A stretch of DNA of 64,000 bases from Deferribacterales bacterium Deferri_01 (GTDB taxonomy: Bacteria > Chrysiogenota > Deferribacteres > Deferribacterales > Geovibrionaceae), in NCBI GenBank assembly GCA_001603805.1, contig LUZY01000009.1, positions 1-64,000 of the forward strand. The letters are read 5' to 3'. Numbering within the stretch: position 1 is the stretch's first letter; every line of letters begins with the position of its first letter. Position numbers and translations under genes: made by a program. The notes beneath the pieces are model-generated. The model did no database searches. It was given only the letters and a program-made list of their open reading frames with translations, and was not told the origin of the DNA. This document shows, in pieces, positions 1-64,000 of this stretch.

Positions 1-852
1 AGTGATGCTATAGTCGGCCTCGGCATGGGAGCAACTTCAGATACCAGCGATCAGGCTGCAACGGTGAACAACAACCTTGTGAACTATGTTTCCAGCGGTG
101 ATGTTACCAAGAATTCAAATGAAGCCCTTGCAGGTACATTTGTAATCCAGACTGCACGCCTCGGCGACGACAGCAAGCTCTCTTTCATAGGCGACCAGAA
201 CCTTATCAACGCTCTTTCACTTGCCACAATTCAGGAAGGTGAAAACAGCGAAACCACTATCAAGGTTACTGATGCTCACACAGGCGCTTTTATCGGTTCT
301 GATCAGGTGAACGATTCCACTCTCAGAGGCGTTATTGGCGGTGTTGATGTGAAAGTTAACAGTAATGTCGGAGTGGACATTGCTTGGGACTCAACTAAGA
401 AAGAGATGACATTCAGCGCCACTGGCGAAAGTGAAGACATTAAACTTCACCTTGTTGACAGCGCAATGAAAATGCAGATAGGTGCTAACGAAGGTCAGAC
501 TATCCTTACGAACATTCCTCAGATCAATACCACATCACTTGGTATAGACGATGTTCTTATGGTTGACCAGGATCTTGCTCAGAGCTCAATCACTAAGCTT
601 GATAAGGCACTCAGCACAGTATCCGGCGTGAGAGCGACCATCGGTGCGCAGATCAACAGACTTGAATACACCATGACAGGTCTTGATACCACCAGAGAGA
701 ACCTGACAGCAGCAGAATCAAGGATTCGTGACCTTGACATAGCAGATGAAATGGCTAAGTTCACAAAGAACCAGATTCTTATGCAGTCAAACATCGGAAT
801 GCTTGCTCAGGCTAACAGCCTTCCGCAGATGGCTCTTTCTCTTCTCGGTTAA
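1..852 (+). CDS. Flagellin, C-terminal part (5' end outside window)
   Basis: This is the structural subunit of the flagellar filament, secreted and polymerised outside the cell. The reading frame is open from the first base, so the gene starts before the window; 283 codons remain. The last roughly 85 residues have the helical D1/D0 signature of flagellins: a conserved NLTAAESRIRDLDIA stretch followed by a hydrophobic tail ending in ALSLLG. The preceding region is polar and rich in Thr, Ser, Asp and Asn with no cysteine, as expected for the variable surface-exposed D2/D3 domain. The N-terminal D0/D1 half and the promoter are not visible. A strong hairpin terminator follows, so this is the end of a transcript. 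The identification is secure; the symbol is left blank because paralogues cannot be told apart. Confidence 0.95.
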   Translation, partial: SDAIVGLGMGATSDTSDQAATVNNNLVNYVSSGDVTKNSNEALAGTFVIQTARLGDDSKLSFIGDQNLINALSLATIQEGENSETTIKVTDAHTGAFIGSDQVNDSTLRGVIGGVDVKVNSNVGVDIAWDSTKKEMTFSATGESEDIKLHLVDSAMKMQIGANEGQTILTNIPQINTTSLGIDDVLMVDQDLAQSSITKLDKALSTVSGVRATIGAQINRLEYTMTGLDTTRENLTAAESRIRDLDIADEMAKFTKNQILMQSNIGMLAQANSLPQMALSLLG

Positions 853-876
853 GGGAACGTACAATAATAAATTAAG

Positions 877-907
877 AAAGGCGGTGGTCAGCCCACCGCC
901 TTTTTTT
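877..907 (+). terminator. Rho-independent terminator after flagellin, possibly bidirectional
   Basis: An 8-bp perfect GC-rich stem, GGCGGTGG paired with CCACCGCC, has a 5-base loop and is followed by seven T residues. The convergent argJ gene ends just beyond it, so the same hairpin may also serve argJ, although its T-run is weaker on that strand. Confidence 0.93.
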
Positions 908-913
908 GTCTTT

Positions 914-2113
914 TTAGCTTCTGTAATCGGCGTTTATAGAGATATATTCTTTGGTAAAGTCGCATGTGTAGACAGTTTTTGAGGCTGTGCCTTCCTTGAG
1001 GTCAACAGTTATCTCAATATCAGTCTTTTTCATTATCGCTGCTGCCTTAGGTTCCAGTGCATAGTCAATAATCACTCCGTTTTCAGCGTATTTCAAGTCT
1101 TCAAAATACAAGTCAACGTTGTCCTGTCTGCATGCTATTCCGCATGCGCCAACAGTTGCGAAAATTCTTCCCCAGTTCGGATCTTCCCCGTGCAGCATTG
1201 TTTTTACCAAAGGAGAATTAGCCAGAGCGAAGGCGCATTTTTTCGCATCTTCATCAGTCGCAGCATTTACAACCTTAAAAGTGCAGAACTTTGTTGCTCC
1301 TTCTCCGTCTCTCACTATCATTTTGGCAAGCTCTACGCATATGGTTTTAACAGCTTCAAAAAATTCATCCCTGTTAGGAATCACACCGCTCATGCCGTTT
1401 GCAAAGAGAAATACAGTGTCATTGGTACTCATATCTCCGTCAACAGTTATGCTGTTAAAGCTGTCTGCCATTGCGTAGTTAAGGGCATCCTGCAATGTGT
1501 CCTGTTTGACTGCGGCGTCAGTTGTGATAAATGCCAGCATTGTTGCCATTGAGGGAGCTATCATACCCGCTCCTTTTGCTGCTCCGGCAACAACATAGGC
1601 ACCGTTAGGGGTTTCCACCAGCACGGCGTATTCCTTTTTAACAGCATCTGTGGTCATAATTGCTTCTGCAAACTCCGTAGAGTTGGATGAGTCAAGCTCA
1701 TCAATAAGTTCACCTGCCTTGGATGCCATTTTATCCACAGGAAGCTGAACCCCGATTACTCCGGTGGAGGATATAAGCACCGCTTTTTCATCCACACCAA
1801 GCTCATCAGCAAAAGCCGCTGTGATCTCATTGCATGCGGCAAGCCCTTTTTCTCCTGTGCAGGCGTTTGCGTTTCCGCTGTTTACCACTATTGCACTGAA
1901 CTTGCCTTTTTTCCCAATAAGTTCCCGCCCGTGAATAACCGGAGCAGCGCAGAACTTGTTGGATGTAAATACAGCCGCAGCATTAAAAGGAACTTCTGAA
2001 TAAAGAAGAGCCATATCCTTTTTGCCTTTACCGTTGCCCTTAACATCCGCAACAGCACTCGATGCCGAAAATCCCAAAGGTGCGCATACGCCAGCGCCTT
2101 TTATATGTTCCAT
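914..2113 (-). CDS. argJ: Bifunctional glutamate N-acetyltransferase/amino-acid acetyltransferase ArgJ
   Basis: ArgJ transfers the acetyl group from N-acetylornithine to glutamate, the recycling step of arginine biosynthesis, and in many bacteria also makes N-acetylglutamate from acetyl-CoA. At 399 residues it has the usual length. The self-cleavage site is visible as MATMLAF, with Thr191 as the expected N-terminal nucleophile of the beta chain; SSTGVIG at 115-121 matches the oxyanion-hole loop. The start has AGGAG 8 bases upstream of ATG. argC lies upstream on the same strand, separated by 352 bases that contain an inserted repeat element and a second copy of this start region. Whether it is mono- or bifunctional cannot be read from the sequence. 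Confidence 0.96.
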   Translation of the reverse strand: MEHIKGAGVCAPLGFSASSAVADVKGNGKGKKDMALLYSEVPFNAAAVFTSNKFCAAPVIHGRELIGKKGKFSAIVVNSGNANACTGEKGLAACNEITAAFADELGVDEKAVLISSTGVIGVQLPVDKMASKAGELIDELDSSNSTEFAEAIMTTDAVKKEYAVLVETPNGAYVVAGAAKGAGMIAPSMATMLAFITTDAAVKQDTLQDALNYAMADSFNSITVDGDMSTNDTVFLFANGMSGVIPNRDEFFEAVKTICVELAKMIVRDGEGATKFCTFKVVNAATDEDAKKCAFALANSPLVKTMLHGEDPNWGRIFATVGACGIACRQDNVDLYFEDLKYAENGVIIDYALEPKAAAIMKKTDIEITVDLKEGTASKTVYTCDFTKEYISINADYRS

Positions 2114-2127
2114 ATTAAATCTCCTGA
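2087..2127 (-). repeat. 41-bp direct repeat, copy 1 (true argJ start region)
   Basis: This 41-base segment covers the argJ ribosome binding site, the ATG and the first nine codons. It recurs without a mismatch exactly 180 bases upstream in the argJ direction (2267-2307). Confidence 0.97.
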
Positions 2128-2153
2128 ATATATATTTTTAATGCGCACCTTCT

Positions 2154-2243
2154 GTTTCCAAGGATGGAAACACGCCGTGCGAAGCGAAGGGCGGTTTATC
2201 CGCCCGTGAGCGTGTGGAGAGGGTTTACACGGAAGTGAAACCC
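2154..2243. repeat. Three-hairpin repeat element, copy A
   Basis: Three successive inverted repeats are present: GTTTCC/GGAAAC, then GGGCGG-TTTAT-CCGCCC enclosed by ACACGC/GCGTGT, then GGGTTTACAC-GGAA-GTGAAACCC. The linkers (ACACGCCGTGCG, AGCGAAG, GAGCGTGTGG) are nearly identical to those in the 155-bp tandem repeats near 9667-9760, but the stems differ by paired changes. This copy sits between the two 41-bp argJ start repeats. Confidence 0.85.
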
Positions 2244-2293
2244 GAACCGGAAAAACAAGAGCCGCTTACGCCAGCGCCTTTTATATGTTCCAT
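2225..2293 (-). CDS. 22-codon leader ORF created by duplication of the argJ start
   Basis: The second copy of the argJ start region supplies AGGAG, ATG and the codons for MEHIKGAGV. The frame then leaves argJ sequence and stops with TAA after 22 codons, within the third hairpin of the inserted element. It has the same translation signals as argJ itself, so ribosomes reaching this leader should initiate here. It may be only a by-product of the insertion, or it may affect argJ expression through the hairpins that separate the two start sites. No known protein function is suggested. Confidence 0.5.
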   Translation of the reverse strand: MEHIKGAGVSGSCFSGSGFTSV

Positions 2294-2307
2294 ATTAAAT
2301 CTCCTGA
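2267..2307 (-). repeat. 41-bp direct repeat, copy 2 (displaced argJ start region)
   Basis: Exact duplicate of 2087-2127, including the ribosome binding site, ATG and nine argJ codons. Together the repeats bracket the three-hairpin element. Confidence 0.97.
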
Positions 2308-2465
2308 TTACGTTCGTATAAAATGAAGAACCCCTTTCTTTAATGAAAAAGAAAGTGTTTCCTCATACTCCTTCCCAAAGAAACCAAAACTTTGCGAAGC
2401 ATTTAAAAGTTTTTGAAAGGTTTTAGGAAAAGCTTTTTTCAAAAAGTTTTCCTAGTGAATATACC
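2308..2465. other. Rest of argC-argJ intergenic region with hairpin repeats
   Basis: This stretch has no gene. It holds a CTTTCTTT/AAGAAAG inverted repeat near 2335-2355 and an AT-rich inverted repeat at 2424-2453, where AGGAAAA and CTTTTT pair with AAAAAG and TTTTCCT just past the argC stop. The latter could terminate argC but lacks a clean T-run. If it does terminate, argJ needs its own promoter, which I cannot identify. Confidence 0.5.
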
Positions 2466-3470
2466 CTACAGCAGTCCTGTTGTTTCATCCAGTCCGCACA
2501 TTACGTTCATGGACTGAACAGCGGCTCCGCTTGCTCCTTTCACGAGGTTATCTATCGCAGAAGTGATAACGAGTTTATCCGCTTTTTTAAACAGAGCTAT
2601 ATCTATAAAGTTAGTGTCACGCACATTGGCTGTGGCGGCGGTATTCCCGAAGTCAAGTATTCGGACAAACTTTCTGCCTTTGTAGAATGTCTTCAGGCAT
2701 TCCGCCAGATTAAAAAGATCTGTGTGTGACCTTGCGTATATGGTGCTTTCTATCCCTTTATTAATAGGTGCAAGGTGGGGTGTGAATATAACATCCACAT
2801 TTCTGCCCGATTTGCCGAGGATGAAGTTAATTTCTGGGTTATGTCTGTGGTTGAGGACTCCGTATGCCTGAAAGTTTTCCTGCACATTGCAGAAGTGGGT
2901 TTTTTCAGACGGGGTTTTCCCTGCGCCTGTGATGCCTGATTTGCTGTCCGCAACGATGAATTCGCCGTCTATAAGTCCTTCTTTTAAAAGGGGATAAAGG
3001 GGCATGATCACGGATGTGGGGTAGCAGCCGGGTATTGCGGCGAGCCTTGCTGTTTTAAGCTGTTCAGCGAATATTTCAGGCATGCCGTAAACTGCTTCTG
3101 AGAAAAGCTCCTCTTTTTTGTGTGGAACTTTGTAGACAAATTCATAGAGCTCTTTGCTTCCCAACCGGAAGTCAGCACTTAAATCTGCAACTTTTTTGCC
3201 TTTTGAAAGGAAGAAAGCAGCCGCTTCCTGGCTTGCTGTGTGGGGCAGGCAGAGGAATACTGCATCAACTTTTTCTGCACATTTCTCATAATCATCGCTT
3301 TCAATTATCTTATCGACAATGCCTCGGAGCTGTGGATAAACTGATGAATAGGGCGTACCCGCAAGCGATGTGCTGGTAAGCGATGCGATTTCAAATTCCG
3401 GATGTTTAGCAAGAATTTTAACCAGTTCAAATCCGGTGAACCCGGTGGCTCCGATAATTCCGATCTTCAC
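2466..3470 (-). CDS. argC: N-acetyl-gamma-glutamyl-phosphate reductase
   Basis: ArgC is the third enzyme of arginine biosynthesis. It reduces N-acetylglutamyl phosphate to the semialdehyde with NADPH in the cytoplasm. The N-terminal Rossmann motif GATGFTG lies at residues 7-13 and the catalytic cysteine is Cys149 in AAIPGCYPT, the signature of the family. At 334 residues it is a short-form ArgC, slightly shorter than many homologues. The start codon is preceded by GGAGG about 10 bases upstream. It is probably transcribed from the divergent interval shared with the DUF167 gene, and argJ follows on the same strand, consistent with a partial arg cluster (argB and argD are not in this window). 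Confidence 0.96.
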   Translation of the reverse strand: MKIGIIGATGFTGFELVKILAKHPEFEIASLTSTSLAGTPYSSVYPQLRGIVDKIIESDDYEKCAEKVDAVFLCLPHTASQEAAAFFLSKGKKVADLSADFRLGSKELYEFVYKVPHKKEELFSEAVYGMPEIFAEQLKTARLAAIPGCYPTSVIMPLYPLLKEGLIDGEFIVADSKSGITGAGKTPSEKTHFCNVQENFQAYGVLNHRHNPEINFILGKSGRNVDVIFTPHLAPINKGIESTIYARSHTDLFNLAECLKTFYKGRKFVRILDFGNTAATANVRDTNFIDIALFKKADKLVITSAIDNLVKGASGAAVQSMNVMCGLDETTGLL

Positions 3471-3573
3471 AATATACCTCCGAGGGCTTGTCAGTGCAGG
3501 ATATTAGCACCCGTTATATAAAATGTAAAGATAGCTGTTTTCCTTGCAATGATTAATGCTGTAGTATGAATGT

Positions 3574-3843
3574 ATGAAATTTCAGGTTTATATTCAGCCC
3601 GGAGCAAAGAAAAGCGGGTATGCCGGAGAGTTTGACGGAAAAGCAAAGATAAAGGTTGCGGCTCCGCCTGTGGAGGGTGCAGCTAATGAGGCTGTGATCC
3701 GGTTTTTTGCAAAAGCATTGAAACTGCCTAAATCGGCTGTGACAATATGCGCCGGAGAACTTTCACGGCATAAAACGCTGGAAATCGATTCGGATATTAC
3801 TGAAAGTGATGTGTTGGAGGCTATTACACGCCAACGATCATGA
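3574..3843 (+). CDS. DUF167 (YggU/UPF0235) family protein
   Basis: A small protein of 89 residues with the full pattern of the DUF167 family: an N-terminal beta strand (FQVYIQPGAKKS), then a KIKVAAPPVEGAANEA segment and a C-terminal SRHKTLEI strand. The family fold is known from structures (YggU), but its cellular role is not established. Its 3' end overlaps the convergent permease gene by 20 bases. No strong ribosome binding site precedes the ATG, so the start is less certain than the identification. Confidence 0.9.
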   Translation: MKFQVYIQPGAKKSGYAGEFDGKAKIKVAAPPVEGAANEAVIRFFAKALKLPKSAVTICAGELSRHKTLEIDSDITESDVLEAITRQRS

Positions 3844-4744
3844 TCCACATGATGAATGTGAGGATAGAAAAACTGTGAGTGGTGACTATGGTGCTTGCGG
3901 TAAGGCGTGTGTCTCCTCCCATGGCCGCTGCAAACACGTAGTTCACCGTGCCGGAGGGCGAAGAAAGCAGGACTACCAGAGCCTTTGCACCGATTGACAT
4001 TTCAATTCCCCACGCTTTCAGCATGAAGAAAGCTATTGCCGGTCCGACAATCATTTTAAAAAACGAACTCAATGAACTTAAAAACAAGTCATTTTTCATT
4101 GATTCCAGTGTGATGGTCGAACCGACACAGAACAGTGCAAGCGGCAGAGTGACTTCACTGATTATGGATATGGATTTCATCAGGAAAGCAGGCATGGGAA
4201 TGCCTATATATGAATACGCCAGACCGCCCATGCAGGCTATAGCGAGGGGGTTAAGAACGGCATTTCGCATCATGGGTACTATCTTTGTCTTGTCTCCGGA
4301 GGTAATGCTAAGTCCGATTATTGCTATCATGCTTACGTAGGGAACAATGAACGCCATGAGGACGCTTGCGTACATAAGTCCTTCCTGTCCGAAGACATAA
4401 AAGAACACCGGTAGCCCCATGTTTGCATAATTGCCCCGGAAATTATTCATTGCGAATGTTCCGGTTATGTCAGGACTGAGGCGGAGTATTTTTGCGGTAA
4501 TGAAGCTGAGGACAGCGACAATAAGCACTGATGCGAAAATTATTACCACCAGACGCCAGTCAAAGACCGCCCTGAGGTTTGAACGTGAAATGCTCAGAAA
4601 CAGCAGAGCAGGCAGGGTAACTTTGAAGATAAGGGTATTGGACGAGGCAATGAACCTGTCATCGACTATTTTCATTCTTTTCAGCAGGTTACCCACAGTA
4701 AGAACTATGAAAACCGGCAGCACCAGAAAGAATATTTCACTCAT
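3824..4744 (-). CDS. AEC-family permease (auxin efflux carrier-like)
   Basis: An inner-membrane protein of 306 residues with about ten hydrophobic segments arranged as two five-helix halves, typical of the auxin efflux carrier/malate permease family. Family features are an N-terminal helix followed by KRMKIVDD, a FRGNYANMGLPV motif in the fourth helix region, and a SPSGTVNYVFA segment near the C terminus. Bacterial members carry organic acids such as malate or malonate; the substrate here cannot be read from the sequence. It is a single gene converging on the DUF167 gene, with no linked metabolic genes to suggest a substrate. Confidence 0.87.
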   Translation of the reverse strand: MSEIFFLVLPVFIVLTVGNLLKRMKIVDDRFIASSNTLIFKVTLPALLFLSISRSNLRAVFDWRLVVIIFASVLIVAVLSFITAKILRLSPDITGTFAMNNFRGNYANMGLPVFFYVFGQEGLMYASVLMAFIVPYVSMIAIIGLSITSGDKTKIVPMMRNAVLNPLAIACMGGLAYSYIGIPMPAFLMKSISIISEVTLPLALFCVGSTITLESMKNDLFLSSLSSFFKMIVGPAIAFFMLKAWGIEMSIGAKALVVLLSSPSGTVNYVFAAAMGGDTRLTASTIVTTHSFSILTFIMWIMIVGV

Positions 4745-4913
4745 AGGAATATATAACCTAATTTATGTGATAAAGACAATGATGGTTTAGCAGTGAAGTG
4801 ATTAATACATACAGGGTAAACATTAATTAACATAAAATTAAACTGATTTACCGTGCTTGTATTTTTATCCTCATTGAAGTATAAATAATATATTAAATTT
4901 CGGCGGTGGAATA

Positions 4914-5165
4914 ATGCCTGAATTAAGGGATATTTTCGGCGGAGCCAGCATGAAGTACTGGTACGTCGCATTTATAATCAGTATGGCATGGCTGGTGGCT
5001 TCTCTTGTGAACAGTGCTGCGGTCAGTCAGTATGAACTGACTCTGTATGACAGCGAGGGAAAGGTTATCGAAACAAAAATAGTTGACAAATACAGGCTTC
5101 AGACGCCTGAGAGTCTTCCTGTCACCAAGTCATACAAGCCGATAAAGCCGGTGAGCTTCCTTTAG
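4914..5165 (+). CDS. Small single-span membrane protein, unknown function
   Basis: An 83-residue protein I do not recognise. One hydrophobic segment (about residues 15-33) is followed by a polar C-terminal half with alternating charged and beta-prone residues. This suggests an inner-membrane anchor with a short periplasmic tail, or an uncleaved signal. The first ATG has only a weak site (GGTGGA). An internal ATG at 4950 has GGAG at a good distance and would give a 71-residue protein starting MKYWYV; either start is possible. It stands alone upstream of recJ. The reading frame is plausible but unsupported by homology I know. Confidence 0.6.
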   Translation: MPELRDIFGGASMKYWYVAFIISMAWLVASLVNSAAVSQYELTLYDSEGKVIETKIVDKYRLQTPESLPVTKSYKPIKPVSFL

Positions 5166-5252
5166 GCACGTTCTTCTGTTCGGAAAGTATTTTTAACCTG
5201 CTCTCAGATTAGCAGGGGTAACGGGTGCGCTTGTTAAACGCCCGAAACGGAG

Positions 5253-7031
5253 ATGCTTTTGAAACCGGACAGTTTTGAAACCTACATGAGTTCTAAGTTT
5301 AAGTGGATCTACAAAAAAGCGAATACCGCCGCTTACACTGAAGTTCTGCATAAACTCGGTATTCCTTTTTGCCTCTCCGAAGTATTTGTCAAAAAACAGC
5401 TTATTGATGAACAAACCATAGAATGCTTTCTTGAAACACCCCTTAGGGAGCTTAACAGCCCTTTTAATCTCAAAGGAATGAAGATCGCCGTTGAGCGTAT
5501 ACGTCTTGCCCTGAAAAGGGGAGAGCGGATCTGCATATACGGTGATTATGATGTGGACGGGGTTACTTCTGTTTCACTGATGTATCTTTTCCTTACCGAG
5601 ATAGGCGCTAATGCGGACTATTACATTCCCAACAGGCTTGAGGAAGGCTACGGGCTTAACCGTGAGGCAATGGACGAGATAGCCTCCAGGGGCACAAAGC
5701 TTATAATCACTGTTGACTGCGGCATAAACGCAGTGAATGAAGTTGCTTACGCATCTTCACTGGGTATGGATGTTATCATAACCGACCACCATCAGCCTGC
5801 GGAGATTATGCCTGAGGCTGCGCTCTGTATTATTAACCCGCTTCAGCCGGGGGATGAGTATGAATTTAAAGAACTTGCAGGGGTAGGGGTTGCGTTCAAG
5901 CTTGTTATGGGGCTGCGGTATTACCTGCGTGAGCAGGGGTGTTTCGACAAAGCCGCTCCGAATATCAAAAAATATCTGGATCTTGTAACTCTGGGCACAG
6001 TTGCTGATGTTGTTCCTATCGTTGGGGAAAACAGGATTTTTGTACGGCACGGACTAGAACTTCTTTCTCAGAAATCCACAAGACCCGGAGTCAGCGAGCT
6101 TAAGAAAATTACAGGGCTGGACGGCTCAAGGGTAGGCACATCGCAGGTGGGCTTTGCTCTGGCGCCACGTATAAACGCAGTGGGCAGAATGGGCAGCAGC
6201 GACAAAGGCCTGCGTCTTCTTATTACCGACAACAGAGACGAAGCACGTTATCTCGCCCGTGAGCTTGATCAGGAAAATAAATACCGTCAGTCCATTGAAA
6301 AAGAGATCATCAGCGAATCTTACCAGATGATCGAAGATGAAGGACTTAATGAAAAATATAAAGGGCTTGTGCTTTACTCTGAGAACTGGCATCAAGGCGT
6401 TATAGGTATAGTTGCCTCAAGGGTTGTGGAAAAGTTTCATAAGCCCACCATCATAATAACCGCTGAAAACGGTGTGGGCAAAGGCTCTGCACGGAGTATT
6501 CCCGCTTTTCATCTTTATGAAGGTCTGAAAAAGGTCGAAAGCCTTCTCATAACTTTCGGCGGGCATAAATATGCCGCCGGACTTAAAGTGCAAATGAATA
6601 ATATTTCCGAATTGAGAGAAAAATTCAACGAAGCTGTTGACACTTTGCTTTCCGAGAATGATTATATACCGGAGCTGGTTATTGATGCGTTTCTGGAACC
6701 GGACGATGTAAGTAAAGAGCTTCTTGACTGGCTGGACAGAATGCAGCCCTTCGGTGCAGGGAACAGGGAGCCTATTTTCTGCATGAGGAACCTGCGTAAG
6801 GCACAGCCGTTCTCCTATGTGGGCAAGGAGAAAACGCATCTTAAAATATATCTGGAGAAAAACGGCAGAGTATTTGACTGTATTGGCTATAATATGAAGG
6901 ATTTTGAAGGAATGCTCAGTTCTTCGGACTCGTTCGATATAGTTTTCACCCCTGTGCTTAACGGATGGTACGGCGGCAAATATATTCAGCTTAATCTCAA
7001 AGATATTCGCCCTGCGGATGAAGATATATGA
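5253..7031 (+). CDS. recJ: Single-stranded-DNA-specific exonuclease RecJ
   Basis: RecJ degrades single-stranded DNA 5' to 3' in recombination and mismatch repair. The DHH phosphoesterase core is clear: GDYDVDG at residues 97-103, an ITVDCG motif near 153 and DHH at 178-180. DHHA1 follows, with the GGHKYAAG motif around residue 430, and then a C-terminal OB-like domain. At 592 residues it has normal family length. The ATG abuts its GGAG sequence with no spacer; a TTG two codons later (5259) has 6-base spacing and may be the true start. The leader contains a CCTGCT/AGCAGG inverted repeat. The 3' end overlaps rel by 4 bases (ATGA), implying translational coupling. Confidence 0.95.
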   Translation: MLLKPDSFETYMSSKFKWIYKKANTAAYTEVLHKLGIPFCLSEVFVKKQLIDEQTIECFLETPLRELNSPFNLKGMKIAVERIRLALKRGERICIYGDYDVDGVTSVSLMYLFLTEIGANADYYIPNRLEEGYGLNREAMDEIASRGTKLIITVDCGINAVNEVAYASSLGMDVIITDHHQPAEIMPEAALCIINPLQPGDEYEFKELAGVGVAFKLVMGLRYYLREQGCFDKAAPNIKKYLDLVTLGTVADVVPIVGENRIFVRHGLELLSQKSTRPGVSELKKITGLDGSRVGTSQVGFALAPRINAVGRMGSSDKGLRLLITDNRDEARYLARELDQENKYRQSIEKEIISESYQMIEDEGLNEKYKGLVLYSENWHQGVIGIVASRVVEKFHKPTIIITAENGVGKGSARSIPAFHLYEGLKKVESLLITFGGHKYAAGLKVQMNNISELREKFNEAVDTLLSENDYIPELVIDAFLEPDDVSKELLDWLDRMQPFGAGNREPIFCMRNLRKAQPFSYVGKEKTHLKIYLEKNGRVFDCIGYNMKDFEGMLSSSDSFDIVFTPVLNGWYGGKYIQLNLKDIRPADEDI

Positions 7032-9175
7032 CACACAAGAAGATTGTTCGCCTGATGGATATTCAGGACAAAATGATAAAAAACGGCGTTACTGCCGGTC
7101 TGGAAAAGGTGCATAAGGCATATGTTTATGCTGCGCAGAAGCACCGAGGACAGCTCCGCCAGAGCGGAGAACCATATCTCTCTCACCCGCTGAATGTTGC
7201 TTACATCCTTGCTGAAATGAATATGGATGTGGATACTGTTATCGGCGGCCTCCTCCACGATACTCTTGAGGATACGGATGCGACATACGAAGAAGTGGCG
7301 TCGCTTTTCGGGGAGGATGTGGCGTTTATCGTCAATGGTGTCTCCAAGATAGGTCAGATAGAGTTCAAGTCCAAAGAGGAAAAGCAGGCTGAGAACTTCC
7401 GTAAAATGCTTGTTTCAATGTCGAAAGACGTCCGTGTAATTCTTATCAAACTCGCCGACAGGCTTCACAATATAAGCACTCTTGACTCTCTCCGGCAGGA
7501 AAAACAAGAGCGCATTGCTCAGGAAACCATGGATATCTACGCACCCCTCGCCCACAGGCTTGGGATAGCATGGATTAAGTGGGAGCTTGAGGACCGCTGT
7601 TTCCGCATTCTCAACCCTAAAATGTATTACGAAATCTATGAAAAGGTTAAGTACAAACGCGGTGAGCGTGAACAATACCTTATGGAAGTAATGCAGAAGA
7701 TTATGAAGGAACTTGAGGTCAACGGAATCAAGGCTGAGATTCAGGGCAGACCCAAGCACTTTTACAGCATCTACAACAAGATGGTGAAGAAAGGGGCAAG
7801 CTTTGAGGAGATTTATGATCTCCTTGCCCTTAGGATCATGGTGGACAACGTGCCCCAGTGCTATGCGGTGATGGGTATAATCCATAATATCTGGAAGCCT
7901 ATTCAGTCAAGATTTAAGGACTATATCGCAATGCAGAAGTCCAACCTTTACCAGTCTCTCCACACCACCGTTGTGGGACCTAAAGGAATGGCTGTCGAGT
8001 TTCAGATCAGAACCCACGAGATGCACAAGGTTGCCGAAGAGGGTATCGCCGCCCACTGGAAATATAAGGAAGGCAAAGTATTTGACCCGCAGGAGGACAA
8101 AACCTTCCGCTGGCTCAGAGGGCTTCTTGAACAGCATGATCTTAAGCGTCCCATCGACCTTGTGGAGGCTCTTAAGGAAGATATTCTGCCTACGCAGATC
8201 TATGTTTTCACCCCGAAGGGTGATGTTGTGGAACTGCCTGTGGGGTCTACTCCCATAGATTTTGCTTACTCAATCCATACAGATATAGGAAACATGTGTA
8301 CCGGCGCAAAGGTTGACGGACGCATGGTGCCTCTGAAATACCGCCTGCGCAATGGTGACAGAGTCACTGTTCTTACCTCTCCCAACCATAAGCCAAGCCG
8401 TGACTGGCTCGGTTTTGTGAAGACAAGCAGAGCAAAGGTCAGAATACGCAACTTCATCAGGAAGGAAGAGCGTGACAGGGCTCTGGCTCAGGGTATCGAC
8501 TTCCTCGACAGGGAGTTCAAACAATATTTTCTTGATTATCGTGAGATCTTTAACAAGGAAGCTAATGTCCGTAAAATTGCTTCTCATTTCAAGCTTAAAG
8601 ATCTTGAAGATATATATGTTGCTGTTGGGTTCGGCAGGGTTTCACCGAGACAGATTGTTCATAATTTTGTTGAAGTTAAGGACAAAAAGAAAGACTCAGT
8701 CGGGAGTATGGAAGCTCCTGCTCCTAAGAAGAGTGAAGAGCCTTTTGTTATAGACGGCATAGATGATGTCCTTGTAAAGGTGGCGAAATGCTGCATGCCT
8801 CTGCCCGGAGATGATATTATCGGGTACATTTCAAGAGGAAGGGGTATAGTAATTCACAAGAAGGACTGCGAAAACATAGTCAACGGAAGTATAAATGAAG
8901 AAAGACTCACACCTGTTCAATGGAGCGATAAAAGGGTATTCAGAATGCCTGTTGCTATTAAGACAGTGGTGATCGACCGTCCCGGTGTGCTTTTTGATAT
9001 AGCCAATATTATGAAGGAAATGGGGATTAATATCTCAAACCTTTCTTCCGGCAAGGCTCCTGACGGGCTTTCCAAGCAGGATTTTACAATAGAGGTTCAG
9101 GATAAAAAGGAACTGAAAACGGTCGTGAATAAGCTCCGCAATATTGACGGCGTGCAGGAAGTGCGGACAAATTAA
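7028..9175 (+). CDS. rel: Rel/SpoT family (p)ppGpp synthetase/hydrolase
   Basis: This protein makes and degrades (p)ppGpp, the stringent-response alarmone. The 715 residues show the long RSH arrangement: an HD hydrolase domain with LLHDTLEDT at 75-83, the synthetase domain (about 240-350, including FKDYIAMQKSNLYQSLHTT), TGS (about 390-450), a zinc-finger-like CC motif in KVAKCCMPLPGD and a C-terminal ACT domain (about 645-715). HD residues H77 and D78 are intact, so both activities are expected; it appears to be the single bifunctional enzyme type found in most non-gammaproteobacteria. It is translationally coupled to recJ upstream. Confidence 0.96.
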   Translation: MTHKKIVRLMDIQDKMIKNGVTAGLEKVHKAYVYAAQKHRGQLRQSGEPYLSHPLNVAYILAEMNMDVDTVIGGLLHDTLEDTDATYEEVASLFGEDVAFIVNGVSKIGQIEFKSKEEKQAENFRKMLVSMSKDVRVILIKLADRLHNISTLDSLRQEKQERIAQETMDIYAPLAHRLGIAWIKWELEDRCFRILNPKMYYEIYEKVKYKRGEREQYLMEVMQKIMKELEVNGIKAEIQGRPKHFYSIYNKMVKKGASFEEIYDLLALRIMVDNVPQCYAVMGIIHNIWKPIQSRFKDYIAMQKSNLYQSLHTTVVGPKGMAVEFQIRTHEMHKVAEEGIAAHWKYKEGKVFDPQEDKTFRWLRGLLEQHDLKRPIDLVEALKEDILPTQIYVFTPKGDVVELPVGSTPIDFAYSIHTDIGNMCTGAKVDGRMVPLKYRLRNGDRVTVLTSPNHKPSRDWLGFVKTSRAKVRIRNFIRKEERDRALAQGIDFLDREFKQYFLDYREIFNKEANVRKIASHFKLKDLEDIYVAVGFGRVSPRQIVHNFVEVKDKKKDSVGSMEAPAPKKSEEPFVIDGIDDVLVKVAKCCMPLPGDDIIGYISRGRGIVIHKKDCENIVNGSINEERLTPVQWSDKRVFRMPVAIKTVVIDRPGVLFDIANIMKEMGINISNLSSGKAPDGLSKQDFTIEVQDKKELKTVVNKLRNIDGVQEVRTN

Positions 9176-9291
9176 GATCCGCATTTTTCTGAACGAATAT
9201 TTTTGGCGGACACAAAAATATCCGCTGAAATTTCTTCCAGGAAATCTTTTTCAAAAATTATTGATTTGTTTAAGGAAAAAGGGACAAAACC

Positions 9292-9332
9292 GCCTGCGGA
9301 AGAGAGCCGCAGGCAGAGTTAAATGTCTGTGA
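9292..9332 (-). terminator. Hairpin terminator between rel and rpmB
   Basis: A perfect 8-bp stem, GCCTGCGG with CCGCAGGC around a 7-base loop (9292-9314), lies between the convergent rel and rpmB ends. On the minus strand it is followed by a T-rich run a few bases away, so it most likely ends rpmB, and perhaps rel too. Confidence 0.7.
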
Positions 9333-9521
9333 TTAGGCTTTCTGAACTTTGCCTGCTTTAAGGCATTTTGTGCAGACTTTTTTCCTGACAACCTGTCCGT
9401 CTTCAATAACTCTCATCTTATGAACGTTGGGAAGGAAAACCCTTCTCGTAACGTTGTGAGCGTGGCTTATGTTGTGACCGAACATTGGTCCTTTACCGCA
9501 AACCTCACATCTTCTGGCCAT
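9333..9521 (-). CDS. rpmB: 50S ribosomal protein L28
   Basis: A 62-residue ribosomal protein of the large subunit. The N terminus [15 protein letters not shown] and the Arg-rich middle (THNVTRR-like) are typical of L28. It is the zinc-binding type, with two CxxC pairs: Cys5/Cys8 and Cys50/Cys53. The start is preceded by a GGAGG-like site. It is monocistronic. The 597 bases upstream are non-coding and contain the tandem repeat array, so its promoter must lie within about 100 bases of the start or inside the repeats. Confidence 0.97.
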
Positions 9522-9666
9522 GTTAATCCTCCGAATGTATGATAATTCTAAACCTTATACAATATTCAATGGTCTTGATCTAAAGAGCTTGAAATGCTAA
9601 CATAACCCATATACCTGATCAAGAGTTTTTTTGCTTGTCAGTGCTTTTTTCGTGGGAAACGTAAAT

Positions 9667-9760
9667 GTTCCCACGGATGGGAACACGCCGTGCGTAGCGA
9701 AGCCCTGCTTTGCAGGGTGCGAGCGTGTGGGTTAAAAACACAGAAAGTGTTTTTTAACCC
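9667..9760. repeat. Three-hairpin repeat element, copy B
   Basis: The hairpins are GTTCCC/GGGAAC, CCCTGC-TTT-GCAGGG inside ACACGC/GCGTGT, and GGGTTAAAAACAC with GTGTTTTTTAACCC. Compared with copy A, the stems have changed on both sides while the linkers are conserved. Confidence 0.88.
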
Positions 9761-9821
9761 TGTAATGACAAGCTCAAGAGTTTTTTTGCTTGTCAGTGCT
9801 TTTTTCGTGGGAAACGTAAAT

Positions 9822-9915
9822 GTTCCCATGGATGGGAACACGCCGTGCGTAGCGAAGCCCTGCTTTGCAGGGTGCGAGCGTGTGGTTTAAAAACACAGGA
9901 AGTGTTTTTTAACCC
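9822..9915. repeat. Three-hairpin repeat element, copy C
   Basis: This is the second tandem copy, nearly identical to copy B; differences include ATGGATGG for ACGGATGG and GGTTTAAAAACAC in the third stem. Confidence 0.88.
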
Positions 9916-9976
9916 TGTAAAGACAAGCTCAAGAGTTTTTTTGCTTGTCAGTGCTTTTTTCGTGGGAAACGTAAAT

Positions 9977-10024
9977 GTTCCCACGGATGGAAACACGCCG
10001 TGCGTAGCGAAGCCCTGCTTTGCA
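9977..10024. repeat. Three-hairpin repeat element, copy D (truncated)
   Basis: This copy runs from GTTCCC through the left arm of the second hairpin and stops after CCCTGCTTTGCA. The remainder of hairpin 2 and all of hairpin 3 are missing, and the first stem carries an uncompensated change (GGAAAC opposite GTTCCC). Confidence 0.85.
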
Positions 10025-10118
10025 ATGCAGGTGAAAAATGCTTGATACGTTTTTTCACTTTGGTAATTAATGCAAAATAGTATATTTATTCTAAATAATT
10101 ATTAATGAGGTTAATGTT

Positions 10119-10325
10119 ATGGAAATAACAGCGAAAACAATTATTGCGGATGTTTTGAAGGCGTGTCCATCATCGGTGGAAGTTTTTGATAAATTTAATA
10201 TGGGCTGCATGAGCTGCATGGGTGTTGCTAATGAAAGTATAGAAAAGGGCTCTCGTATGCACGGACTTGATCCTGATGAAGTTGTGGCGGAACTTGTTAA
10301 GTTTGTTGCCGACTGCAAATCATAA
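10119..10325 (+). CDS. DUF1858 protein (hybrid-cluster-associated redox disulfide family)
   Basis: A 68-residue protein matching the DUF1858/prismane-associated family: an N-terminal ITAKTIIADVLKACP helix pair, then FNMGCMSCMG with the CxxC pair Cys30/Cys33, and a DPDEVVAEL segment near the C terminus. Members occur in anaerobes, often near hybrid cluster proteins, and are proposed to be redox-active disulfide proteins; no function is established. Here it is not next to a hybrid cluster gene. A hairpin that behaves like its terminator (10364-10393) overlaps the first codon of the longest possible trmB frame. Confidence 0.9.
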   Translation: MEITAKTIIADVLKACPSSVEVFDKFNMGCMSCMGVANESIEKGSRMHGLDPDEVVAELVKFVADCKS

Positions 10326-10363
10326 GAAAACACAAACAACTATACTCTTATAGAGATTACCCG

Positions 10364-10396
10364 CACCCCCTGAACGAATATTTTCAGGGGGTGTTT
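10364..10396 (+). terminator. Hairpin after the DUF1858 gene
   Basis: A perfect 10-bp inverted repeat, CACCCCCTGA with TCAGGGGGTG, is followed by only three T residues. It probably ends the DUF1858 transcript, possibly incompletely, with read-through into trmB. Confidence 0.65.
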
Positions 10397-10426
10397 GCGC
10401 TGAACTTATTTTTCGGGAGGCTTGCT

Positions 10427-11095
10427 ATTAAAAAATTAGAACTGAATTTCCATGAAGATATATACTTATATGCAAATGACATACGCCCACAGGTGGAAAC
10501 GCTGCAAAAGTTTTCCCACGGCGGTGAGTTTGAAAGCTATGACCGGCTGAACCCTGCTGATTTTTTTCAGAATAATGCTCCGTTTAATGTTGAAATAGGC
10601 ATCGGGAACGGCGAGTTTATAAGTGCTTTTGCGGTGAGGTATCCTGAACAGAATTATATAGGCTTTGAGGTGATGAAGCGCATATTTGACAGAGCAATCA
10701 GAAAAGTGCGCTCCGCCGGAGTAAAAAACGCAAAAATAATCCATTTTGACGCAACATTCTTCGTAAGCCTGCTTGAAGACGAATGTGTGGATAACTTTTA
10801 TGTCAATTTCCCTGACCCGTGGCCGAAAAAAAAGCATAATAAACGCAGACTGCTGAAAACTTCTTTTATCGAAATCCTTGTATCAAAGCTGAAAAAAGGC
10901 GGCAGTCTGTATATGGCGACTGACCAGGTAGACTATGCGGAAGAGATTGTACAGAACCTGAAACCTGTGGAAAAACTAAAAAGTGCGTACGATACTGTAT
11001 TTATAAACGAACTTGTGGATTACCATGAAACAAAATATTACCGTAAGTTTTCGCCTGAGCTTGGCGTTTACTTTTTCAGGATGATAAAGCAATAA
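10427..11095 (+). CDS. trmB: tRNA (guanine-N7-)-methyltransferase TrmB, probable AUU start
   Basis: TrmB methylates guanine 46 in the variable loop of tRNAs with S-adenosylmethionine. The SAM-binding motif EIGIGNGEF and the tRNA-methylase signature NFPDPWPKKKH are intact, and the protein ends normally. No in-frame ATG exists before the conserved core. The farthest upstream candidate, GTG at 10391, lies inside the terminator-like stem without a ribosome binding site. GGGAGG ends exactly 6 bases before an in-frame ATT at 10427, which gives 222 residues starting IKKLELNF. AUU initiation, as in infC, is the simplest reading. The function call is firm; the start is inference. Confidence 0.85.
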   Translation: MKKLELNFHEDIYLYANDIRPQVETLQKFSHGGEFESYDRLNPADFFQNNAPFNVEIGIGNGEFISAFAVRYPEQNYIGFEVMKRIFDRAIRKVRSAGVKNAKIIHFDATFFVSLLEDECVDNFYVNFPDPWPKKKHNKRRLLKTSFIEILVSKLKKGGSLYMATDQVDYAEEIVQNLKPVEKLKSAYDTVFINELVDYHETKYYRKFSPELGVYFFRMIKQ

Positions 11096-11115
11096 TAAAT
11101 TTTCCGGAGGGTCTG

Positions 11116-12348
11116 ATGAGGTTTTTTCTCGCACTGCTGATTCTTTTTGTTTTTTCCGCTGCACATGCAAAGGAATATCTCTTTGTTGAAATTAACGGAG
11201 TAATCAGCGGATACACTGAGAAATATATTGAACAGTCCCTCAAAAAAGCTGTAGATGCTGACGGAGTGCTTGTGATCAAGCTGGATACTCCGGGCGGAGT
11301 CCTTGATTCCACAAGGAAAATCGTGCAGATTATCCTTGAAAGTGATACCCCTGTGGTTACTTTTGTCTCACCGCAGGGGGCACGGGCGGGCTCTGCCGGA
11401 ACATTTATTACTCTTGCCTCCCACTATGCGGCAATGACTGAAGGAAGCAACATTGGCGCTGCTCATCCTGTCAATGTTACCGGACAGAATATAGAGGGAG
11501 AACTTGGGAAAAAAATTGAGAATGATACTGTTGCTTTTATCCGCTCTATAGCAGAAAAACGGGGCAGGAATCTTGATATATCAGTTCAGATGGTTACAAA
11601 CTCTTTGAGCCTTACTTCACAGGAAGCTCTGGAGGCCGGAATAATTGATGCTGTGGTGAACAGCGATGATGAACTTATTGCTCTTCTGGCTGAAAAATAC
11701 GGCGAGCAGACATCAAGAACCTACCTTGAACCCACTGTTCTTCAACGGGTTGCTTTTTTTCTGAGCGACCCGAACATACTGATGCTTCTTCTTTTTATAG
11801 GTATAGGCGCCATATTTCTTGAGTTTAAGATGCCGGGAACTTTTGTTTTTGCGGGGATAGGAGCATGTGCAATTCTTCTTTTTCTCATGGGTATTAACAT
11901 CATACCGGTGAACTGGCTTGGTCTGTTGCTGATTATCGCAGGTTTTGCACTGATTATTGCTGAGGTTTTTATACCAAGCTTCGGACTTTTGACACTTGGA
12001 GCTGTGGTTTCCCTCGGTTTCGGGATGTATCTGCTTTTCAGCAGGGAGGGAAATGTGGGCATAAGTGTTTCCTGGGGCATGATAATGGGTGTGCTTGTAA
12101 CAGTTCTGTTTGTAGTCGGGCTTATAGGCAGACTGCTTGTCAGAGATTTCCTCTCCAAACCGACAACGGGAGCAGAAGGGATGATAGGCGAAGCTGGTAC
12201 AGTAACATCATGGAACGGAAATTCTGGAAAAGTATTTGTACATGGAGAAATATGGAATGCCGAATCAGAATCGGTTTTTGATAAAAATGATAAAGTGAGA
12301 ATCATTGAAATTAAGGGGATGGTGATAAAAGTTGAGCGATCAGAATAG
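11116..12348 (+). CDS. NfeD-family membrane serine protease (ClpP-class, long form)
   Basis: Long-form NfeD proteins are membrane-anchored proteases that in characterised cases cleave stomatin-like partners. A signal peptide (about residues 1-18, ending AHA) precedes a ClpP-like domain, with the nucleophile expected at Ser93 in ARAGSAGTF and the general-base lysine at Lys132 or Lys133. Several membrane helices follow (about 210-340), then a C-terminal OB-like NfeD domain (about 350-410). At 410 residues it is full length. The usual neighbour, a slipin/SPFH gene, is absent; the next gene, of the DUF493 family, overlaps its 3' end by 17 bases and is probably cotranscribed. Confidence 0.92.
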   Translation: MRFFLALLILFVFSAAHAKEYLFVEINGVISGYTEKYIEQSLKKAVDADGVLVIKLDTPGGVLDSTRKIVQIILESDTPVVTFVSPQGARAGSAGTFITLASHYAAMTEGSNIGAAHPVNVTGQNIEGELGKKIENDTVAFIRSIAEKRGRNLDISVQMVTNSLSLTSQEALEAGIIDAVVNSDDELIALLAEKYGEQTSRTYLEPTVLQRVAFFLSDPNILMLLLFIGIGAIFLEFKMPGTFVFAGIGACAILLFLMGINIIPVNWLGLLLIIAGFALIIAEVFIPSFGLLTLGAVVSLGFGMYLLFSREGNVGISVSWGMIMGVLVTVLFVVGLIGRLLVRDFLSKPTTGAEGMIGEAGTVTSWNGNSGKVFVHGEIWNAESESVFDKNDKVRIIEIKGMVIKVERSE

Positions 12349-12592
12349 CTTTAAAGAAATGGAATACCCCGCCAGATTTACTTATAAAATGATGGGGGAT
12401 GATACGGAATCTTTCAGAGACAGTGTTAACGCAGTGTTTGTAATGAAAGAGGTTTTCGAAACTCAGGAAAGGAAGAGCAGCAGCGGAAAATACGTGTCAA
12501 TATCTGTCACTGTTGATGTTGAGGATTACCGTGAGTTAAGGAGCATCTACGAAATGATCAGTCAGATAGAAGGGCTGAAATATCATCTATAA
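12332..12592 (+). CDS. DUF493 (YbeD-like) family protein
   Basis: An 86-residue protein with the ACT-like DUF493 pattern: YPARFTYKMMG at the start, an SSSGKYVSISVTVDVED strand pair and a C-terminal YEMISQIEGLKYHL. E. coli YbeD is structurally related to ACT domains and is suspected to be regulatory; the role is not known. The start appears to be TTG, placed after GGTGAT and overlapping the nfeD 3' end by 17 bases. A hairpin follows the stop codon. Confidence 0.85.
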   Translation: MSDQNSFKEMEYPARFTYKMMGDDTESFRDSVNAVFVMKEVFETQERKSSSGKYVSISVTVDVEDYRELRSIYEMISQIEGLKYHL

Positions 12593-12600
12593 AAATACAA

Positions 12601-12628
12601 TTCCCGCAGCGGTTTTAAGCTGCGGGAA
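12601..12628 (+). terminator. Hairpin after the nfeD-DUF493 pair
   Basis: The perfect 10-bp inverted repeat TTCCCGCAGC/GCTGCGGGAA lies 9 bases after the DUF493 stop. There is no immediate T-run, so termination efficiency is uncertain. Confidence 0.6.
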
Positions 12629-12836
12629 AGCCTCTGTTAAACCATATCTTTTTTTGTCCGTTTTTTGATCTTATTGTCAGTTATAAACTAGCTTGCGTTT
12701 TATTGTTGATATGTTGTCCTAGGTACAAAAAATTCTATTTTACCGTAATTTATAAAAGATTTTATATGGCTTGCAAAATATCTTAAAAAAATTTATTTTA
12801 CACAATGGCTATTTTATAAAGGCGTTATGGTGAGCT

Positions 12837-14633
12837 ATGGCTATTTTCTATAAAATTTATAAGGGGCTTGAAAAAAACATTTTCAACACCCTTACCCGAA
12901 AGATTTTCGGCAACATTCTGGGTATTGTCTGTTTCCAGATTCTTCTGATGACCGGCTTTACTTTCTATCAGCGCAGCAGTATTCACAGTCTGCTCTCGGC
13001 GGAGGATCCGGCACTGGCTGACAGCATAAGCGGTGCAATCGTCAACCAGAGTTTTTACCACATTCTGTTTTTTGCTGTTTTCTCCATAATTGCCGCAGTG
13101 CTTACTGCTGTCTTTATGCGGATGCTTATCGTTAAACCTGTCAAAAGGCTTTCCACTCTGCTTGAAGAGGTAAGCGAAGGTGAGGGTGATCTCTCTCTTG
13201 ATATGCCCCGGCTGACTTATGATGAAATGAGCGACCTAGCCGGGAACTTTAACAAGTTTATGGAGAAACTCCGGGAGATAATCAGGCATGTCAGAGTCCT
13301 CGGAGTGAATATTGGCGTTGAGTCTGCTAAGGTCGTTAAAAATGTTGATGCAGCATCCAAAGACGCTAAGGTGCAGGACGAGCTTGCCAACACGGTTTTT
13401 CAGGAGAGCGAAAAAGTAACGGACGCCATAGAAACCGTTGCTGCAAATTCAGTGCAGATAAGCACAACCACAGTAAACAACCTTTCCCATGCAAAGGAAT
13501 CCTACGGAGAGCTTGAGCATGTCACAGAAAAAATACAGGAAGTAAGCGTGATGATTACCTCGTTCCTCACCACGGTCAACAGCCTTGCGGAGAACTCACG
13601 GCATATCAGAACAGTAGTCTCTCTTATTGAGGATATATCAGACCAGACGAACCTTCTCGCCCTTAATGCGGCTATTGAGGCAGCAAGGGCAGGAGAAGCA
13701 GGCAGAGGCTTTGCTGTTGTAGCAGATGAGGTGCGTAAGCTGGCAGAACGGGTAAAAACCGCCACGGAAGAGATTTCTAAAAATATTGACAGTATAGTAG
13801 GGCAGGTTCAGAACACAGCCACGCAGACTGAAACGATAAATGATCACATGGGACTTACGAAAGATGTTGTGGAGCGTACATCAGTGAAGTTTATGTCCAT
13901 GGTGACTGATTTCGAGCAGACCTCCGCAGGCTTGCAGAATATTTCAACTTCGCTTGACGATCTCACAAAGGTAAATGAGAGGATAAATGAGAATGTTTCT
14001 GATATTCACCGCATAGCCAATGAGGTGACTCATCGTATGGAGGACTCCAAATACTCAACTGATGATCTGAACGGCAAGATAGAGATAATTCAGGAACTCG
14101 TTTCACGGTTTAAAATAGGCAAAGGAACTTTTGAACAGATAATTCTTAAAGCATCAGAATACAGGGACACTCTGGAAGCAAGGCTGGCCTCCCATGCGGC
14201 ACAGGGGCAGAATATTTTTGACAGAAATTACCGCCCGATAAAAGACACAGAACCGCAAAAGTATTCCACAGACTATGATAAGAAGGTTGAGGGTGAATTT
14301 CAGAAGATTTACGATGATGTTCTTAAGGATGTGAAAGGATGTATTTTTTCTTTGTGTGTTGATACAAACGGTTATGCACCTACCCACAACAGCAAATATT
14401 CCAAACCCCTTACCGGAAACCATGAGACAGATGTTCTCACCAGCAGGGATAAAAGGTTATTTAATGACCATACAGGTTCAAGAGCGGCTAAGAATACGAA
14501 AAGGTTTCTTTTACAGGCGTATGTCCGTGACACAGGAGAGGTTATAAACGACCTCTCACTGCCGATATACGTTAACGGAAAGCACTGGGGAGCTTTCAGG
14601 CTGGGGTTTGACCCTGCTGTTCTTGCTGACTGA
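12837..14633 (+). CDS. Methyl-accepting chemotaxis protein with C-terminal cytoplasmic sensor-like domain
   Basis: A chemoreceptor of 598 residues. Two membrane helices (about 25-44 and 73-97) enclose only about 28 periplasmic residues, too few for a ligand-binding domain. HAMP follows (about 95-150), then the methyl-accepting signalling coiled coil, with its hairpin tip around 281-305 ([20 protein letters not shown]). Unusually, about 150 residues follow the coiled coil. They contain [20 protein letters not shown] and a WGAFRLGF segment, a Cache/PAS-like sensor arrangement I recall at the C terminus of some other MCPs. Sensing is therefore probably cytoplasmic. The gene converges on gmhB with a 38-base overlap of the 3' ends. 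No CheW-binding pentapeptide for CheR is seen at the end. Confidence 0.93.
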
Positions 14634-15195
14634 TCTTAAGTATATCCAGCACAGCAAGGAGAAGGTTGTCTGTGATGATATCCGCACCGTCGGGGTTGTT
14701 TTCTGCTTCACGCAGCCCGTATCCTGTCTTTACGAGGTATGTGCGGCATCCGGTTTTTTTACCCAGTTTAATATCGCTCATTTTGTCGCCGATGATAAAC
14801 ATTCTGCTTTTGTCAATGGGCAGGTCTTTCACTGCTTTGTCCACCATACCTGTACGGGGTTTACGGCAGTCGCAGTCTACGGCGTATCTGGGGTCTTTGG
14901 ATGATGTATGGTGCGGGCAGTAATAAACTGCATCCAGCCTTGCACCGCCCTTTGCCAGCTCGGAGCGCATTTTTGCATGGAGAGTTTCCACGTTGTCCTC
15001 GCCGAAATATCCTCTGCCCACCCCTGCCTGATTTGTGAGGACTATTACCAGAAAACCGTGTTCATTGAGAAGCCTTATGGACTGCGGAACAAAAGGGTAA
15101 AGATTAAAGTTGTCGGGATGGTCTATGTATCCTGCTTCGATATTAATTGTGCCGTCACGGTCAATAAAAACTGCGGGAAACCTTTCCATTTTCAT
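14596..15195 (-). CDS. gmhB: D-glycero-D-manno-heptose 1,7-bisphosphate 7-phosphatase
   Basis: GmhB removes the 7-phosphate in the ADP-heptose pathway that supplies lipopolysaccharide inner core. It is a HAD phosphatase: the nucleophile/acid pair is Asp12/Asp14 in DRDGT, the Thr motif is LTNQ (residues 53-56), and IIGDKMSD supplies the metal-binding aspartates. The GmhB-type zinc loop is present as Cys93, His95, Cys108 and Cys110. At 199 residues it is slightly longer than E. coli GmhB, with a Gln-rich tail lying in the region of overlap with the MCP gene. It is the last gene of a minus-strand lipid A/core operon and overlaps the acyltransferase gene before it by 35 bases. Confidence 0.92.
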
Positions 15196-16036
15196 CCTCT
15201 GTCTTTTTAAATCTTTTATGGATTAGATACCACTGTTCGGGGTTCTGTCTGATAATTTCTTCAAAGGCTTTATTTATTTTCAAAGCGATGTCGTATATCC
15301 GCTCTTTCGGTTTAAGGCTGTTGTCAGGAAGAATCTGTTCACGGAAAACAAGTTCAGCGCCTTCTTTTGTGCGCTTCATAAACGCCGGGCGGATCGGAAT
15401 ATTTCTGCGCACTGCTATCAGAGGAAGACCTTTGTTAAACGTTGTATTTATACCGAAAAAAGGAACAAAAATGGAGTCCTTCTCTGTGGAGGCATGATCA
15501 AGCAGGGCTGCGATATGGGCGTTTTCGGCCAGAAGTCTGTTTATACTTTCTGCGCAGTCACGGTGGTGAAGGTAAACAAGCTTATCGCAGAAACCTCTTT
15601 GACTCTTAACAAATTCATCTAATTTTTCATTTTTCATTCTTCTGGCGAGGATACCTATTCTCAGAGGACTGAACGCCGCAAGAACCGGAACAGCCAGCTC
15701 CCAGCTTCCGAAATGAGCGGAAATAATTATTTCTCCGGTAGTGAGGTCGGGTTTCTCATATCTGCTTGTTATTTTAATATACTTTTCTATGAATTTTTTA
15801 TCCACTTTTCCGATGCAGAAGGCTTCCAGATAGCTCATGAATGTGTGGCGGAATGATTCACGGGCGCACTTCACCGGATCATCGGCGCCGATTATTTGGG
15901 CATTGATTATAGCTGTTCTGCGCCTTTCTGGAAGGATGTACCAGAAAACAGTACCGAGAAAAGAACCTATATGTCTAAGAAAGCTGAGGCTTCTGCCTCC
16001 CAGGATAAAGTAAAAGAATTTAATCAGTAAGTGCAA
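15161..16036 (-). CDS. LpxL/HtrB-like lipid A acyltransferase
   Basis: A membrane-associated acyltransferase of 291 residues that adds secondary acyl chains to Kdo-lipid A at the cytoplasmic face. The catalytic H-x4-E motif is HFGSWE, with His108 and Glu113, and the ALLDH(A) and F-x-G-I segments typical of the family follow. An N-terminal hydrophobic helix (about 1-35) provides the membrane anchor. It overlaps waaA by 17 bases upstream and gmhB by 35 downstream, so the genes are translationally coupled. Whether it transfers laurate, myristate or another chain cannot be determined. Confidence 0.9.
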   Translation of the reverse strand: MHLLIKFFYFILGGRSLSFLRHIGSFLGTVFWYILPERRRTAIINAQIIGADDPVKCARESFRHTFMSYLEAFCIGKVDKKFIEKYIKITSRYEKPDLTTGEIIISAHFGSWELAVPVLAAFSPLRIGILARRMKNEKLDEFVKSQRGFCDKLVYLHHRDCAESINRLLAENAHIAALLDHASTEKDSIFVPFFGINTTFNKGLPLIAVRRNIPIRPAFMKRTKEGAELVFREQILPDNSLKPKERIYDIALKINKAFEEIIRQNPEQWYLIHKRFKKTEDENGKVSRSFY

Positions 16037-17243
16037 CTTTTAGTGCCTCCAGAAATTCATCAAGTCTTTCTTCGGCGGAGCTTTGTATCTCCGATTTTAA
16101 ACCGGAAAAGTCGCCTTCAGGCTCTTCAGATGAAAAGAAAACGGATAGCTCGTCTTCGTTATTCACTGTTGTAACGAGGTTGTATTTGTTGGCAAGTTCA
16201 TAAATTTCTTTGAAATTCTGCATATTCACACCTACGGCAACATGGCGTCCGAAGCGAAGCGCCTCGAAGATATTGTGTCCGCCTGTGCTGACTATTGAAC
16301 CGCCTATGAATATTCTGTCAGCCTGCGTATAAAGTGCCTCAAGCTGACCAAAGATATCCGCAACAACAACACGGCATGAAGGGTTAAACTCTGTGAGTCT
16401 GCTTGCTTTTAACCCTGCTGTTTTTAGAATATTCAGACATTCATCAATCCGGTTCAGGTGACGTGGTGCGATCACAAGCCTGCCTTCAAAACCGCTTTTC
16501 AGAAAAGCATTTACAATGACGCTCTCTTCACCCTTGTGTGTGCTGGCAGCGATTATGAAAGGTTTGTCTCCAAGCGGGGAAATGAAAGATAAATCCGGCT
16601 CACCGTCAAACTCGCTGAACTTTATATTACCTAGAGTGCTTATGTTGCCGGAGTCTCCTTTAATGGCGGCAAAGCGTGCCGTATCTTCATCGCTTTTAGT
16701 GAAAATATGTTCAAATTTGCCAAGCAGAGGCGATATGATGCGGCGTATCTTCATGTATCCGCCGAAGCTTCTGTCAGATATGCGGGCATTCACCAGAAAA
16801 AGCGGAGCATGTTTGGATGTGGATGTTATGAAGTTGGGCCAGAGTTCTGTATCTATGATCACTGTAGCTTTAACATTCATGCAGTAAAGGATGTATGATA
16901 TCGCCACAGAGTTTTCGATGGGGAGCAGGAATGCAAAATAAGGTTTAAGCTCTTTTTCTGCTATTGCCTTGCCTGTGGCTGTGGTGGTGCTGATTATGAA
17001 TTCCGCATCGGGGTATTTAAGTTTAAATGTATTTAGAAGCTGCTTCAGGCTGCGTACCTCACCTACACTGGCGCAGTGAAACCACACTGTTTTGGCGGGT
17101 GCTTCCGGAAAGCTGATGAAACCGAAACGTTGAAAATAGTCCTCATCCTCTTTTCTTTTCAAAGCAAAAAGAAAACCCACCGGAACAGCAAACGGAATTA
17201 TTATAATTATTAAAAGATTATACAATATGCGGAGAATGAACAA
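16020..17243 (-). CDS. waaA: 3-deoxy-D-manno-octulosonate (Kdo) transferase
   Basis: WaaA transfers Kdo from CMP-Kdo to lipid IVA. The 407-residue protein has an N-terminal membrane helix (about 4-27), then the GT-B fold. The family motif with the catalytic glutamate is WFHCASVGEV (Glu62). The C-terminal domain shows a GGSIVSTGGHN segment and the EALRFG donor-binding motif characteristic of GT30 enzymes. It is embedded in the lipid A operon, overlapping the DUF374 gene by 26 bases. The number of Kdo residues added cannot be inferred. Confidence 0.95.
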   Translation of the reverse strand: MFILRILYNLLIIIIIPFAVPVGFLFALKRKEDEDYFQRFGFISFPEAPAKTVWFHCASVGEVRSLKQLLNTFKLKYPDAEFIISTTTATGKAIAEKELKPYFAFLLPIENSVAISYILYCMNVKATVIIDTELWPNFITSTSKHAPLFLVNARISDRSFGGYMKIRRIISPLLGKFEHIFTKSDEDTARFAAIKGDSGNISTLGNIKFSEFDGEPDLSFISPLGDKPFIIAASTHKGEESVIVNAFLKSGFEGRLVIAPRHLNRIDECLNILKTAGLKASRLTEFNPSCRVVVADIFGQLEALYTQADRIFIGGSIVSTGGHNIFEALRFGRHVAVGVNMQNFKEIYELANKYNLVTTVNNEDELSVFFSSEEPEGDFSGLKSEIQSSAEERLDEFLEALKVALTD

Positions 17244-17928
17244 GTGTTTGCTCCATTGTGGATTTCTCTATTTCTTCTGCTTCCTTCTTAATGGTTTCAG
17301 GATCTGCCGAATCCGAGACATAAACAGGATCACAGTAGTGAACATCTATTCTGGCGAAAGGATAAGGCAGGATGAAGCCGTCCCAGCTTGCGAAGCGTTT
17401 AAAGCTTGTGCAGTCAAATATTACGGGCATCATGATTCCGTGGGTATTTTTTGCAAGGAAAAGAGCGCCGGGCTTCATTTTATATTTAGGTCCCTTTGGT
17501 CCGTCAACTGCTATTGCTGCATGCCATGAGCCGTTCATCAGCTTCTTAATTTCGAGCAGAGCCTTAGAACCGTTGCGGCTGGATGAACCACGCACTGCCC
17601 TGTAGCCGAAGGATTCGGCAACATGCGCCATTATATCTCCGTCTTTGCTGCTGGAGATTATTATTGCAAGGTTCACTCCTCTGTTATAATGCAGAATGGG
17701 AAAAATCTGGTTGTGCCATGTGAAAAATACGACACTCTTGCCGCTTCTGAAAAGCTCGTCCAGCTTTTCTTTTCCGGTGACACGGTAACGGAATGTATTT
17801 CCATACAGAGTCATAAACTTGCCGAAGAGCCACAAAGCAAAGAGGAAAAGTCTTTTTTTCATCATCCGACCGTAAAAGAACGCATTTATATCGTATCTCC
17901 TAAAACCCCTGACTATACTTTTTTTCAT
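17218..17928 (-). CDS. DUF374 lysophospholipid acyltransferase-like protein
   Basis: A 236-residue protein of the DUF374 family, related to glycerol-phosphate/lysophospholipid acyltransferases. FTWHNQIFPIL carries the histidine of the presumed active site, RGSSSRNGSKAL follows, and AVDGPKGPKYKMKPG is the family signature. An N-terminal hydrophobic stretch suggests membrane association. It opens the minus-strand operon with waaA, an lpxL homologue and gmhB, so a role in lipid A or phospholipid acylation is likely but unproven. The first ATG lacks a good ribosome binding site; the internal tandem ATGs at MMKKRLFLF are an alternative start, about 21 codons later. Confidence 0.87.
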   Translation of the reverse strand: MKKSIVRGFRRYDINAFFYGRMMKKRLFLFALWLFGKFMTLYGNTFRYRVTGKEKLDELFRSGKSVVFFTWHNQIFPILHYNRGVNLAIIISSSKDGDIMAHVAESFGYRAVRGSSSRNGSKALLEIKKLMNGSWHAAIAVDGPKGPKYKMKPGALFLAKNTHGIMMPVIFDCTSFKRFASWDGFILPYPFARIDVHYCDPVYVSDSADPETIKKEAEEIEKSTMEQTLVHSPHIV

Positions 17929-17999
17929 GTTGAAAGTAAACCGCAGATTTGAAACACTTTTTGAACATTAAGACATCCCAACTTTCTTTAAGTGCATAT

Positions 18000-18027
18000 A
18001 ACGGCTTGTCATCGGATGCCGTTTTTT
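18000..18027 (+). promoter_or_regulatory. Terminator-like hairpin in the hslVU leader
   Basis: AACGGC pairs with GCCGTT across a 12-base loop and runs straight into six T residues. No plus-strand gene precedes it, so it should lie in the hslV leader (59 bases before the start), where it could act as an attenuator. A promoter upstream is not clear: TTGAAA at 17949 lacks a convincing partner. Confidence 0.5.
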
Positions 18028-18086
18028 GTACCTTATAGGGGCTCGTCAAAATTTTGGTAAAGGCTGATAACGGCAGGGAACATTTT

Positions 18087-18617
18087 ATGGAAATCAGAGG
18101 AACTACTGTCATCGCAGTTAGAAAAAACGGGAAAACCGCCATCGGGGCAGACGGTCAGGTCACCTTCGGCAATACTGTGATGAAACACAACGCAAAAAAG
18201 GTAAGAAGAGTTTATAACGATAAAGTGATGTGCGGTTTCGCAGGTTCTACCGCAGATGCTTTTACGCTCATGGAGCGTTTTGAGGCAAAGCTTGAGGCAT
18301 TCGGCGGACAGCTTCTGCGTTCTGCGGTGGAACTGGCAAAGGACTGGCGCACGGACAGATACCTTCGCAGGCTTGAGGCTATGATGGTTGTTGCCGACGC
18401 TGATTCGGTGTACATAATAACCGGAAATGGTGATGTGGTTGAGCCGGATAAAGGTGTGGCGGCTATTGGCTCCGGTGGGGCGTTTGCGCAGTCTGCTGCT
18501 GTGGCGCTTGTGGAAAATACGGAACTTTCCGCTGCTGAAATAGTCAGAAAATCACTGGAAATTGCAGGCGATATCTGTATCTACACCAACAGGAACATAA
18601 TAATAGAGGAAATATAA
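18087..18617 (+). CDS. hslV: ATP-dependent protease subunit HslV
   Basis: HslV is the proteolytic core of the HslVU (ClpQY) complex, a cytoplasmic proteasome-like protease. The protein starts [13 protein letters not shown]; removal of five residues exposes the catalytic N-terminal threonine (Thr6). The [10 protein letters not shown] and KVRR motifs and the [11 protein letters not shown] region agree with the family. An upstream in-frame start at 18054 would add 11 residues not seen in HslV proteins, so the ATG at 18087 is preferred, giving the usual 176 residues. hslU begins two bases after the stop. The divergent lipid A operon lies upstream. Confidence 0.96.
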
Positions 18618-18619
18618 AT

Positions 18620-19975
18620 ATGAAAACCGATCAGCGTCTGATGGCGGAGCAGGGTGCGCTTACGCCGAAACAGATTGTGGAAGAACTTGATAAATACGTA
18701 GTAGGGCAGAGGAATGCCAAAAAAGCCGTTGCGGTGGCTCTCCGCAACAGATGGCGCAGACTTCAGCTTGAGGATAAACTTCAGGATGAGATTTCTCCCA
18801 AAAACATTATTCTCATAGGACCTACCGGGGTGGGTAAAACCGAAGTGGCAAGAAGGCTTGCGAAGCTTGCCGGAGCCCCTTTTATGAAAATTGAAGCCAG
18901 CAAGTTTACCGAAGTAGGCTATGTGGGGCGTGATGTTGAAAGCATGGTCAGGGATCTTGTGGAAATATCAATCGCCATGGTTAAGGCTGAAAAGAAAGAT
19001 GCCGTGCTTGAAAAAGCCAAGATAAATGCCGAGGAGAGACTCCTTGACATTCTTCTCCCCAAGAAACCCGGTTTTTCCGAAGAAAACTCCGATTCAAACA
19101 CCCGTGAAAAATTCCGCAAAATGCTTAAGGCCGGCGAGCTTGATGAACGTGAGGTCGAGGCAGATGTTGAGGAACAGGGGCCGCAGGTTGAAGTGCTTAC
19201 AAACATGGGTATGGACGAACTTGGGATGAATATCGGCGACATGATGAAAAACATGTTCCCTAACAGAAAGAAAAAGAGAAAAATGAAAATTAAGGAAGCC
19301 AGAACCGTTATCGAAATGGAAGAAGCGGCCAGGCTTATAGACATGGAAGATGTCAAAAAAGATGCTCTGCGCCGTGTGGAGCAGACAGGTATTATCTTCC
19401 TTGATGAAATAGACAAAATCTGTGCCCGTGAGGGTGCGGCACATAAAGGCGGAGATGTCTCCCGTGAGGGTGTTCAACGTGATCTTCTGCCCATAGTCGA
19501 AGGTTCAACTGTTAATACCAAGCACGGCATGGTAAACACTTCGCACATTCTCTTTATAGCCGCAGGGGCTTTTCACATGGCTAAACCGTCGGATCTGATC
19601 CCTGAGCTTCAGGGGCGCTTCCCAATCAGAGTGGAGATGGATTCTCTTGAGATGGAGGATTTTATCCGCATACTGAAAGAACCGGAAAATGCGCTTACCA
19701 GACAGTATGAAGCTCTTCTTAAGGCAGACGGTGTTAGTGTGGAATTTGCGGACTCAGGTATCATGAAGATTGCGGAAATCGCCACGGAAGTTAACCGCAC
19801 CCTTGAAAACATAGGTGCCAGAAGACTCCATACGATTCTTGAAAAACTTCTGGAGGAAATATCCTTTGAAGCTCCGGATACGGAAGAAAGAAATATTATA
19901 ATAGATGACACATATGTTGAGAGTCACCTCAGGGGAATCGTGGAAGACAGGGATCTCAGCAAATACGTTTTATAG
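18620..19975 (+). CDS. hslU: ATP-dependent protease ATPase subunit HslU
   Basis: HslU is the AAA+ unfoldase that feeds HslV. The N-terminal [16 protein letters not shown] segment, Walker A GPTGVGKT at residues 67-74, Walker B ([10 protein letters not shown]) and the I-domain insertion (about 110-245, here rich in charged and Met residues) are all present. The C-terminal tail ends DLSKYVL, the peptide that docks into HslV. At 451 residues it has normal length. It is spaced two bases from hslV and eight from the next gene, which suggests one transcript. Confidence 0.97.
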
Positions 19976-19983
19976 GATTACAC

Positions 19984-21588
19984 ATGAGAAAATTACTTGT
20001 ACTTATTCTTATTCTCATCCCTTTTGCCGCTCAGGCAAGGTTTGAGAAAGCGGCTTCCGATGTCAACTCTCTTTTCAGCAGGATGAGCGGATATGTGGTC
20101 AGTGTTGACGGAAGCTCCGTTTATTCAGACCTTGGTTCCGGCGCAAATGTTTATCCGGGTCTTGTGCTTAAAATATACAGAGAAAGCGAAGAGATAATCC
20201 ACCCGATCACCAAACAGGTGCTTGGCAGGAAAAAAGTTCTCATAAGTGATGCTGTTGTGAAAAGCGTATTTGAAGGCTATTCAGTTATGGAACTTTCTGA
20301 CAAAAAATCTGAGCCCAAAGTCGGGGACGCTGTTATTCTGAACCCGCCTGTGGAAGTTGAGGTGAAAACAGTCAATGTGCCGACACGCCTTGAACTTCTT
20401 ATAAAAGAAGATGTGGCAAGGGTTTCCAATGTAATTCTGAAAGACGGAGCGCAGATTGCCCTCGTTTTCACACAGGATGACAAAGGCGGAATATCTATGG
20501 AGGCAAAGGACACCAAGAGCGGAACGCTTATCGCCAGCGCATACTACGCTGATGTTGAAGCAGGTGATTCCACTAAGCTCACCAGAGACTCGCTGCAGAG
20601 TGACATTATCGAAACTGAATACACATCTCTTTCTGTCGGACATATGATAGATAAAGAAGAAATTTACGCTGCTGCATCAACAAAAAACCAGATAGATTTC
20701 TATAAATTTACCGGTAAAGCATTTGAAAAAACAGCGGAACTTAAGCCTGAAGGAATCAACTTCATAGTCACCATAGACAGCGCCGATCTCAATGGAAACG
20801 GTGTTGAAGAAGTAATTGTTTCATGGCTTGAGTATGATAAATTTGCCAAAACAAACATATATGAATACACCGACGGCAGGTTTGTTCTGAAAGCTGAAAA
20901 ACTCCCCTATTTTTCAAGGGTAGCCTACGACAGAGGCAATAAGGTTGTCCTCACACAGAGGCTTGCAACAGACGGAACTTTTGTGGGGCAGATTCAGAAA
21001 CTTGTTTATAAAGGAGATTATGTCAGAGGCGAAGGAATCTTAGGCTCTGAAAACAAAAAATTGTTCGGCTTCGGTTACGCTGATCTCAACAGGGACGGCA
21101 CTGTAAACCCCGTGTATATCAATGATGATAACAAGCTCGTGGTTGAAAACAAAGGAAAAGAGATTTACGAAAGTATTGACCGTTTCAGCCAGACTCCGAA
21201 TTTTATAAATCTCCAGAAGGAACAGGAAAACAGAAGAATCAATAAAAAAATTGAAGATATAGACGCCTTCGAGATCATCGAACAGAGGCAGTACATTAAA
21301 GGGCGTATCTTTGTTAATACTGACGGACGTATATATCTCATTAAAAATGAGTCCATGTCCTCTATGCTGCCGAATACATTCGCTTACAAGGGTTCGGCTT
21401 TTGCCGTTTACGGTTGGGAAGGAAAGAACATGGCGAGGATCTGGGAATCAGACATGAAAGAGCCTGTAATAGTGGATTACTACATGTATGAAGAGTACGG
21501 GCGCACATATCTTTTCATGCTCAGAAGCATAGCAGGTGGGCTTTTCCGCAAACCCACCAGTCAAATAGAGTACATTGAAACTAAGTAA
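19984..21588 (+). CDS. Secreted FG-GAP/VCBS-like repeat protein, unknown function
   Basis: A 534-residue exported protein with a cleavable signal peptide (about residues 1-19, ending AQA). After an N-terminal beta-rich domain (about 20-130) come two DxNxNG-type calcium-binding-like loops, DLNGNG near residue 270 and DLNRDG near 367, as in FG-GAP/VCBS beta-propeller repeats. The C-terminal part contains regular beta strands and no membrane helix. I do not recognise a named family. It follows hslU by eight bases and ends at a strong terminator, so it may be cotranscribed with hslVU. Periplasmic location is inferred from the signal peptide. Confidence 0.8.
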   Translation: MRKLLVLILILIPFAAQARFEKAASDVNSLFSRMSGYVVSVDGSSVYSDLGSGANVYPGLVLKIYRESEEIIHPITKQVLGRKKVLISDAVVKSVFEGYSVMELSDKKSEPKVGDAVILNPPVEVEVKTVNVPTRLELLIKEDVARVSNVILKDGAQIALVFTQDDKGGISMEAKDTKSGTLIASAYYADVEAGDSTKLTRDSLQSDIIETEYTSLSVGHMIDKEEIYAAASTKNQIDFYKFTGKAFEKTAELKPEGINFIVTIDSADLNGNGVEEVIVSWLEYDKFAKTNIYEYTDGRFVLKAEKLPYFSRVAYDRGNKVVLTQRLATDGTFVGQIQKLVYKGDYVRGEGILGSENKKLFGFGYADLNRDGTVNPVYINDDNKLVVENKGKEIYESIDRFSQTPNFINLQKEQENRRINKKIEDIDAFEIIEQRQYIKGRIFVNTDGRIYLIKNESMSSMLPNTFAYKGSAFAVYGWEGKNMARIWESDMKEPVIVDYYMYEEYGRTYLFMLRSIAGGLFRKPTSQIEYIETK

Positions 21589-21595
21589 ACTGAAA

Positions 21596-21622
21596 ATCCC
21601 CCTGCAAAGGGGGTTTTTTTTT
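21596..21622 (+). terminator. Rho-independent terminator
   Basis: A short CCCCC/GGGGG stem with the loop TGCAAA is followed by nine T residues just after the stop of the FG-GAP-like gene. Confidence 0.9.
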
Positions 21623-21811
21623 GTTAAAGTTATCTAGACGCCTTCCGAACTGTATTAAAGCGTCTTTATATTATGTTTTCTGATACATGTTGTGGTTTTA
21701 CATTAATTTGAATTGCAGGGCTTTTAAGTTTAAGCTAAACTTCTGACTAAACATATGCCATTGAAAAAAAAGTTGACTTACAAATGCCGTATGTGGTAGT
21801 TCTTGTTAGTG

Positions 21812-21840
21812 TTGACATTACTCAAATGCTGTGCTAATTT
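21812..21840 (+). promoter_or_regulatory. Sigma-70-type promoter of the porin-like gene
   Basis: TTGACA, a 17-base spacer and TAATTT lie in the 334-base gap before the porin-like gene, predicting a leader of about 75 bases. A second TTGACT lies about 40 bases upstream without a good -10. The leader also contains the inverted repeat AAAAGG-GTAA-CCTTTT and ends in an AGGAGG site. Nothing else is seen in the gap. Confidence 0.75.
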
Positions 21841-21922
21841 TTAACAGTATTTGAGTTAGTTAATGGTGTGGAAGTAAAAAGGGTAACCTTTTAAACAGTA
21901 AAAACCTACAGGAGGAAAAAGA

Positions 21923-23176
21923 ATGAGAAAACTTTTAGTAGTTCTCATGGTTGTAGCTTTCGCTGCAACAGCATTCGCTGCTGATGTTAAACTCAGCGGT
22001 TACATGGAAGTAAAGGGTATCTACGTTGAAAACGGTGCCGCTCTTGAAGATTCCGATGGTGAAGATTCATGGTGGGAGCAGGATGGTAACGTTCAGGCTA
22101 AGTTCATCGTTGACAAAGGAACAGCCTTCACAGTAAGAGGCGATTTCCACGATGGTACTTGGGGTACTGATGACATGAAAGCCAAAACAACTGGCGATGG
22201 TGAAGCAGGCTTTACTATCCAGAGAGCTTTCCTTGAGCATGACTTCGGTAAAGCAGCTATCCATGCTGGTCTTATGGCTACTGGCGGCTGGGGTACAGCT
22301 TTCGGTAACAACGTTGAAGGCAACTACAGAGTTAAACTTATAGTTCCTGTTGCAACTGGTAAACTTACTTTCCAGACAACTAAAAACTATGAAGCTTCAG
22401 ACTACAGCACTAAAGATTCTGAAAAAGATGACAACGATGGCTACGGTGTAGACTATGTTGGTAAAACTGGTGCTTTCACTTACGGTTTCAACCTTACTTA
22501 TGCTGACAACTCTTATGTAGCTGACAGCTCTGGTACTCAGTATCCTAGCACTGTTAACAACAGCGACGGTACTCAGCAGGTTAAACTTGAAGTTATGCTT
22601 AAGGGCGACCTTGGCATGTTCGGCTTCGAGTCTGAATTTGCTTATGCTGATGTAACAAGCGACATCCTCGCTTCTGAATCTGCTACTGCTAGCGAAGACT
22701 ACAACCTTTTCGGCGCATACATCAACGGTTTCGCTAAACTCGGCAAAACTACTGCTGGTCTTGCTTTCGTTTACGGTTCTACTGATGAAGATGCTAACAA
22801 AGGTTACGCTTTTGGTGACGACTTCGACACAACTTTCATAGTTGACGAACTTAGCGGTAACGCTCTTGCTCCTGGTTCAAGCAATGATGACCTTACTGGT
22901 TACACTGCTTTCAAACTGTATGCTGACTATGCTCACACAGATGCTCTTACTCTTGGTGCAGCTTTCGCTTACGCATTCTCTAACTGGGACAACCCAACTT
23001 ATGAAGATGTTAATCTGTATGAATTTGACGCATATGTTTCATACCAGATCAACAAAGCTCTTAACTACACAGTTAAAGCAGCTTACCTTCAGGTTAACGA
23101 AATCGGTGCAGGCGCTGCTCAGTACGATGCAGACCCCATCTACTATGCTTCTCACATGCTTAGCGTAGGTTTCTAA
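21923..23176 (+). CDS. Porin-like outer membrane beta-barrel protein
   Basis: A 417-residue exported protein with a textbook signal peptide (cleavage expected after AFA at about residue 19). The mature part is made of alternating hydrophobic/polar strands rich in Tyr, Phe and Gly, with Asp/Ser/Asn-rich loops, and it ends in a C-terminal Phe (SVGF), the recognition signal for outer-membrane barrel assembly. AGGAGG precedes the start, the promoter is good, a strong terminator follows and codon choice is narrow (for example CTT and GCT dominate), all suggesting high expression. It is probably the major porin. Solute specificity is unknown. Confidence 0.88.
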   Translation: MRKLLVVLMVVAFAATAFAADVKLSGYMEVKGIYVENGAALEDSDGEDSWWEQDGNVQAKFIVDKGTAFTVRGDFHDGTWGTDDMKAKTTGDGEAGFTIQRAFLEHDFGKAAIHAGLMATGGWGTAFGNNVEGNYRVKLIVPVATGKLTFQTTKNYEASDYSTKDSEKDDNDGYGVDYVGKTGAFTYGFNLTYADNSYVADSSGTQYPSTVNNSDGTQQVKLEVMLKGDLGMFGFESEFAYADVTSDILASESATASEDYNLFGAYINGFAKLGKTTAGLAFVYGSTDEDANKGYAFGDDFDTTFIVDELSGNALAPGSSNDDLTGYTAFKLYADYAHTDALTLGAAFAYAFSNWDNPTYEDVNLYEFDAYVSYQINKALNYTVKAAYLQVNEIGAGAAQYDADPIYYASHMLSVGF

Positions 23177-23210
23177 TCTAACTAAGTTTTAGAGAAACTT
23201 TTAAAAAATC

Positions 23211-23243
23211 CGAAGCCCGCTGTTTTTGCAGCGGGCTTTTTTT
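23211..23243 (+). terminator. Rho-independent terminator of the porin-like gene
   Basis: A perfect 10-bp stem AAGCCCGCTG/CAGCGGGCTT with a 6-base T-rich loop, followed by a continuing T-run. Confidence 0.95.
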
Positions 23244-23412
23244 TATATTAAGCAGCTTTATTGTCATAGTTAACAGTATATTTTCTTGTTTAGTATCATT
23301 TAAGTCTTAAAAATGTTAATCTGCATTTCTTTATAATTATTTATCGCCATTTTCAGTTGTGTTAAGGTTCTTTATGGGCTAAATATTAGTTATTGCTCAT
23401 TTCGGAGGAAAC

Positions 23413-26400
23413 ATGTTCGGCAGACTTTTTAAATCTATAATAGTCATATCACTAGTTTTTATTTGCTTTCTCAGAGTGTACGCCCTTGATTTGGCAGATG
23501 TCAGCCCTGAAACTCTCGAAATTATGCGTAACAACCCCAGCCTGATGGAGAAGTATCAGGAGCAGTTTAACTCAGCCCGAAACCAGAGTGATAACAAAAC
23601 GGGTAAAAACAACATATCTGACAGAAATAATCTTATTAGAAATAACCAGATAAATAATTATGACAACCTTACAGAAGAGGACTACAGGCGGTATCCGCAT
23701 TTAAGAAGCCTTCAGCGTTTCGACAACGGAACGCAGTTCCCTGCACTCGATAATGAAACCACGATATTTCCTCCTAAACCTCCTGTGTCAGATCCATTTG
23801 TAAAAAAGCAGCTTAGATATATGAGTGATAACGAAACCAAGATGATAGGTGTTTTCGGTTTTGTTAAATATCCTAATAAGTACAAAGTAGATCAGAGCTT
23901 TAATATTCTGGACTCCATAGCCGAAGCCGGCGGTCCCCTTGAACTGGAAAAATTACAGAAAATATCTGTGTACAGACGAGGAGCAGAGGTAGCTGATTTT
24001 ACATATACACCTAAAAACACGTACCGTATGTCTCAGTATCCGCTTCAGGATAATGATACAATTATTCTTGAAGGCAAATATGAAGAACTGGAAGATAATA
24101 AAACAGAGGAAACAGAACCTCTTGAAATATTCGGACATAATATATTTAAAAGCACAGAAAACTTCATACCTGATCAGAACGCAATAAACTTTTCTGAATA
24201 CGTCCTTGGTCCCGGTGACAGGCTTCAGGTGTACATGTGGGGACGTATATCTAAAACGCTCAGTCTGCCTGTTAACGCAGACGGCTCTGTAATATCCGCA
24301 GAAACAGGCAGGATTCAGGTGTCCGGCAAACGTTTTGAAGAGATAGTCACCACTATTAAGGGCATACTTGAAAGTATGGAAGGCGTTTACTCAGAGGTTC
24401 TTGTAGAAAACGTGCGGAGCATCAGGGTTCTTGTGCTTGGTGAAGTGAGCCGCCCGGGGTATTACACTGTAAGCAGCTTTAATAATATCTCAAGCGCAAT
24501 TGTTATCGCCGGCGGACTCACTGAAAGAGCTAACATCCGAAACGTTCAGGTTAAAAACAGCGGTAATACTGTCGGCACGATAGATTTTTATAACCTTATA
24601 ATAAACGGTGACAGCTCTGCGGATTTCCTGCTGCGTCCCGGTGACACGGTTTTCGTACCCCGCACCACCATGCGTGTTACCCTTGAAGGCAAGGTGCGGA
24701 CTCCTGCGATATATGATCTTAAGAGCAGCGAAACACTTTCAGACCTGTTTCGCTTTGCCGGAGGGATAGAGGCAAGCGGATACAAAAAGAATATTTTTCT
24801 CAGAAGCATAAACGATGAAGGAAAGGTTGTTACCAAGTCTTATATTTACGGCACAAATCTGAAAAACGCTAAACTTCGTGACGGTGATAAAGTTTTTGTA
24901 ATGGAATCTGACATTCCAGACTCCAATTCTGTTGAGCTGAAAGGTAATGTATATTTCACAGGGATGTACTCTATCTCTGAAGGTGCAAGGCTTTCAGATA
25001 TTCTAAGCAGTAAGGATATGTTCAAGCGAAATACAGCTCTTGAGTATGGATATATTGAACGATACACAGGCGAGGGGAAAACCAAGCAGATAATCGGGTT
25101 TGATCTGGGTGAAGTGCTTAAGAATCCTCAGAATCATGGAAACAACATAGAAGTTCAGGCTATGGACGTGATAAATATCCTTACTGCTGAACAGGTTAAG
25201 GCACAGCATTTTGTAAATGTCAGCGGAGAGGTTAACGCAGCTGGGAAATATAAGATGCCTGAAATAGCAAATGTTATGGATGCTATTATGAAGGCAGGCG
25301 GATTTGCCGTGGATGCCTCTATGGAAAGTATAGAAGTCGTCCGTAAGATAGGTGGAAAATTTTATACAAGGTTTGTTGATGCGGAGACTGCCAGAAAACT
25401 TGAGCTTAATGCAGACGACAGCATTGTTGTGCATTCAAAATATGCCGATTCACCCAAGGGCTACGTTGAAGTGGACGGAGAGGTCAATAACTCAGGTTCT
25501 TATCTTCTCAGCGTTAATCTTTCCGTCAGCGACCTGATAAAGAAAGCAGGCGGACTTAAAAAAGAAGCATATAAAGATGTGGCACATCTTTTCAGAATTA
25601 AGGATGAAAGCTTCAATTATTCCCTGACAAGGATCTCTTTAAGCGAGGCCATGAACGGCAGTCCCGAAAATAACCTTATTCTCAGAGACGGAGATAAGCT
25701 TTTTGTCCATTCAGTTTTTGAGTTCAATCCGAAGAAAACCATCAGCATAAACGGTGCGGTAAATGTTCCCGGAAAATATATTTATGCCACTGATATGAAC
25801 ATCAAGGATCTGATAATTTCAGCAGGTAATCTTAAGGATAATGCTTATTATGATTCAGCCGAAATTGTGAGAATGGCAATTGTGGACGGAGTTACCAAAT
25901 ACAGCGTTATTGATGTAAACCTGAATGAAGTAATGAAAGACAAATATAATGTTAAGCTTCATCCCTATGATCAGGTTTATATAAAAGAAGTTTCCGGATT
26001 CAGGGAGAATATGCTTGTCAAAGTTTCCGGAGAAGTTCTTTTCCCCGGTGAATATGCAATTGCTAAAGGTGAGCGTATTTCAAATCTTCTTAAAAGAGCA
26101 GGCGGTACAACTGACTATGCTTATTTTAACGGAATGAAGTTTTTGCGTGAATCCACAAGACAGATAGAAGAGGAAAACCTCAAAGAAATGAAAATAAGGC
26201 TTGAGAGCATGGTTACAGCAATGCAGTCACAGGATATTGCTGCGTCCCTTTCTGCACAGGATATTGCTGCCAATGAAAGCCTCTCCAAGAACCTTGAGAA
26301 TACAATCAAAAAACTGAATGAGCTTGAACCCGAAGGAAGAGTTGTTATTGATGCTGCAAACATAGCAGAGCTTGAAAAAAGCACATATGATTTTGAACTT

Positions 26401-26781
26401 GAAAACGGTGATGAGATATATATTCCCGCAAGAAAAGCGACAGTCACTATTGTAGGAGAGGTTTACCGAGCAACAAGCTTCGCCTACGATAAGAGTAAAA
26501 GCACTGTATCCGACTACCTGAACAGATCAGGCGGAATGACAGACATAGCAGACAAAAATAATATCTATGTTGTAAGAGCAAACGGAAGCGTGGTCTCTAA
26601 TCAGTTCATAAAAAATAATTTCTGGTGGAAAGACATTCATGATGTGAAGCTGAATGCCGGGGATGTTGTTGTTGTCCCCAGACGATTGAAATTCCCCAGT
26701 TATATGAGAGATATAAAAGATATAACCCAGATATTGTATCAGATAGCAACCGCTTTTGCTGTCACAAAAGTAATGTTCTAG
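23413..26781 (+). CDS. Large SLBB-repeat polysaccharide export protein (Wza-like)
   Basis: This is the presumed outer-membrane/periplasmic channel component for surface polysaccharide export. At 1122 residues it is about three times the size of E. coli Wza. After a signal peptide (about 1-25) come an Asn-rich linker, one SLBB-like repeat (about 143), the Poly_export domain (YVLGPGDRLQVYMWG near 262) and eight further SLBB-like repeats starting near 337, 419, 505, 600, 683, 773, 867 and 1008. A charged, probably helical insertion lies between the last two (about 910-990). The Wza lipobox cysteine is not seen; the C terminus has a short hydrophobic segment. A Wzi-like gene follows 9 bases later. 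It opens the polysaccharide locus. Confidence 0.9.
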   Translation: MFGRLFKSIIVISLVFICFLRVYALDLADVSPETLEIMRNNPSLMEKYQEQFNSARNQSDNKTGKNNISDRNNLIRNNQINNYDNLTEEDYRRYPHLRSLQRFDNGTQFPALDNETTIFPPKPPVSDPFVKKQLRYMSDNETKMIGVFGFVKYPNKYKVDQSFNILDSIAEAGGPLELEKLQKISVYRRGAEVADFTYTPKNTYRMSQYPLQDNDTIILEGKYEELEDNKTEETEPLEIFGHNIFKSTENFIPDQNAINFSEYVLGPGDRLQVYMWGRISKTLSLPVNADGSVISAETGRIQVSGKRFEEIVTTIKGILESMEGVYSEVLVENVRSIRVLVLGEVSRPGYYTVSSFNNISSAIVIAGGLTERANIRNVQVKNSGNTVGTIDFYNLIINGDSSADFLLRPGDTVFVPRTTMRVTLEGKVRTPAIYDLKSSETLSDLFRFAGGIEASGYKKNIFLRSINDEGKVVTKSYIYGTNLKNAKLRDGDKVFVMESDIPDSNSVELKGNVYFTGMYSISEGARLSDILSSKDMFKRNTALEYGYIERYTGEGKTKQIIGFDLGEVLKNPQNHGNNIEVQAMDVINILTAEQVKAQHFVNVSGEVNAAGKYKMPEIANVMDAIMKAGGFAVDASMESIEVVRKIGGKFYTRFVDAETARKLELNADDSIVVHSKYADSPKGYVEVDGEVNNSGSYLLSVNLSVSDLIKKAGGLKKEAYKDVAHLFRIKDESFNYSLTRISLSEAMNGSPENNLILRDGDKLFVHSVFEFNPKKTISINGAVNVPGKYIYATDMNIKDLIISAGNLKDNAYYDSAEIVRMAIVDGVTKYSVIDVNLNEVMKDKYNVKLHPYDQVYIKEVSGFRENMLVKVSGEVLFPGEYAIAKGERISNLLKRAGGTTDYAYFNGMKFLRESTRQIEEENLKEMKIRLESMVTAMQSQDIAASLSAQDIAANESLSKNLENTIKKLNELEPEGRVVIDAANIAELEKSTYDFELENGDEIYIPARKATVTIVGEVYRATSFAYDKSKSTVSDYLNRSGGMTDIADKNNIYVVRANGSVVSNQFIKNNFWWKDIHDVKLNAGDVVVVPRRLKFPSYMRDIKDITQILYQIATAFAVTKVMF

Positions 26782-26790
26782 GGGGCTGGA

Positions 26791-28317
26791 ATGAAAAAAA
26801 CGGTTCTCATACTGATCACAGCGGTTCTGTTTTACGTTTCAGCTGCACAGGCGGCAGGGAGATACGCCACATCTGACATTCCGCTTACGAACAGATATTT
26901 TTACCGTCTTGCCGAACGCAGCATGGCAATAAGCCCCAGTATTCACTATACAGACAACTTCAAACCAGTCTCAGTCCGTGAGGCGGAAGTTCTTTTCAGC
27001 ACGAGTGAGGAAATGCGTGATCTTTTCGGGACGGATGCCGATACCGGATTTCTTTCAGAAAAAGCCGGAAAATACTATACCGAAAAAGATGTTTACGGGG
27101 AAGGATTCAGCATTGTGCCTTTACGTGAAATAAGTCTTAAAAGCAGATACGTTTCTGATGAAGATATGCAGAGTACCGGAGATTTCGGAGAAGAAATCGG
27201 AGACGATTTTTTCAACAGGGTGAGCCTCAGCGGAAGCTTGTATCTTTCAAAGTTTTTTGCCGCTGACTACACCCTCGGAGCATATAAAAATTCAGAAGAA
27301 ACAAAAGTCGAATTTGAGAGAGCAAAGCTGAAACTGGCAGGAAAGCATAATGCCTATGTTGGAGCAATTGATAATTTACAGATAGGCCCCGGCTATTTTG
27401 GTCAGCTTATTATCGGAGATAATATACGTCCGCAAAAATTTGCAATGATAAAAACAGAAATTCCATACAACTGGGGTTTTCTTGGACAATTCAGATACTA
27501 TTTGTTTAATTTCTGGTTTGACGATGACGAACGCAAAAATAAAGACCCACAGCTTATAGGGATAAGATTTTCACTGAAACCTGCAAGCTGGCTTGAACTT
27601 GCCGTTTCACGCACAAGCTTTTACGGAGGCAGTGAAATGCCTTCATATGGACTGTCAGACTACTGGGATCTGATCTCTGCTGAAAATGAAAACAGCGGAG
27701 ATGAACATGATACAGACCAGTTTCTCGGTGCTGAGATGTCAGTATATATGCCGTTTCTCAAAAAAACAGGGTTTCTTAAGGGCGGCAAGTTTTACATCGA
27801 GTATAACTGGAACGACCTTCGTGCCCCATGGCAGGAAGATGATGACGGAAGCAGCTTTCAGCTTCTCGGAAGTTCTTATATTTACGGTTTGTTCCTCACA
27901 ACAGGCAAAACAGACTTCAGGTTTGAATATACGAGTATTTCGGAACTGACATATCTGCACCATAACTATGCACCGGAAGGTTACAGTGTCGAAAATTATA
28001 TCATCGGGCATCAGATGGGCAGAGACAGCAGAGGTGTTTTTTTTGAAATTTACACCGAACTTAACGATAGTATTCATCCTTATGTGAAAGCGTCTTTTGT
28101 GGAAAAAGGCAGGAATGCCGCTTCACAGCAAAAGGAACAGCAGTATTCTCTGGGAGCCGAAGCTTTTATAGGTAAAAACGTTGAGATGGATGTTTTTGCG
28201 AGATTCATCCGACAGGATAAAGAGGACAAAGATAAAAGGTTATTTTATTATAATTATACTGGTGATTCTGGTGAAAATTACCTTGTGGGATTAAATATTA
28301 AGTATATCTTTGAATAA
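26791..28317 (+). CDS. Capsule assembly Wzi-like outer membrane protein
   Basis: A 508-residue exported protein (signal peptide about 1-22, ending AQA). The mature sequence starts with a region rich in conserved charged residues (SPSIHYTDNFKPVSVREAE) and continues as a many-stranded, Tyr/Phe-rich beta barrel ending IKYIFE, as in the Wzi family. E. coli Wzi is an outer-membrane lectin that anchors capsule to the surface. It is cotranscribed with the SLBB exporter, so retention of the polysaccharide made by the downstream genes is the likely role. The barrel identity is clear; specificity for this glycan is inference. Confidence 0.85.
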   Translation: MKKTVLILITAVLFYVSAAQAAGRYATSDIPLTNRYFYRLAERSMAISPSIHYTDNFKPVSVREAEVLFSTSEEMRDLFGTDADTGFLSEKAGKYYTEKDVYGEGFSIVPLREISLKSRYVSDEDMQSTGDFGEEIGDDFFNRVSLSGSLYLSKFFAADYTLGAYKNSEETKVEFERAKLKLAGKHNAYVGAIDNLQIGPGYFGQLIIGDNIRPQKFAMIKTEIPYNWGFLGQFRYYLFNFWFDDDERKNKDPQLIGIRFSLKPASWLELAVSRTSFYGGSEMPSYGLSDYWDLISAENENSGDEHDTDQFLGAEMSVYMPFLKKTGFLKGGKFYIEYNWNDLRAPWQEDDDGSSFQLLGSSYIYGLFLTTGKTDFRFEYTSISELTYLHHNYAPEGYSVENYIIGHQMGRDSRGVFFEIYTELNDSIHPYVKASFVEKGRNAASQQKEQQYSLGAEAFIGKNVEMDVFARFIRQDKEDKDKRLFYYNYTGDSGENYLVGLNIKYIFE

Positions 28318-28347
28318 GATCTTTATTCATTATTTTAGAGGATAATT

Positions 28348-28376
28348 TTGCTTATCTGATAAGCTGAATTTATATT
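28348..28376 (+). promoter_or_regulatory. Candidate promoter with overlapping palindrome for the polysaccharide operon
   Basis: TTGCTT, 17 bases, TATATT lie 24 bases before the tviB-like start. The 15-base perfect palindrome GCTTATC-T-GATAAGC overlaps the -35 box and the spacer, where a repressor would block RNA polymerase. This is a pattern reading only. Confidence 0.5.
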
Positions 28377-28399
28377 TATGTATTTTTTTTGAGGGAAGA

Positions 28400-29698
28400 A
28401 TGATTGGTAAACTGCATAGTACGGGCAGTGCGAAGATATGTGTAATAGGTTTAGGATATGTTGGTCTTCCGCTTGCTGTTGAGTTTTCTCTGAAATATAC
28501 CACCTATGGGTTTGACATTAATAAAGCGAGAATTACTGAACTTGCTTCGGGCCTGGACAGAACATTGGAAGTAGGTGAAGACGAACTTAAAAACAGCAAA
28601 ATCCGTTTCTCATCAGAAGTTTCAGAAATAAAAGAGTGTAACGTTTATATTGTTACTGTCCCTACTCCTATTGATGAACATAAGAATCCTGATTTAAGAC
28701 CGATCCTTGGTGCGAGTAAAACTGTTGGTTCTGTCTTGAAGAAAGGTGATATAGTTATTTATGAATCCACAGTATATCCTGGCTGCACAGAGGAGGACTG
28801 CGTGCCTGTTCTCGAACAGGAAAGCGGACTTAAATTTAATAAAGACTTTTTTTGCGGTTACTCGCCGGAAAGAATTAACCCAGGCGATAAGAATAACCGA
28901 CTGGTACAGATTAAAAAAGTTACAAGCGGCAGCACTCCGGAAGTTGCTGACTTTGTTGATATGCTGTATGCGTCAATTATCACTGCCGGCACACACAAGG
29001 CATCTTCAATAAAAGTTGCCGAAGCGGCAAAGGTTATTGAGAATACACAGCGTGATATAAACATAGCTCTTATGAATGAGCTGGCGCTTATATTTGATAA
29101 AATGAATCTGGATACTAAAAGTGTACTTGAAGCAGCTTCAACAAAATGGAACTTTCTTCGCTTTGAACCCGGACTTGTTGGGGGGCATTGCATAGGCGTT
29201 GATCCGTATTATCTGACATTTAAAGCTCAATCATGCGGATACATCCCCAATATGATTCTTTCCGGCAGAAAAATAAACGACGGTATGGGGAAGTTTATAT
29301 CGGAAAAGACAATTAAGCTTATGATAAAAAGTGGTTTTCCTGTCAAGAACTCTAAAGTGCTGATTGCCGGTATTACTTTCAAGGAAAACTGCCCTGATAT
29401 ACGTAATACCAGAGTTATTGACATATATCATGAGTTAGGTGAATACGGGGTAAAAGTTGATGTGTTTGACCCTGTTGCTGATAAAAAAGAAGTCTTTGAA
29501 GAATACGGAATAGAAATGATTGAAAGAATAGATTCTGAATATGCTGCGATTATTTTTGCAGTTAAACATTCGGCGCTGGTTGATATGTTTAAATGTAGAA
29601 AATTCAGTGCTTTTACCGCTGATTGCGGAGTTATAATTGATGTAAAAGGATCTCTTTCGGAAGAGGAGTGTTCTAACTATACTTATTGGCGACTGTAG
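28400..29698 (+). CDS. tviB: UDP-N-acetylhexosamine/UDP-hexose 6-dehydrogenase (TviB/WbpA-like)
   Basis: A cytoplasmic NAD-dependent dehydrogenase that oxidises C6 of a UDP-sugar to the uronic acid. The N-terminal GLGYVGLPLAVEF motif and the catalytic Cys264 in GGHCIGVDPYYL are intact, and the 432-residue length is standard. The DxxxTxEV segment (GLDRTLEV, residues 51-58) and overall pattern resemble TviB/WbpA enzymes (UDP-GlcNAc to UDP-GlcNAcA) more than UDP-glucose dehydrogenases. The epimerase two genes downstream could act on its product. GAGGGA precedes the start. The choice of substrate is inference. Confidence 0.9.
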   Translation: MIGKLHSTGSAKICVIGLGYVGLPLAVEFSLKYTTYGFDINKARITELASGLDRTLEVGEDELKNSKIRFSSEVSEIKECNVYIVTVPTPIDEHKNPDLRPILGASKTVGSVLKKGDIVIYESTVYPGCTEEDCVPVLEQESGLKFNKDFFCGYSPERINPGDKNNRLVQIKKVTSGSTPEVADFVDMLYASIITAGTHKASSIKVAEAAKVIENTQRDINIALMNELALIFDKMNLDTKSVLEAASTKWNFLRFEPGLVGGHCIGVDPYYLTFKAQSCGYIPNMILSGRKINDGMGKFISEKTIKLMIKSGFPVKNSKVLIAGITFKENCPDIRNTRVIDIYHELGEYGVKVDVFDPVADKKEVFEEYGIEMIERIDSEYAAIIFAVKHSALVDMFKCRKFSAFTADCGVIIDVKGSLSEEECSNYTYWRL

Positions 29699-29710
29699 TA
29701 AGGAAGTTTA

Positions 29711-30712
29711 ATGAGCTATTTACTGGCATTTTGCGTTTCCTTTGCTGTCAATTTGGCTGTGGTATTAATCGCAAAGAAATATAAAATAATGATGGATTGC
29801 AAGCAAAGCTGTAAACCTCAGCGGTTTCATTTTAAGGATACACCCCGTGTGGGCGGAATCAGTATTATGGCTGCCGCTTTATTTATGCTCGCTGATCCTG
29901 TCGGTAAAATGATTCTTATTTCTTCAGCTCCCGTATTTATTATAGGTCTCTTTGAGGACTTGTCCGGAGTTGTTTCACCTAAGGTTCGTCTTCTTTTTAT
30001 GGTAATTGGCGCCGGTCTTTCTTTAATGACTCTGGATGTTCTGATAAGGCAGATAGACTTTGTATCATTTCCTTATTACTTTGCAATATTCTTTACCTTG
30101 TTTTCATTGGTGGGGGTAACTAACTCAATCAATATAATAGACGGCCTTCACGGTTTAGCTTCAGGGGCGTCTATTGTTGCAATGTTTGCATTATTTTATG
30201 TTGCTTTCTTAGTTGGGGACTACCAGCTTGGAAGGCTGATCATTATAATGATATTTGCCGTTGCCGGCTTCTTCGTCTGGGTTTATCCTTGGGGAAAAAT
30301 ATTTCTCGGCGATGGCGGAGCTTATTTCCTCGGATTTCTGCTTGCTGTTTTCTCAACTCTGCTTGTTAACAGAAATGAAAGCGTTTCTGTTTGGTTTCCT
30401 CTTGGTGTGCTTATTTTCCCTGTTTGGGAGGTAATTTTCTCAATTTTCAGACGTAAAATAGTGCGAAAAGGTAACGCATTAATTGCAGACAGACTTCACC
30501 TTCATTCTTTGCTTTATAAAAGAACCAGATTCTCTAACTCTGTCGCTTCGGGCATCCTTTTGCTTATATATGCATCATACCAATTCCTGATCATTACATT
30601 TTACAGGTCTTCCCTTGTGCTTGTTCTTTTGATTATTGCCTTTATAATAGGCTATCATGTTTCGTATATGAAACTGGTCAGATTTGGTTTCATAAGCAAA
30701 AATATCAAATAA
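29711..30712 (+). CDS. Undecaprenyl-phosphate glycosyl-1-phosphate transferase (WecA/MraY family)
   Basis: A polytopic membrane enzyme of 333 residues that transfers a sugar-1-phosphate from a UDP-sugar to undecaprenyl phosphate, the first membrane step of repeat-unit assembly. Family signatures are DTPRVGGISI near the start, FEDLSGVVSPKVR (acidic pair), NIIDGLHGLASG and FLGDGGAYFLGF, followed by the cytoplasmic DRLHLHSLLYKR motif of the WecA/WbpL branch. About ten membrane helices are visible. It is the only initiating transferase in the locus, so the first sugar is probably an N-acetylhexosamine derivative. Confidence 0.92.
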   Translation: MSYLLAFCVSFAVNLAVVLIAKKYKIMMDCKQSCKPQRFHFKDTPRVGGISIMAAALFMLADPVGKMILISSAPVFIIGLFEDLSGVVSPKVRLLFMVIGAGLSLMTLDVLIRQIDFVSFPYYFAIFFTLFSLVGVTNSINIIDGLHGLASGASIVAMFALFYVAFLVGDYQLGRLIIIMIFAVAGFFVWVYPWGKIFLGDGGAYFLGFLLAVFSTLLVNRNESVSVWFPLGVLIFPVWEVIFSIFRRKIVRKGNALIADRLHLHSLLYKRTRFSNSVASGILLLIYASYQFLIITFYRSSLVLVLLIIAFIIGYHVSYMKLVRFGFISKNIK

Positions 30713-30733
30713 ACCATCAGGAGCTATTAATTG

Positions 30734-31801
30734 ATGCTTAAAAATAAAATTTTGGTTACAGGAGCAGCCGGTTTTATCGGTTTTAATTTGGTTAAAAAAC
30801 TTCTCGAAAGAGGCGATGAAATCGTTGGGCTTGATAATATAAATGATTATTACGATGTTAATCTCAAATTTGGCAGACTTGCTGAGACGGGTATTAGCGT
30901 CAGTCATGATGACAGCTCTTGGGGAAAGATTATAAAATCTGAGAAATACCCTAACTATAAATTTGTTCGGCTGAACCTTGAAGATAAGAATGCACTTGAG
31001 AAGCTTTTTCAAGACGAGAAGTTTGATAAAGTGTGCAATCTTGCTGCTCAGGCAGGTGTGCGTTATTCACTTACTAATCCAGATGCTTATATTAACTCCA
31101 ACATTATTGGATTTTTAAACATTCTTGAGTATTGCCGTCATTACAATGTTAAAGCTCTTTCATATGCAAGCAGCTCATCTGTATACGGATTAAATGAAAC
31201 ACAGCCATTCAGCACCTCCCATAATGTTGATCACCCTGTGAGTCTGTATGCTGCCAGTAAGAAGTCAAATGAGCTTATGGCACACACATACAGCCATCTT
31301 TTCGGTTTGCCAACCACCGGCTTGCGATTTTTCACAGTTTACGGACCTTGGGGGAGACCGGATATGGCACTCTTTATCTTCACCAAGGCGATTTTGGAAG
31401 GAAAGCCCATTGATGTATTTAATTACGGCGAGATGAAACGTGACTTCACTTATGTTGATGATATCGTTGATGGTGTGGTCAGAGTGATTGACAATCCGCC
31501 AATCGGAGACGCCGCTTGGGACGGTAAAACTCCTGACCCAGGTTCATCAAAAGCACCGTATAAAATATATAATATAGGAAACTCATCACCTGTAAAACTG
31601 CTTGATTTTATTGAAGCTATTGAAAATAAGCTCGGTAAAAAAGCGGAAAAGAATATGATGCCTCTTCAGGCTGGGGATGTGCCTTCAACTTATGCGAATG
31701 TCAGCGACCTTACTGCTGACTTGGGGTATAAACCCTCAACTGATGTTGTGACAGGCATAAGCAGGTTTATAGATTGGTATAGGAGTTATTACAACATATG
31801 A
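30734..31801 (+). CDS. UDP-glucuronate/UDP-uronate 4-epimerase (CapI-like SDR)
   Basis: An extended short-chain dehydrogenase of about 355 residues that inverts C4 of a UDP-uronic acid. [10 protein letters not shown] (NAD binding), the family-specific [18 protein letters not shown] segment and YAASKKSNE (catalytic Tyr/Lys) match CapI/LpsL-type UDP-glucuronate 4-epimerases. With the upstream 6-dehydrogenase it would supply UDP-GalA or, if the dehydrogenase is TviB-like, UDP-GalNAcA. AGGAG lies 7 bases before a TTG and 10 before the ATG chosen here. The stop overlaps the Wzz-like start (ATGA). Confidence 0.9.
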
Positions 31802-32691
31802 GTAATGATATAAATACTGAACAAAAACATCAACTTGATGACGAAATAGATCTTATTGAGCTTGCAGCAATCATATGGAAGCGGAAGTTATATATAATCG
31901 GCTTTGTGTTTGTTGTTTCAGTGATTACTGTTATTTATACTTTGTCACTTGACAACATATACGAGTCTAAAGCAGTGCTAAAACCGACTGCACAGACATC
32001 GACTCAGAATAGTCTCGGTGGTCTTAGCTCTTTGGCTGGCTTTGCAGGTATAAACATCAACTCAGGCGGATCTGTGTATGCTGATATTAGTGTTATTCTC
32101 AACAATAAAGATTTTCTGGTTGATTTCATTAAAAAGAATGACTTGGTCTCTCGGCTCCTTAAAGAACCTGAAATTGCAGAAACTCCTGAGTTTAAAATAA
32201 ATGAGAAATTTAATCTTTTTAAATTAATTTACAACGATCTTAAACTTACTGAGGATAAGAATACTCAGTATATCACTTTTTCATACAGTAATCCTAACTC
32301 CGCACTTGCAAAAGAAGTTCTGACGCTTCTGCTTAAAGATATAAGCGATATTCTCCGCGCAAAACAGCTTGAGAATCTGGACAAGCGTATTGAAAACTAT
32401 AAACTTGAAATTGATCGTGCAGCTGATCTCACTTTGAAAGCTAAGCTCAGTGAAATGGTTGCCAGCCTTATTCAGAGTAAAGTCCTTGCTAATGCTGATG
32501 AGTATTACGGGTTCAGCATTATATCAGAGCCTTTAGTTGCTGACCCGATGGATAAAGTTGGACCGCATCGTTCACGAATATGTATTGTAGCCTTTGTAAG
32601 TAGTTTCATGCTTGCAGTGTTTGGTGTTTTAGTCATAAATTTCATTACGAATAACATAAGAAATCAAGATGAAGTAAGAGGAGATCAATGA
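31798..32691 (+). CDS. Wzz-like polysaccharide chain-length determinant
   Basis: An inner-membrane protein of 297 residues with the Wzz topology: an N-terminal cytoplasmic [16 protein letters not shown] segment, a first helix (about 35-55), a large periplasmic helical domain and a second helix (about 260-285) preceded by a Pro/His motif (VGPHRSR). Wzz proteins set the chain length made by Wzy. There is no C-terminal kinase, so it is not a Wzc-type co-polymerase. It overlaps both neighbours by 4 bases. Confidence 0.88.
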
Positions 32692-33800
32692 AGACAGCTT
32701 TGATAACAGGGGTTACAGGTCAGGACGGCAGTTATCTTGCTGAATTTCTGCTTAAGAAAAATTACATTGTCCATGGAATAAAAAGACGCTCATCGCTTTT
32801 TAATACAGACAGAATAGATCACCTATACCAAGATCCTCATGTGGAAAATAGAAACTTTATTCTCCATTATGGTGATATGACGGACAGCATGAACCTTACC
32901 CGCATAATTCAGGAAGTTCAGCCGGATGAAATATATAATCTGGCTGCAATGAGCCATGTCCATGTCAGCTTTGAAACCCCCGAATATGTTGCTAATGCAG
33001 ACGGCACAGGGACACTTAGAATACTGGAAGCGGTAAGGTTACTTAATTTGATTGAAAAAACAAAAATCTATCAGGCAAGTACATCTGAACTTTATGGAAA
33101 AGTCCAAGAGATACCACAGAAGGAAACCACACCGTTCTATCCAAGAAGTCCTTATGCGGTTGCAAAGATGTACGCCTACTGGATAACTGTAAATTACCGT
33201 GAAGCTTACAACATGTTTGCCTGCAATGGCATTTTGTTTAATCATGAAAGTCCTGTAAGAGGAGAAACATTTGTTACAAGGAAAATTACCAGAGCCGCAA
33301 GTAAAATCGCTCTAGGTCTACAAGATAAACTATATCTGGGCAACCTTGATGCAAAAAGAGATTGGGGGCATGCGAAAGATTATGTGAAAATGATGTGGAT
33401 GATTCTCCAAGCTCCGGAACCGGAAGACTGGGTAATTGCAACAGGGAAAACTACAACAGTAAGAGATTTTGTCCGTATGGCTTTTGCTTACGCAGGAATT
33501 GAACTTGAGTTTAAAGGTAGCGGTATTGATGAGAAAGGCATAGTCGCTTCATGCTCAAACACGCTTTACCAAATACCAACCGGAACGGAGATTGTTGCGG
33601 TTGACCCACGATATTTCAGACCCACCGAGGTGGATCTGCTTCTCGGTGATCCTACAAAAGCGGAGCAGAAGCTTGGATGGAAAAGAGAATTTGAGCTTCA
33701 GGATCTTGTAAATGAAATGATGGAGAGCGATCTCAAACTTATGACGAAAGACGTGTACCTTAAAGACGGCGGGTACAAAATAATGAGTTATTATGAATAA
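32688..33800 (+). CDS. gmd: GDP-mannose 4,6-dehydratase
   Basis: Gmd converts GDP-mannose to GDP-4-keto-6-deoxymannose, the first step to GDP-L-fucose and related sugars. [15 protein letters not shown] is the Gmd-specific NADP-binding motif; the catalytic Tyr/Lys lie in [28 protein letters not shown] and [11 protein letters not shown] are further invariant blocks. At 370 residues it is full length. It is directly followed by the fucose synthase (8-base overlap), and the GDP-mannose genes manC and manB lie about 19 kb downstream in the same locus. Confidence 0.97.
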
Positions 33801-34770
33801 AAATAGTAAAATATTTGTTGCTGGTCACAGAGGTCTTGTTGGCAGCGCACTTGTAAAAAATCTTACAGAAAAAGGTTATAATAACATTATTACCAGAACC
33901 AAATACGAGCTTGATCTTACAGATCAGAATGCTGTTGCTACGTTTTTTGCTTCAGAAAAACCTGAGTATGTATTCCTTGCCGCTGCGAAAGTTGGTGGCA
34001 TAATGGCAAACAACACATACAGGGCTGACTTTATATACGAAAACCTTATGATCCAGAATAATGTTATTCATCAAAGCTATTTAAGCAGAGTAAAAAAACT
34101 ACTGTTTTTGGGAAGCACATGTATTTATCCTAAAAATGCTCCGCAACCCATGACAGAGGATTGTCTTTTAACAAGTCCTCTTGAATATACCAACGAGCCC
34201 TATGCAATCGCCAAGATTGCGGGTATCAAAATGTGTGAAAGCTATAATATACAATACGGAACTGACTTTATCAGTGTTATGCCGACAAATCTGTACGGTC
34301 CTAATGACAATTTTGATCTGAATAACTCTCATGTCCTCCCCGCATTGATCAGGAAGATGCACGAGGCAAAAGAACAGGAAGATTCCGTTGTTGAGATCTG
34401 GGGCAGCGGCAAACCTAGACGTGAGTTTATGTACAGTGAAGATATGGCGGATGCATGTGTTTTTATAATGGAAAAGGTCGAGTTCAACGATCTTGCTCGG
34501 GATAAAAAAGAGATCCGAAATACTCATATCAATATCGGAACGGGAAAGGATACGAGTATTGCCGAGCTTGCCGAACTTATCAAAGAAATCGTCGGCTTTG
34601 AGGGCGAGCTTGTTTTTAATGCCGATAAACCCGACGGGACAATGCTTAAGCTTACGGATGTGACTAAGCTAAACAGCTTGAGCTGGAGCTACAAAACTGA
34701 GCTTGGGGAAGGGATACGCAGAGTTTATGACTGGTATCTGAATCAGCATGTTTCGGCAACAGACATATAA
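33793..34770 (+). CDS. fcl: GDP-L-fucose synthase
   Basis: Fcl (WcaG) epimerises and reduces GDP-4-keto-6-deoxymannose to GDP-L-fucose. [13 protein letters not shown] at the N terminus, [29 protein letters not shown] and [10 protein letters not shown] (Tyr/Lys) are diagnostic. The 325-residue length is standard. With gmd it forms a two-gene fucose module, so the polysaccharide probably contains L-fucose or a fucose-derived residue. Overlap with gmd suggests translational coupling. Confidence 0.96.
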
Positions 34771-34781
34771 AAGAGGTTTTC

Positions 34782-35828
34782 ATGAATTTTAACAGACGAA
34801 TAACCATTTGTAATAAAACTGTTTCGGAGGATTCTCCGGTTTTTATAATTGCCGAAGCGGGTGTAAATCACGGCGGGAATATGGCACTTGCTAAAAGAAT
34901 GATCTTACTCGCTGCCGAAGCCGGAGCGGATGCCGTTAAATTTCAAACCTTCCGCGCCGATCACCTCATACTAAGCAATGTTAAAAAAGCTCCTTATCAG
35001 CAAAAAACGACGGATTCCGAAGAATCGCAATATGACATGCTTAAAAAGCTTGAGGTTACCCGTGAGCAAAATTTTAAGCTTAAGGGACTGTGCCGTGAAA
35101 ACGGTATTATTTTCCTTACCACGCCTTTTGATGAATACAGTCTGGACGAACTTGACGAGCTGGATCTGCCCGCTTATAAAATAGCTTCGACCGATACCAC
35201 AAACCTCCCTTTTCTCGAAAAAGCGGCAAAAAAAGGCAAGCCGATATTCCTCTCCACGGGCATGAGCTATCTTTCGGAAGTACAGATGGCGATCGAAACC
35301 ATATATAAATACAACAAAGATGTTGTTCTTCTCCAATGCACTGCTAATTACCCCATTGAAGATTGCGAGGCGAATCTGGCGGTCATAAACACCTTCAAAA
35401 AGCATTTTGACGTACTGGTAGGATATTCTGATCACACTGTAGGTGTGGGGGCTGCTCCGTTTGCCATTCCTATGGGAGCAAAGGTCGTGGAGAAGCATTT
35501 TACCATTGATAAATCTTTGAAAGGACCCGATCATAAAGCCTCGCTTTCCCCGGAAGAACTTAAGGAATTTGTCCAACTTGTACGCAGGGTTGAAAAATAT
35601 ATGGGCAGTAGCATTAAAAAACCTAATCTTTCTGAGACGAAAACAAGAGTATCGCTTCAGAAATGTCTTGTGGTTGCCAGAGACATTGAAAAGGGTGAAA
35701 TATTAACGGAAGACTGCATTATCGCCAAAAGGACGGGCGGAACAGGTATTTCCCCTATTTACTATAAAGATGTTATCGGTAAGAAAGCTTCCCGATTCTT
35801 AAAAGCAGACGAGGTGATTGTCCTGTGA
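34782..35828 (+). CDS. NeuB-family nonulosonate synthase, module 1
   Basis: NeuB-type enzymes condense phosphoenolpyruvate with an acetamido hexose to give a nine-carbon nonulosonic acid. The TIM-barrel signatures IIAEAGVNHGGNM, DAVKFQTFRAD, LLQCTANYPI, GYSDHTVG and VEKHFTID are present, followed by a C-terminal SAF (antifreeze-like) domain (about 285-348). Length (348) is normal. It belongs to the sialic/legionaminic/pseudaminic acid family, but the substrate is uncertain because the adjacent genes do not match a standard pathway. A second NeuB homologue lies at 44116, with quite different sequence. Four-base overlap with the next gene. Confidence 0.92.
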   Translation: MNFNRRITICNKTVSEDSPVFIIAEAGVNHGGNMALAKRMILLAAEAGADAVKFQTFRADHLILSNVKKAPYQQKTTDSEESQYDMLKKLEVTREQNFKLKGLCRENGIIFLTTPFDEYSLDELDELDLPAYKIASTDTTNLPFLEKAAKKGKPIFLSTGMSYLSEVQMAIETIYKYNKDVVLLQCTANYPIEDCEANLAVINTFKKHFDVLVGYSDHTVGVGAAPFAIPMGAKVVEKHFTIDKSLKGPDHKASLSPEELKEFVQLVRRVEKYMGSSIKKPNLSETKTRVSLQKCLVVARDIEKGEILTEDCIIAKRTGGTGISPIYYKDVIGKKASRFLKADEVIVL

Positions 35829-36442
35829 AAAGCATTGCGATAATTGGGGCTGGCAGCCATGCCAGATCTGCTGTTAATTTGCTTAAACAACACTTTACCC
35901 AAGGGTATGTTTTTGGCATTTATGACGGTTCCTATAATCTTGCCGAGGAAGAGTTTATACACGGAATAAAACTGACGGGAAAAATCAGCGACATTCCTGC
36001 GGGTTCATCGGTATTTCTTTCTGTCGGCGATAATTCAAGGCGCAGGCGGTTTTATGAGAAGTTCGGCAAGCAGCTCCTGACAGAAAACTTAATTCATTCC
36101 ATCGCTTGTGTAGAAAATTATGTGTTAATGGGTAAAGCTAATCAGATTTTTGCTTTCTCATACCTGAACTCCTACACCTGCATAGGTGATAACAACATCA
36201 TCAACAGCGGGGCCATACTGGAACACGAAGTAAAGGTAGGCAGCCATTGCCATATATCGGTCGGTTCACGATTGTGCGGAAGAGTTTCAGTCGGTGATGA
36301 ATGTATGATTGGTTCGGGTGCGGTTGTTATAGATAATATCTCAATATGCAGTAAAGTTACTGTAGGTGCAGGCAGTGTGGTTATCAGGAACATAGAAGAA
36401 GAAGGAACATACGTGGGAAATCCTGCCAGGAAGATAAAATGA
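35825..36442 (+). CDS. NeuD-like sugar O-acyltransferase (hexapeptide repeat)
   Basis: A 205-residue acyltransferase of the NeuD/PglD group. An N-terminal Rossmann-like half (IAIIGAGSHARSAVNLL) is followed by a left-handed beta helix with hexapeptide repeats (INSGAILEHEVKVG, ISVGSRLCGRVSVG, MIGSGAVV) and ends with a GNPARKIK tail. Such enzymes acetylate amino or hydroxyl groups of sugar precursors or of the finished nonulosonate. Its position next to NeuB, with start/stop overlaps on both sides, links it to the module 1 sugar. A catalytic His lies in the LEHEVKVG/GSHCH region. Confidence 0.87.
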   Translation: MKSIAIIGAGSHARSAVNLLKQHFTQGYVFGIYDGSYNLAEEEFIHGIKLTGKISDIPAGSSVFLSVGDNSRRRRFYEKFGKQLLTENLIHSIACVENYVLMGKANQIFAFSYLNSYTCIGDNNIINSGAILEHEVKVGSHCHISVGSRLCGRVSVGDECMIGSGAVVIDNISICSKVTVGAGSVVIRNIEEEGTYVGNPARKIK

Positions 36443-37290
36443 TTTATGTTTCAAGCTCATGCGTCCGTCATACAAAAATTGCCGAAAGTATCACCGAACT
36501 CGCCTTAAACGGCTTCCGTAACATCGAGCTTTCAGGCGGAACGGAGCATTACAATGGGTTCGAATCGGATCTGCTTGAGTTGAAAGCCAAGTTTAACCTT
36601 AATTATCTCTGCCATAACTATTTTCCTCCTCCGAAAGAGCATTTTGTGCTTAATCTGGCCTCTTTTGATGACGGAATTTATAAAAAAACAATCGAACACT
36701 TGAAATGCGCTCTGAAGCTTTCCCAAGAACTCGGCGCACCTAAATTCGGTTTCCATGCAGGTTTTTTTGTCGATATAAGAACAGATGAGATCGGTAAAAA
36801 AATAAATAAAAAGACCGTCAATGATTACAAAAAAGCAACTGAGCGTTTCATAAACGGCTATTGTGAAGTTGCTGCCTATGCGGAAGGGATTGATATATAT
36901 TTGGAGAATAATGTTTTCTCCAAAACAAATTATGAAACATACGGCGGAGAAAATATTTTTATGCTCTGCACTTCCGCTTCTTACTATGAGCTTGCAGAGC
37001 AGATTAATTTCAAGCTGCTTCTGGATGTTGCACATCTGAAAGTAAGTTGCAATACTCTAGGGCTGGACTTCGGCATTGAACTGAAAACAATGCTTGAACT
37101 AAGCGATTACATACATTTAAGCTCAAATGACGGCTTGCATGACCAAAACCATCCTCTCGCCGAGGATGAAAAACTGATTTCAATGCTCAAACAGTACAAT
37201 TTGGGAAATAAAGATTTTACTTTGGAAATATACGGCGGCCTTGATGTTGTTCATGACAGTCTAGTGATTCTGCAGGAGCTGGGGCTATGA
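36439..37290 (+). CDS. TIM-barrel sugar phosphate isomerase/epimerase-like protein
   Basis: A 283-residue protein of the xylose-isomerase-like TIM barrel superfamily (PF01261 type). Metal-ligand motifs are visible: FGFHAGFF, YLENNVFSK with a Glu, LLDVAHLKVS with Asp/His, and IHLSSNDGLHDQNHP with His residues near the C terminus. Superfamily members isomerise or epimerise sugars or cleave DNA at abasic sites; the context rules out the latter. It sits between NeuD-like and aminotransferase genes, overlapping both by 4 bases, so it is probably a step in making the module 1 nonulosonate precursor, perhaps replacing a NeuC/LegG-type epimerase. The exact reaction is unknown. Confidence 0.8.
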   Translation: MIYVSSSCVRHTKIAESITELALNGFRNIELSGGTEHYNGFESDLLELKAKFNLNYLCHNYFPPPKEHFVLNLASFDDGIYKKTIEHLKCALKLSQELGAPKFGFHAGFFVDIRTDEIGKKINKKTVNDYKKATERFINGYCEVAAYAEGIDIYLENNVFSKTNYETYGGENIFMLCTSASYYELAEQINFKLLLDVAHLKVSCNTLGLDFGIELKTMLELSDYIHLSSNDGLHDQNHPLAEDEKLISMLKQYNLGNKDFTLEIYGGLDVVHDSLVILQELGL

Positions 37291-38696
37291 AAAATAATAT
37301 GCTTTGCAAAAAAAACGATACTCTTCTTGGGGCTATGAAAGTTATCAATGATAACGCTATGGGGATAGTTTTTGTAGTTGATGAAGAAGATAAGCTGTGC
37401 GGTATTGTTACCGACGGCGACATCAGAAGGGCTTTGCTGGGGGACGTCGGGCTTGACGAGAGAGTCGAAGCTATTGTTTCTAAAGAGTTTACATATGCCT
37501 ATGAGGGTGAGAGCTTAGACGTACTAATGGGTAAAACATCTCATAAGGTCAAGATAATTCCTATTGTCAATAAGGGCTTTGAGGTTGTTGACTTTTTTGA
37601 ATATAAACAAAATGTGTATTTCCCAGTGGCTATTCCTAATCTAGGAGGGAACGAGTTCAAATATCTTACCGAAGCTTTTATGAGCACATGGATCTCAAGC
37701 AGCGGCAAATATATAGGCATGTTTGAGAAAAGCTTTTCCGAGTATTCGGACTGCGAATACGGAGTTGCAGTTTCAAACGGAACCGTGGCTTTGCATCTTG
37801 CCCTCGTGGCTTTGGGTATAGGGGAGGGTGATGAGGTCATCGTGCCTGATCTTACCTTTGCCGCTACTATAAACACCGTTCTTCATGCAAATGCCGTTCC
37901 TGTTATCGTAGATGTCGAGGTAGAAAGTTGGTGCATAGATCCGAAAACTGTTGAAAGGGCTATAACTCCGAAAACTAAGGCGATTATTCCCGTTCATCTT
38001 TACGGTCAGGCATGCGACATGGACAGGATTATGGAGATTGCACGCAAGCATAGCCTGAAAGTGATAGAGGACTGCGCCGAGGCTCACGGAGCCATGTTCA
38101 AGGATAAAAAGGTCGGCAGCTTCGGCGATATAGGCTGCTTTTCGTTCTTCGGCAATAAGGTAATTACCACTGGTGAGGGCGGTATGTGCGTTACTAACGA
38201 CCCTGAGCTTGAGGCACGAATGAGGGTACTGAAGGATCACGGAATGAGCAAAACCAAGCGTTACTGGCATGATATAGTAGGGTACAATTATCGTATGACC
38301 AACCTTCAGGCTGCCATAGGCGTGGCGCAGCTTGAAAGAGTGGAAGAGATACATAAAAACAGGAAATTATACGAAGCAAGCTACAAAGAGGTCTTGGACA
38401 ATAGTATATTCTCCTTCCAGAAGGATCTGCCTGACAGAAAGAGGATAACTTGGCTTGTAAGTGTTTTACTTGATGAAAGTTTAAACAGAGACGACTATAT
38501 GGCGAAACTGAAAGAAAACGGAATAGACGCAAGACCATTCTTCTACCCTCTCAGTGATATGGAAGTTTATAAACCCTATTGCAGGTTTGAAACTCCCGTT
38601 ACTAAAATGCTTTCAAAACAGGGACTGAATCTGCCGACTTATGAAAGCCTTAAAAGTATTGAAGAGATCAAGAATGTACTTCTGGCAATGAAGTGA
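37287..38696 (+). CDS. CBS-domain/DegT aminotransferase fusion
   Basis: A 469-residue protein with two parts. Residues 1-110 form a CBS pair (GIVFVVDEEDKLCGIVTDGDIRRALLG and a weaker second copy ending VVDFFEYKQ). Residues 112-469 form a PLP-dependent DegT/DnrJ/EryC1/StrS aminotransferase, with SNGTVALHLAL at 163, EDCAEAHGA near 261 and the catalytic Lys291 in FFGNKVITTGEGG. Such enzymes aminate 4-keto sugars. CBS pairs bind adenine nucleotides; in the Campylobacter legionaminic acid cluster a CBS pair is fused to a nucleotidyltransferase (PtmE), not an aminotransferase. Here it probably allows allosteric control of amino sugar synthesis. Overlaps the preceding gene by 4 bases. Confidence 0.9.
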   Translation: MKNNMLCKKNDTLLGAMKVINDNAMGIVFVVDEEDKLCGIVTDGDIRRALLGDVGLDERVEAIVSKEFTYAYEGESLDVLMGKTSHKVKIIPIVNKGFEVVDFFEYKQNVYFPVAIPNLGGNEFKYLTEAFMSTWISSSGKYIGMFEKSFSEYSDCEYGVAVSNGTVALHLALVALGIGEGDEVIVPDLTFAATINTVLHANAVPVIVDVEVESWCIDPKTVERAITPKTKAIIPVHLYGQACDMDRIMEIARKHSLKVIEDCAEAHGAMFKDKKVGSFGDIGCFSFFGNKVITTGEGGMCVTNDPELEARMRVLKDHGMSKTKRYWHDIVGYNYRMTNLQAAIGVAQLERVEEIHKNRKLYEASYKEVLDNSIFSFQKDLPDRKRITWLVSVLLDESLNRDDYMAKLKENGIDARPFFYPLSDMEVYKPYCRFETPVTKMLSKQGLNLPTYESLKSIEEIKNVLLAMK

Positions 38697-38741
38697 ATCT
38701 TTTATAATATCTTAACAATTAAATAAGGGTTCAGGTCGGAT

Positions 38742-39671
38742 ATGAAAGCGTTAGTTATAGGTTTTGGTTCAATAGGCAGAAGGCACTATGATATTCTGTG
38801 CAGTCTGCTTGGGGTTAATAATGTAGCCGTTGTCAGCAGACGGGATATTGAGGTTGAAAACTCATTCCGTTCGATAAATGATGTGAACCATATTACTGAT
38901 TATGATTATTTTGTAATCGGTTCTAAGACTATTGAGCATTTTTCTGATTTAAAAACAATCAACACTCTCGTCAGTAATAAAATTATTTTGGTCGAAAAGC
39001 CTCTGTTTGAATCACTCATAGATTTGGACAATATCAATAACCGTATCTTAGTAGCATATAACCTCAGATTTCACCCTCTTGTTTTGGAATGTCGTGATAT
39101 TTTGAAGACATGCAGTAAAATATTATCTGCAAGCTTTTATGCGGGACAATATCTGCCCACGTGGAGAGTAGGAACCGATTATCGCAATTCTTACAGTGCC
39201 AAGAAGGAAGAGGGCGGCGGCATAATGTTGGATTATAGCCATGATATTGATTTGGTTCAGTTTCTTCTCGGTAGAGTAACTTATTTTAAATCAATGAATG
39301 ATAAAATATCCGATCTGGAAATTTCATCTGATGATTATTACTCTATGATAGGTAAAACCGATCAAAATGTGCTTTTCTCTCTCGAATTGGATTCAATTTC
39401 AAAGAAACAGAAGAGAACTATACAAATTAATGCGGAAGAAAAAACTATAGAGCTTGATTTGTTCCGTAACATAATAGAGGTTACGTCAAAGGGTGGCATG
39501 ACTGAGAGAAAACAGCTAGACACCTTGGAGCGAAATACGACTTTTTTGAAAATGCACAACGATATATTAGCCAAAGATTTCAGTATTCCCGCATCTTACG
39601 AGGACGGGCTTTCATTGGCTAAATTGTTTGACAGCTCAAGAGAAAATAATTTATTGAAGGTGTGGAAATGA
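38742..39671 (+). CDS. Gfo/Idh/MocA-family oxidoreductase
   Basis: A 309-residue NAD(P)-dependent sugar oxidoreductase. The N-terminal nucleotide-binding motif GFGSIGRRH, the family-specific VEKPLFE (EKP) and the C-terminal-domain signature GGGIMLDYSHDIDL, with the catalytic His in the usual position, are present. Members oxidise or reduce hydroxyl/keto groups on nucleotide sugars and sugars. Its place between the aminotransferase and the CMP-sugar synthetase suggests a redox step in the module 1 pathway. A 45-base gap before it is the largest within this part of the operon. Overlaps the next gene by 4 bases (ATGA). Confidence 0.88.
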   Translation: MKALVIGFGSIGRRHYDILCSLLGVNNVAVVSRRDIEVENSFRSINDVNHITDYDYFVIGSKTIEHFSDLKTINTLVSNKIILVEKPLFESLIDLDNINNRILVAYNLRFHPLVLECRDILKTCSKILSASFYAGQYLPTWRVGTDYRNSYSAKKEEGGGIMLDYSHDIDLVQFLLGRVTYFKSMNDKISDLEISSDDYYSMIGKTDQNVLFSLELDSISKKQKRTIQINAEEKTIELDLFRNIIEVTSKGGMTERKQLDTLERNTTFLKMHNDILAKDFSIPASYEDGLSLAKLFDSSRENNLLKVWK

Positions 39672-40372
39672 ATATTTTATGTACTGTTCTTGCCAGAGGC
39701 GGCTCGAAAGGGCTTAAAAATAAAAATATTAAAACATTATACGGTAAGCCGCTTATTCACTACACCCTTGAGCAAGCTTTGGAATCAGGCGTATTTTCAC
39801 AAGTCGTCGTCAACAGTGATTCAGACGACATTCTTGATACGGCAGCGAAAGTCAAAGGCATAGAAACGGTGAAAAGACCTGCTGAACTTGCAAATGATGT
39901 TATCTCAAAACGTCCTGCAATAAGGCAAGCAGTTTTAGAGATGGAGAAAAGGTTCTCTTTAACCTACGATGTGATAGTAGACTTGGACTGTACATCACCC
40001 TTAAGAGATGTTCAGGATATACATAATGCTTTGAATCAGTTTATTGCTGATGATAATGACAACTTGATAACAGCAATGCCTTCCCGCAGATCCCCTTATT
40101 TTAATATGGTTCAGAGAGATGAGAAGGGGCGAGTCAAGGTTGTCCTTGAGCTTAATCCGCCGGTAACATGCAGGCAAGATGCTCCCGAATGCTTTGATAT
40201 GAATGCGTCCATATATATATGGAAAAGAGATGTGTTATTTAATTCTGAAACAAATTATATGGAAAAAACGGGTCTTTATGTCATGCCTGAAGAACGCTCT
40301 ATTGATATAGATTGTCAATTAGATTTTGAATTTGTGGAGTTTATGATAGGAAAGAAAAATGCTGCAAGGTAA
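39668..40372 (+). CDS. CMP-nonulosonate synthetase (NeuA/LegF-like), module 1
   Basis: A cytidylyltransferase of 234 residues that activates a nonulosonic acid with CTP for transfer. ARGGSKGLKNKNIK is the CTP-binding loop; VDLDCTSPLRD and DIDCQLDFEFVEF supply metal-binding acidic residues. I place the start at the ATG in the overlapping ATGA rather than at a GTG two codons earlier, because AAGG is then well spaced. It differs clearly from the second CMP-sugar synthetase at 46280, implying two different activated nonulosonates, or two dedicated enzyme sets for related ones. Confidence 0.9.
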   Translation: MNILCTVLARGGSKGLKNKNIKTLYGKPLIHYTLEQALESGVFSQVVVNSDSDDILDTAAKVKGIETVKRPAELANDVISKRPAIRQAVLEMEKRFSLTYDVIVDLDCTSPLRDVQDIHNALNQFIADDNDNLITAMPSRRSPYFNMVQRDEKGRVKVVLELNPPVTCRQDAPECFDMNASIYIWKRDVLFNSETNYMEKTGLYVMPEERSIDIDCQLDFEFVEFMIGKKNAAR

Positions 40373-41129
40373 AGTAATTGTTATTACAGGCGGCGCCGGG
40401 CTTATAGGTCAGGAGTTTGTTAAAGCTGTTGCCGAAAACGGCGGTTATGCAGTAATCGGAGATTATGACAAAGAGAAGGGAGAAAAAGTCAAACATCTCT
40501 TGTCAAACGAGCTTAATACGGAAAATATCGACTTTATCCTCCTTAATATAAACTCAAAAGAATCCATTAACGAATGTATACGCTTTCTTGATAAGAAATA
40601 CGGCAGGATCGACGCCGTAGTCAATAACGCATACCCCAGAAATAAAAATTACGGAAGACATTTCTTTGATGTTGAATTTGAAGATTTTTCTGAGAATCTC
40701 GGAATCAATCTCGGAGGTTATTTCCTTACTTCTCAGCAATTTGCATTGTATTTTCGTAAGCAAAGCTACGGCAACATAGTAAATATCTCTTCAGTATACG
40801 GAGTAGTCCCTCCGAAGTTTGAAATTTATGATAATACCCCCATGACTATGCCGGTGGAATATTCTGCAATAAAGTCAGGGCTTATCCTGCTTACCAAATA
40901 CATGGCAAAGTATTTTAAAGGTATGAACATAAGAGTTAATGCAATAAGCCCGGGCGGTATTTTTAATAATCAGCCCGAGCCTTTCCTTGCTGCATATAAA
41001 GAGCAATGTCTCAATAAGGGGATGTTGAATAAAGCTGATTTAAAGGGTACTCTGCTCTATCTGCTTAGCGACATGAGCAGGTATGTCAACGGTCAGAATA
41101 TAATTGTCGATGACGGGTTTAGTCTCTAA
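40359..41129 (+). CDS. Short-chain dehydrogenase/reductase (PtmA-like)
   Basis: A 256-residue classical SDR. The cofactor motif is TGGAGLIGQEF, followed by NNAYPRN, the catalytic Ser in NISSVYG, Tyr/Lys in EYSAIKSG and an ISPGGIFNNQPE segment. SDRs of this type occur in flagellin or surface glycan nonulosonate clusters, such as PtmA in Campylobacter, whose role is in precursor synthesis. It overlaps the CMP-sugar synthetase by 14 bases and closes module 1. The substrate is not known. Confidence 0.87.
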   Translation: MLQGKVIVITGGAGLIGQEFVKAVAENGGYAVIGDYDKEKGEKVKHLLSNELNTENIDFILLNINSKESINECIRFLDKKYGRIDAVVNNAYPRNKNYGRHFFDVEFEDFSENLGINLGGYFLTSQQFALYFRKQSYGNIVNISSVYGVVPPKFEIYDNTPMTMPVEYSAIKSGLILLTKYMAKYFKGMNIRVNAISPGGIFNNQPEPFLAAYKEQCLNKGMLNKADLKGTLLYLLSDMSRYVNGQNIIVDDGFSL

Positions 41130-41145
41130 AATTTACGGTGATAAA

Positions 41146-41271
41146 ATGTACGGATATAAAGTTGCGCTGATCGGTGCAGGACAGCTTGGAAGCAGACATT
41201 TGCAGACATTGTTAAAAATTGCTAAACCTCTGGATTTCAAAATTGCCGAAGTCTTTATGGAGCATAAGTGA
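41146..41271 (+). pseudogene. Remnant of a Gfo/Idh/MocA oxidoreductase gene (41 codons)
   Basis: This small frame translates to a Rossmann start typical of Gfo/Idh/MocA oxidoreductases, with VALIGAGQLGSRHLQ at residues 6-20, a short continuation (LLKIAKPLDFKIAEVF) and then a stop. The catalytic and dimerisation domains are missing. Its TGA overlaps a GTG start of the next gene (GTGA). It looks like the 5' stub of a deleted gene now fused end to start with a downstream gene. It could still be translated, keeping the coupling intact. Confidence 0.7.
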
Positions 41272-42674
41272 AGAACATATTGTTTGTCGCCACGCAACCC
41301 CAGAGGTTTCTTGACCAATGTCTGTTTGCAGCTCAGCTAAGTAAAAGCGCTTCGGACAATATCAAAATCAAATTTTTCATAGGGGACAATGTTGCAGGCA
41401 CTTATAAGAGAGAGGTAGGCGAGCTTTCTTTTTGCGTTATTAACCCCGTGCATGAGAAAACCCTGCATACTAGCCGTTTTAAGTCGTTAGTAAAGAATAA
41501 ACTGAAATCGGCTATGTCGGAAAATATGATCAAGCTTGTGAGAAAGGGTGTTGCTTTTATCAAAACTACACCTTTGTTCGGCGGCAAGTTGAAGCGCAGC
41601 GAGGAAGCTTTCTATCACAGCTTTACCGCAAGGCACAAGCTCGTATCCGAATATGTAAAAAATGCAGATATTGATGTAATTTTAATAAATGGTGACAGGC
41701 ACTTAGGCGATGAATGCGTTTTTCTTAAGGTGGCAGAAGAACTAAATATCCCGACCGTGATCCCCTATCTTGTGGATTTTGCAGATAAAGAGCGCATATT
41801 GAAGCTCGGCGCCGGAATCCCCGTTGTGAAAAGGAGATGGTTTGTTTCCGAATATGTGCGCAAAACACAGCAAAATCTTCCATACTCTTATGACGATTTA
41901 TATTATTACCCTCACCCTATAGGCAATGTTCTGCACGATCTTGGGATACACGCGTCAAATCCGTTTGTTATGGGCAGCGGCAAAAGCACTGTTATCTGTC
42001 TTAACAATAAATATTCAGCGGATAAATACGCAGAATTGGGCGTTGAAAGGCGAAAGATACGCATTATAGGCGATATTTCCTATGACGGGCTGTACAGGCA
42101 AAACCTAAAACGAGAAGAGATCAAAGCGGAGTTTAGTGAAATATACGAGTTTGATTTAAAAAGAAAGATTATCATTGTCGCTCTTCCTCAGCTTGCAGAG
42201 CATAATATTCTGACATGGGATAAGCACTGGAAAGAAATAAAATTCCTTATTTCTTCCTTATGCAGCAGTGGTGCAGAGGTACTTATCTCCTTACACCCTA
42301 AAATGAATCGTAAGAGCTACTCTTTTCTTGAAACGGCTTACAGGTGTCGCATACTGAACGAAAGATTATCTTACGCTTTACCCGCTGCCGATGTTTTTGT
42401 TGCAACTTTTTCCAGCACCGTGGTTTGGTCGGTCTTATGCGGAATCAATACGGTCGTTGTTGATTTTTACGAACTTAATTACAAAATGTACGACTTTCTT
42501 CAAAGTATCATAATGGTCAGAGATAAAGCTAAGCTTATGTCTGCGGTGAATAATGCTTTGAACTCAGCAGGTGATTTCTCGGAAGATTGGGAAAGGCTGT
42601 CAAGAAATGAAGTTTTCGATGGAAACACGATCCGCCGATACGAAGAGCTTATTCTAGAGGTTTGCAGGAAATGA
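41268..42674 (+). CDS. GT-B-like surface polysaccharide enzyme, family not recognised
   Basis: A 468-residue cytoplasmic protein without signal peptide or membrane helices. The N-terminal half has a MKNILFVATQPQRFLDQ start; the C-terminal half shows the pattern of nucleotide-sugar-binding GT-B domains: KIIIVALPQLAEHN, EVLISLHPKMNR and an LPAADVFVATFSSTVVWSVLCG segment, like that in CDP-glycerol transferases, sialyltransferase-like and 2-epimerase-like proteins. Given its place between module 1 and wzx, transfer of a nonulosonate is possible. The start is GTG overlapping the preceding stub; its end overlaps wzx. A specific family cannot be assigned. Confidence 0.72.
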   Translation: MKNILFVATQPQRFLDQCLFAAQLSKSASDNIKIKFFIGDNVAGTYKREVGELSFCVINPVHEKTLHTSRFKSLVKNKLKSAMSENMIKLVRKGVAFIKTTPLFGGKLKRSEEAFYHSFTARHKLVSEYVKNADIDVILINGDRHLGDECVFLKVAEELNIPTVIPYLVDFADKERILKLGAGIPVVKRRWFVSEYVRKTQQNLPYSYDDLYYYPHPIGNVLHDLGIHASNPFVMGSGKSTVICLNNKYSADKYAELGVERRKIRIIGDISYDGLYRQNLKREEIKAEFSEIYEFDLKRKIIIVALPQLAEHNILTWDKHWKEIKFLISSLCSSGAEVLISLHPKMNRKSYSFLETAYRCRILNERLSYALPAADVFVATFSSTVVWSVLCGINTVVVDFYELNYKMYDFLQSIIMVRDKAKLMSAVNNALNSAGDFSEDWERLSRNEVFDGNTIRRYEELILEVCRK

Positions 42675-44119
42675 GCCTGAAAGTCTTTAAAAATTCGGCA
42701 TATTATATGGCTGCTGCTCTGCTGCCTGCAGCAGTGAATCTGTTTATGCTGCCTGTTTACAGCCGTTACCTTAGTCCGAGCGACTATGGTATTGTTGCTC
42801 TGGTATTGAGCCTTCAGTCTTTTTTGCCTATTTTTTTATCGCTGAAAATCGAGTCGTCTCTTTCAAGGTTCTACTTTGAATATAAGGACGAGCAGCTTAA
42901 AGTTTTCGTGACCACGCTTTTTGCCGTCCTCACGGTTGTTTCTCTTGTTACATTCGCAGTTATTCTTTTTAGTCTTAATCATATAGTAAAAATTGTATTT
43001 CCGCAGACGGAGCATTCGTATTATGTGCTGTTTTATTTAGGTGCGTTGACGGCATTTTTTACTGTATTCAAGACGGCAGCCCTCTACCTTATAAGAGTTC
43101 AGCAGAAAGCAAGACTTGCTATGAGTGTGTCTTTTGCCATATTTATCATAGGCTTAGCCGTTAGTATTGTCGAAGTGATAATTCTCAAAAGGGGCGGGCA
43201 GGGAGTCGTAGAGGCTACGCTCATTACCGCAGGGGCAGCTTTTTTCATATATCTCTTTTTTATTAAAGAATTTTTTATATGGAAGCTGGATATAAAAATG
43301 CTCAGAGAGCCTATCTTGTTTTCTCTTCCGATTATTCCGCACGCTTTGTCAGGTATTATATTCATGTATTCGGATAGAATCATTCTCGAAAAGTATGTAG
43401 TGCTTTCCGCTATCGGTTTATATATGTTTTCCGACAAAATAGCCTCGGTCTTCAAGATGATTGTGAACGAGTTCAACAACGCATTTCTACCTTATTATAA
43501 CCAGCAGGCTAAGAAATCAGTAAAGATTGCCCGCAGCGAATCGGACAAAATGTCACATATTTTTGTTTATGCAATTGTTCTCATGGTTGTTATCTTGGGT
43601 TTGTTTTCGGTTGAGATAATGAGCTTATTTTTTGACGACAGGTATTTTCCAGTATGGAAAATGATGCCGCTACTAGCTTCTGCCTATGTATTCAGATCCC
43701 TGTACTGCTTTAGCTCGTCCGCACTCTTTTTTGAAAAGAAAACAGGTATGGTGGCGTTGATTACCATATCATCGGGAATAGCTAACATAGTATTCAATAT
43801 CGTAATGATACCTAAATTGGGTGCTATGGCTGCAGTTATGAGCACGATACTTTCGTTCATCATGACATATGTGCTTGCGGAGTTGCTTACTGCCAGAATG
43901 TACAAAATAAAGCCGAATTTCGGACGTAATATCATTATTATTTTATATATGTACACCGCATTAGGAGTTGCAATTTATATTAACGGCAATTTCGGCAGCT
44001 TTAATGTGTTGGATTATGGCTATAAATTTCTTATACTTTTATTGGGGCTTGCCATCGGCTATAAAATGCAACTGCTTGATTTCAAAAAACTGGGCTTGCT
44101 CATGAGGTTGAAAAAATGA
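42671..44119 (+). CDS. wzx: Wzx-type oligosaccharide flippase
   Basis: A polytopic inner-membrane protein of 483 residues with 12-14 hydrophobic helices and the polysaccharide-synthase/Wzx pattern: LPAAVNLFMLPVYSRYLSPSDYGIVAL at the N terminus, YSDRIIL in the middle and a KIKPNFGRN cytoplasmic loop near the end. It flips the lipid-linked repeat unit to the periplasmic face for polymerisation. The ATG overlapping the previous stop is preferred over a TTG three codons upstream. It overlaps the second neuB by 4 bases. Wzx with Wzz and a probable Wzy indicates a Wzy-dependent pathway. Confidence 0.92.
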   Translation: MSLKVFKNSAYYMAAALLPAAVNLFMLPVYSRYLSPSDYGIVALVLSLQSFLPIFLSLKIESSLSRFYFEYKDEQLKVFVTTLFAVLTVVSLVTFAVILFSLNHIVKIVFPQTEHSYYVLFYLGALTAFFTVFKTAALYLIRVQQKARLAMSVSFAIFIIGLAVSIVEVIILKRGGQGVVEATLITAGAAFFIYLFFIKEFFIWKLDIKMLREPILFSLPIIPHALSGIIFMYSDRIILEKYVVLSAIGLYMFSDKIASVFKMIVNEFNNAFLPYYNQQAKKSVKIARSESDKMSHIFVYAIVLMVVILGLFSVEIMSLFFDDRYFPVWKMMPLLASAYVFRSLYCFSSSALFFEKKTGMVALITISSGIANIVFNIVMIPKLGAMAAVMSTILSFIMTYVLAELLTARMYKIKPNFGRNIIIILYMYTALGVAIYINGNFGSFNVLDYGYKFLILLLGLAIGYKMQLLDFKKLGLLMRLKK

Positions 44120-45126
44120 AAAAAACATACATCATAGCAGAAATAGGCAACACACACGAAGGCAGCCTTGGTCTGGCAAAATGCTTCATAAAGGCGGCAT
44201 CAGAATGCGGCGTTGATGCGGTGAAGCTGCAAACCCATATTTTCGAGGCGGAAAGCCTGCCGGATGCGCCGAATCCTCCCTACTTCAAGGATGAAACAAG
44301 GAAGCAGTATTTTGAACGCACTGCGTTTACATTTGAACAATGGAAGGAACTCAAGCGTTACAGCGAGGAAGAAGCCGGGGTGGATTTCTTCAGTTCGCCC
44401 TTTTCACTTGAAGCAGTTGACCTTCTTGAACAGGTGGGTGTCAGTACATATAAAATAGCCTCCGGAGAGGTGAGCAACACACCGCTCCTTGTAAAAATAG
44501 CCAAAACAGGCAAGAAGGTTCTGCTCTCTAGCGGAATGAGCTCATGGAAAGAGCTTGACGCGGCGGTGGAGACCCTCCTTTCGAACGGATGCGGACAGCT
44601 TACCGTGCTTCAGTGCACATCGGAATACCCCTGCCCGCCGGAGGCCGCGGGGCTCAATATTCTCACAGAGCTGAAGCAACGATACGGCGACAGAATAGAA
44701 ACTGGCTACAGCGATCACACGCTCGGATCGGCTGTTCCTATAGCCGCTGTTATCATGGGCGCCTCAGTCATTGAGAAGCACTTTACTCTTTCCAAAAAGA
44801 TGTACGGCAGTGATGCAAAAAATTCCACCGAACCGGATGAATTTAAAAGGATTGTGGACGAGATACGCAGTGTTGAAAAAGCGCTTGAACATCGTATAGA
44901 TAAGGATGAAAAGGTTAAGTCTCTGGGCAACATGAAGTATACTTTTGAGAAATCAATTGTGGCTGCATGCGATATAAAAGCGGGCGAGGTTATAATCGAA
45001 TCCATGCTTGCTTATAAAAAGCCGTGTGACGGCATACCCGCCGCGGAATACAAAAGCGTGGTAGGTATGAAGATCAATAAATCTGTCAGAAAAAACCACA
45101 AAATTAAGCGGGATGATTTGATATGA
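44116..45126 (+). CDS. neuB: Nonulosonate synthase NeuB, module 2
   Basis: A second condensing enzyme that makes a nonulosonic acid from a six-carbon acetamido sugar and phosphoenolpyruvate. It has YIIAEIGNTHEGS, DAVKLQTHIFEAE, LQCTSEYPC, GYSDHTLGS and VIEKHFTLSKK, then a C-terminal SAF domain (about 275-336). At 336 residues it is normal. It leads a neuB-neuC-neuA cassette whose members overlap by 1-4 bases and which is visibly richer in G+C than its neighbours. The PYFKDETRKQYFERT segment is of the type seen in legionaminate/neuraminate synthases; which of the two is not resolved. Confidence 0.94.
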   Translation: MKKTYIIAEIGNTHEGSLGLAKCFIKAASECGVDAVKLQTHIFEAESLPDAPNPPYFKDETRKQYFERTAFTFEQWKELKRYSEEEAGVDFFSSPFSLEAVDLLEQVGVSTYKIASGEVSNTPLLVKIAKTGKKVLLSSGMSSWKELDAAVETLLSNGCGQLTVLQCTSEYPCPPEAAGLNILTELKQRYGDRIETGYSDHTLGSAVPIAAVIMGASVIEKHFTLSKKMYGSDAKNSTEPDEFKRIVDEIRSVEKALEHRIDKDEKVKSLGNMKYTFEKSIVAACDIKAGEVIIESMLAYKKPCDGIPAAEYKSVVGMKINKSVRKNHKIKRDDLI

Positions 45127-46280
45127 GAAAAATATGTGTTTTTGTAGGCAGCAGAGCCAATTACAGCAGTATAAAATCTGTTATGAAAGCAGTGGCGGAG
45201 CATCCGGCTCTTGAGCTTCAGGTTGTTCTCGGCGCTTCCGCCCTTCTGGACAGGTTCGGGAATATTAAGGATCTTGTGCAGAAGGACGGATTCAGGATCG
45301 ATTACACCTTCTTTAACATAGTGGAGGGCGAAAATCCGGTTACCATGGCTAAATCAACCGGGCTGGGAACTATAGAAATGGCTATGGTGCTTGCGAATCT
45401 CAAGCCTGATTATGTGGTTGTAGTGGGCGACAGGTTCGAGATGATGGCTGTTACGATAGCCGCTGCCTATATGAATATAAGAGTAGTCCACACAATGGGC
45501 GGTGAGGTCACCGGAACAATTGACGAGAGCATTAGGCATGCTATTACCAAGTTTGCCCATGTGCATTTCCCTGCGAATGAGGATTCAAGGGAAAGAATAA
45601 TAAAAATGGGTGAAGATCCTCAGTATGTTTTTAATGTCGGCTGCCCAAGGACAGACCTTGTGGCGGAGGAGCTGGAGAAGGATTCCGCTGCGGAGCTCCG
45701 CAATCTTTTCAAAGACCACGGCGGGGTAGGCAGCAGTTTTGACCTGAGCGGGCAGTATCTCCTTGTTTCCCAGCATCCTGTCACAACGGAATTCGGCAGC
45801 AACAGAAGACAGATAGAAGAAACCCTTGAGGCTCTGAACAGGCTGAAGCTCCCGACAATAATGCTCTGGCCCAATGCGGATGCCGGAAGTGACGACATTT
45901 CAAAAGGGATAAGGACTTTCAGGGAAAGAAACAAGCCTGAATGGCTTTATGTATTTAAAAACCTCCCCACGAATATTTATATCCATCTTATGAACACAAC
46001 TGCATGTCTGGTTGGCAACAGCAGTTCCGGCGTAAGGGAAGGAGCATTCATAGGCACTCCAGTGGTTAATATTGGCACAAGGCAGAACAAACGCCTCAGG
46101 ACAGAGAATGTTTATCAGGCGGACTACACCGCGGATAGCATTGAAGAGGGCATAAGGCATCAGCTCGCCCACGGCAAATATAAAAGCGACCTGCTTTACG
46201 GCGACGGCAAGTCGGGCAGAAAGATTGCGGATATTCTCGCCACAGTCAACCCTCCGGTGCAGAAGGTGATTCAGTACTGA
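45123..46280 (+). CDS. neuC: Hydrolysing UDP-N-acetylglucosamine 2-epimerase (NeuC/LegG-like)
   Basis: NeuC-type enzymes convert UDP-GlcNAc (or a UDP-bacillosamine derivative, for LegG) into the free 2-epimer that NeuB consumes. The GT-B-like protein of 385 residues shows VGDRFEMMAVTIAA, HTMGGEVTGTIDESIRHAITK and a VGNSSSGVREGAF motif near residue 300, all typical of the hydrolysing 2-epimerases. It is the only hydrolysing epimerase in the locus, so both nonulosonate modules may depend on it. If it is LegG-like, a dehydratase and aminotransferase for bacillosamine would have to come from elsewhere or from module 1. Confidence 0.93.
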   Translation: MRKICVFVGSRANYSSIKSVMKAVAEHPALELQVVLGASALLDRFGNIKDLVQKDGFRIDYTFFNIVEGENPVTMAKSTGLGTIEMAMVLANLKPDYVVVVGDRFEMMAVTIAAAYMNIRVVHTMGGEVTGTIDESIRHAITKFAHVHFPANEDSRERIIKMGEDPQYVFNVGCPRTDLVAEELEKDSAAELRNLFKDHGGVGSSFDLSGQYLLVSQHPVTTEFGSNRRQIEETLEALNRLKLPTIMLWPNADAGSDDISKGIRTFRERNKPEWLYVFKNLPTNIYIHLMNTTACLVGNSSSGVREGAFIGTPVVNIGTRQNKRLRTENVYQADYTADSIEEGIRHQLAHGKYKSDLLYGDGKSGRKIADILATVNPPVQKVIQY

Positions 46281-46951
46281 TGAAGATTCTGGGAATAATA
46301 CCCGCACGGGGAGGAAGCAAAGGGATTCCGAAAAAGAATATCAAGCTTCTGAGGGGCAGGCCTCTCATTGCCTACACCATTGAGGCGGCTCTCGGTTCTT
46401 CCCTAGACAGAGTGATTGTTTCCACCGACTGCCCTGAGATTGCGGCAGCTGCGTCTTTATGCGGGTCGGAAGTTATGATGCGTCCGGCTGAACTGGCGGA
46501 GGATAGCACTCCCACTCTGCCGGTGCTTCAGGATGTTGTCAGACGCACAAAGGAAAGTTTTGATGCTGTTATGACTCTTCAGCCCACATCTCCTTTCAGG
46601 ACTGCGGCGCATATAAATGAAGCAATAGAAATTTTCAGAGCAGACAGCGATGCGGATAGCCTTGTCAGCGTTGTTGAAGTACCGCACGCTTTCACCCCTC
46701 AGAAGATAATGACCTTTGACGGCAGATACGTTATCGGAAGCACAGAGGTTAAAAGACGGCAGGAAACGGAGAAATACTACGCAAGAAACGGAGCCGCCAT
46801 ATACATCACAAGAACTGAAAAGCTCCCTGAGTTTATTTTCGGCGGGAGGATTCTGCCGTATTTCATGAAAAAAATAGACAGCTTTGATATAGATGATCCG
46901 GAAGACTGGGAAATAGCGGAGAGAATAATTAATATTAAGAGTACTGAATAA
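46280..46951 (+). CDS. neuA: CMP-nonulosonate synthetase NeuA, module 2
   Basis: A 223-residue cytidylyltransferase that activates the module 2 nonulosonate as its CMP sugar. PARGGSKGIPKKNIK is the CTP-binding motif, TLQPTSPFR and DSFDIDDPEDWEIAE supply metal-binding and dimer residues. Its start overlaps the neuC stop by one base (TGATG). It ends the high-G+C cassette; the next gene begins after 20 bases and is AT-rich. Confidence 0.94.
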   Translation: MKILGIIPARGGSKGIPKKNIKLLRGRPLIAYTIEAALGSSLDRVIVSTDCPEIAAAASLCGSEVMMRPAELAEDSTPTLPVLQDVVRRTKESFDAVMTLQPTSPFRTAAHINEAIEIFRADSDADSLVSVVEVPHAFTPQKIMTFDGRYVIGSTEVKRRQETEKYYARNGAAIYITRTEKLPEFIFGGRILPYFMKKIDSFDIDDPEDWEIAERIINIKSTE

Positions 46952-46971
46952 TAAGAAATTACGGGGAAATA

Positions 46972-48258
46972 ATGAATACTGCTGAAATTACTTTTTTTAT
47001 CTCATCAAAAATTGCACTGCATACTGCACTGCCGTATATAAGTGACTTAAAACAGAGAAATACAGGCATTCATTATGTTGTATCAGATGATATTGTCAGC
47101 GATGTTCAGGCTATAACAGCGCCCGAAGACACCGTGGCAAGAATAATTGATTACGACCGCAAAAATAAATTTGCTAAAAACATGCATAAGCTTTTGGTTC
47201 TTCTTATTACTCCTTCTGACTACTCGCAGATTTATCAAAAACTGCTTAGCAGACGGTTTGATGACACTAACCCTTTTCTTGCTGCGTTATTAAAGTTTTT
47301 TATGTTCATAACCCCCTCGGTTGAAAGGCGTAATGTAAATAGAATAGTTAAGAAGATTATTGAAAGGCTTATTACTCATAAACTGCCGACTGAAAAAATA
47401 ATTGCCGTTACCATTCCTGTTTCTCCTTATCTTTTATGTGGCAAGGAGCAGAAGGTTTATTCCATTATGGAAAGCTGGGATCATCCTGCGAAGTGGCCTC
47501 TTGGCTATGTGTCCAAAAAGGTTTTTTTGTGGAATAAAAACCTCGGAAATGATTGGGCATTTTGTCAGGCAGATACGGATATTGATTACGCTTATCCTAT
47601 TAAGCTTCTGTACGCTATAAAAGCTGAAAACAAAGGTGAATCAAGCGAAAACATAATGATGTATCCTGCCATAACCAGTAAATGCTCCGATTCTGATCGT
47701 TATGAAGAAGAGATACGTTTTATGGAAATGTTGGTTTCTGTCGAAGGCGGTCAAAAGTTATTAATTAAACCTAAGCCTAATACCGTCATCGGAGATTTGG
47801 ATTATTTTACTAAATATGATAACGTTGTGATCGGAAGCTATCAGGAAAATAACGGTCGCTCTTCATACGGTCTTTCAGATGAATATAACAATAAGAGAAT
47901 TGAAGAGTTGTCCAGATGTACTTCTGTTCTTAATCTCGGAACTACATTTGCATTTGACGCTGCTGCATTCGGGCTGCCTGTGATACAGCTCAAGTTTAAT
48001 TGCCCCAAGCAGTTTCCGATTTTTTCCAACTTTGAGACTTTTCCCCACCTGCATAATCATCTTTTCAATAGGCAAGAGCTTATTTTTGAGATAACAGATG
48101 ATGATAGTGTAGCTAATCAGCTTAAGAAAATTCTTTCTGATCCTGAAACAATTATTAAAGCAGAACGTTTCAGAGATTATTTGGTGAGTTGGCTTATTCC
48201 TGAAGATACCTCGGAATGTTCAGTTTCCGAGGTGGTCGAGAAAATAATCAGAGATTAA
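46972..48258 (+). CDS. Putative surface polysaccharide transferase, family not recognised
   Basis: A 428-residue soluble protein. No domain is certain; the C-terminal half follows the GT-B/CDP-glycerol transferase-like pattern (KLLIKPKPNTV, SRCTSVLNLGTTFAFDAAAFGLPVIQL), similar in outline but not in sequence to the gene at 41268. An ESWDHPAKWPLGYVSKKVFLWN segment and a WAFCQADTDIDY segment are distinctive. It is placed just after neuA, so sialyltransferase-like use of the CMP sugar is possible, but that is speculation. Composition is AT-rich compared with the cassette before it. Confidence 0.65.
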   Translation: MNTAEITFFISSKIALHTALPYISDLKQRNTGIHYVVSDDIVSDVQAITAPEDTVARIIDYDRKNKFAKNMHKLLVLLITPSDYSQIYQKLLSRRFDDTNPFLAALLKFFMFITPSVERRNVNRIVKKIIERLITHKLPTEKIIAVTIPVSPYLLCGKEQKVYSIMESWDHPAKWPLGYVSKKVFLWNKNLGNDWAFCQADTDIDYAYPIKLLYAIKAENKGESSENIMMYPAITSKCSDSDRYEEEIRFMEMLVSVEGGQKLLIKPKPNTVIGDLDYFTKYDNVVIGSYQENNGRSSYGLSDEYNNKRIEELSRCTSVLNLGTTFAFDAAAFGLPVIQLKFNCPKQFPIFSNFETFPHLHNHLFNRQELIFEITDDDSVANQLKKILSDPETIIKAERFRDYLVSWLIPEDTSECSVSEVVEKIIRD

Positions 48259-48284
48259 GCACAATTAAGGATATGGAGAGAGCT

Positions 48285-49379
48285 ATGAATATTGCAATAA
48301 TAACAACCGTGAAGCATAATGTTGGGGATGACTTTGTCCGCGAGGGAATAAAGTACTTAATAAGACAGGTATATAAGAAAAGTGACTTGGAGTTTCACAA
48401 CATACATAAACACTCCCCTATTACGGTGAGAAAGGGATATGAAGATTGGCGTTTAGGGCGCCCGTCGGTCTGGCTGGATAAGCTTATTCCCAAAAATGCT
48501 AACAGTGATTATATCCTTGAGGCTGATCTCGTTATCCAAAGCGGAGCGCCCGTATATTGGTGTCATTCGGAGTCGCATTGCTACAATAATGAGTGGTTTC
48601 AGCCTCTTATTAGAGATCGTTTCAAAAAGAATAAGTCTGCACGCATGTTTAATCTTGCAGCAGGTAGTTGTCAAAAATACCATTCTGATGGGTCTGAGTT
48701 TTGCGAAAAGTGTTATAACTATATAAACGAGTTCTACGATTTATGTGAAGTAACTACAGTAAGAGATACTTTATCAAAAACAGTATTGTCCAAGGTAGGA
48801 ATCAATGTACCTGTTATCCCTTGTAGCTCTATTTTTGCGGTTGATGAGTGGGGGCTGAAAAGTGAAGCCGAGGACTTTGTTGTAGTTAACTACATGAAAG
48901 GCGGAGCTCACTATACCTTTGGTCAGCAGATCGATTTTGATAGATGGCACAGTGAATTTAAGAAATTCTACTTCGATATGAAAAAAAGAGAAAAAGTCAT
49001 CTTTTCATGTCATAATGATAAAGAAGTAAAAGAGGCTTTGGAATTGGATCCTGATGCAGAAATCTTTCATGTAAAAGATGACTTTCTTGCCTATATGAAG
49101 TTCTACAGCAAAGCTAAATTTGGAATCATGAACAGGGTTCACGGAGCTTTTATGCTTGCCAGTCTTGGTAAACCTTCAATTATTATCGGTAACGACAGCA
49201 GAGCTAGAATGGCGGAAGAAATAGGTCTCAAAAGTTATTTTGTTAACGATGTTGATTATGAAATATTGGAAAATAGCTACTCTTTCTTAAGTGCGGGAGC
49301 CGATTGTTTCAGTGATAGGTTCAGATTGATCAAGGGAAAAGCATTTACTGATTATCAAAATATACTAAATATTGATTAG
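48285..49379 (+). CDS. Polysaccharide pyruvyltransferase-family protein
   Basis: A 364-residue protein of the polysaccharide pyruvyl transferase family (PF04230). Evidence is the N-terminal IAIITTVKHNVGDDFVREG, a Cys-rich middle segment (SGAPVYWCHSE, GSCQKYHSDGSEFCEKCYN) and the C-terminal KFGIMNRVHGAFMLASLGKP with its conserved RxH. Members add pyruvate ketals to sugars or transfer other groups on repeat units. The preferred ATG has GGAGAG 6 bases before it; a longer frame from 48216 would overlap the previous gene. Cys residues at the middle could bind a metal. Confidence 0.82.
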   Translation: MNIAIITTVKHNVGDDFVREGIKYLIRQVYKKSDLEFHNIHKHSPITVRKGYEDWRLGRPSVWLDKLIPKNANSDYILEADLVIQSGAPVYWCHSESHCYNNEWFQPLIRDRFKKNKSARMFNLAAGSCQKYHSDGSEFCEKCYNYINEFYDLCEVTTVRDTLSKTVLSKVGINVPVIPCSSIFAVDEWGLKSEAEDFVVVNYMKGGAHYTFGQQIDFDRWHSEFKKFYFDMKKREKVIFSCHNDKEVKEALELDPDAEIFHVKDDFLAYMKFYSKAKFGIMNRVHGAFMLASLGKPSIIIGNDSRARMAEEIGLKSYFVNDVDYEILENSYSFLSAGADCFSDRFRLIKGKAFTDYQNILNID

Positions 49380-49414
49380 TACGAACTTGCTATCTTATTG
49401 TAATGGGAATATAA

Positions 49415-50608
49415 ATGCACAAAAATTCTGATTTACTGAGAGCCTCTTTTTATTTCATATTTTTTTGTTTTATTTTTTTTCCTTATATAGCTTTTTTAAA
49501 TTTAAATACAGATCTTCAGCCTTATGCTTTTATTTTATCTCTAGTTTTGTTTTTAACTTTTATACCCAAAGTTACCTTTGTAGAATTTCTATTATTTGTT
49601 GTTCTTATAATCAGTCTACTTATTTTTTTAATTCCACCGATAACTTTTAACAGTATCAGATCTTTCATAAATTATTTTTCACTTTTTTTTATATCTTTTG
49701 TTTCATTTAGAACTCTGAAAAGTGGAAGATTTTCGGTAAATAAGATAGTTGTATCAACTTTAGTAATCTGGTTTTTTGTATCACTGATTCAATTAGCTTA
49801 TTCAGAAAACTTTCTTACTTCATTAGTTGCAGATGCCAGAACAACTGCGAACAGGGGGGTTACTGGTTTAGCAGTTGAACCCACTGCCCTTGGAATTGTG
49901 TTCATTTTTTATATTATTTATATTTTGCATTTAAAAATAAAATATAAAAAATTATTGATTATGGTATGTGTTGTTGGAGTAATTTTTTTAGCTAAATCCA
50001 GTATGGCTACTTTATTTCTACTGATTATGTTCATCAGTTATCTCATTTTTTGCTTTAACTTTAGAGTTTTCATTCCTTCCGTTATCTTGTGTCTTTCTGG
50101 AGTTGGTGCAATATCTTTAATGACAGGCTCAAGGCTTAAAAATATTTTCTTTTCTTTAATTAGTAATCCAATGGATTTGCTTTTAATTGATGCAAGTATA
50201 AATGCCCGTTTTTTTCATGTTTATTTCTCAATTAAAGGCTTTATAGAAAACTATCTTTTTCCAAATGGTTACAATAGCTGGGTGGGTTATGCCCAACAGC
50301 AAACTAATATTTATGCTGATTATGTTATATATGAGTATTTTGGTTTCAAAGGGCGCATAATGTCCGGATACGGAGGAGCATTTTATGAACTTGGAATATT
50401 TGGTGTATTAATTCCTTTATCTGTATCGGTGTTGTTGTTTAAGCTTTACCGAGCAAAATTAAATTATTTCTTCTTTTATGCAGTATTTGTGAATTTTATA
50501 ATGTTTACAACTATTTCAATTGGGTTTCCATTCTTCGGATTTTATATTGGATTTCTCCAGTACTTAATATGGCAAAAGAAGACTTACTTAAAATTGGGTG
50601 AGATATGA
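49415..50608 (+). CDS. Probable O-antigen/capsule polymerase Wzy
   Basis: A 397-residue integral membrane protein with about ten helices and a large loop (about 280-320) in the second half, the topology of Wzy polymerases. Sequence similarity within this family is always weak, so the call rests on topology and context: Wzx, Wzz and precursor genes surround it and no other candidate is in the locus. Composition is among the most AT-rich of the window (about one base in six is G or C in the line beginning 49441), typical of exchangeable O-unit genes. It overlaps the next gene by 4 bases. Confidence 0.75.
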   Translation: MHKNSDLLRASFYFIFFCFIFFPYIAFLNLNTDLQPYAFILSLVLFLTFIPKVTFVEFLLFVVLIISLLIFLIPPITFNSIRSFINYFSLFFISFVSFRTLKSGRFSVNKIVVSTLVIWFFVSLIQLAYSENFLTSLVADARTTANRGVTGLAVEPTALGIVFIFYIIYILHLKIKYKKLLIMVCVVGVIFLAKSSMATLFLLIMFISYLIFCFNFRVFIPSVILCLSGVGAISLMTGSRLKNIFFSLISNPMDLLLIDASINARFFHVYFSIKGFIENYLFPNGYNSWVGYAQQQTNIYADYVIYEYFGFKGRIMSGYGGAFYELGIFGVLIPLSVSVLLFKLYRAKLNYFFFYAVFVNFIMFTTISIGFPFFGFYIGFLQYLIWQKKTYLKLGEI

Positions 50609-51477
50609 AACATATTTTTCTTTTACAGGCATTCGGGGATAACCTAATATCTTTAACGCTTCTCAGAAATTCACATAGTCATGAAATTACAGTGCATGGT
50701 ACGAGTTTGACAAAACAGATAGCTGAAATAATAGAAGTAAATGACGTTAACTTCAAAAAGGTTTATGATGGTATACCTGCATTTTACAATTTTAAAAAAG
50801 AATCATTTATGAAAAGTGTGAAGGATTTTATTTTTCTTATCAAATATATCAAAGTAAATGTACCGTCGAATGAGCTTGTTTTTTTTGAAAAAGATGATTT
50901 TAGATTTAAGCTTATGAAGCTTTTTCTAAACAGCTACACTCTAAAAGCAGCAAGTAAAGAAATAGGATTTTATCAAGATCGTGCAAAAGTCATTGAGCGC
51001 AACTTAGGCAAAAGAATAGAGTTTGCACTCTCAAAAGATTTTAAATTACGAGGGAAATCTGTTGTGATAAACCCTGTTGGCAGGAACGAAGTGCGGCATC
51101 TTCGTAAAGACATATTAGATTTTCTAGTAAAAAGAATGAAAAATTTGGATTTTACAATATCTCTTATCGATTATTTGGGGGTTTATTCTGAATTTGAAAG
51201 TAATGTCGATAATTACTACACAAAAACAAGTCTTAAGGAAGCCGCAAATATTTTGAAAAATGCAGATGTTTATTGCGGTCCGGATTCGTTGTTTATTCAT
51301 CTGGCATATTTTTACCAAAAGCCATTTTTCTGTATAATGAATTATGATTCTAGCTATTTCTTACCTCCTGGCTCAGAGTTTTGCTCAATTTGTATTTCGG
51401 ATGGTAATAAAAAAAATTTGCCCAAGAAATTCGAGGCATGGCTTCAGGATTTAGAGAAGAAAAAGGTCATTTCATGA
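50605..51477 (+). CDS. GT9-like (heptosyltransferase-type) glycosyltransferase
   Basis: A 290-residue protein with the outline of the ADP-heptose:LPS heptosyltransferase family: FLLQAFGDNLISLTLLRNS at the N terminus, VVINPVGRNEVRHL in the middle, and a NADVYCGPDSLFIHLAYFYQKPFF segment near the C terminus that matches the donor site pattern. It is shorter and less conserved than true heptosyltransferases. A role in repeat-unit assembly is likely from position. Strong A+T bias and 4-base overlaps at both ends. Confidence 0.7.
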   Translation: MKHIFLLQAFGDNLISLTLLRNSHSHEITVHGTSLTKQIAEIIEVNDVNFKKVYDGIPAFYNFKKESFMKSVKDFIFLIKYIKVNVPSNELVFFEKDDFRFKLMKLFLNSYTLKAASKEIGFYQDRAKVIERNLGKRIEFALSKDFKLRGKSVVINPVGRNEVRHLRKDILDFLVKRMKNLDFTISLIDYLGVYSEFESNVDNYYTKTSLKEAANILKNADVYCGPDSLFIHLAYFYQKPFFCIMNYDSSYFLPPGSEFCSICISDGNKKNLPKKFEAWLQDLEKKKVIS

Positions 51478-52220
51478 AAATATCCATAATCACAGCTGTC
51501 TGGAATAACAGAGAAACAATTGCCGATGCGATCGAATCTGTTTTATCTCAAACATATTCGGATGCGGAATACATTATTATCGACGGCGGCAGTACGGACG
51601 GAACAGTTGATATAATAAGAAGCTACGGCGACAGAATAACTAAATTCGTTAGTGAGAAAGACAAAGGAATATACGATGCTCTGAACAAAGGCGTCAAACT
51701 GGCAACAGGCGACGTAATCGGCTTTCTGCACAGTGATGATGTTTTTGCGGATGAGAACTCAGTAGCAAAAATAGCGGAAGCTTTCAGTGAAAATACTGAC
51801 GGCGTATACTCGGATCTTATCTATACTCCGAAAAGTGATATTACAAAAATCCTCAGATACTGGGAAAGCAGAAGCTTCACTCCGGAACTGCTCAGCCGGG
51901 GGTGGATGCCAGCGCACCCGACACTCTACCTACGGCGCGAAATATATGATCGTTTTGGCATGTTTGATCTCAATTTCCGTATTGCGGCAGATTATGATTT
52001 CATCCTGAGGGTTTTCACAAGCGGTATAAATACCGTTTACATTCCGGAAGTTCTATATAAAATGCGCTTAGGAGGCGCCAGTAACAAAAGCTTAAAAAAT
52101 ATAATACGTAAAAGCAGGGAAGATTATATAGCTTTGAGAAATAACGGTGTTGGCGGTCTTGGAACGCTTTTTATAAAGAATATCAGTAAACTTGGTCAGT
52201 TTTTCAAATATAATAAATGA
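51474..52220 (+). CDS. Family 2 glycosyltransferase
   Basis: A 248-residue GT-A enzyme. ISIITAVWNNRETIADAIESVLSQTY leads to the donor-binding DGGSTDGTVDII, then KGIYDALNKGVKLATGDVIGFLHSDD, with the SDD metal-binding motif, and a later AADYDFILRV acceptor/catalytic-base region. It is closest in outline to WcaA/WcaE-type transferases of colanic acid loci. Its ATG is embedded in the ATGA overlapping the preceding stop; the longer frame starting inside the previous gene is unlikely. The donor sugar, possibly GDP-fucose or GDP-mannose, cannot be inferred. Confidence 0.92.
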   Translation: MKISIITAVWNNRETIADAIESVLSQTYSDAEYIIIDGGSTDGTVDIIRSYGDRITKFVSEKDKGIYDALNKGVKLATGDVIGFLHSDDVFADENSVAKIAEAFSENTDGVYSDLIYTPKSDITKILRYWESRSFTPELLSRGWMPAHPTLYLRREIYDRFGMFDLNFRIAADYDFILRVFTSGINTVYIPEVLYKMRLGGASNKSLKNIIRKSREDYIALRNNGVGGLGTLFIKNISKLGQFFKYNK

Positions 52221-52229
52221 GGGCACTAG

Positions 52230-53645
52230 ATGATTAACCTTATCCTTTGCGGCGGTTCAGGAACAAGGCTTTGGCCTCTCAGCCGCACAATGCTTCCGAA
52301 GCAGTTTGTAAAGTTGTTTGACAATAAATCACTTTTTCAAATGACTGAAGAGCGTAACAGAAATCTTTGTTCTTCTTCTCTTATAGTTTCCAATGCAGAA
52401 CAGTTTTTTTTGGCTTCCGATCAGCTTGAAGAGTCATCAAAAGCCGTTTTTCTCCTTGAACCTGTGGGCAGAAACACTGCTCCTGCCATTGCTTTGGCGT
52501 GCATGCTTCTTAAGCCTGAGGAGATTGTTCTTGTTACTGCGTCAGATCACTTAATAAAAAAGCAGTCTGCCTATGCGGATGCAGTGAGAAAAGCCGAACA
52601 TCTCGCCAGTATGGGATTTCTTGTGACTTTCGGTATTGCCCCCGGCTATCCTGAAACTGGTTACGGATATATTGAAGCGGATGGTGAAAATGTTGCGAGT
52701 TTTAAAGAAAAACCAGCACAGGAAAAAGCCGAAGAATATTTGCGTATAAACGCAGAGCAGGAAGCAAAAAAACTCCCTCCAAAATATCTTTGGAATTCGG
52801 GTATGTTTTGCTTTAAGGCAGGCGTATTCCTGGATGAACTCAAAAAACACTCACCAGAGATCTATAAAGCTTCTTCAGAGGCATTTGCTTCAAAGGCAGA
52901 TATGCAAAGCCAGCAATATCGGATTAAACACGAAGACATGCTGGCTATTCCTGCGGACAGTATTGACTACGCAGTAATGGAAAAATCAGATAAGGTAAAG
53001 GTTGTTCCATGTGATATAGGCTGGTCTGATCTCGGCAGTTTTGACTCACTTGATGTTGAGACAGAAACAGATACAAACAGAAACTCCATAATACCTTATT
53101 CAGATAAAACGCCTGAACCTGTATGTGTTGACTCATCAGATAATTTTATTATTTCTTCTGAGCGGCAGATAGCCTTGATCGATGTACAGGAACTACTAAT
53201 TGTTGATACTTCCGATGCTCTTTTAATATCGAAAAAAGGCAGCTCTCAGAAAGTTAAACAAGTAGTTGAGCTGATAAAGAAAATAAAACCTGAACTAACA
53301 GATGTTCATAGGTTGGTTCACAGACCATGGGGTACCTACGAGGTATTACTTGAATCTTCAAATTATAAAATAAAAAGAATAGTTGTTGAACCCGGATGCA
53401 AACTTTCTCTTCAGAAACATTTTCACCGTAGTGAGCATTGGGTGGTTGTCAGCGGAATGGCGACAGTAACCGTTGGTGATAAAAGCTTTTATATTCGTCC
53501 GAATGAATCCGCTTATATTCCTGCCGGTCAGATTCACCGCCTTGAAAACGAAGGTAAGGTCGAGCTTGCAATGATAGAAGTTCAGGTTGGAGAATATGTC
53601 GGTGAGGATGACATTGTGAGGATAGACGATATATATGGACGCTGA
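52230..53645 (+). CDS. manC: Mannose-1-phosphate guanylyltransferase/mannose-6-phosphate isomerase
   Basis: A bifunctional enzyme (471 residues) for GDP-mannose synthesis. The nucleotidyltransferase half has LCGGSGTRLWPLSR at residues 7-20, FVKLFDN, EPVGRNTAPAIALACM and VTASDHLI. The C-terminal half is a cupin with RPWGTYEVL, KRIVVEPGCKLSLQKHFHRSEHW and PAGQIHRLEN, which carries the isomerase activity in type II enzymes. Its 3' end overlaps manB by 11 bases. Together they make GDP-mannose for gmd/fcl and for mannosylation. Confidence 0.96.
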   Translation: MINLILCGGSGTRLWPLSRTMLPKQFVKLFDNKSLFQMTEERNRNLCSSSLIVSNAEQFFLASDQLEESSKAVFLLEPVGRNTAPAIALACMLLKPEEIVLVTASDHLIKKQSAYADAVRKAEHLASMGFLVTFGIAPGYPETGYGYIEADGENVASFKEKPAQEKAEEYLRINAEQEAKKLPPKYLWNSGMFCFKAGVFLDELKKHSPEIYKASSEAFASKADMQSQQYRIKHEDMLAIPADSIDYAVMEKSDKVKVVPCDIGWSDLGSFDSLDVETETDTNRNSIIPYSDKTPEPVCVDSSDNFIISSERQIALIDVQELLIVDTSDALLISKKGSSQKVKQVVELIKKIKPELTDVHRLVHRPWGTYEVLLESSNYKIKRIVVEPGCKLSLQKHFHRSEHWVVVSGMATVTVGDKSFYIRPNESAYIPAGQIHRLENEGKVELAMIEVQVGEYVGEDDIVRIDDIYGR

Positions 53646-54999
53646 AAAACTTACATGCTTTAAGGCGTACGATATTAGAGGCAAAGTTCCTGAAGAGCTT
53701 GACTCGGATCTTGCTTATCTTACCGGCAGAGCCTTTGCCCAAGAGAAAAAAGCAAAGTCTGTTGTTGTTGGTTTTGATGTGCGTCTGGAGAGCAAAGCAA
53801 TTGCCGAATCCCTCACGCAGGGGCTTCTTTCTGCCGGATGTTCAGTTATTGATATAGGCTTGTGCGGTACAGAGGAAGTTTATTTTGCCACATTTCATAA
53901 GGGAACAGATGGCGGAATAATGGTAACAGCCAGCCATAACCCAAAAGGTTACAACGGGATGAAGCTTGTCGGAAGGGGTTCAGTTCCGATAAGCGGTGAT
54001 AGTGGTCTAAACGCAATAAAGGATCGTGTCCTGAAAACTCTGCCTTTTGTTAAAAGAGAGTTAGCAAAGGCATCTGTTAAACAGGAATATGATAAATCAG
54101 CCTACACTACCCACATGCTTTCATATATAAATAGCGAAGTATTGAAACCTCTTAAAATAGTTATGAACCCGGGTAATGGCACAGCTGGAGCTGTGGCACA
54201 ACTGCTGGCGGAAAAGCTTCCTTTTGAATGTATTTTAATTAACGCTGAGCCGGATGGCAACTTCCCTAACGGCGTGCCCAACCCGCTTCTGCCGGAAAAC
54301 AGAAAATCAACAGCAGATGCTGTTTTGAAATATGGAGCTGATCTTGGCATAGCTTGGGATGGTGATTTCGACAGATGCTTTCTTTTTGATGAAAAAGGCG
54401 AGTTTATAGAAGGTTATTATCTTGTGGGTCTTCTTGCGGAGATGATGCTGAAAAAAAATCAAGGTGCGAAGATAATACATGATCCAAGGCTCACATGGAA
54501 TACTATTGAAATGGTGAGTGCGGCGGGTGGAATACCTGTTATGTCCAAGACAGGACATGCCTTTATTAAGGAACGCATGCGTGCAGAGGATGCTGTCTAT
54601 GGTGGAGAGATGTCGGCGCATCATTATTTCAGGGATTTCGCTTACTGCGATTCAGGGATGATTCCCTGGCTCCTCATCGCAGAACTTATTTCAGTAAGCG
54701 GCAAACCTCTTTCTTATTTGGTTGAAGAACGCATACAAGCATATCCATGCAGCGGCGAAATTAACTATAAAGTAGAAAACGCTGAAAAGATTTTACAGGA
54801 AGTATTGTTTAATTTTCAGGGAGAAAAACCTATTATAGATAAAACCGACGGATTGAGCCTTGAGTTTGCTAATTGGCGGTTGAATATCCGTTTGTCCAAT
54901 ACCGAGCCTTTATTACGTCTGAATGTTGAGACTAGAGGTGATTCTTTGCTGGTTCAGGAGAAAGTTGAGCTGATTGAAAAAATAGTAAACAAAAGATAG
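53635..54999 (+). CDS. manB: Phosphomannomutase/phosphoglucomutase
   Basis: This enzyme interconverts mannose-6-phosphate and mannose-1-phosphate. The alpha-D-phosphohexomutase signatures are intact: AYDIRG (11-16), the phosphoserine Ser100 in TASHNPKGYNG, the metal-binding DGDFDR near residue 240, GGEMSAHHYFRDF and the C-terminal phosphate-binding RLSNTEPLLRLNVE. At 454 residues it matches the AlgC-like enzymes, which often also act on glucose phosphates. It is translationally coupled to manC. Confidence 0.96.
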   Translation: MDAEKLTCFKAYDIRGKVPEELDSDLAYLTGRAFAQEKKAKSVVVGFDVRLESKAIAESLTQGLLSAGCSVIDIGLCGTEEVYFATFHKGTDGGIMVTASHNPKGYNGMKLVGRGSVPISGDSGLNAIKDRVLKTLPFVKRELAKASVKQEYDKSAYTTHMLSYINSEVLKPLKIVMNPGNGTAGAVAQLLAEKLPFECILINAEPDGNFPNGVPNPLLPENRKSTADAVLKYGADLGIAWDGDFDRCFLFDEKGEFIEGYYLVGLLAEMMLKKNQGAKIIHDPRLTWNTIEMVSAAGGIPVMSKTGHAFIKERMRAEDAVYGGEMSAHHYFRDFAYCDSGMIPWLLIAELISVSGKPLSYLVEERIQAYPCSGEINYKVENAEKILQEVLFNFQGEKPIIDKTDGLSLEFANWRLNIRLSNTEPLLRLNVETRGDSLLVQEKVELIEKIVNKR

Positions 55000-55016
55000 C
55001 AGGAGCTGCGGATAAT

Positions 55017-55754
55017 ATGAAAATCTCCCTTGTTCAGCTTGATATGTGCTGGGAAGACAAAGCCGCTACGAAGTCAAAGATTGCCAAACTGCTTGAGTCT
55101 GCGAGTTTTGATACAGATCTGATGATATTTCCTGAAATGACTCTCAGCGGTTTTTCCATGAATACTGAAAAGACATTATGCGGGGAGAAAGACAGAGAGT
55201 TTTTTGCTTCCATCGCTGAAAGTTTCTCCTGTGCAGTTGCTTACGGTTCTGTTGAAGATGGCTTTAACTGCATGCATATATTGGATAAGCATGGGTATGA
55301 TATTGCAGTATATAAGAAAAACCATTTATTCTGTTATGCGGGTGAAGATAAATATTATTCTAAAGGGAAGCAATCTATCACTTTTGAACTAAACGGCGCA
55401 AGGATTACCCCTTTCATATGCTATGACCTGCGCTTTCCCTATCTCTTCTGGGATAAAACGGCAGATACTGATATATATATTGTTAATGCGAGCTGGCCTT
55501 CATCAAGAAGCCAGCACTGGCAGACACTTCTTCGTGCAAGAGCCATCGAAAATCAGGCATTTGTTATTGGTGTGAACCGCGTTGGCAGTGACCCCAATGT
55601 GGATTACAGTGGTGATTCGGCTGTTTACAATCCTATCGGAGAGACTGTTCTTGAATGCGGCAGTGCTGAAGGCATTTTCAGTGTGGAGTTTGACGCAGGG
55701 AAGGCAGCTGAGGTCAGACAATTTTTTCCTTTTCAGCAGGACAGGCTGAGGTGA
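55017..55754 (+). CDS. Carbon-nitrogen hydrolase (nitrilase superfamily, NIT2-like)
   Basis: A 245-residue amidase of the nitrilase superfamily with the complete catalytic triad: Glu40 in FPEMTLSGF, Lys101 in YKKNHLF and Cys135 in ICYDLRFP. The pattern is close to the NIT2/omega-amidase group, which deaminates alpha-keto acid amides. It sits between manB and galE with short spacers (17 and 4 bases), so it is in the polysaccharide transcript, although no known step of the sugar pathways requires it. It may deacylate or deamidate a sugar substituent, or simply be a passenger. Confidence 0.88.
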   Translation: MKISLVQLDMCWEDKAATKSKIAKLLESASFDTDLMIFPEMTLSGFSMNTEKTLCGEKDREFFASIAESFSCAVAYGSVEDGFNCMHILDKHGYDIAVYKKNHLFCYAGEDKYYSKGKQSITFELNGARITPFICYDLRFPYLFWDKTADTDIYIVNASWPSSRSQHWQTLLRARAIENQAFVIGVNRVGSDPNVDYSGDSAVYNPIGETVLECGSAEGIFSVEFDAGKAAEVRQFFPFQQDRLR

Positions 55755-55758
55755 AGTA

Positions 55759-56721
55759 ATGAAAAATATAATAGTTGCAGGCGGTGCAGGCTATATTGGC
55801 TCTCACATGGTGAAAATGCTTGGAGAGTCAGGTTTTAATCCTATAACTGTCGATAATTTATCCACAGGGCACAGAGATTCTGTTCTCTGCGGAGACTTTG
55901 AAGAATGTGACATAGCTGATTCTGCAGGAATGGGCAGAATCTTTGAAAAATATAACCCCTCAGCAGTGATGCACTTTGCGGCTTTTTCCCTTGTTGCTGA
56001 ATCAGTAAGCAAGCCTGATAAATATTATCGCAACAATGTTGCCGGAACACTGAATTTGCTGGATACAATGCGTAAATATGCCTGTGACAGATTCATTTTC
56101 AGCTCAACAGCAGCGGTCTTCGGAAATCCGGAATATCTTCCTATTGATGAAGAGCATCCTAAAAAACCAGTAAATCCTTATGGAACAAGCAAACTCATAG
56201 TGGAGAGTATCTTACGTGACTACAGCAGAGCTTATGGCTTGGAGTATGTAATATTCAGATATTTTAACGCTGCAGGGCATGATGAATCAGGTGATCTGAA
56301 AGAACGCCACAATCCTGAAACTCATCTGATCCCGCTTGTTGTTCAGGCTGCAAAGGGTGAAAGACCCCACATCTCTGTCTACGGCGATGACTACGACACG
56401 CCGGACGGAACATGCGTCAGGGACTATATACATGTTAATGATCTCTGCTCGGCGCATCTTGCGGGGCTTAGATATCTGGAAAACGGCGGTGATTCATCAG
56501 ATTTTAATCTTGGCAACGGAAGCGGATTTTCAGTAAAAGAGATTATAGAGAAAGTCAGGCTTGTCAGCGGTGTGGATTTTGACGTAAAAACCGAAGAGAG
56601 AAGGGCAGGGGATCCGCCCTCATTGGTTGCAGACAGTTTAAAAGCTAAAAAGATTTTAGGCTGGCAGCCGGAATATACTGATATTGAAGATATTATAAAA
56701 ACCGTGTGGAAAACGGCTTAA
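55759..56721 (+). CDS. galE: UDP-glucose 4-epimerase
   Basis: GalE interconverts UDP-glucose and UDP-galactose (and often the N-acetyl forms). VAGGAGYIGSHMV is the NAD-binding site, the catalytic Ser/Tyr/Lys lie in FSSTAAVFG and NPYGTSKLIVE, and the substrate block FRYFNAAGHDESGDLKERHNPETHLIPL is GalE-specific. At 320 residues it is a short form. It is the last recognisable precursor gene of the locus. Confidence 0.95.
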   Translation: MKNIIVAGGAGYIGSHMVKMLGESGFNPITVDNLSTGHRDSVLCGDFEECDIADSAGMGRIFEKYNPSAVMHFAAFSLVAESVSKPDKYYRNNVAGTLNLLDTMRKYACDRFIFSSTAAVFGNPEYLPIDEEHPKKPVNPYGTSKLIVESILRDYSRAYGLEYVIFRYFNAAGHDESGDLKERHNPETHLIPLVVQAAKGERPHISVYGDDYDTPDGTCVRDYIHVNDLCSAHLAGLRYLENGGDSSDFNLGNGSGFSVKEIIEKVRLVSGVDFDVKTEERRAGDPPSLVADSLKAKKILGWQPEYTDIEDIIKTVWKTA

Positions 56722-56731
56722 CGGGGGAAAA

Positions 56732-57142
56732 ATGCAGGGAGCTGAAGTTACACAGTTTACATTAGGTTTTTTTATTATTCAGGCGCTCACTGTTTTTATG
56801 GTGGCGTGGGTATTTGTTTTCTTTCTTTTAAGAAGCAGAAGACGCAGGACAGAGGTTCTGAGACTTTTCAGAAAGCTCGCCGGCTGCTGTTCAGAAGATT
56901 CCGTACTGGATACTCTGGTGAATGATTACACTGATAAATCTCTTAAGTATATGGAGTTTCTTGTTTCGCCCAAAGAAGGCGGGAATGAACCGGAGGAGCT
57001 TCTTAGATCCCTTGCCGCACTTGAGGCACATATAGAGACGAAAGGTTATACTTCTTTTATAAAGCCTTCTCTGACAGATAAGGGCAAACTGTATAAGTCT
57101 GCTCTGCTTATGAAAAATATTTATCACACAAAAGCGGAATAA
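56732..57142 (+). CDS. Single-span membrane protein, unknown function
   Basis: A 136-residue protein I do not recognise. One hydrophobic helix (about residues 11-34) is followed by a basic stretch (RSRRRRTEVLRLFRK), indicating that the C-terminal 100 residues are cytoplasmic. They look helical and contain CC at 50-51. It follows galE by 10 bases and is probably the last gene of the polysaccharide transcript, ending at a strong terminator. A link to polysaccharide synthesis is only positional. Confidence 0.7.
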   Translation: MQGAEVTQFTLGFFIIQALTVFMVAWVFVFFLLRSRRRRTEVLRLFRKLAGCCSEDSVLDTLVNDYTDKSLKYMEFLVSPKEGGNEPEELLRSLAALEAHIETKGYTSFIKPSLTDKGKLYKSALLMKNIYHTKAE

Positions 57143-57146
57143 AAAC

Positions 57147-57174
57147 GAGGCCGCCCCGAAAGGCGGCCTTTTTT
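57147..57174. terminator. Bidirectional terminator
   Basis: AGGCCGCC pairs with GGCGGCCT across a 6-base loop, with a T-run following on the plus strand and an A-run preceding it (a T-run on the minus strand). It separates the convergent polysaccharide operon and the DUF4405 gene. Confidence 0.92.
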
Positions 57175-57175
57175 C

Positions 57176-58006
57176 TTACATATTTTCTTTAAGATAATCG
57201 TAGATATCCATGGGCAGTATTCCTGCTTTTTCGGCTATCTCTTTAACTTTTTCGTCACTCTTTGCCTCAATACCTTTGGCTTTAAGTATTTCAATTGCTT
57301 TTTCAGTGCTTATTCCGACTTTGCCTGCAAGGGTTTCAAGGTTTATTCTCCCCAGACCGGATACCGGTTCGGCGTCAAGGGGTTGAAATTCACCGCTGCT
57401 TTCTTTTTTCGTTGTTTTAATTATACCGTAAATTTCAGCGGGGCTTATTGAGTTTTCAGCTGCAATTTTTTTCAGAGTTGATGAAGGAGCGCCAACTTTT
57501 ATTCCGTTTTTTTCAAGAAGGGCAAGTGACTGTTCAAGGTCAAAGCCCATCTTACTTATCAGTCCGTCCAGAGGTGAAAGCTCCGCATGACCGAAGGGGG
57601 GATTTTCTATGGTGTTTTCATAGTGGTCTTTGTAGTCGGATAGAGCTTTCAACCCTGTGCTGAAAGGAGGGAGCGCAGCTATTGTTCCCCATATTACCAA
57701 CGCTGTAAGCACAACTGACACCGCAAGCTCCGTGCTTGCCTTAACTGCTGTCTTTCCTTTTATATATGCCCATATTGACTTCCAGTTGAGCCATATGTGC
57801 AGAACCATTGTAATAAAGAATAAACAGGCGACAGTAATATGGATGTCTGTGTGCTGTTCTTTTGTGAGAGTGAAAACACGCCAAACTGCCCATTCTGCAA
57901 GGCGTCCCGGAGGTGTAAGCATTAAGACAACGCCACTGAATGCAAGAACAAGGAATGAGAACAAAGCTGTTAAAGAAACTGTTTTACGTAATACTTTTTT
58001 AAACAT
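57176..58006 (-). CDS. DUF4405 membrane protein with duplicated C-terminal helical motif
   Basis: A 276-residue protein. The N-terminal half (about 1-115) has three or four membrane helices of the DUF4405/cytochrome b561-like type, with HTDIHITVACLFFITMVLH providing histidines that bind haem in related proteins. The C-terminal half is soluble and holds two copies of a helical motif: EQSLALLEKNGIKV...ISPAEIYGIIK and EKAIEILKAKGIEA...ILPMDIYDYLK. A role in membrane electron transfer is suggested by family only. It is a single gene, and its start is preceded by AGGAG. Confidence 0.82.
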   Translation of the reverse strand: MFKKVLRKTVSLTALFSFLVLAFSGVVLMLTPPGRLAEWAVWRVFTLTKEQHTDIHITVACLFFITMVLHIWLNWKSIWAYIKGKTAVKASTELAVSVVLTALVIWGTIAALPPFSTGLKALSDYKDHYENTIENPPFGHAELSPLDGLISKMGFDLEQSLALLEKNGIKVGAPSSTLKKIAAENSISPAEIYGIIKTTKKESSGEFQPLDAEPVSGLGRINLETLAGKVGISTEKAIEILKAKGIEAKSDEKVKEIAEKAGILPMDIYDYLKENM

Positions 58007-58223
58007 GTGTATAATCTCCTTGAGATATGGTATGTCACTCTATAAGCAAGATGCGTGCAAAAAGTTAAAATGTTCAGTCATAAACAATTTTACTGAAGAT
58101 GTGTCTGATTTCATAGTGAATAAATGTCTCATGCGGGAAAAACCTGCACAGTTTCTAAGTTATATTTGTAATTTTAGTTGCCATAGACTATTTTATGGAG
58201 AATGTTGAATAATCCGGTGAAGC

Positions 58224-58787
58224 ATGTATGAAGTAAGTGACCTTCTGGAAGAGATGAATGAGCGTAAGCCCCTTGTGCTTATTGTTGATGATGTGCCAAA
58301 AAATATTCAGCTGCTTAGTCTTATCCTCTCCAGAAAAAATTATGAAATAGCCTTTGCCGTCAGCGGTGAACAGGCTCTTGAGATGCTGGACAGCATAAGT
58401 CCCGAACTCATACTCCTTGATATAGTCATGCCCGGCATGGACGGTTTTGAGGTGTGTGAGAAGATTAAGTCGAACCCTATAACAGAAGGAATCCCCATTA
58501 TTTTTCTCACAGGGAGAGCATCTGCCGAAGATATTAAGAAAGGGTTTCAGGCCGGCGCGGTGGACTATATTTCAAAGCCTTTCAACTCGGAAGAGCTTCT
58601 CGCAAGGGTTAGAACACATATTGAGCTTAAACGAAATCAGGATATGAAGGATTCACTGATAAGCCTGCTTCAGAAAACTGTAGCCAGATTCAGGGATATA
58701 GCAGAGCTTGTGCCTGATTCTGACGAAGTAAAAGGAACTGATGATATAGCGGCTGTTATTGAGAAATTTGTCAGAGATAAACTTTAA
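58224..58787 (+). CDS. Response regulator with receiver domain only
   Basis: A 187-residue protein. The receiver domain (about 15-135) has the acidic pair in LIVDDVPKN, the phosphoacceptor Asp in LLDIVMPGMDG and the conserved Lys in YISKPFN. The remaining 50 residues are helical and charged, with no DNA-binding or GGDEF output domain. The CheY-like or Spo0F-like nature means its partner cannot be named. A pseudouridine synthase gene starts immediately after its stop, and no histidine kinase is near. A 217-base stretch upstream contains no gene. Confidence 0.9.
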   Translation: MYEVSDLLEEMNERKPLVLIVDDVPKNIQLLSLILSRKNYEIAFAVSGEQALEMLDSISPELILLDIVMPGMDGFEVCEKIKSNPITEGIPIIFLTGRASAEDIKKGFQAGAVDYISKPFNSEELLARVRTHIELKRNQDMKDSLISLLQKTVARFRDIAELVPDSDEVKGTDDIAAVIEKFVRDKL

Positions 58788-59474
58788 ATGCTTGATTTTT
58801 CCACAGATACAATAGCTGAAACCGAAAACTGGGTTGCGGTCCGCAAACCCCATGGTCTCCATGTACTCCCCGATAGATACGACAGCACCATTCCGACTAT
58901 TACTGAGCTTATGCAGGAGCGTTACGGACGGCTGTATATTGTTCATCGTCTGGACTCCGGCACAGGGGGGGTGCTTCTTCTTGCCAAAAATGCCGCTGCT
59001 CACCGTCATTTGAATATGCAGATGGAGAACGGTAGTGTACAAAAAACTTATCTGGCTGTGGCAAAGGGTATTTTTCCGCATCCTGTTTCATTGATGCTCC
59101 CCATTGCAGTAAAAAACCAAAAGGGGAGATACCGCATTAATTTTAAAAGCGGCAGGAGTGCCAGAACTTCTTTTATACCTCTTGAATACGGCGGCGGAGC
59201 ATCACTGGTTGCTGCAAAACTGCATACAGGCAGAACCCATCAGATAAGAGTTCATCTGAAGGCTCACGGGCATCCGCTTGTGCAGGATTGGCTCTACGGG
59301 ACAAAAACAGAAGACAGACGATTAAGTCTTTTTGCAAAAAATATGAAATTTATTGACATAGACGGCACTCATGTTATCCTGAATGCCGAACTTAGCTCTT
59401 TTATGACTGATACCTTAAAAAAAATTGGAATTTGTAAAGATACCTCTTGCAAATTAAGGGAAGTTGTCTTATAA
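58788..59474 (+). CDS. RluA-family RNA pseudouridine synthase
   Basis: A 228-residue enzyme that isomerises uridine to pseudouridine in rRNA or tRNA. The catalytic Asp is in the HRLDSGTGG motif; YLAVAKG and LHTGRTHQIRVHL-x-GHPL are the other family blocks. There is no N-terminal S4 domain, so it resembles RluA/TruC-like short forms rather than RluD. It begins directly after the stop of the receiver gene, and its coding sequence contains a run of seven G at the TGG codons. The target site is unknown. Confidence 0.9.
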   Translation: MLDFSTDTIAETENWVAVRKPHGLHVLPDRYDSTIPTITELMQERYGRLYIVHRLDSGTGGVLLLAKNAAAHRHLNMQMENGSVQKTYLAVAKGIFPHPVSLMLPIAVKNQKGRYRINFKSGRSARTSFIPLEYGGGASLVAAKLHTGRTHQIRVHLKAHGHPLVQDWLYGTKTEDRRLSLFAKNMKFIDIDGTHVILNAELSSFMTDTLKKIGICKDTSCKLREVVL

Positions 59475-59487
59475 GGTTTGTTCTTTG

Positions 59488-59575
59488 GAGGAGTGTCCGA
59501 GTCTGGCTTAAGGAGGCGGTCTTGAAAACCGTTGATGGTGTGAGCCATCCGTGGGTTCGAATCCTACCTCCTCCG
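59488..59575 (+). tRNA. tRNA-Ser (UGA anticodon)
   Basis: A complete class II tRNA fold: acceptor GGAGGAG/CTCCTCC with discriminator G, anticodon TGA at 59523-59525 in the loop CTTGAAA, a long variable arm (GATGGTGTGAGCCATC) and TTCGAATC as T loop. No CCA is encoded. Confidence 0.97.
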
Positions 59576-59594
59576 TTTTGTAAGTTAAAGGAAA

Positions 59595-59687
59595 GGAGTG
59601 GTGGCCGAGTTAGGTCGAAGGCGCTCGCCTGCTAAGCGAGTGTACGGTCTTAATACCGTACCGAGGGTTCAAATCCCTCCCCCTCCG
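59595..59687 (+). tRNA. tRNA-Ser (GCU anticodon)
   Basis: A class II tRNA with anticodon GCT at 59631-59633, a CTCGC/GCGAG anticodon stem, a long variable arm (TACGGTCTTAATACCGTA) and TTCAAATC T loop. The acceptor GGAGTGG/CCCCTCC contains one T-C mismatch at the fifth pair. No CCA is encoded. Confidence 0.95.
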
Positions 59688-59714
59688 TTACTTTTATAAT
59701 AGGAGAGAGAAACT

Positions 59715-59963
59715 ATGTTGAAAGCAGTCTATGTACTACTCATTTCGGCTGTTATCTTCGCTTGCTCACAGAAAGCAGAAGAAACAAAAACAGAGGAGCC
59801 GGCAGCTCCTGCAGTAACTCAGGAACAGGTAGCGGATAACTATACCGCAGTTGACAACCTTACTACTGAAGCTCCTGCGGCAGAAGACAACGCAACAGTT
59901 GAAGGTGGAATGGAAATGGCAGATAACGCCACACCTGCAGCTGATAACGCTTCTGCTAACTAA
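59715..59963 (+). CDS. Small acidic lipoprotein
   Basis: An 82-residue predicted lipoprotein. The signal sequence ends in a lipobox VIFAC with Cys17 as the lipidated residue. The rest is low-complexity, rich in Ala, Glu, Asp, Asn and Pro with several DNAT/EAPAAEDN-like units and no aromatic core, so probably unstructured. Its first 19 residues closely match those of the next gene, implying duplication. Function unknown. GGAGAGAG precedes the start. Confidence 0.75.
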   Translation: MLKAVYVLLISAVIFACSQKAEETKTEEPAAPAVTQEQVADNYTAVDNLTTEAPAAEDNATVEGGMEMADNATPAADNASAN

Positions 59964-59992
59964 TTCTTGAATTAGCATAAGAGGGAAAAACT

Positions 59993-60514
59993 ATGTTAAA
60001 AGCACTCTATCTTGTACTCGTTTCTTTTGTTATCTTCGCCTGCTCACAGGGAGTAGTGGATGATAAAAAAGAAAGCGGAACGCCCATGGCGCAGGAACAG
60101 ACAGCAACTGAACAGCCCGCAGGTGATCCCCACGGAATAACTGTTCCCAAAGAAAAAAGGGTTTCTATCCCCAAAGAGATCGCTGACAAGTTCAAAAGCG
60201 TGATCATCGGCGTGAAGAACGAGAAACAAGGTATAGATGTGCAGACAGAAGTCCTTATCGGTCAGAAGTCTGAAATTCAGGGGACTCCCTTCACTATACT
60301 TGTAGAACACTACCTGCCCGAATTTGTTATTGACGGCGAAGGAGTGTACACCACAAGATCTGGTGAGGAAAATAATCCCGCTGTTAAAATTAAGGTTTTT
60401 GAAGGCGAGCAGGAAATTTTTGATGGCATGCTTTACAAAAATTTCCCCGATATGCACGGTTCATTTGCACATCCCGATTATGTGCTGACCCTTATCAAAT
60501 CCGTAGTAAAGTAA
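59993..60514 (+). CDS. DUF2155-like lipoprotein
   Basis: A 173-residue lipoprotein (lipobox VIFAC, Cys17). After an Ala/Gln/Glu-rich linker the C-terminal 115 residues form a beta-rich domain with KSVIIGVKNEKQGI, FTILVEHYLPEFVIDG and an EIFDGMLYKNFPDMHGSF segment, the pattern of the DUF2155 family found in envelope proteins of several phyla. Function is not known. It follows a paralogous leader gene 29 bases away and is ended by two tandem hairpins. Confidence 0.82.
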   Translation: MLKALYLVLVSFVIFACSQGVVDDKKESGTPMAQEQTATEQPAGDPHGITVPKEKRVSIPKEIADKFKSVIIGVKNEKQGIDVQTEVLIGQKSEIQGTPFTILVEHYLPEFVIDGEGVYTTRSGEENNPAVKIKVFEGEQEIFDGMLYKNFPDMHGSFAHPDYVLTLIKSVVK

Positions 60515-60533
60515 GTTAACATTTGTTTGTTAA

Positions 60534-60602
60534 CCCAGAGGGGTTTTGACCCCTTTTATATATGGAAATCCCCCGTCTCTGCCGAGACGGGGGTTTTTTT
60601 TG
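60534..60602 (+). terminator. Tandem terminators after the lipoprotein pair
   Basis: First AGGGGT-TTTG-ACCCCT with a T-run (60536-60557), then a 10-bp perfect stem CCCCCGTCTC/GAGACGGGGG followed by eight T residues (60570-60602). Confidence 0.93.
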
Positions 60603-60670
60603 TCTATTTATTTATTTTTAAACAAGTGTCCATTCTTGCTTTTTAGTATCAGATATTTATCCGGTTTCTT

Positions 60671-60698
60671 TTGACATCACTCTCATGCCTGTTATAAT
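60671..60698 (+). promoter_or_regulatory. Full-consensus sigma-70 promoter
   Basis: TTGACA, 16 bases, TATAAT: both hexamers match consensus. It lies immediately after the tandem terminators and 97 bases before the TTG start of the membrane protein gene. Confidence 0.82.
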
Positions 60699-60719
60699 CA
60701 CCCACCCGGAAAGCCTGTG

Positions 60720-60753
60720 GATTTACGGGATTATGTTTTAAAACCCGTAAATC
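60720..60753 (+). promoter_or_regulatory. 10-bp inverted repeat in the leader
   Basis: GATTTACGGG and CCCGTAAATC form a perfect inverted repeat with a 14-base AT-rich interval, beginning about 15 bases after the predicted transcription start. It could be an operator or an mRNA hairpin; it has no T-run after it. Confidence 0.6.
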
Positions 60754-60795
60754 AGCAGAGCCTTTATATTTGGGTATTTGGAGGTGAAAGTGGGT

Positions 60796-61236
60796 TTGCT
60801 GACAACAATAGGCGGAATGCTATTGATGGTATTAGTAATGGGTTTGATTTCTGTATATTTATACAGCAATGTGTTATTGATATGCAGGCTATGCAGGAAA
60901 CTGTGCAGCTTTGAACCGGACAGGTATGCAGCTTTCAGGAAGATGACCCTGACAGTCGGTGGTTTTTATGTTGTCGGAGCTACTGTTGCTCATTACTTCA
61001 AAAAACATATGGCAGGGGAAGACGTTTCTGAATATGCAGTAAAGGGTGTGATGCTCCTTACCTTTTTGCTTCTTATTCCTATCGGCGGATGGATTTACGG
61101 CAGAGTGTTCAGCCATTCAGGCGATGATTCTCCCATAGGTTTTGGTAAAGGGCTTACAATCTATACCGCACAGTTTGCATATGTAATTGCGGTGGTTATC
61201 CCCATAACCATAGTGACAGCGCATTTTGCTTCCTAG
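60796..61236 (+). CDS. Four-helix membrane protein, unknown function
   Basis: A protein of about 146 residues with four hydrophobic segments (about 5-28, 50-70, 82-102, 120-145). It is rich in Gly/Val/Ile, with a short loop containing the CRLCRKLC motif after the first helix. I do not recognise a family. The longest frame starts TTG at 60778, but GGAGGTGA at 60780-60787 can only serve a start downstream; TTG at 60796, 8 bases after it, is the best reading. It is transcribed from the consensus promoter and ends at a terminator, so it forms a single-gene unit. Confidence 0.68.
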   Translation: MLTTIGGMLLMVLVMGLISVYLYSNVLLICRLCRKLCSFEPDRYAAFRKMTLTVGGFYVVGATVAHYFKKHMAGEDVSEYAVKGVMLLTFLLLIPIGGWIYGRVFSHSGDDSPIGFGKGLTIYTAQFAYVIAVVIPITIVTAHFAS

Positions 61237-61284
61237 CTGTCAGCTATCTTACGGTTATAGGTATAACCAGACTTGTTCAACAAG

Positions 61285-61313
61285 CGGGTTCTTTTTCTAG
61301 GAACCCGTTTTTT
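61285..61313 (+). terminator. Terminator of the small membrane protein gene
   Basis: CGGGTTC pairs with GAACCCG around a 9-base loop and runs into six T residues. Confidence 0.9.
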
Positions 61314-61316
61314 CCG

Positions 61317-61355
61317 TAAAAAAAGCCCTGACCACCTTAAGGTGAACAGGGCCTT
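61317..61355 (-). terminator. Terminator of the fumarase operon
   Basis: On the minus strand GCCCTG/CAGGGC with an inner CACC-TTAA-GGTG stem is followed by seven T residues, 20-odd bases after the end of the beta subunit gene. Confidence 0.9.
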
Positions 61356-61377
61356 AAAACATATATTGTAGTATCTT

Positions 61378-61959
61378 CTACTTATCCATTAGCTCTTTAG
61401 CTATGCCTGCTGACATCTCCATAATGTCTTTATGAAGGCTTCCGCCGTGAGAGTCCATGGTTACAACACAAGGGAAATCCTCAACCTGAATTACCCAGAA
61501 GGCTTCGGGGGTTCCGAACTCTTCAAGTTTGTAAACCGTATCGACCTTTGTTACTTTCTTGGCGATAAGTGAGCCTGCTCCGCCGACTGCGTGGAGGTAG
61601 ACCGCTCCTGTTTTTTTAAGTCCATCAGCTGTTTTAGGACCCATGCCGCCTTTTCCGATAACTGCACGTACTTTGTATTCTTCTATAACATCAGCCTGAT
61701 AGGGCTCTTCTCTGGAAGAGGTGGTAGGACCGGCTGCAACAAAGGAGTAAGAACCGTCCGTTCCTTTTCTGACAACAGGACCACAGTGGTAAATAACAGA
61801 ACCGTTAAGGTGTTCTCTTATGAAATCCGGTCTTTCCTCAACCATGAGCTTGTGTGCGGCATCTCTTGCTGTAACAATTGTTCCCGTAAGCAGAACCTCA
61901 TCACCGACCTTGAGGCTTCTTGCTGTCTCTTCAGAGATAGGAGTTTGCAGCTTAATCAT
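61378..61959 (-). CDS. Fumarate hydratase class I, beta subunit
   Basis: This is the smaller chain (193 residues) of a two-subunit, iron-sulfur fumarate hydratase. It matches the C-terminal part of single-chain FumA: GDEVLLTGTIVTARDAAHK, the YHCGPVVRK segment, AVIGKGGMGPKTADGL and a VTMDSHGGSLH region near the end. With the alpha chain it catalyses hydration of fumarate to malate; the related L-tartrate dehydratase is a less likely alternative. The gene overlaps the alpha gene by 8 bases, giving coupled synthesis. Confidence 0.92.
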   Translation of the reverse strand: MIKLQTPISEETARSLKVGDEVLLTGTIVTARDAAHKLMVEERPDFIREHLNGSVIYHCGPVVRKGTDGSYSFVAAGPTTSSREEPYQADVIEEYKVRAVIGKGGMGPKTADGLKKTGAVYLHAVGGAGSLIAKKVTKVDTVYKLEEFGTPEAFWVIQVEDFPCVVTMDSHGGSLHKDIMEMSAGIAKELMDK

Positions 61960-62824
61960 AGCTCACCTCGCTTCCTTTGATAATCATGGTTTTCCTGCGG
62001 TAAGCCCAACAGGTGTATGATATTGCAACATAATAGGTGGCGGGGTGTCTGTGCTGAAGACCGATATTTACTCCGAGAACAGTTGTTTTACCGCCGAAGC
62101 CCATGGGACCAATCTTAAGCTTGTTGAGATCTTCTATGAGTCCTTCTTCAAGTTTGGCTAGTTCAGGATTTTCGCTTCTTTCGCCCAGTGTGCGGAAAAA
62201 CTGTTCTTTTGAAAGGGCATAGCTGGTAACTCTGTCACCGCCGATGCCGACGCCGATTATACCGGGTGCGCAGCCATATCCCTGAGCCTTATGAACAGCA
62301 TCAATAATAACTTTGCGTACACCTTTAAGGTCACGTCCTGCTTTGAGAGCAGCATCGGGGAGTCTGTACTGTGTTCCTACGTTTTCGGAACCGCCGCCTT
62401 TGAGCATTACTCTTACCCTGACTTCGGGCTTATCCCACTGGTGGAAGTGCATGTAGGGAGCGTTTATTCCGATATTGTTGCCTGTGTTTTTACCTGTGAT
62501 GGGGTCAACCGCATTGGGGCGGAGATACTGAAGCTTTGTGGCTTCCATTGCTGCCCATTCAAGAGCTTCACGGTATTTCTTTTCGCTTTCGCCAACAGGG
62601 AAATCCACATAACAGATGATAGATCCCGTGTCCTGACAGAGAGGCGTAGACGCTTCTCTTGCGAGTTCGATATTTTCGACTATTGTGCCGAAAACGTTTT
62701 TTGCGGATGTTCCCTCGTCCTCATTGTCGTATGCCTGCCTGATCGCCTTTTCCACATCCGGTGCAAGGTCTGTGGAGGCTCTGCGGAGCAGTTCCAACAT
62801 AGCATTTTTGAGTTCCATAGCCAC
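61952..62824 (-). CDS. Fumarate hydratase class I, alpha subunit
   Basis: The larger chain (290 residues), corresponding to the N-terminal domain of FumA. It carries the 4Fe-4S-binding cysteines: one in STPLCQDTGSI, one in the GYGCAPGIIGVGIGGDR motif and one in ISYTCWAYR. The enzyme is oxygen-labile in characterised homologues, which fits an anaerobic or microaerophilic host. It is the first gene of a two-gene minus-strand operon. GAGGTGG precedes its start. The 271 bases upstream, shared with the divergent class II fumarase gene, contain no other gene. Confidence 0.93.
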   Translation of the reverse strand: MAMELKNAMLELLRRASTDLAPDVEKAIRQAYDNEDEGTSAKNVFGTIVENIELAREASTPLCQDTGSIICYVDFPVGESEKKYREALEWAAMEATKLQYLRPNAVDPITGKNTGNNIGINAPYMHFHQWDKPEVRVRVMLKGGGSENVGTQYRLPDAALKAGRDLKGVRKVIIDAVHKAQGYGCAPGIIGVGIGGDRVTSYALSKEQFFRTLGERSENPELAKLEEGLIEDLNKLKIGPMGFGGKTTVLGVNIGLQHRHPATYYVAISYTCWAYRRKTMIIKGSEVSYD

Positions 62825-63095
62825 CTCATTATTCAGCTATTGAAAAAATTAATAGCGTTATTTTGCGCTTATACTCATATGTAACCCAAAAAATGTTATA
62901 TTTCAATAACGGCTTTAAACAGGTATTAATTTATATTATACAGATAAAGCTCATAATGCTCACAGGTATTTTTAAAACAACGATTTTTTGATGTTAGAAG
63001 CATCTAAGTATGGTAAAATTATTACAAGGCTGTTAGATTTAATATAATGCAGAATAACTATCAGTAATTTTATAATAAAACACCGGAGGAAAAGA

Positions 63096-64000
63096 ATGAG
63101 CTTCAGGATTGAGAAAGATACCATGGGTGAAATCAGGGTTCCAGACGGGAATTACTGGGCGGCGCAAACTCAGAGAAGTCTGGAAAACTTCCGTATCGGC
63201 ACTGAAAAGATGCCGCCTGAGCTTATTAAAGCCTTTGCAGTTCTTAAGAGGTCACTGGCTGTTGTTAATAACAAGCTGGGCAAGCTTGATAATGATAAAA
63301 CAAAAGGAATTGTGCAGGCATGCGATGAAATACTTGCAGGAAAGCTTGCGGACCAGTTTCCCCTTGCTGTATGGCAGACAGGAAGCGGAACTCAGACCAA
63401 TATGAATCTTAACGAAGTAATAGCCAGCAGGGCAACAGAGATTATGGGCGGGGATTTCCGCACGAAAAGGCTGGTTCATCCCAATGACCATGTGAATATG
63501 TCTCAAAGCTCAAACGATACATTTCCCACGGCTATGCATATTGCTGCTGTCACTGAAGTGGAGGATCTGCTTCTTCCCGCTTTGAAAAGGCTCAGAGACA
63601 CGCTTGCTGCAAAGAGAGATGAATTCGCCGGAATAGTTAAAATCGGGCGTACTCATCTTCAGGATGCAACTCCTCTGACATTGGGGCAGGAGTTCAGCGG
63701 ATATGTGGCAATGCTTGAGACAAACTATACCCAGCTTGAGGGATCACTTGAATATGTCCGGGAGCTTGCCATAGGCGGAACAGCAGTAGGCACAGGGATA
63801 AACGCTCACCCTAAACTCGGCGTTATGGCGGCAGAGGAGATAAGCTCGTTTACAAAAAGACGCTTTGTTTCCGCCGCAAACAAGTTTCAGGCGCTTACAT
63901 CTCATGATGCTCTTGTTTATGCAAGCGGAGCTGCAAAAGCCCTTGCTGCCAACCTGATGAAGATAGCCAATGACGTGCGCTGGCTTTCATCCGGTCCGAG
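63096..64000 (+). CDS. fumC: Fumarate hydratase class II (3' end outside window)
   Basis: A class II fumarase, iron-independent and stable to oxygen, of which the first 301 codons are present (about two thirds of a 460-residue enzyme). [16 protein letters not shown]-like substrate-binding residues occur as [36 protein letters not shown] follows, and [18 protein letters not shown] contains the catalytic His. GGAGGA lies 5 bases before the ATG. The active-site SS-loop (GSSxMPxKxN) is beyond the edge. It is divergent from the class I pair, so two unrelated fumarases share one intergenic region. Confidence 0.95.

Follow-up and report, generated by a model that had tools for sequence, protein, structure and literature searches.

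REP and REPIN sequences (PMC3733652, PMC3116915) are short, extragenic, hairpin-forming repeats with hundreds of copies per genome; they often lie 3′ of genes, are plausibly transcribed, and form clusters and tandem arrays. The repeat described here shares these features and is itself a short extragenic palindrome at very high copy number. Unlike REP/REPIN, it has three covarying hairpins and an invariant unpaired core, no Y1/RAYT transposase was found in the genus, the GTAG/CGTC tag is absent, and the target duplications are long and variable, as judged from empty orthologous sites. Among known systems it looks most like the REP-type repeats, yet lacks their enzyme and their tag. CsrB/RsmZ-type hairpins carry CAGGA(U/A/C)G or CANGGANG in their loops, several per RNA (PMC7652899), a likeness that extends to our element; unlike these products of a single small RNA gene, it is a set of hundreds of dispersed chromosomal repeats. 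The insertion sequences IS1549/IS1634 generate direct repeats that are long and variable in length, from 8 to 514 bp (PMC2266710), as are those at the target of our element. They are, however, 1.5–2 kb long, encode a DDE transposase and end in terminal inverted repeats, whereas the element is ~95 nt with no terminal inverted repeats seen. MITEs, BOX and RUP are likewise small, non-autonomous, intergenic and can be transcribed, but the element is without their terminal inverted repeats, fixed-length target duplication and identified transposase. In the part of the literature that was covered, we found no paper describing this three-hairpin family.

The window analysed is a stretch of 64,000 nucleotides from Deferribacterales bacterium Deferri_01 (contig LUZY01000009.1; genome G000). 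The argJ coding sequence (399 amino acids) is located at 914–2113 on the minus strand with its ATG at 2111–2113, a start that is identical in the other two sequenced species of the genus (G001 and G002) and in the outgroup genus (G003). An exact 41-bp repeat covers 2087–2127 and 2267–2307, with a spacing of exactly 180, and extends to 48 bp at 96% identity with two mismatches (2083–2130 and 2263–2310). Both copies are read on the minus strand. The downstream copy is the true start and contains the ribosome binding site (RBS; 2121–2125), the ATG and the first nine codons; the upstream copy, with its ATG at 2291–2293, is a decoy. Repeat comparison and folding bear out the original prediction of this doubled start with three hairpins between the copies, and the fold of 2060–2330 has a z of −3.1 against shuffles. 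The 22-codon leader ORF proposed to open at the upstream copy is also confirmed (2225–2293, minus strand, MEHIKGAGVSGSCFSGSGFTSV, with its stop within hairpin 3 of the element). The ORF is conserved across the three species, always with 22 codons, and reads MEHIKGAGVCGSCFTGSDFTSV up to the stop in both G001 and G002. The same argC–argJ gap holds a second repeat family (2321–2455, ~135 bp, with a palindromic end beginning CTAGGAAAACTTTTTGAAAAAAGCTTTTCCTA) that recurs many times in G000, G001 and G002; its copy in the G001 gap is apparently in the opposite orientation. At L024:703–1180, adjoining an element locus, three tandem units with a period of 163 contain a repeat of this type.

Alignment of 45 copies from different loci defines the element as hairpin 1, core, hairpin 2, CGCGAGCGTGT and hairpin 3. 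At argJ it is on the plus strand. Hairpin 1 (2153–2172) has the loop AAGGAT (motif CAAGGATG) and is followed by the invariant core CGCCGTGCGNAGCGAA(G) (2173–2188). Hairpin 2 (2189–2205) has a covarying 6-bp stem with a 5-nt loop, the loop being usually 4–5 nt across the aligned copies. The 3′ half of the invariant core, GTGAGCGTGT at argJ (2206–2215), leads to hairpin 3 (2221–2243), which has the loop ACACGGAAGTG (CACGGAAG motif). The 3′ tail (2244–2266) reaches the duplication; it is usually TAAGWCA before the target copy and has diverged at argJ. Stem covariation is 0.863 against 0.244 for shuffled alignments (0/500 shuffles), all 17 of the 17 stem pairs vary on both sides, and 90.8% of the cells pair as compared to 57% when shuffled. 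Shifting the partner columns by one to three collapses the signal. The loops and the unpaired core stay constant while the stems turn over. The covariation could partly stem from quasi-palindrome correction at the DNA level. No Rfam family matched the element at the gathering score, and a permissive search reached nothing but the neighbouring repeat, with weak psbA and miRNA hits at 2316–2371 below gathering.

Compared with the rest of G000, the argJ-start region gives dozens of partial matches, all on the hairpin part. The core CGCCGTGCGNAGCGAAG, with at most one mismatch, occurs 112 times in G000 and 141 and 307 times in the other two species. Outside the genus there are three copies in G007 (another genus), one in G039 and none in 35 further relatives; the reversed core pattern, used as a control, matched once across all genomes searched. 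A covariance model run against 51 genomes of the phylum gave at least 86 matches in each of the three species, and six in G007; six genomes from one other genus had one to three matches apiece, all weak. Viral contigs gave no match. The family is restricted to the genus. Within G000, copies at different loci are at most 91% alike, and a search for near-identical copies, which covered part of those in G002, found one pair at 98% at two G002 loci; whole-element copying thus does occur. In the draft G001 assembly, the ends of contigs C2, C4, C6, C9, C14 and C26 coincide with element copies, so that such repeats probably interrupt draft assemblies.

Arrays are frequent. A second locus in the window (9619–10024, plus strand), upstream of a ribosomal protein gene, has 2.6 copies of a 155-bp unit; its counterparts in G001 and G002 each have one copy and part of another. 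Arrays at other loci likewise repeat the element together with local flank, and copy number varies between species. Some end in a truncated element (9996–10024 in the window, L116 and L218). The largest cluster seen (L197:2534–3436) has eight cores, with two spacings of 91 followed by five of 142, and mixes full copies with copies that are without hairpin 1.

Of 117 element loci, 28 (and 17/44 of the single-copy loci) are bounded by exact direct repeats of 12 bp or more, as compared to 1.2% of mis-paired flanks. As element loci as a class are so far above this control, the argJ-start repeat is not a chance match. The flanking repeats span 12–63 bp. The 3′ junction is nearly fixed, at 77–94 nt past the core start in 23 of the 28 and usually after TAAGWCA; the 5′ junction is variable, with filler ranging from none to 45 nt. 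Empty orthologous sites give target duplications of 16, 26, 29, 30, 53 and 61 bp. The element duplicated 26 bp upstream of ilvC in G002 (G001 and G000 empty), 30 bp upstream of prfA (G001 empty), where it supplies a new stop codon, and 29 bp at the end of the neighbouring gene (G000 empty). A G000 gene end has 61 bp duplicated (G001 and G002 empty), the ctaD start 53 bp (G001 empty) and the murG start 16 bp (G000 empty). The names ilvC, prfA, ctaD and murG are those we presume from recognised N-termini, not from a search. The target duplication often copies a gene start or end, and the gene therefore survives the insertion. Gene starts are duplicated around the element at argJ, fliM, ctaD, murG and one permease gene of G007; the last, at L070:1440–1600, is a permease-like start (AAGGAGTAAACAATGATCAAAATACTCC) doubled around a copy of the three-hairpin element.

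A tandem duplication could instead have captured an element already beside argJ, with the second element copy lost later. In its favour, true tandem arrays are found at many loci, with flank specific to the locus inside the repeated unit, and some of these close on a truncated element. No element remnant is found past the second argJ copy, however, and the clean loci with one element between two target copies and an empty orthologue (L196, L224a, L119 and murG) need only one step. We regard capture by tandem duplication as unlikely. Single and arrayed forms would both be accounted for if the element inserts with a long, variable duplication and unequal exchange follows, but the truncated array ends would not.

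The geometry of the junctions, with a fixed 3′ end, a variable 5′ end and long variable target duplications, is also that of target-primed reverse transcription, and the sense bias after genes (below) would fit a bacterial analogue of a SINE. A PF00078 reverse transcriptase was found once in G000 and not in G001 and G002, the genomes richest in copies, with a profile that would miss more diverged reverse transcriptases; a retrotransposition-like insertion is quite improbable. Mobilisation of the IS200/IS605 type, by a Y1 transposase as in the REP/RAYT system, is suggested by a small, extragenic, hairpin-forming, REP-like repeat in hundreds of copies. The Y1 transposase (PF01797) was not found in G000, G001 or G002, the element has no invariant GTAG/CGTC tag (the core N is A, T, C or G and the tail AAG(A/T)(C/T)(A/G)), and the target duplications are long, all of which make this mechanism very unlikely. 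A search of the same three genomes for an IS1634-family transposase found none.

The original prediction proposed that the argC–argJ gap be compared across relatives. The duplication and the element are present in G001 and G002, with a spacing of 184, and thus throughout the genus; in the outgroup G003, argC leads straight to a single argJ start with neither element nor duplication. The sharing by all relatives that the original prediction named as counter-evidence is thus seen inside the genus and not beyond it. It had also offered a fresh insertion with an unusually long target duplication. The long duplication agrees with the empty orthologous sites, but the insertion is not fresh, as G001 and G002 share it. 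We therefore rejected a recent event, for which the 41 identical bases of the two argJ-start copies had been the evidence. Three species whose argJ genes are 81–88% identical in nucleotide sequence have the duplication in common, and substitutions specific to each species are found in both copies. Both G000 copies have GCT as the alanine codon and both G001 copies have GGA as the glycine codon, the outgroup sequence being GCA GGC. The copies have therefore been homogenised within each lineage, their identity says nothing about age, and a recent date is barely credible. Comparing G000 with the other two species gives 88% identity for the insert and 81.5% for argJ; for G001 against G002 the figures are 96.5% and 87.8%, so that argJ is the less conserved of the two. 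That an insert is better conserved than coding sequence, which also holds for some further element loci, could be due to conversion and not selection.

All three species share one architecture at argJ and fliM: an element in antisense to the gene, a doubled gene start, and a perfect stem of 10–12 bp that surrounds the true RBS, the ATG and the first codons. The argJ stem, 12 bp in G001 and G002, is 11 bp in the window. Its outer arm lies inside argJ at about codons 9–13 (2077–2087); the other arm (2141–2151), which is absent from the outgroup, separates the element from the true RBS. The fliM loci (L123:5155–5600, L236 and L237) have the start doubled around the element with a stem of 10–11 bp. 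One pair of the fliM stem is compensatory: two species have C-G and the third has T-A, with a synonymous change on the coding side. Stems of at least 10 bp at that position were found at 4/116 loci, all of them argJ or fliM, as compared to 1/348 for controls. An inverted target copy beside the element is thus not general, as among the 116 loci 10 bp is reached solely at these two genes. Shorter inverted repeats also bound the duplicated start at ctaD (8 bp) and in G007 (about 6 bp). These data suggest that the structures in start regions are kept or targeted. For an effect on argJ, the stem around the true RBS and ATG is a structural candidate more specific than the leader alone.

Orientation was assessed on the gene calls of an ORF caller based on codon usage, to which short genes containing an element are invisible. 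The upstream gene is on the strand of the element at 44/54 loci in G000 (p = 3e-6) and at 44/57 sampled loci in G002 (p = 5e-5), the latter being mostly top-scoring matches; a few loci are common to more than one genome. The downstream gene shows next to no strand preference. In a small contiguous stretch of G001 the upstream gene is on the same strand at 1/5 loci, and between convergent genes there is no preference, with the element nearer the sense gene at 15/32 loci. At about 30 loci no more than 10 nt separate the upstream stop codon from the start of hairpin 1.

Of the hairpin-1 regions 73% contain the motif CA(N)GGANG, as do 90% of the hairpin-3 regions; shuffled and antisense sequences have it in 1.5% of cases or fewer. 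The loops, in which CANGGANG or CAGGANG is placed as in CsrA-binding RNAs, match the CsrB repeats (CAGGA(U/A/C)G) and the CsrA SELEX consensus RUACARGGAUGU (PMC7652899). Each genome of the genus has one csrA and one fliW gene. The GGA motifs are on the same strand as the upstream gene at most loci and antisense at argJ and fliM; as the element is antisense at argJ, the GGA loops would there be read as TCC loops in the argJ mRNA. From consensus, loop placement and orientation we tentatively predict that sense copies form RNA with paired CsrA-type GGA hairpins beside the upstream stop codon and would bind CsrA. It is possible to a similar degree that the element is purely a DNA-level parasite, whose hairpins drive slippage, template switching and arm correction, with loops and position having no RNA function. 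The tandem arrays with their flank duplication, the inverted target copy adjoining argJ and fliM, and the failure to find a mobilising enzyme would fit such a parasite. The strand bias towards the upstream and not the downstream gene, and the invariance of the unpaired core and GGA loops although the stems turn over, argue against it. This alternative opposes only the RNA-function part of our reading and is compatible with the insertion history.

Family membership, sharing across the genus, absence from the outgroup, concerted substitutions and, at other loci, insertion with long duplications and empty orthologues are all demonstrated. We consider it probable that the argJ duplication arose by insertion in the genus ancestor; as there is no empty argJ site within the genus, the argJ event itself is inferred from these other loci. 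The ~95-nt three-hairpin element would have inserted at the argJ start in antisense, duplicating a target of ~45 bp that comprised the RBS, the ATG and nine codons. The duplication would have left argJ intact behind the element and turned the old start in front into the 22-codon leader. Gene conversion or unequal exchange would since have kept the two copies alike. The argJ mRNA would carry, in order, the decoy start with the leader ORF, the antisense element, and the 11–12 bp stem looping out the true RBS and ATG. That leader, element and stem modulate argJ translation is plausible, if somewhat doubtful.

The combination of a tiny, covarying repeat at high copy number, long variable target duplications and loops with the consensus of a global regulator is rare in bacteria. 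The argJ locus is also a caution that identical repeat copies need not imply a recent event. At argJ, fliM, ctaD and murG, the element can hit a translation start and spare the gene, with a leader left over. The fullest account of the family, a genus-specific mobile RNA with two putative CsrA-binding hairpins, is rather unlikely to hold in its entirety. Such an RNA would insert with long, variable duplications beside stop and start codons by a mechanism other than Y1, IS1634 or reverse transcription; it might act as a chromosome-wide CsrA sponge, with occasional leader-controlled genes (argJ and fliM). The orientation bias and the conservation of the loops make titration of CsrA by dispersed repeats directly testable.
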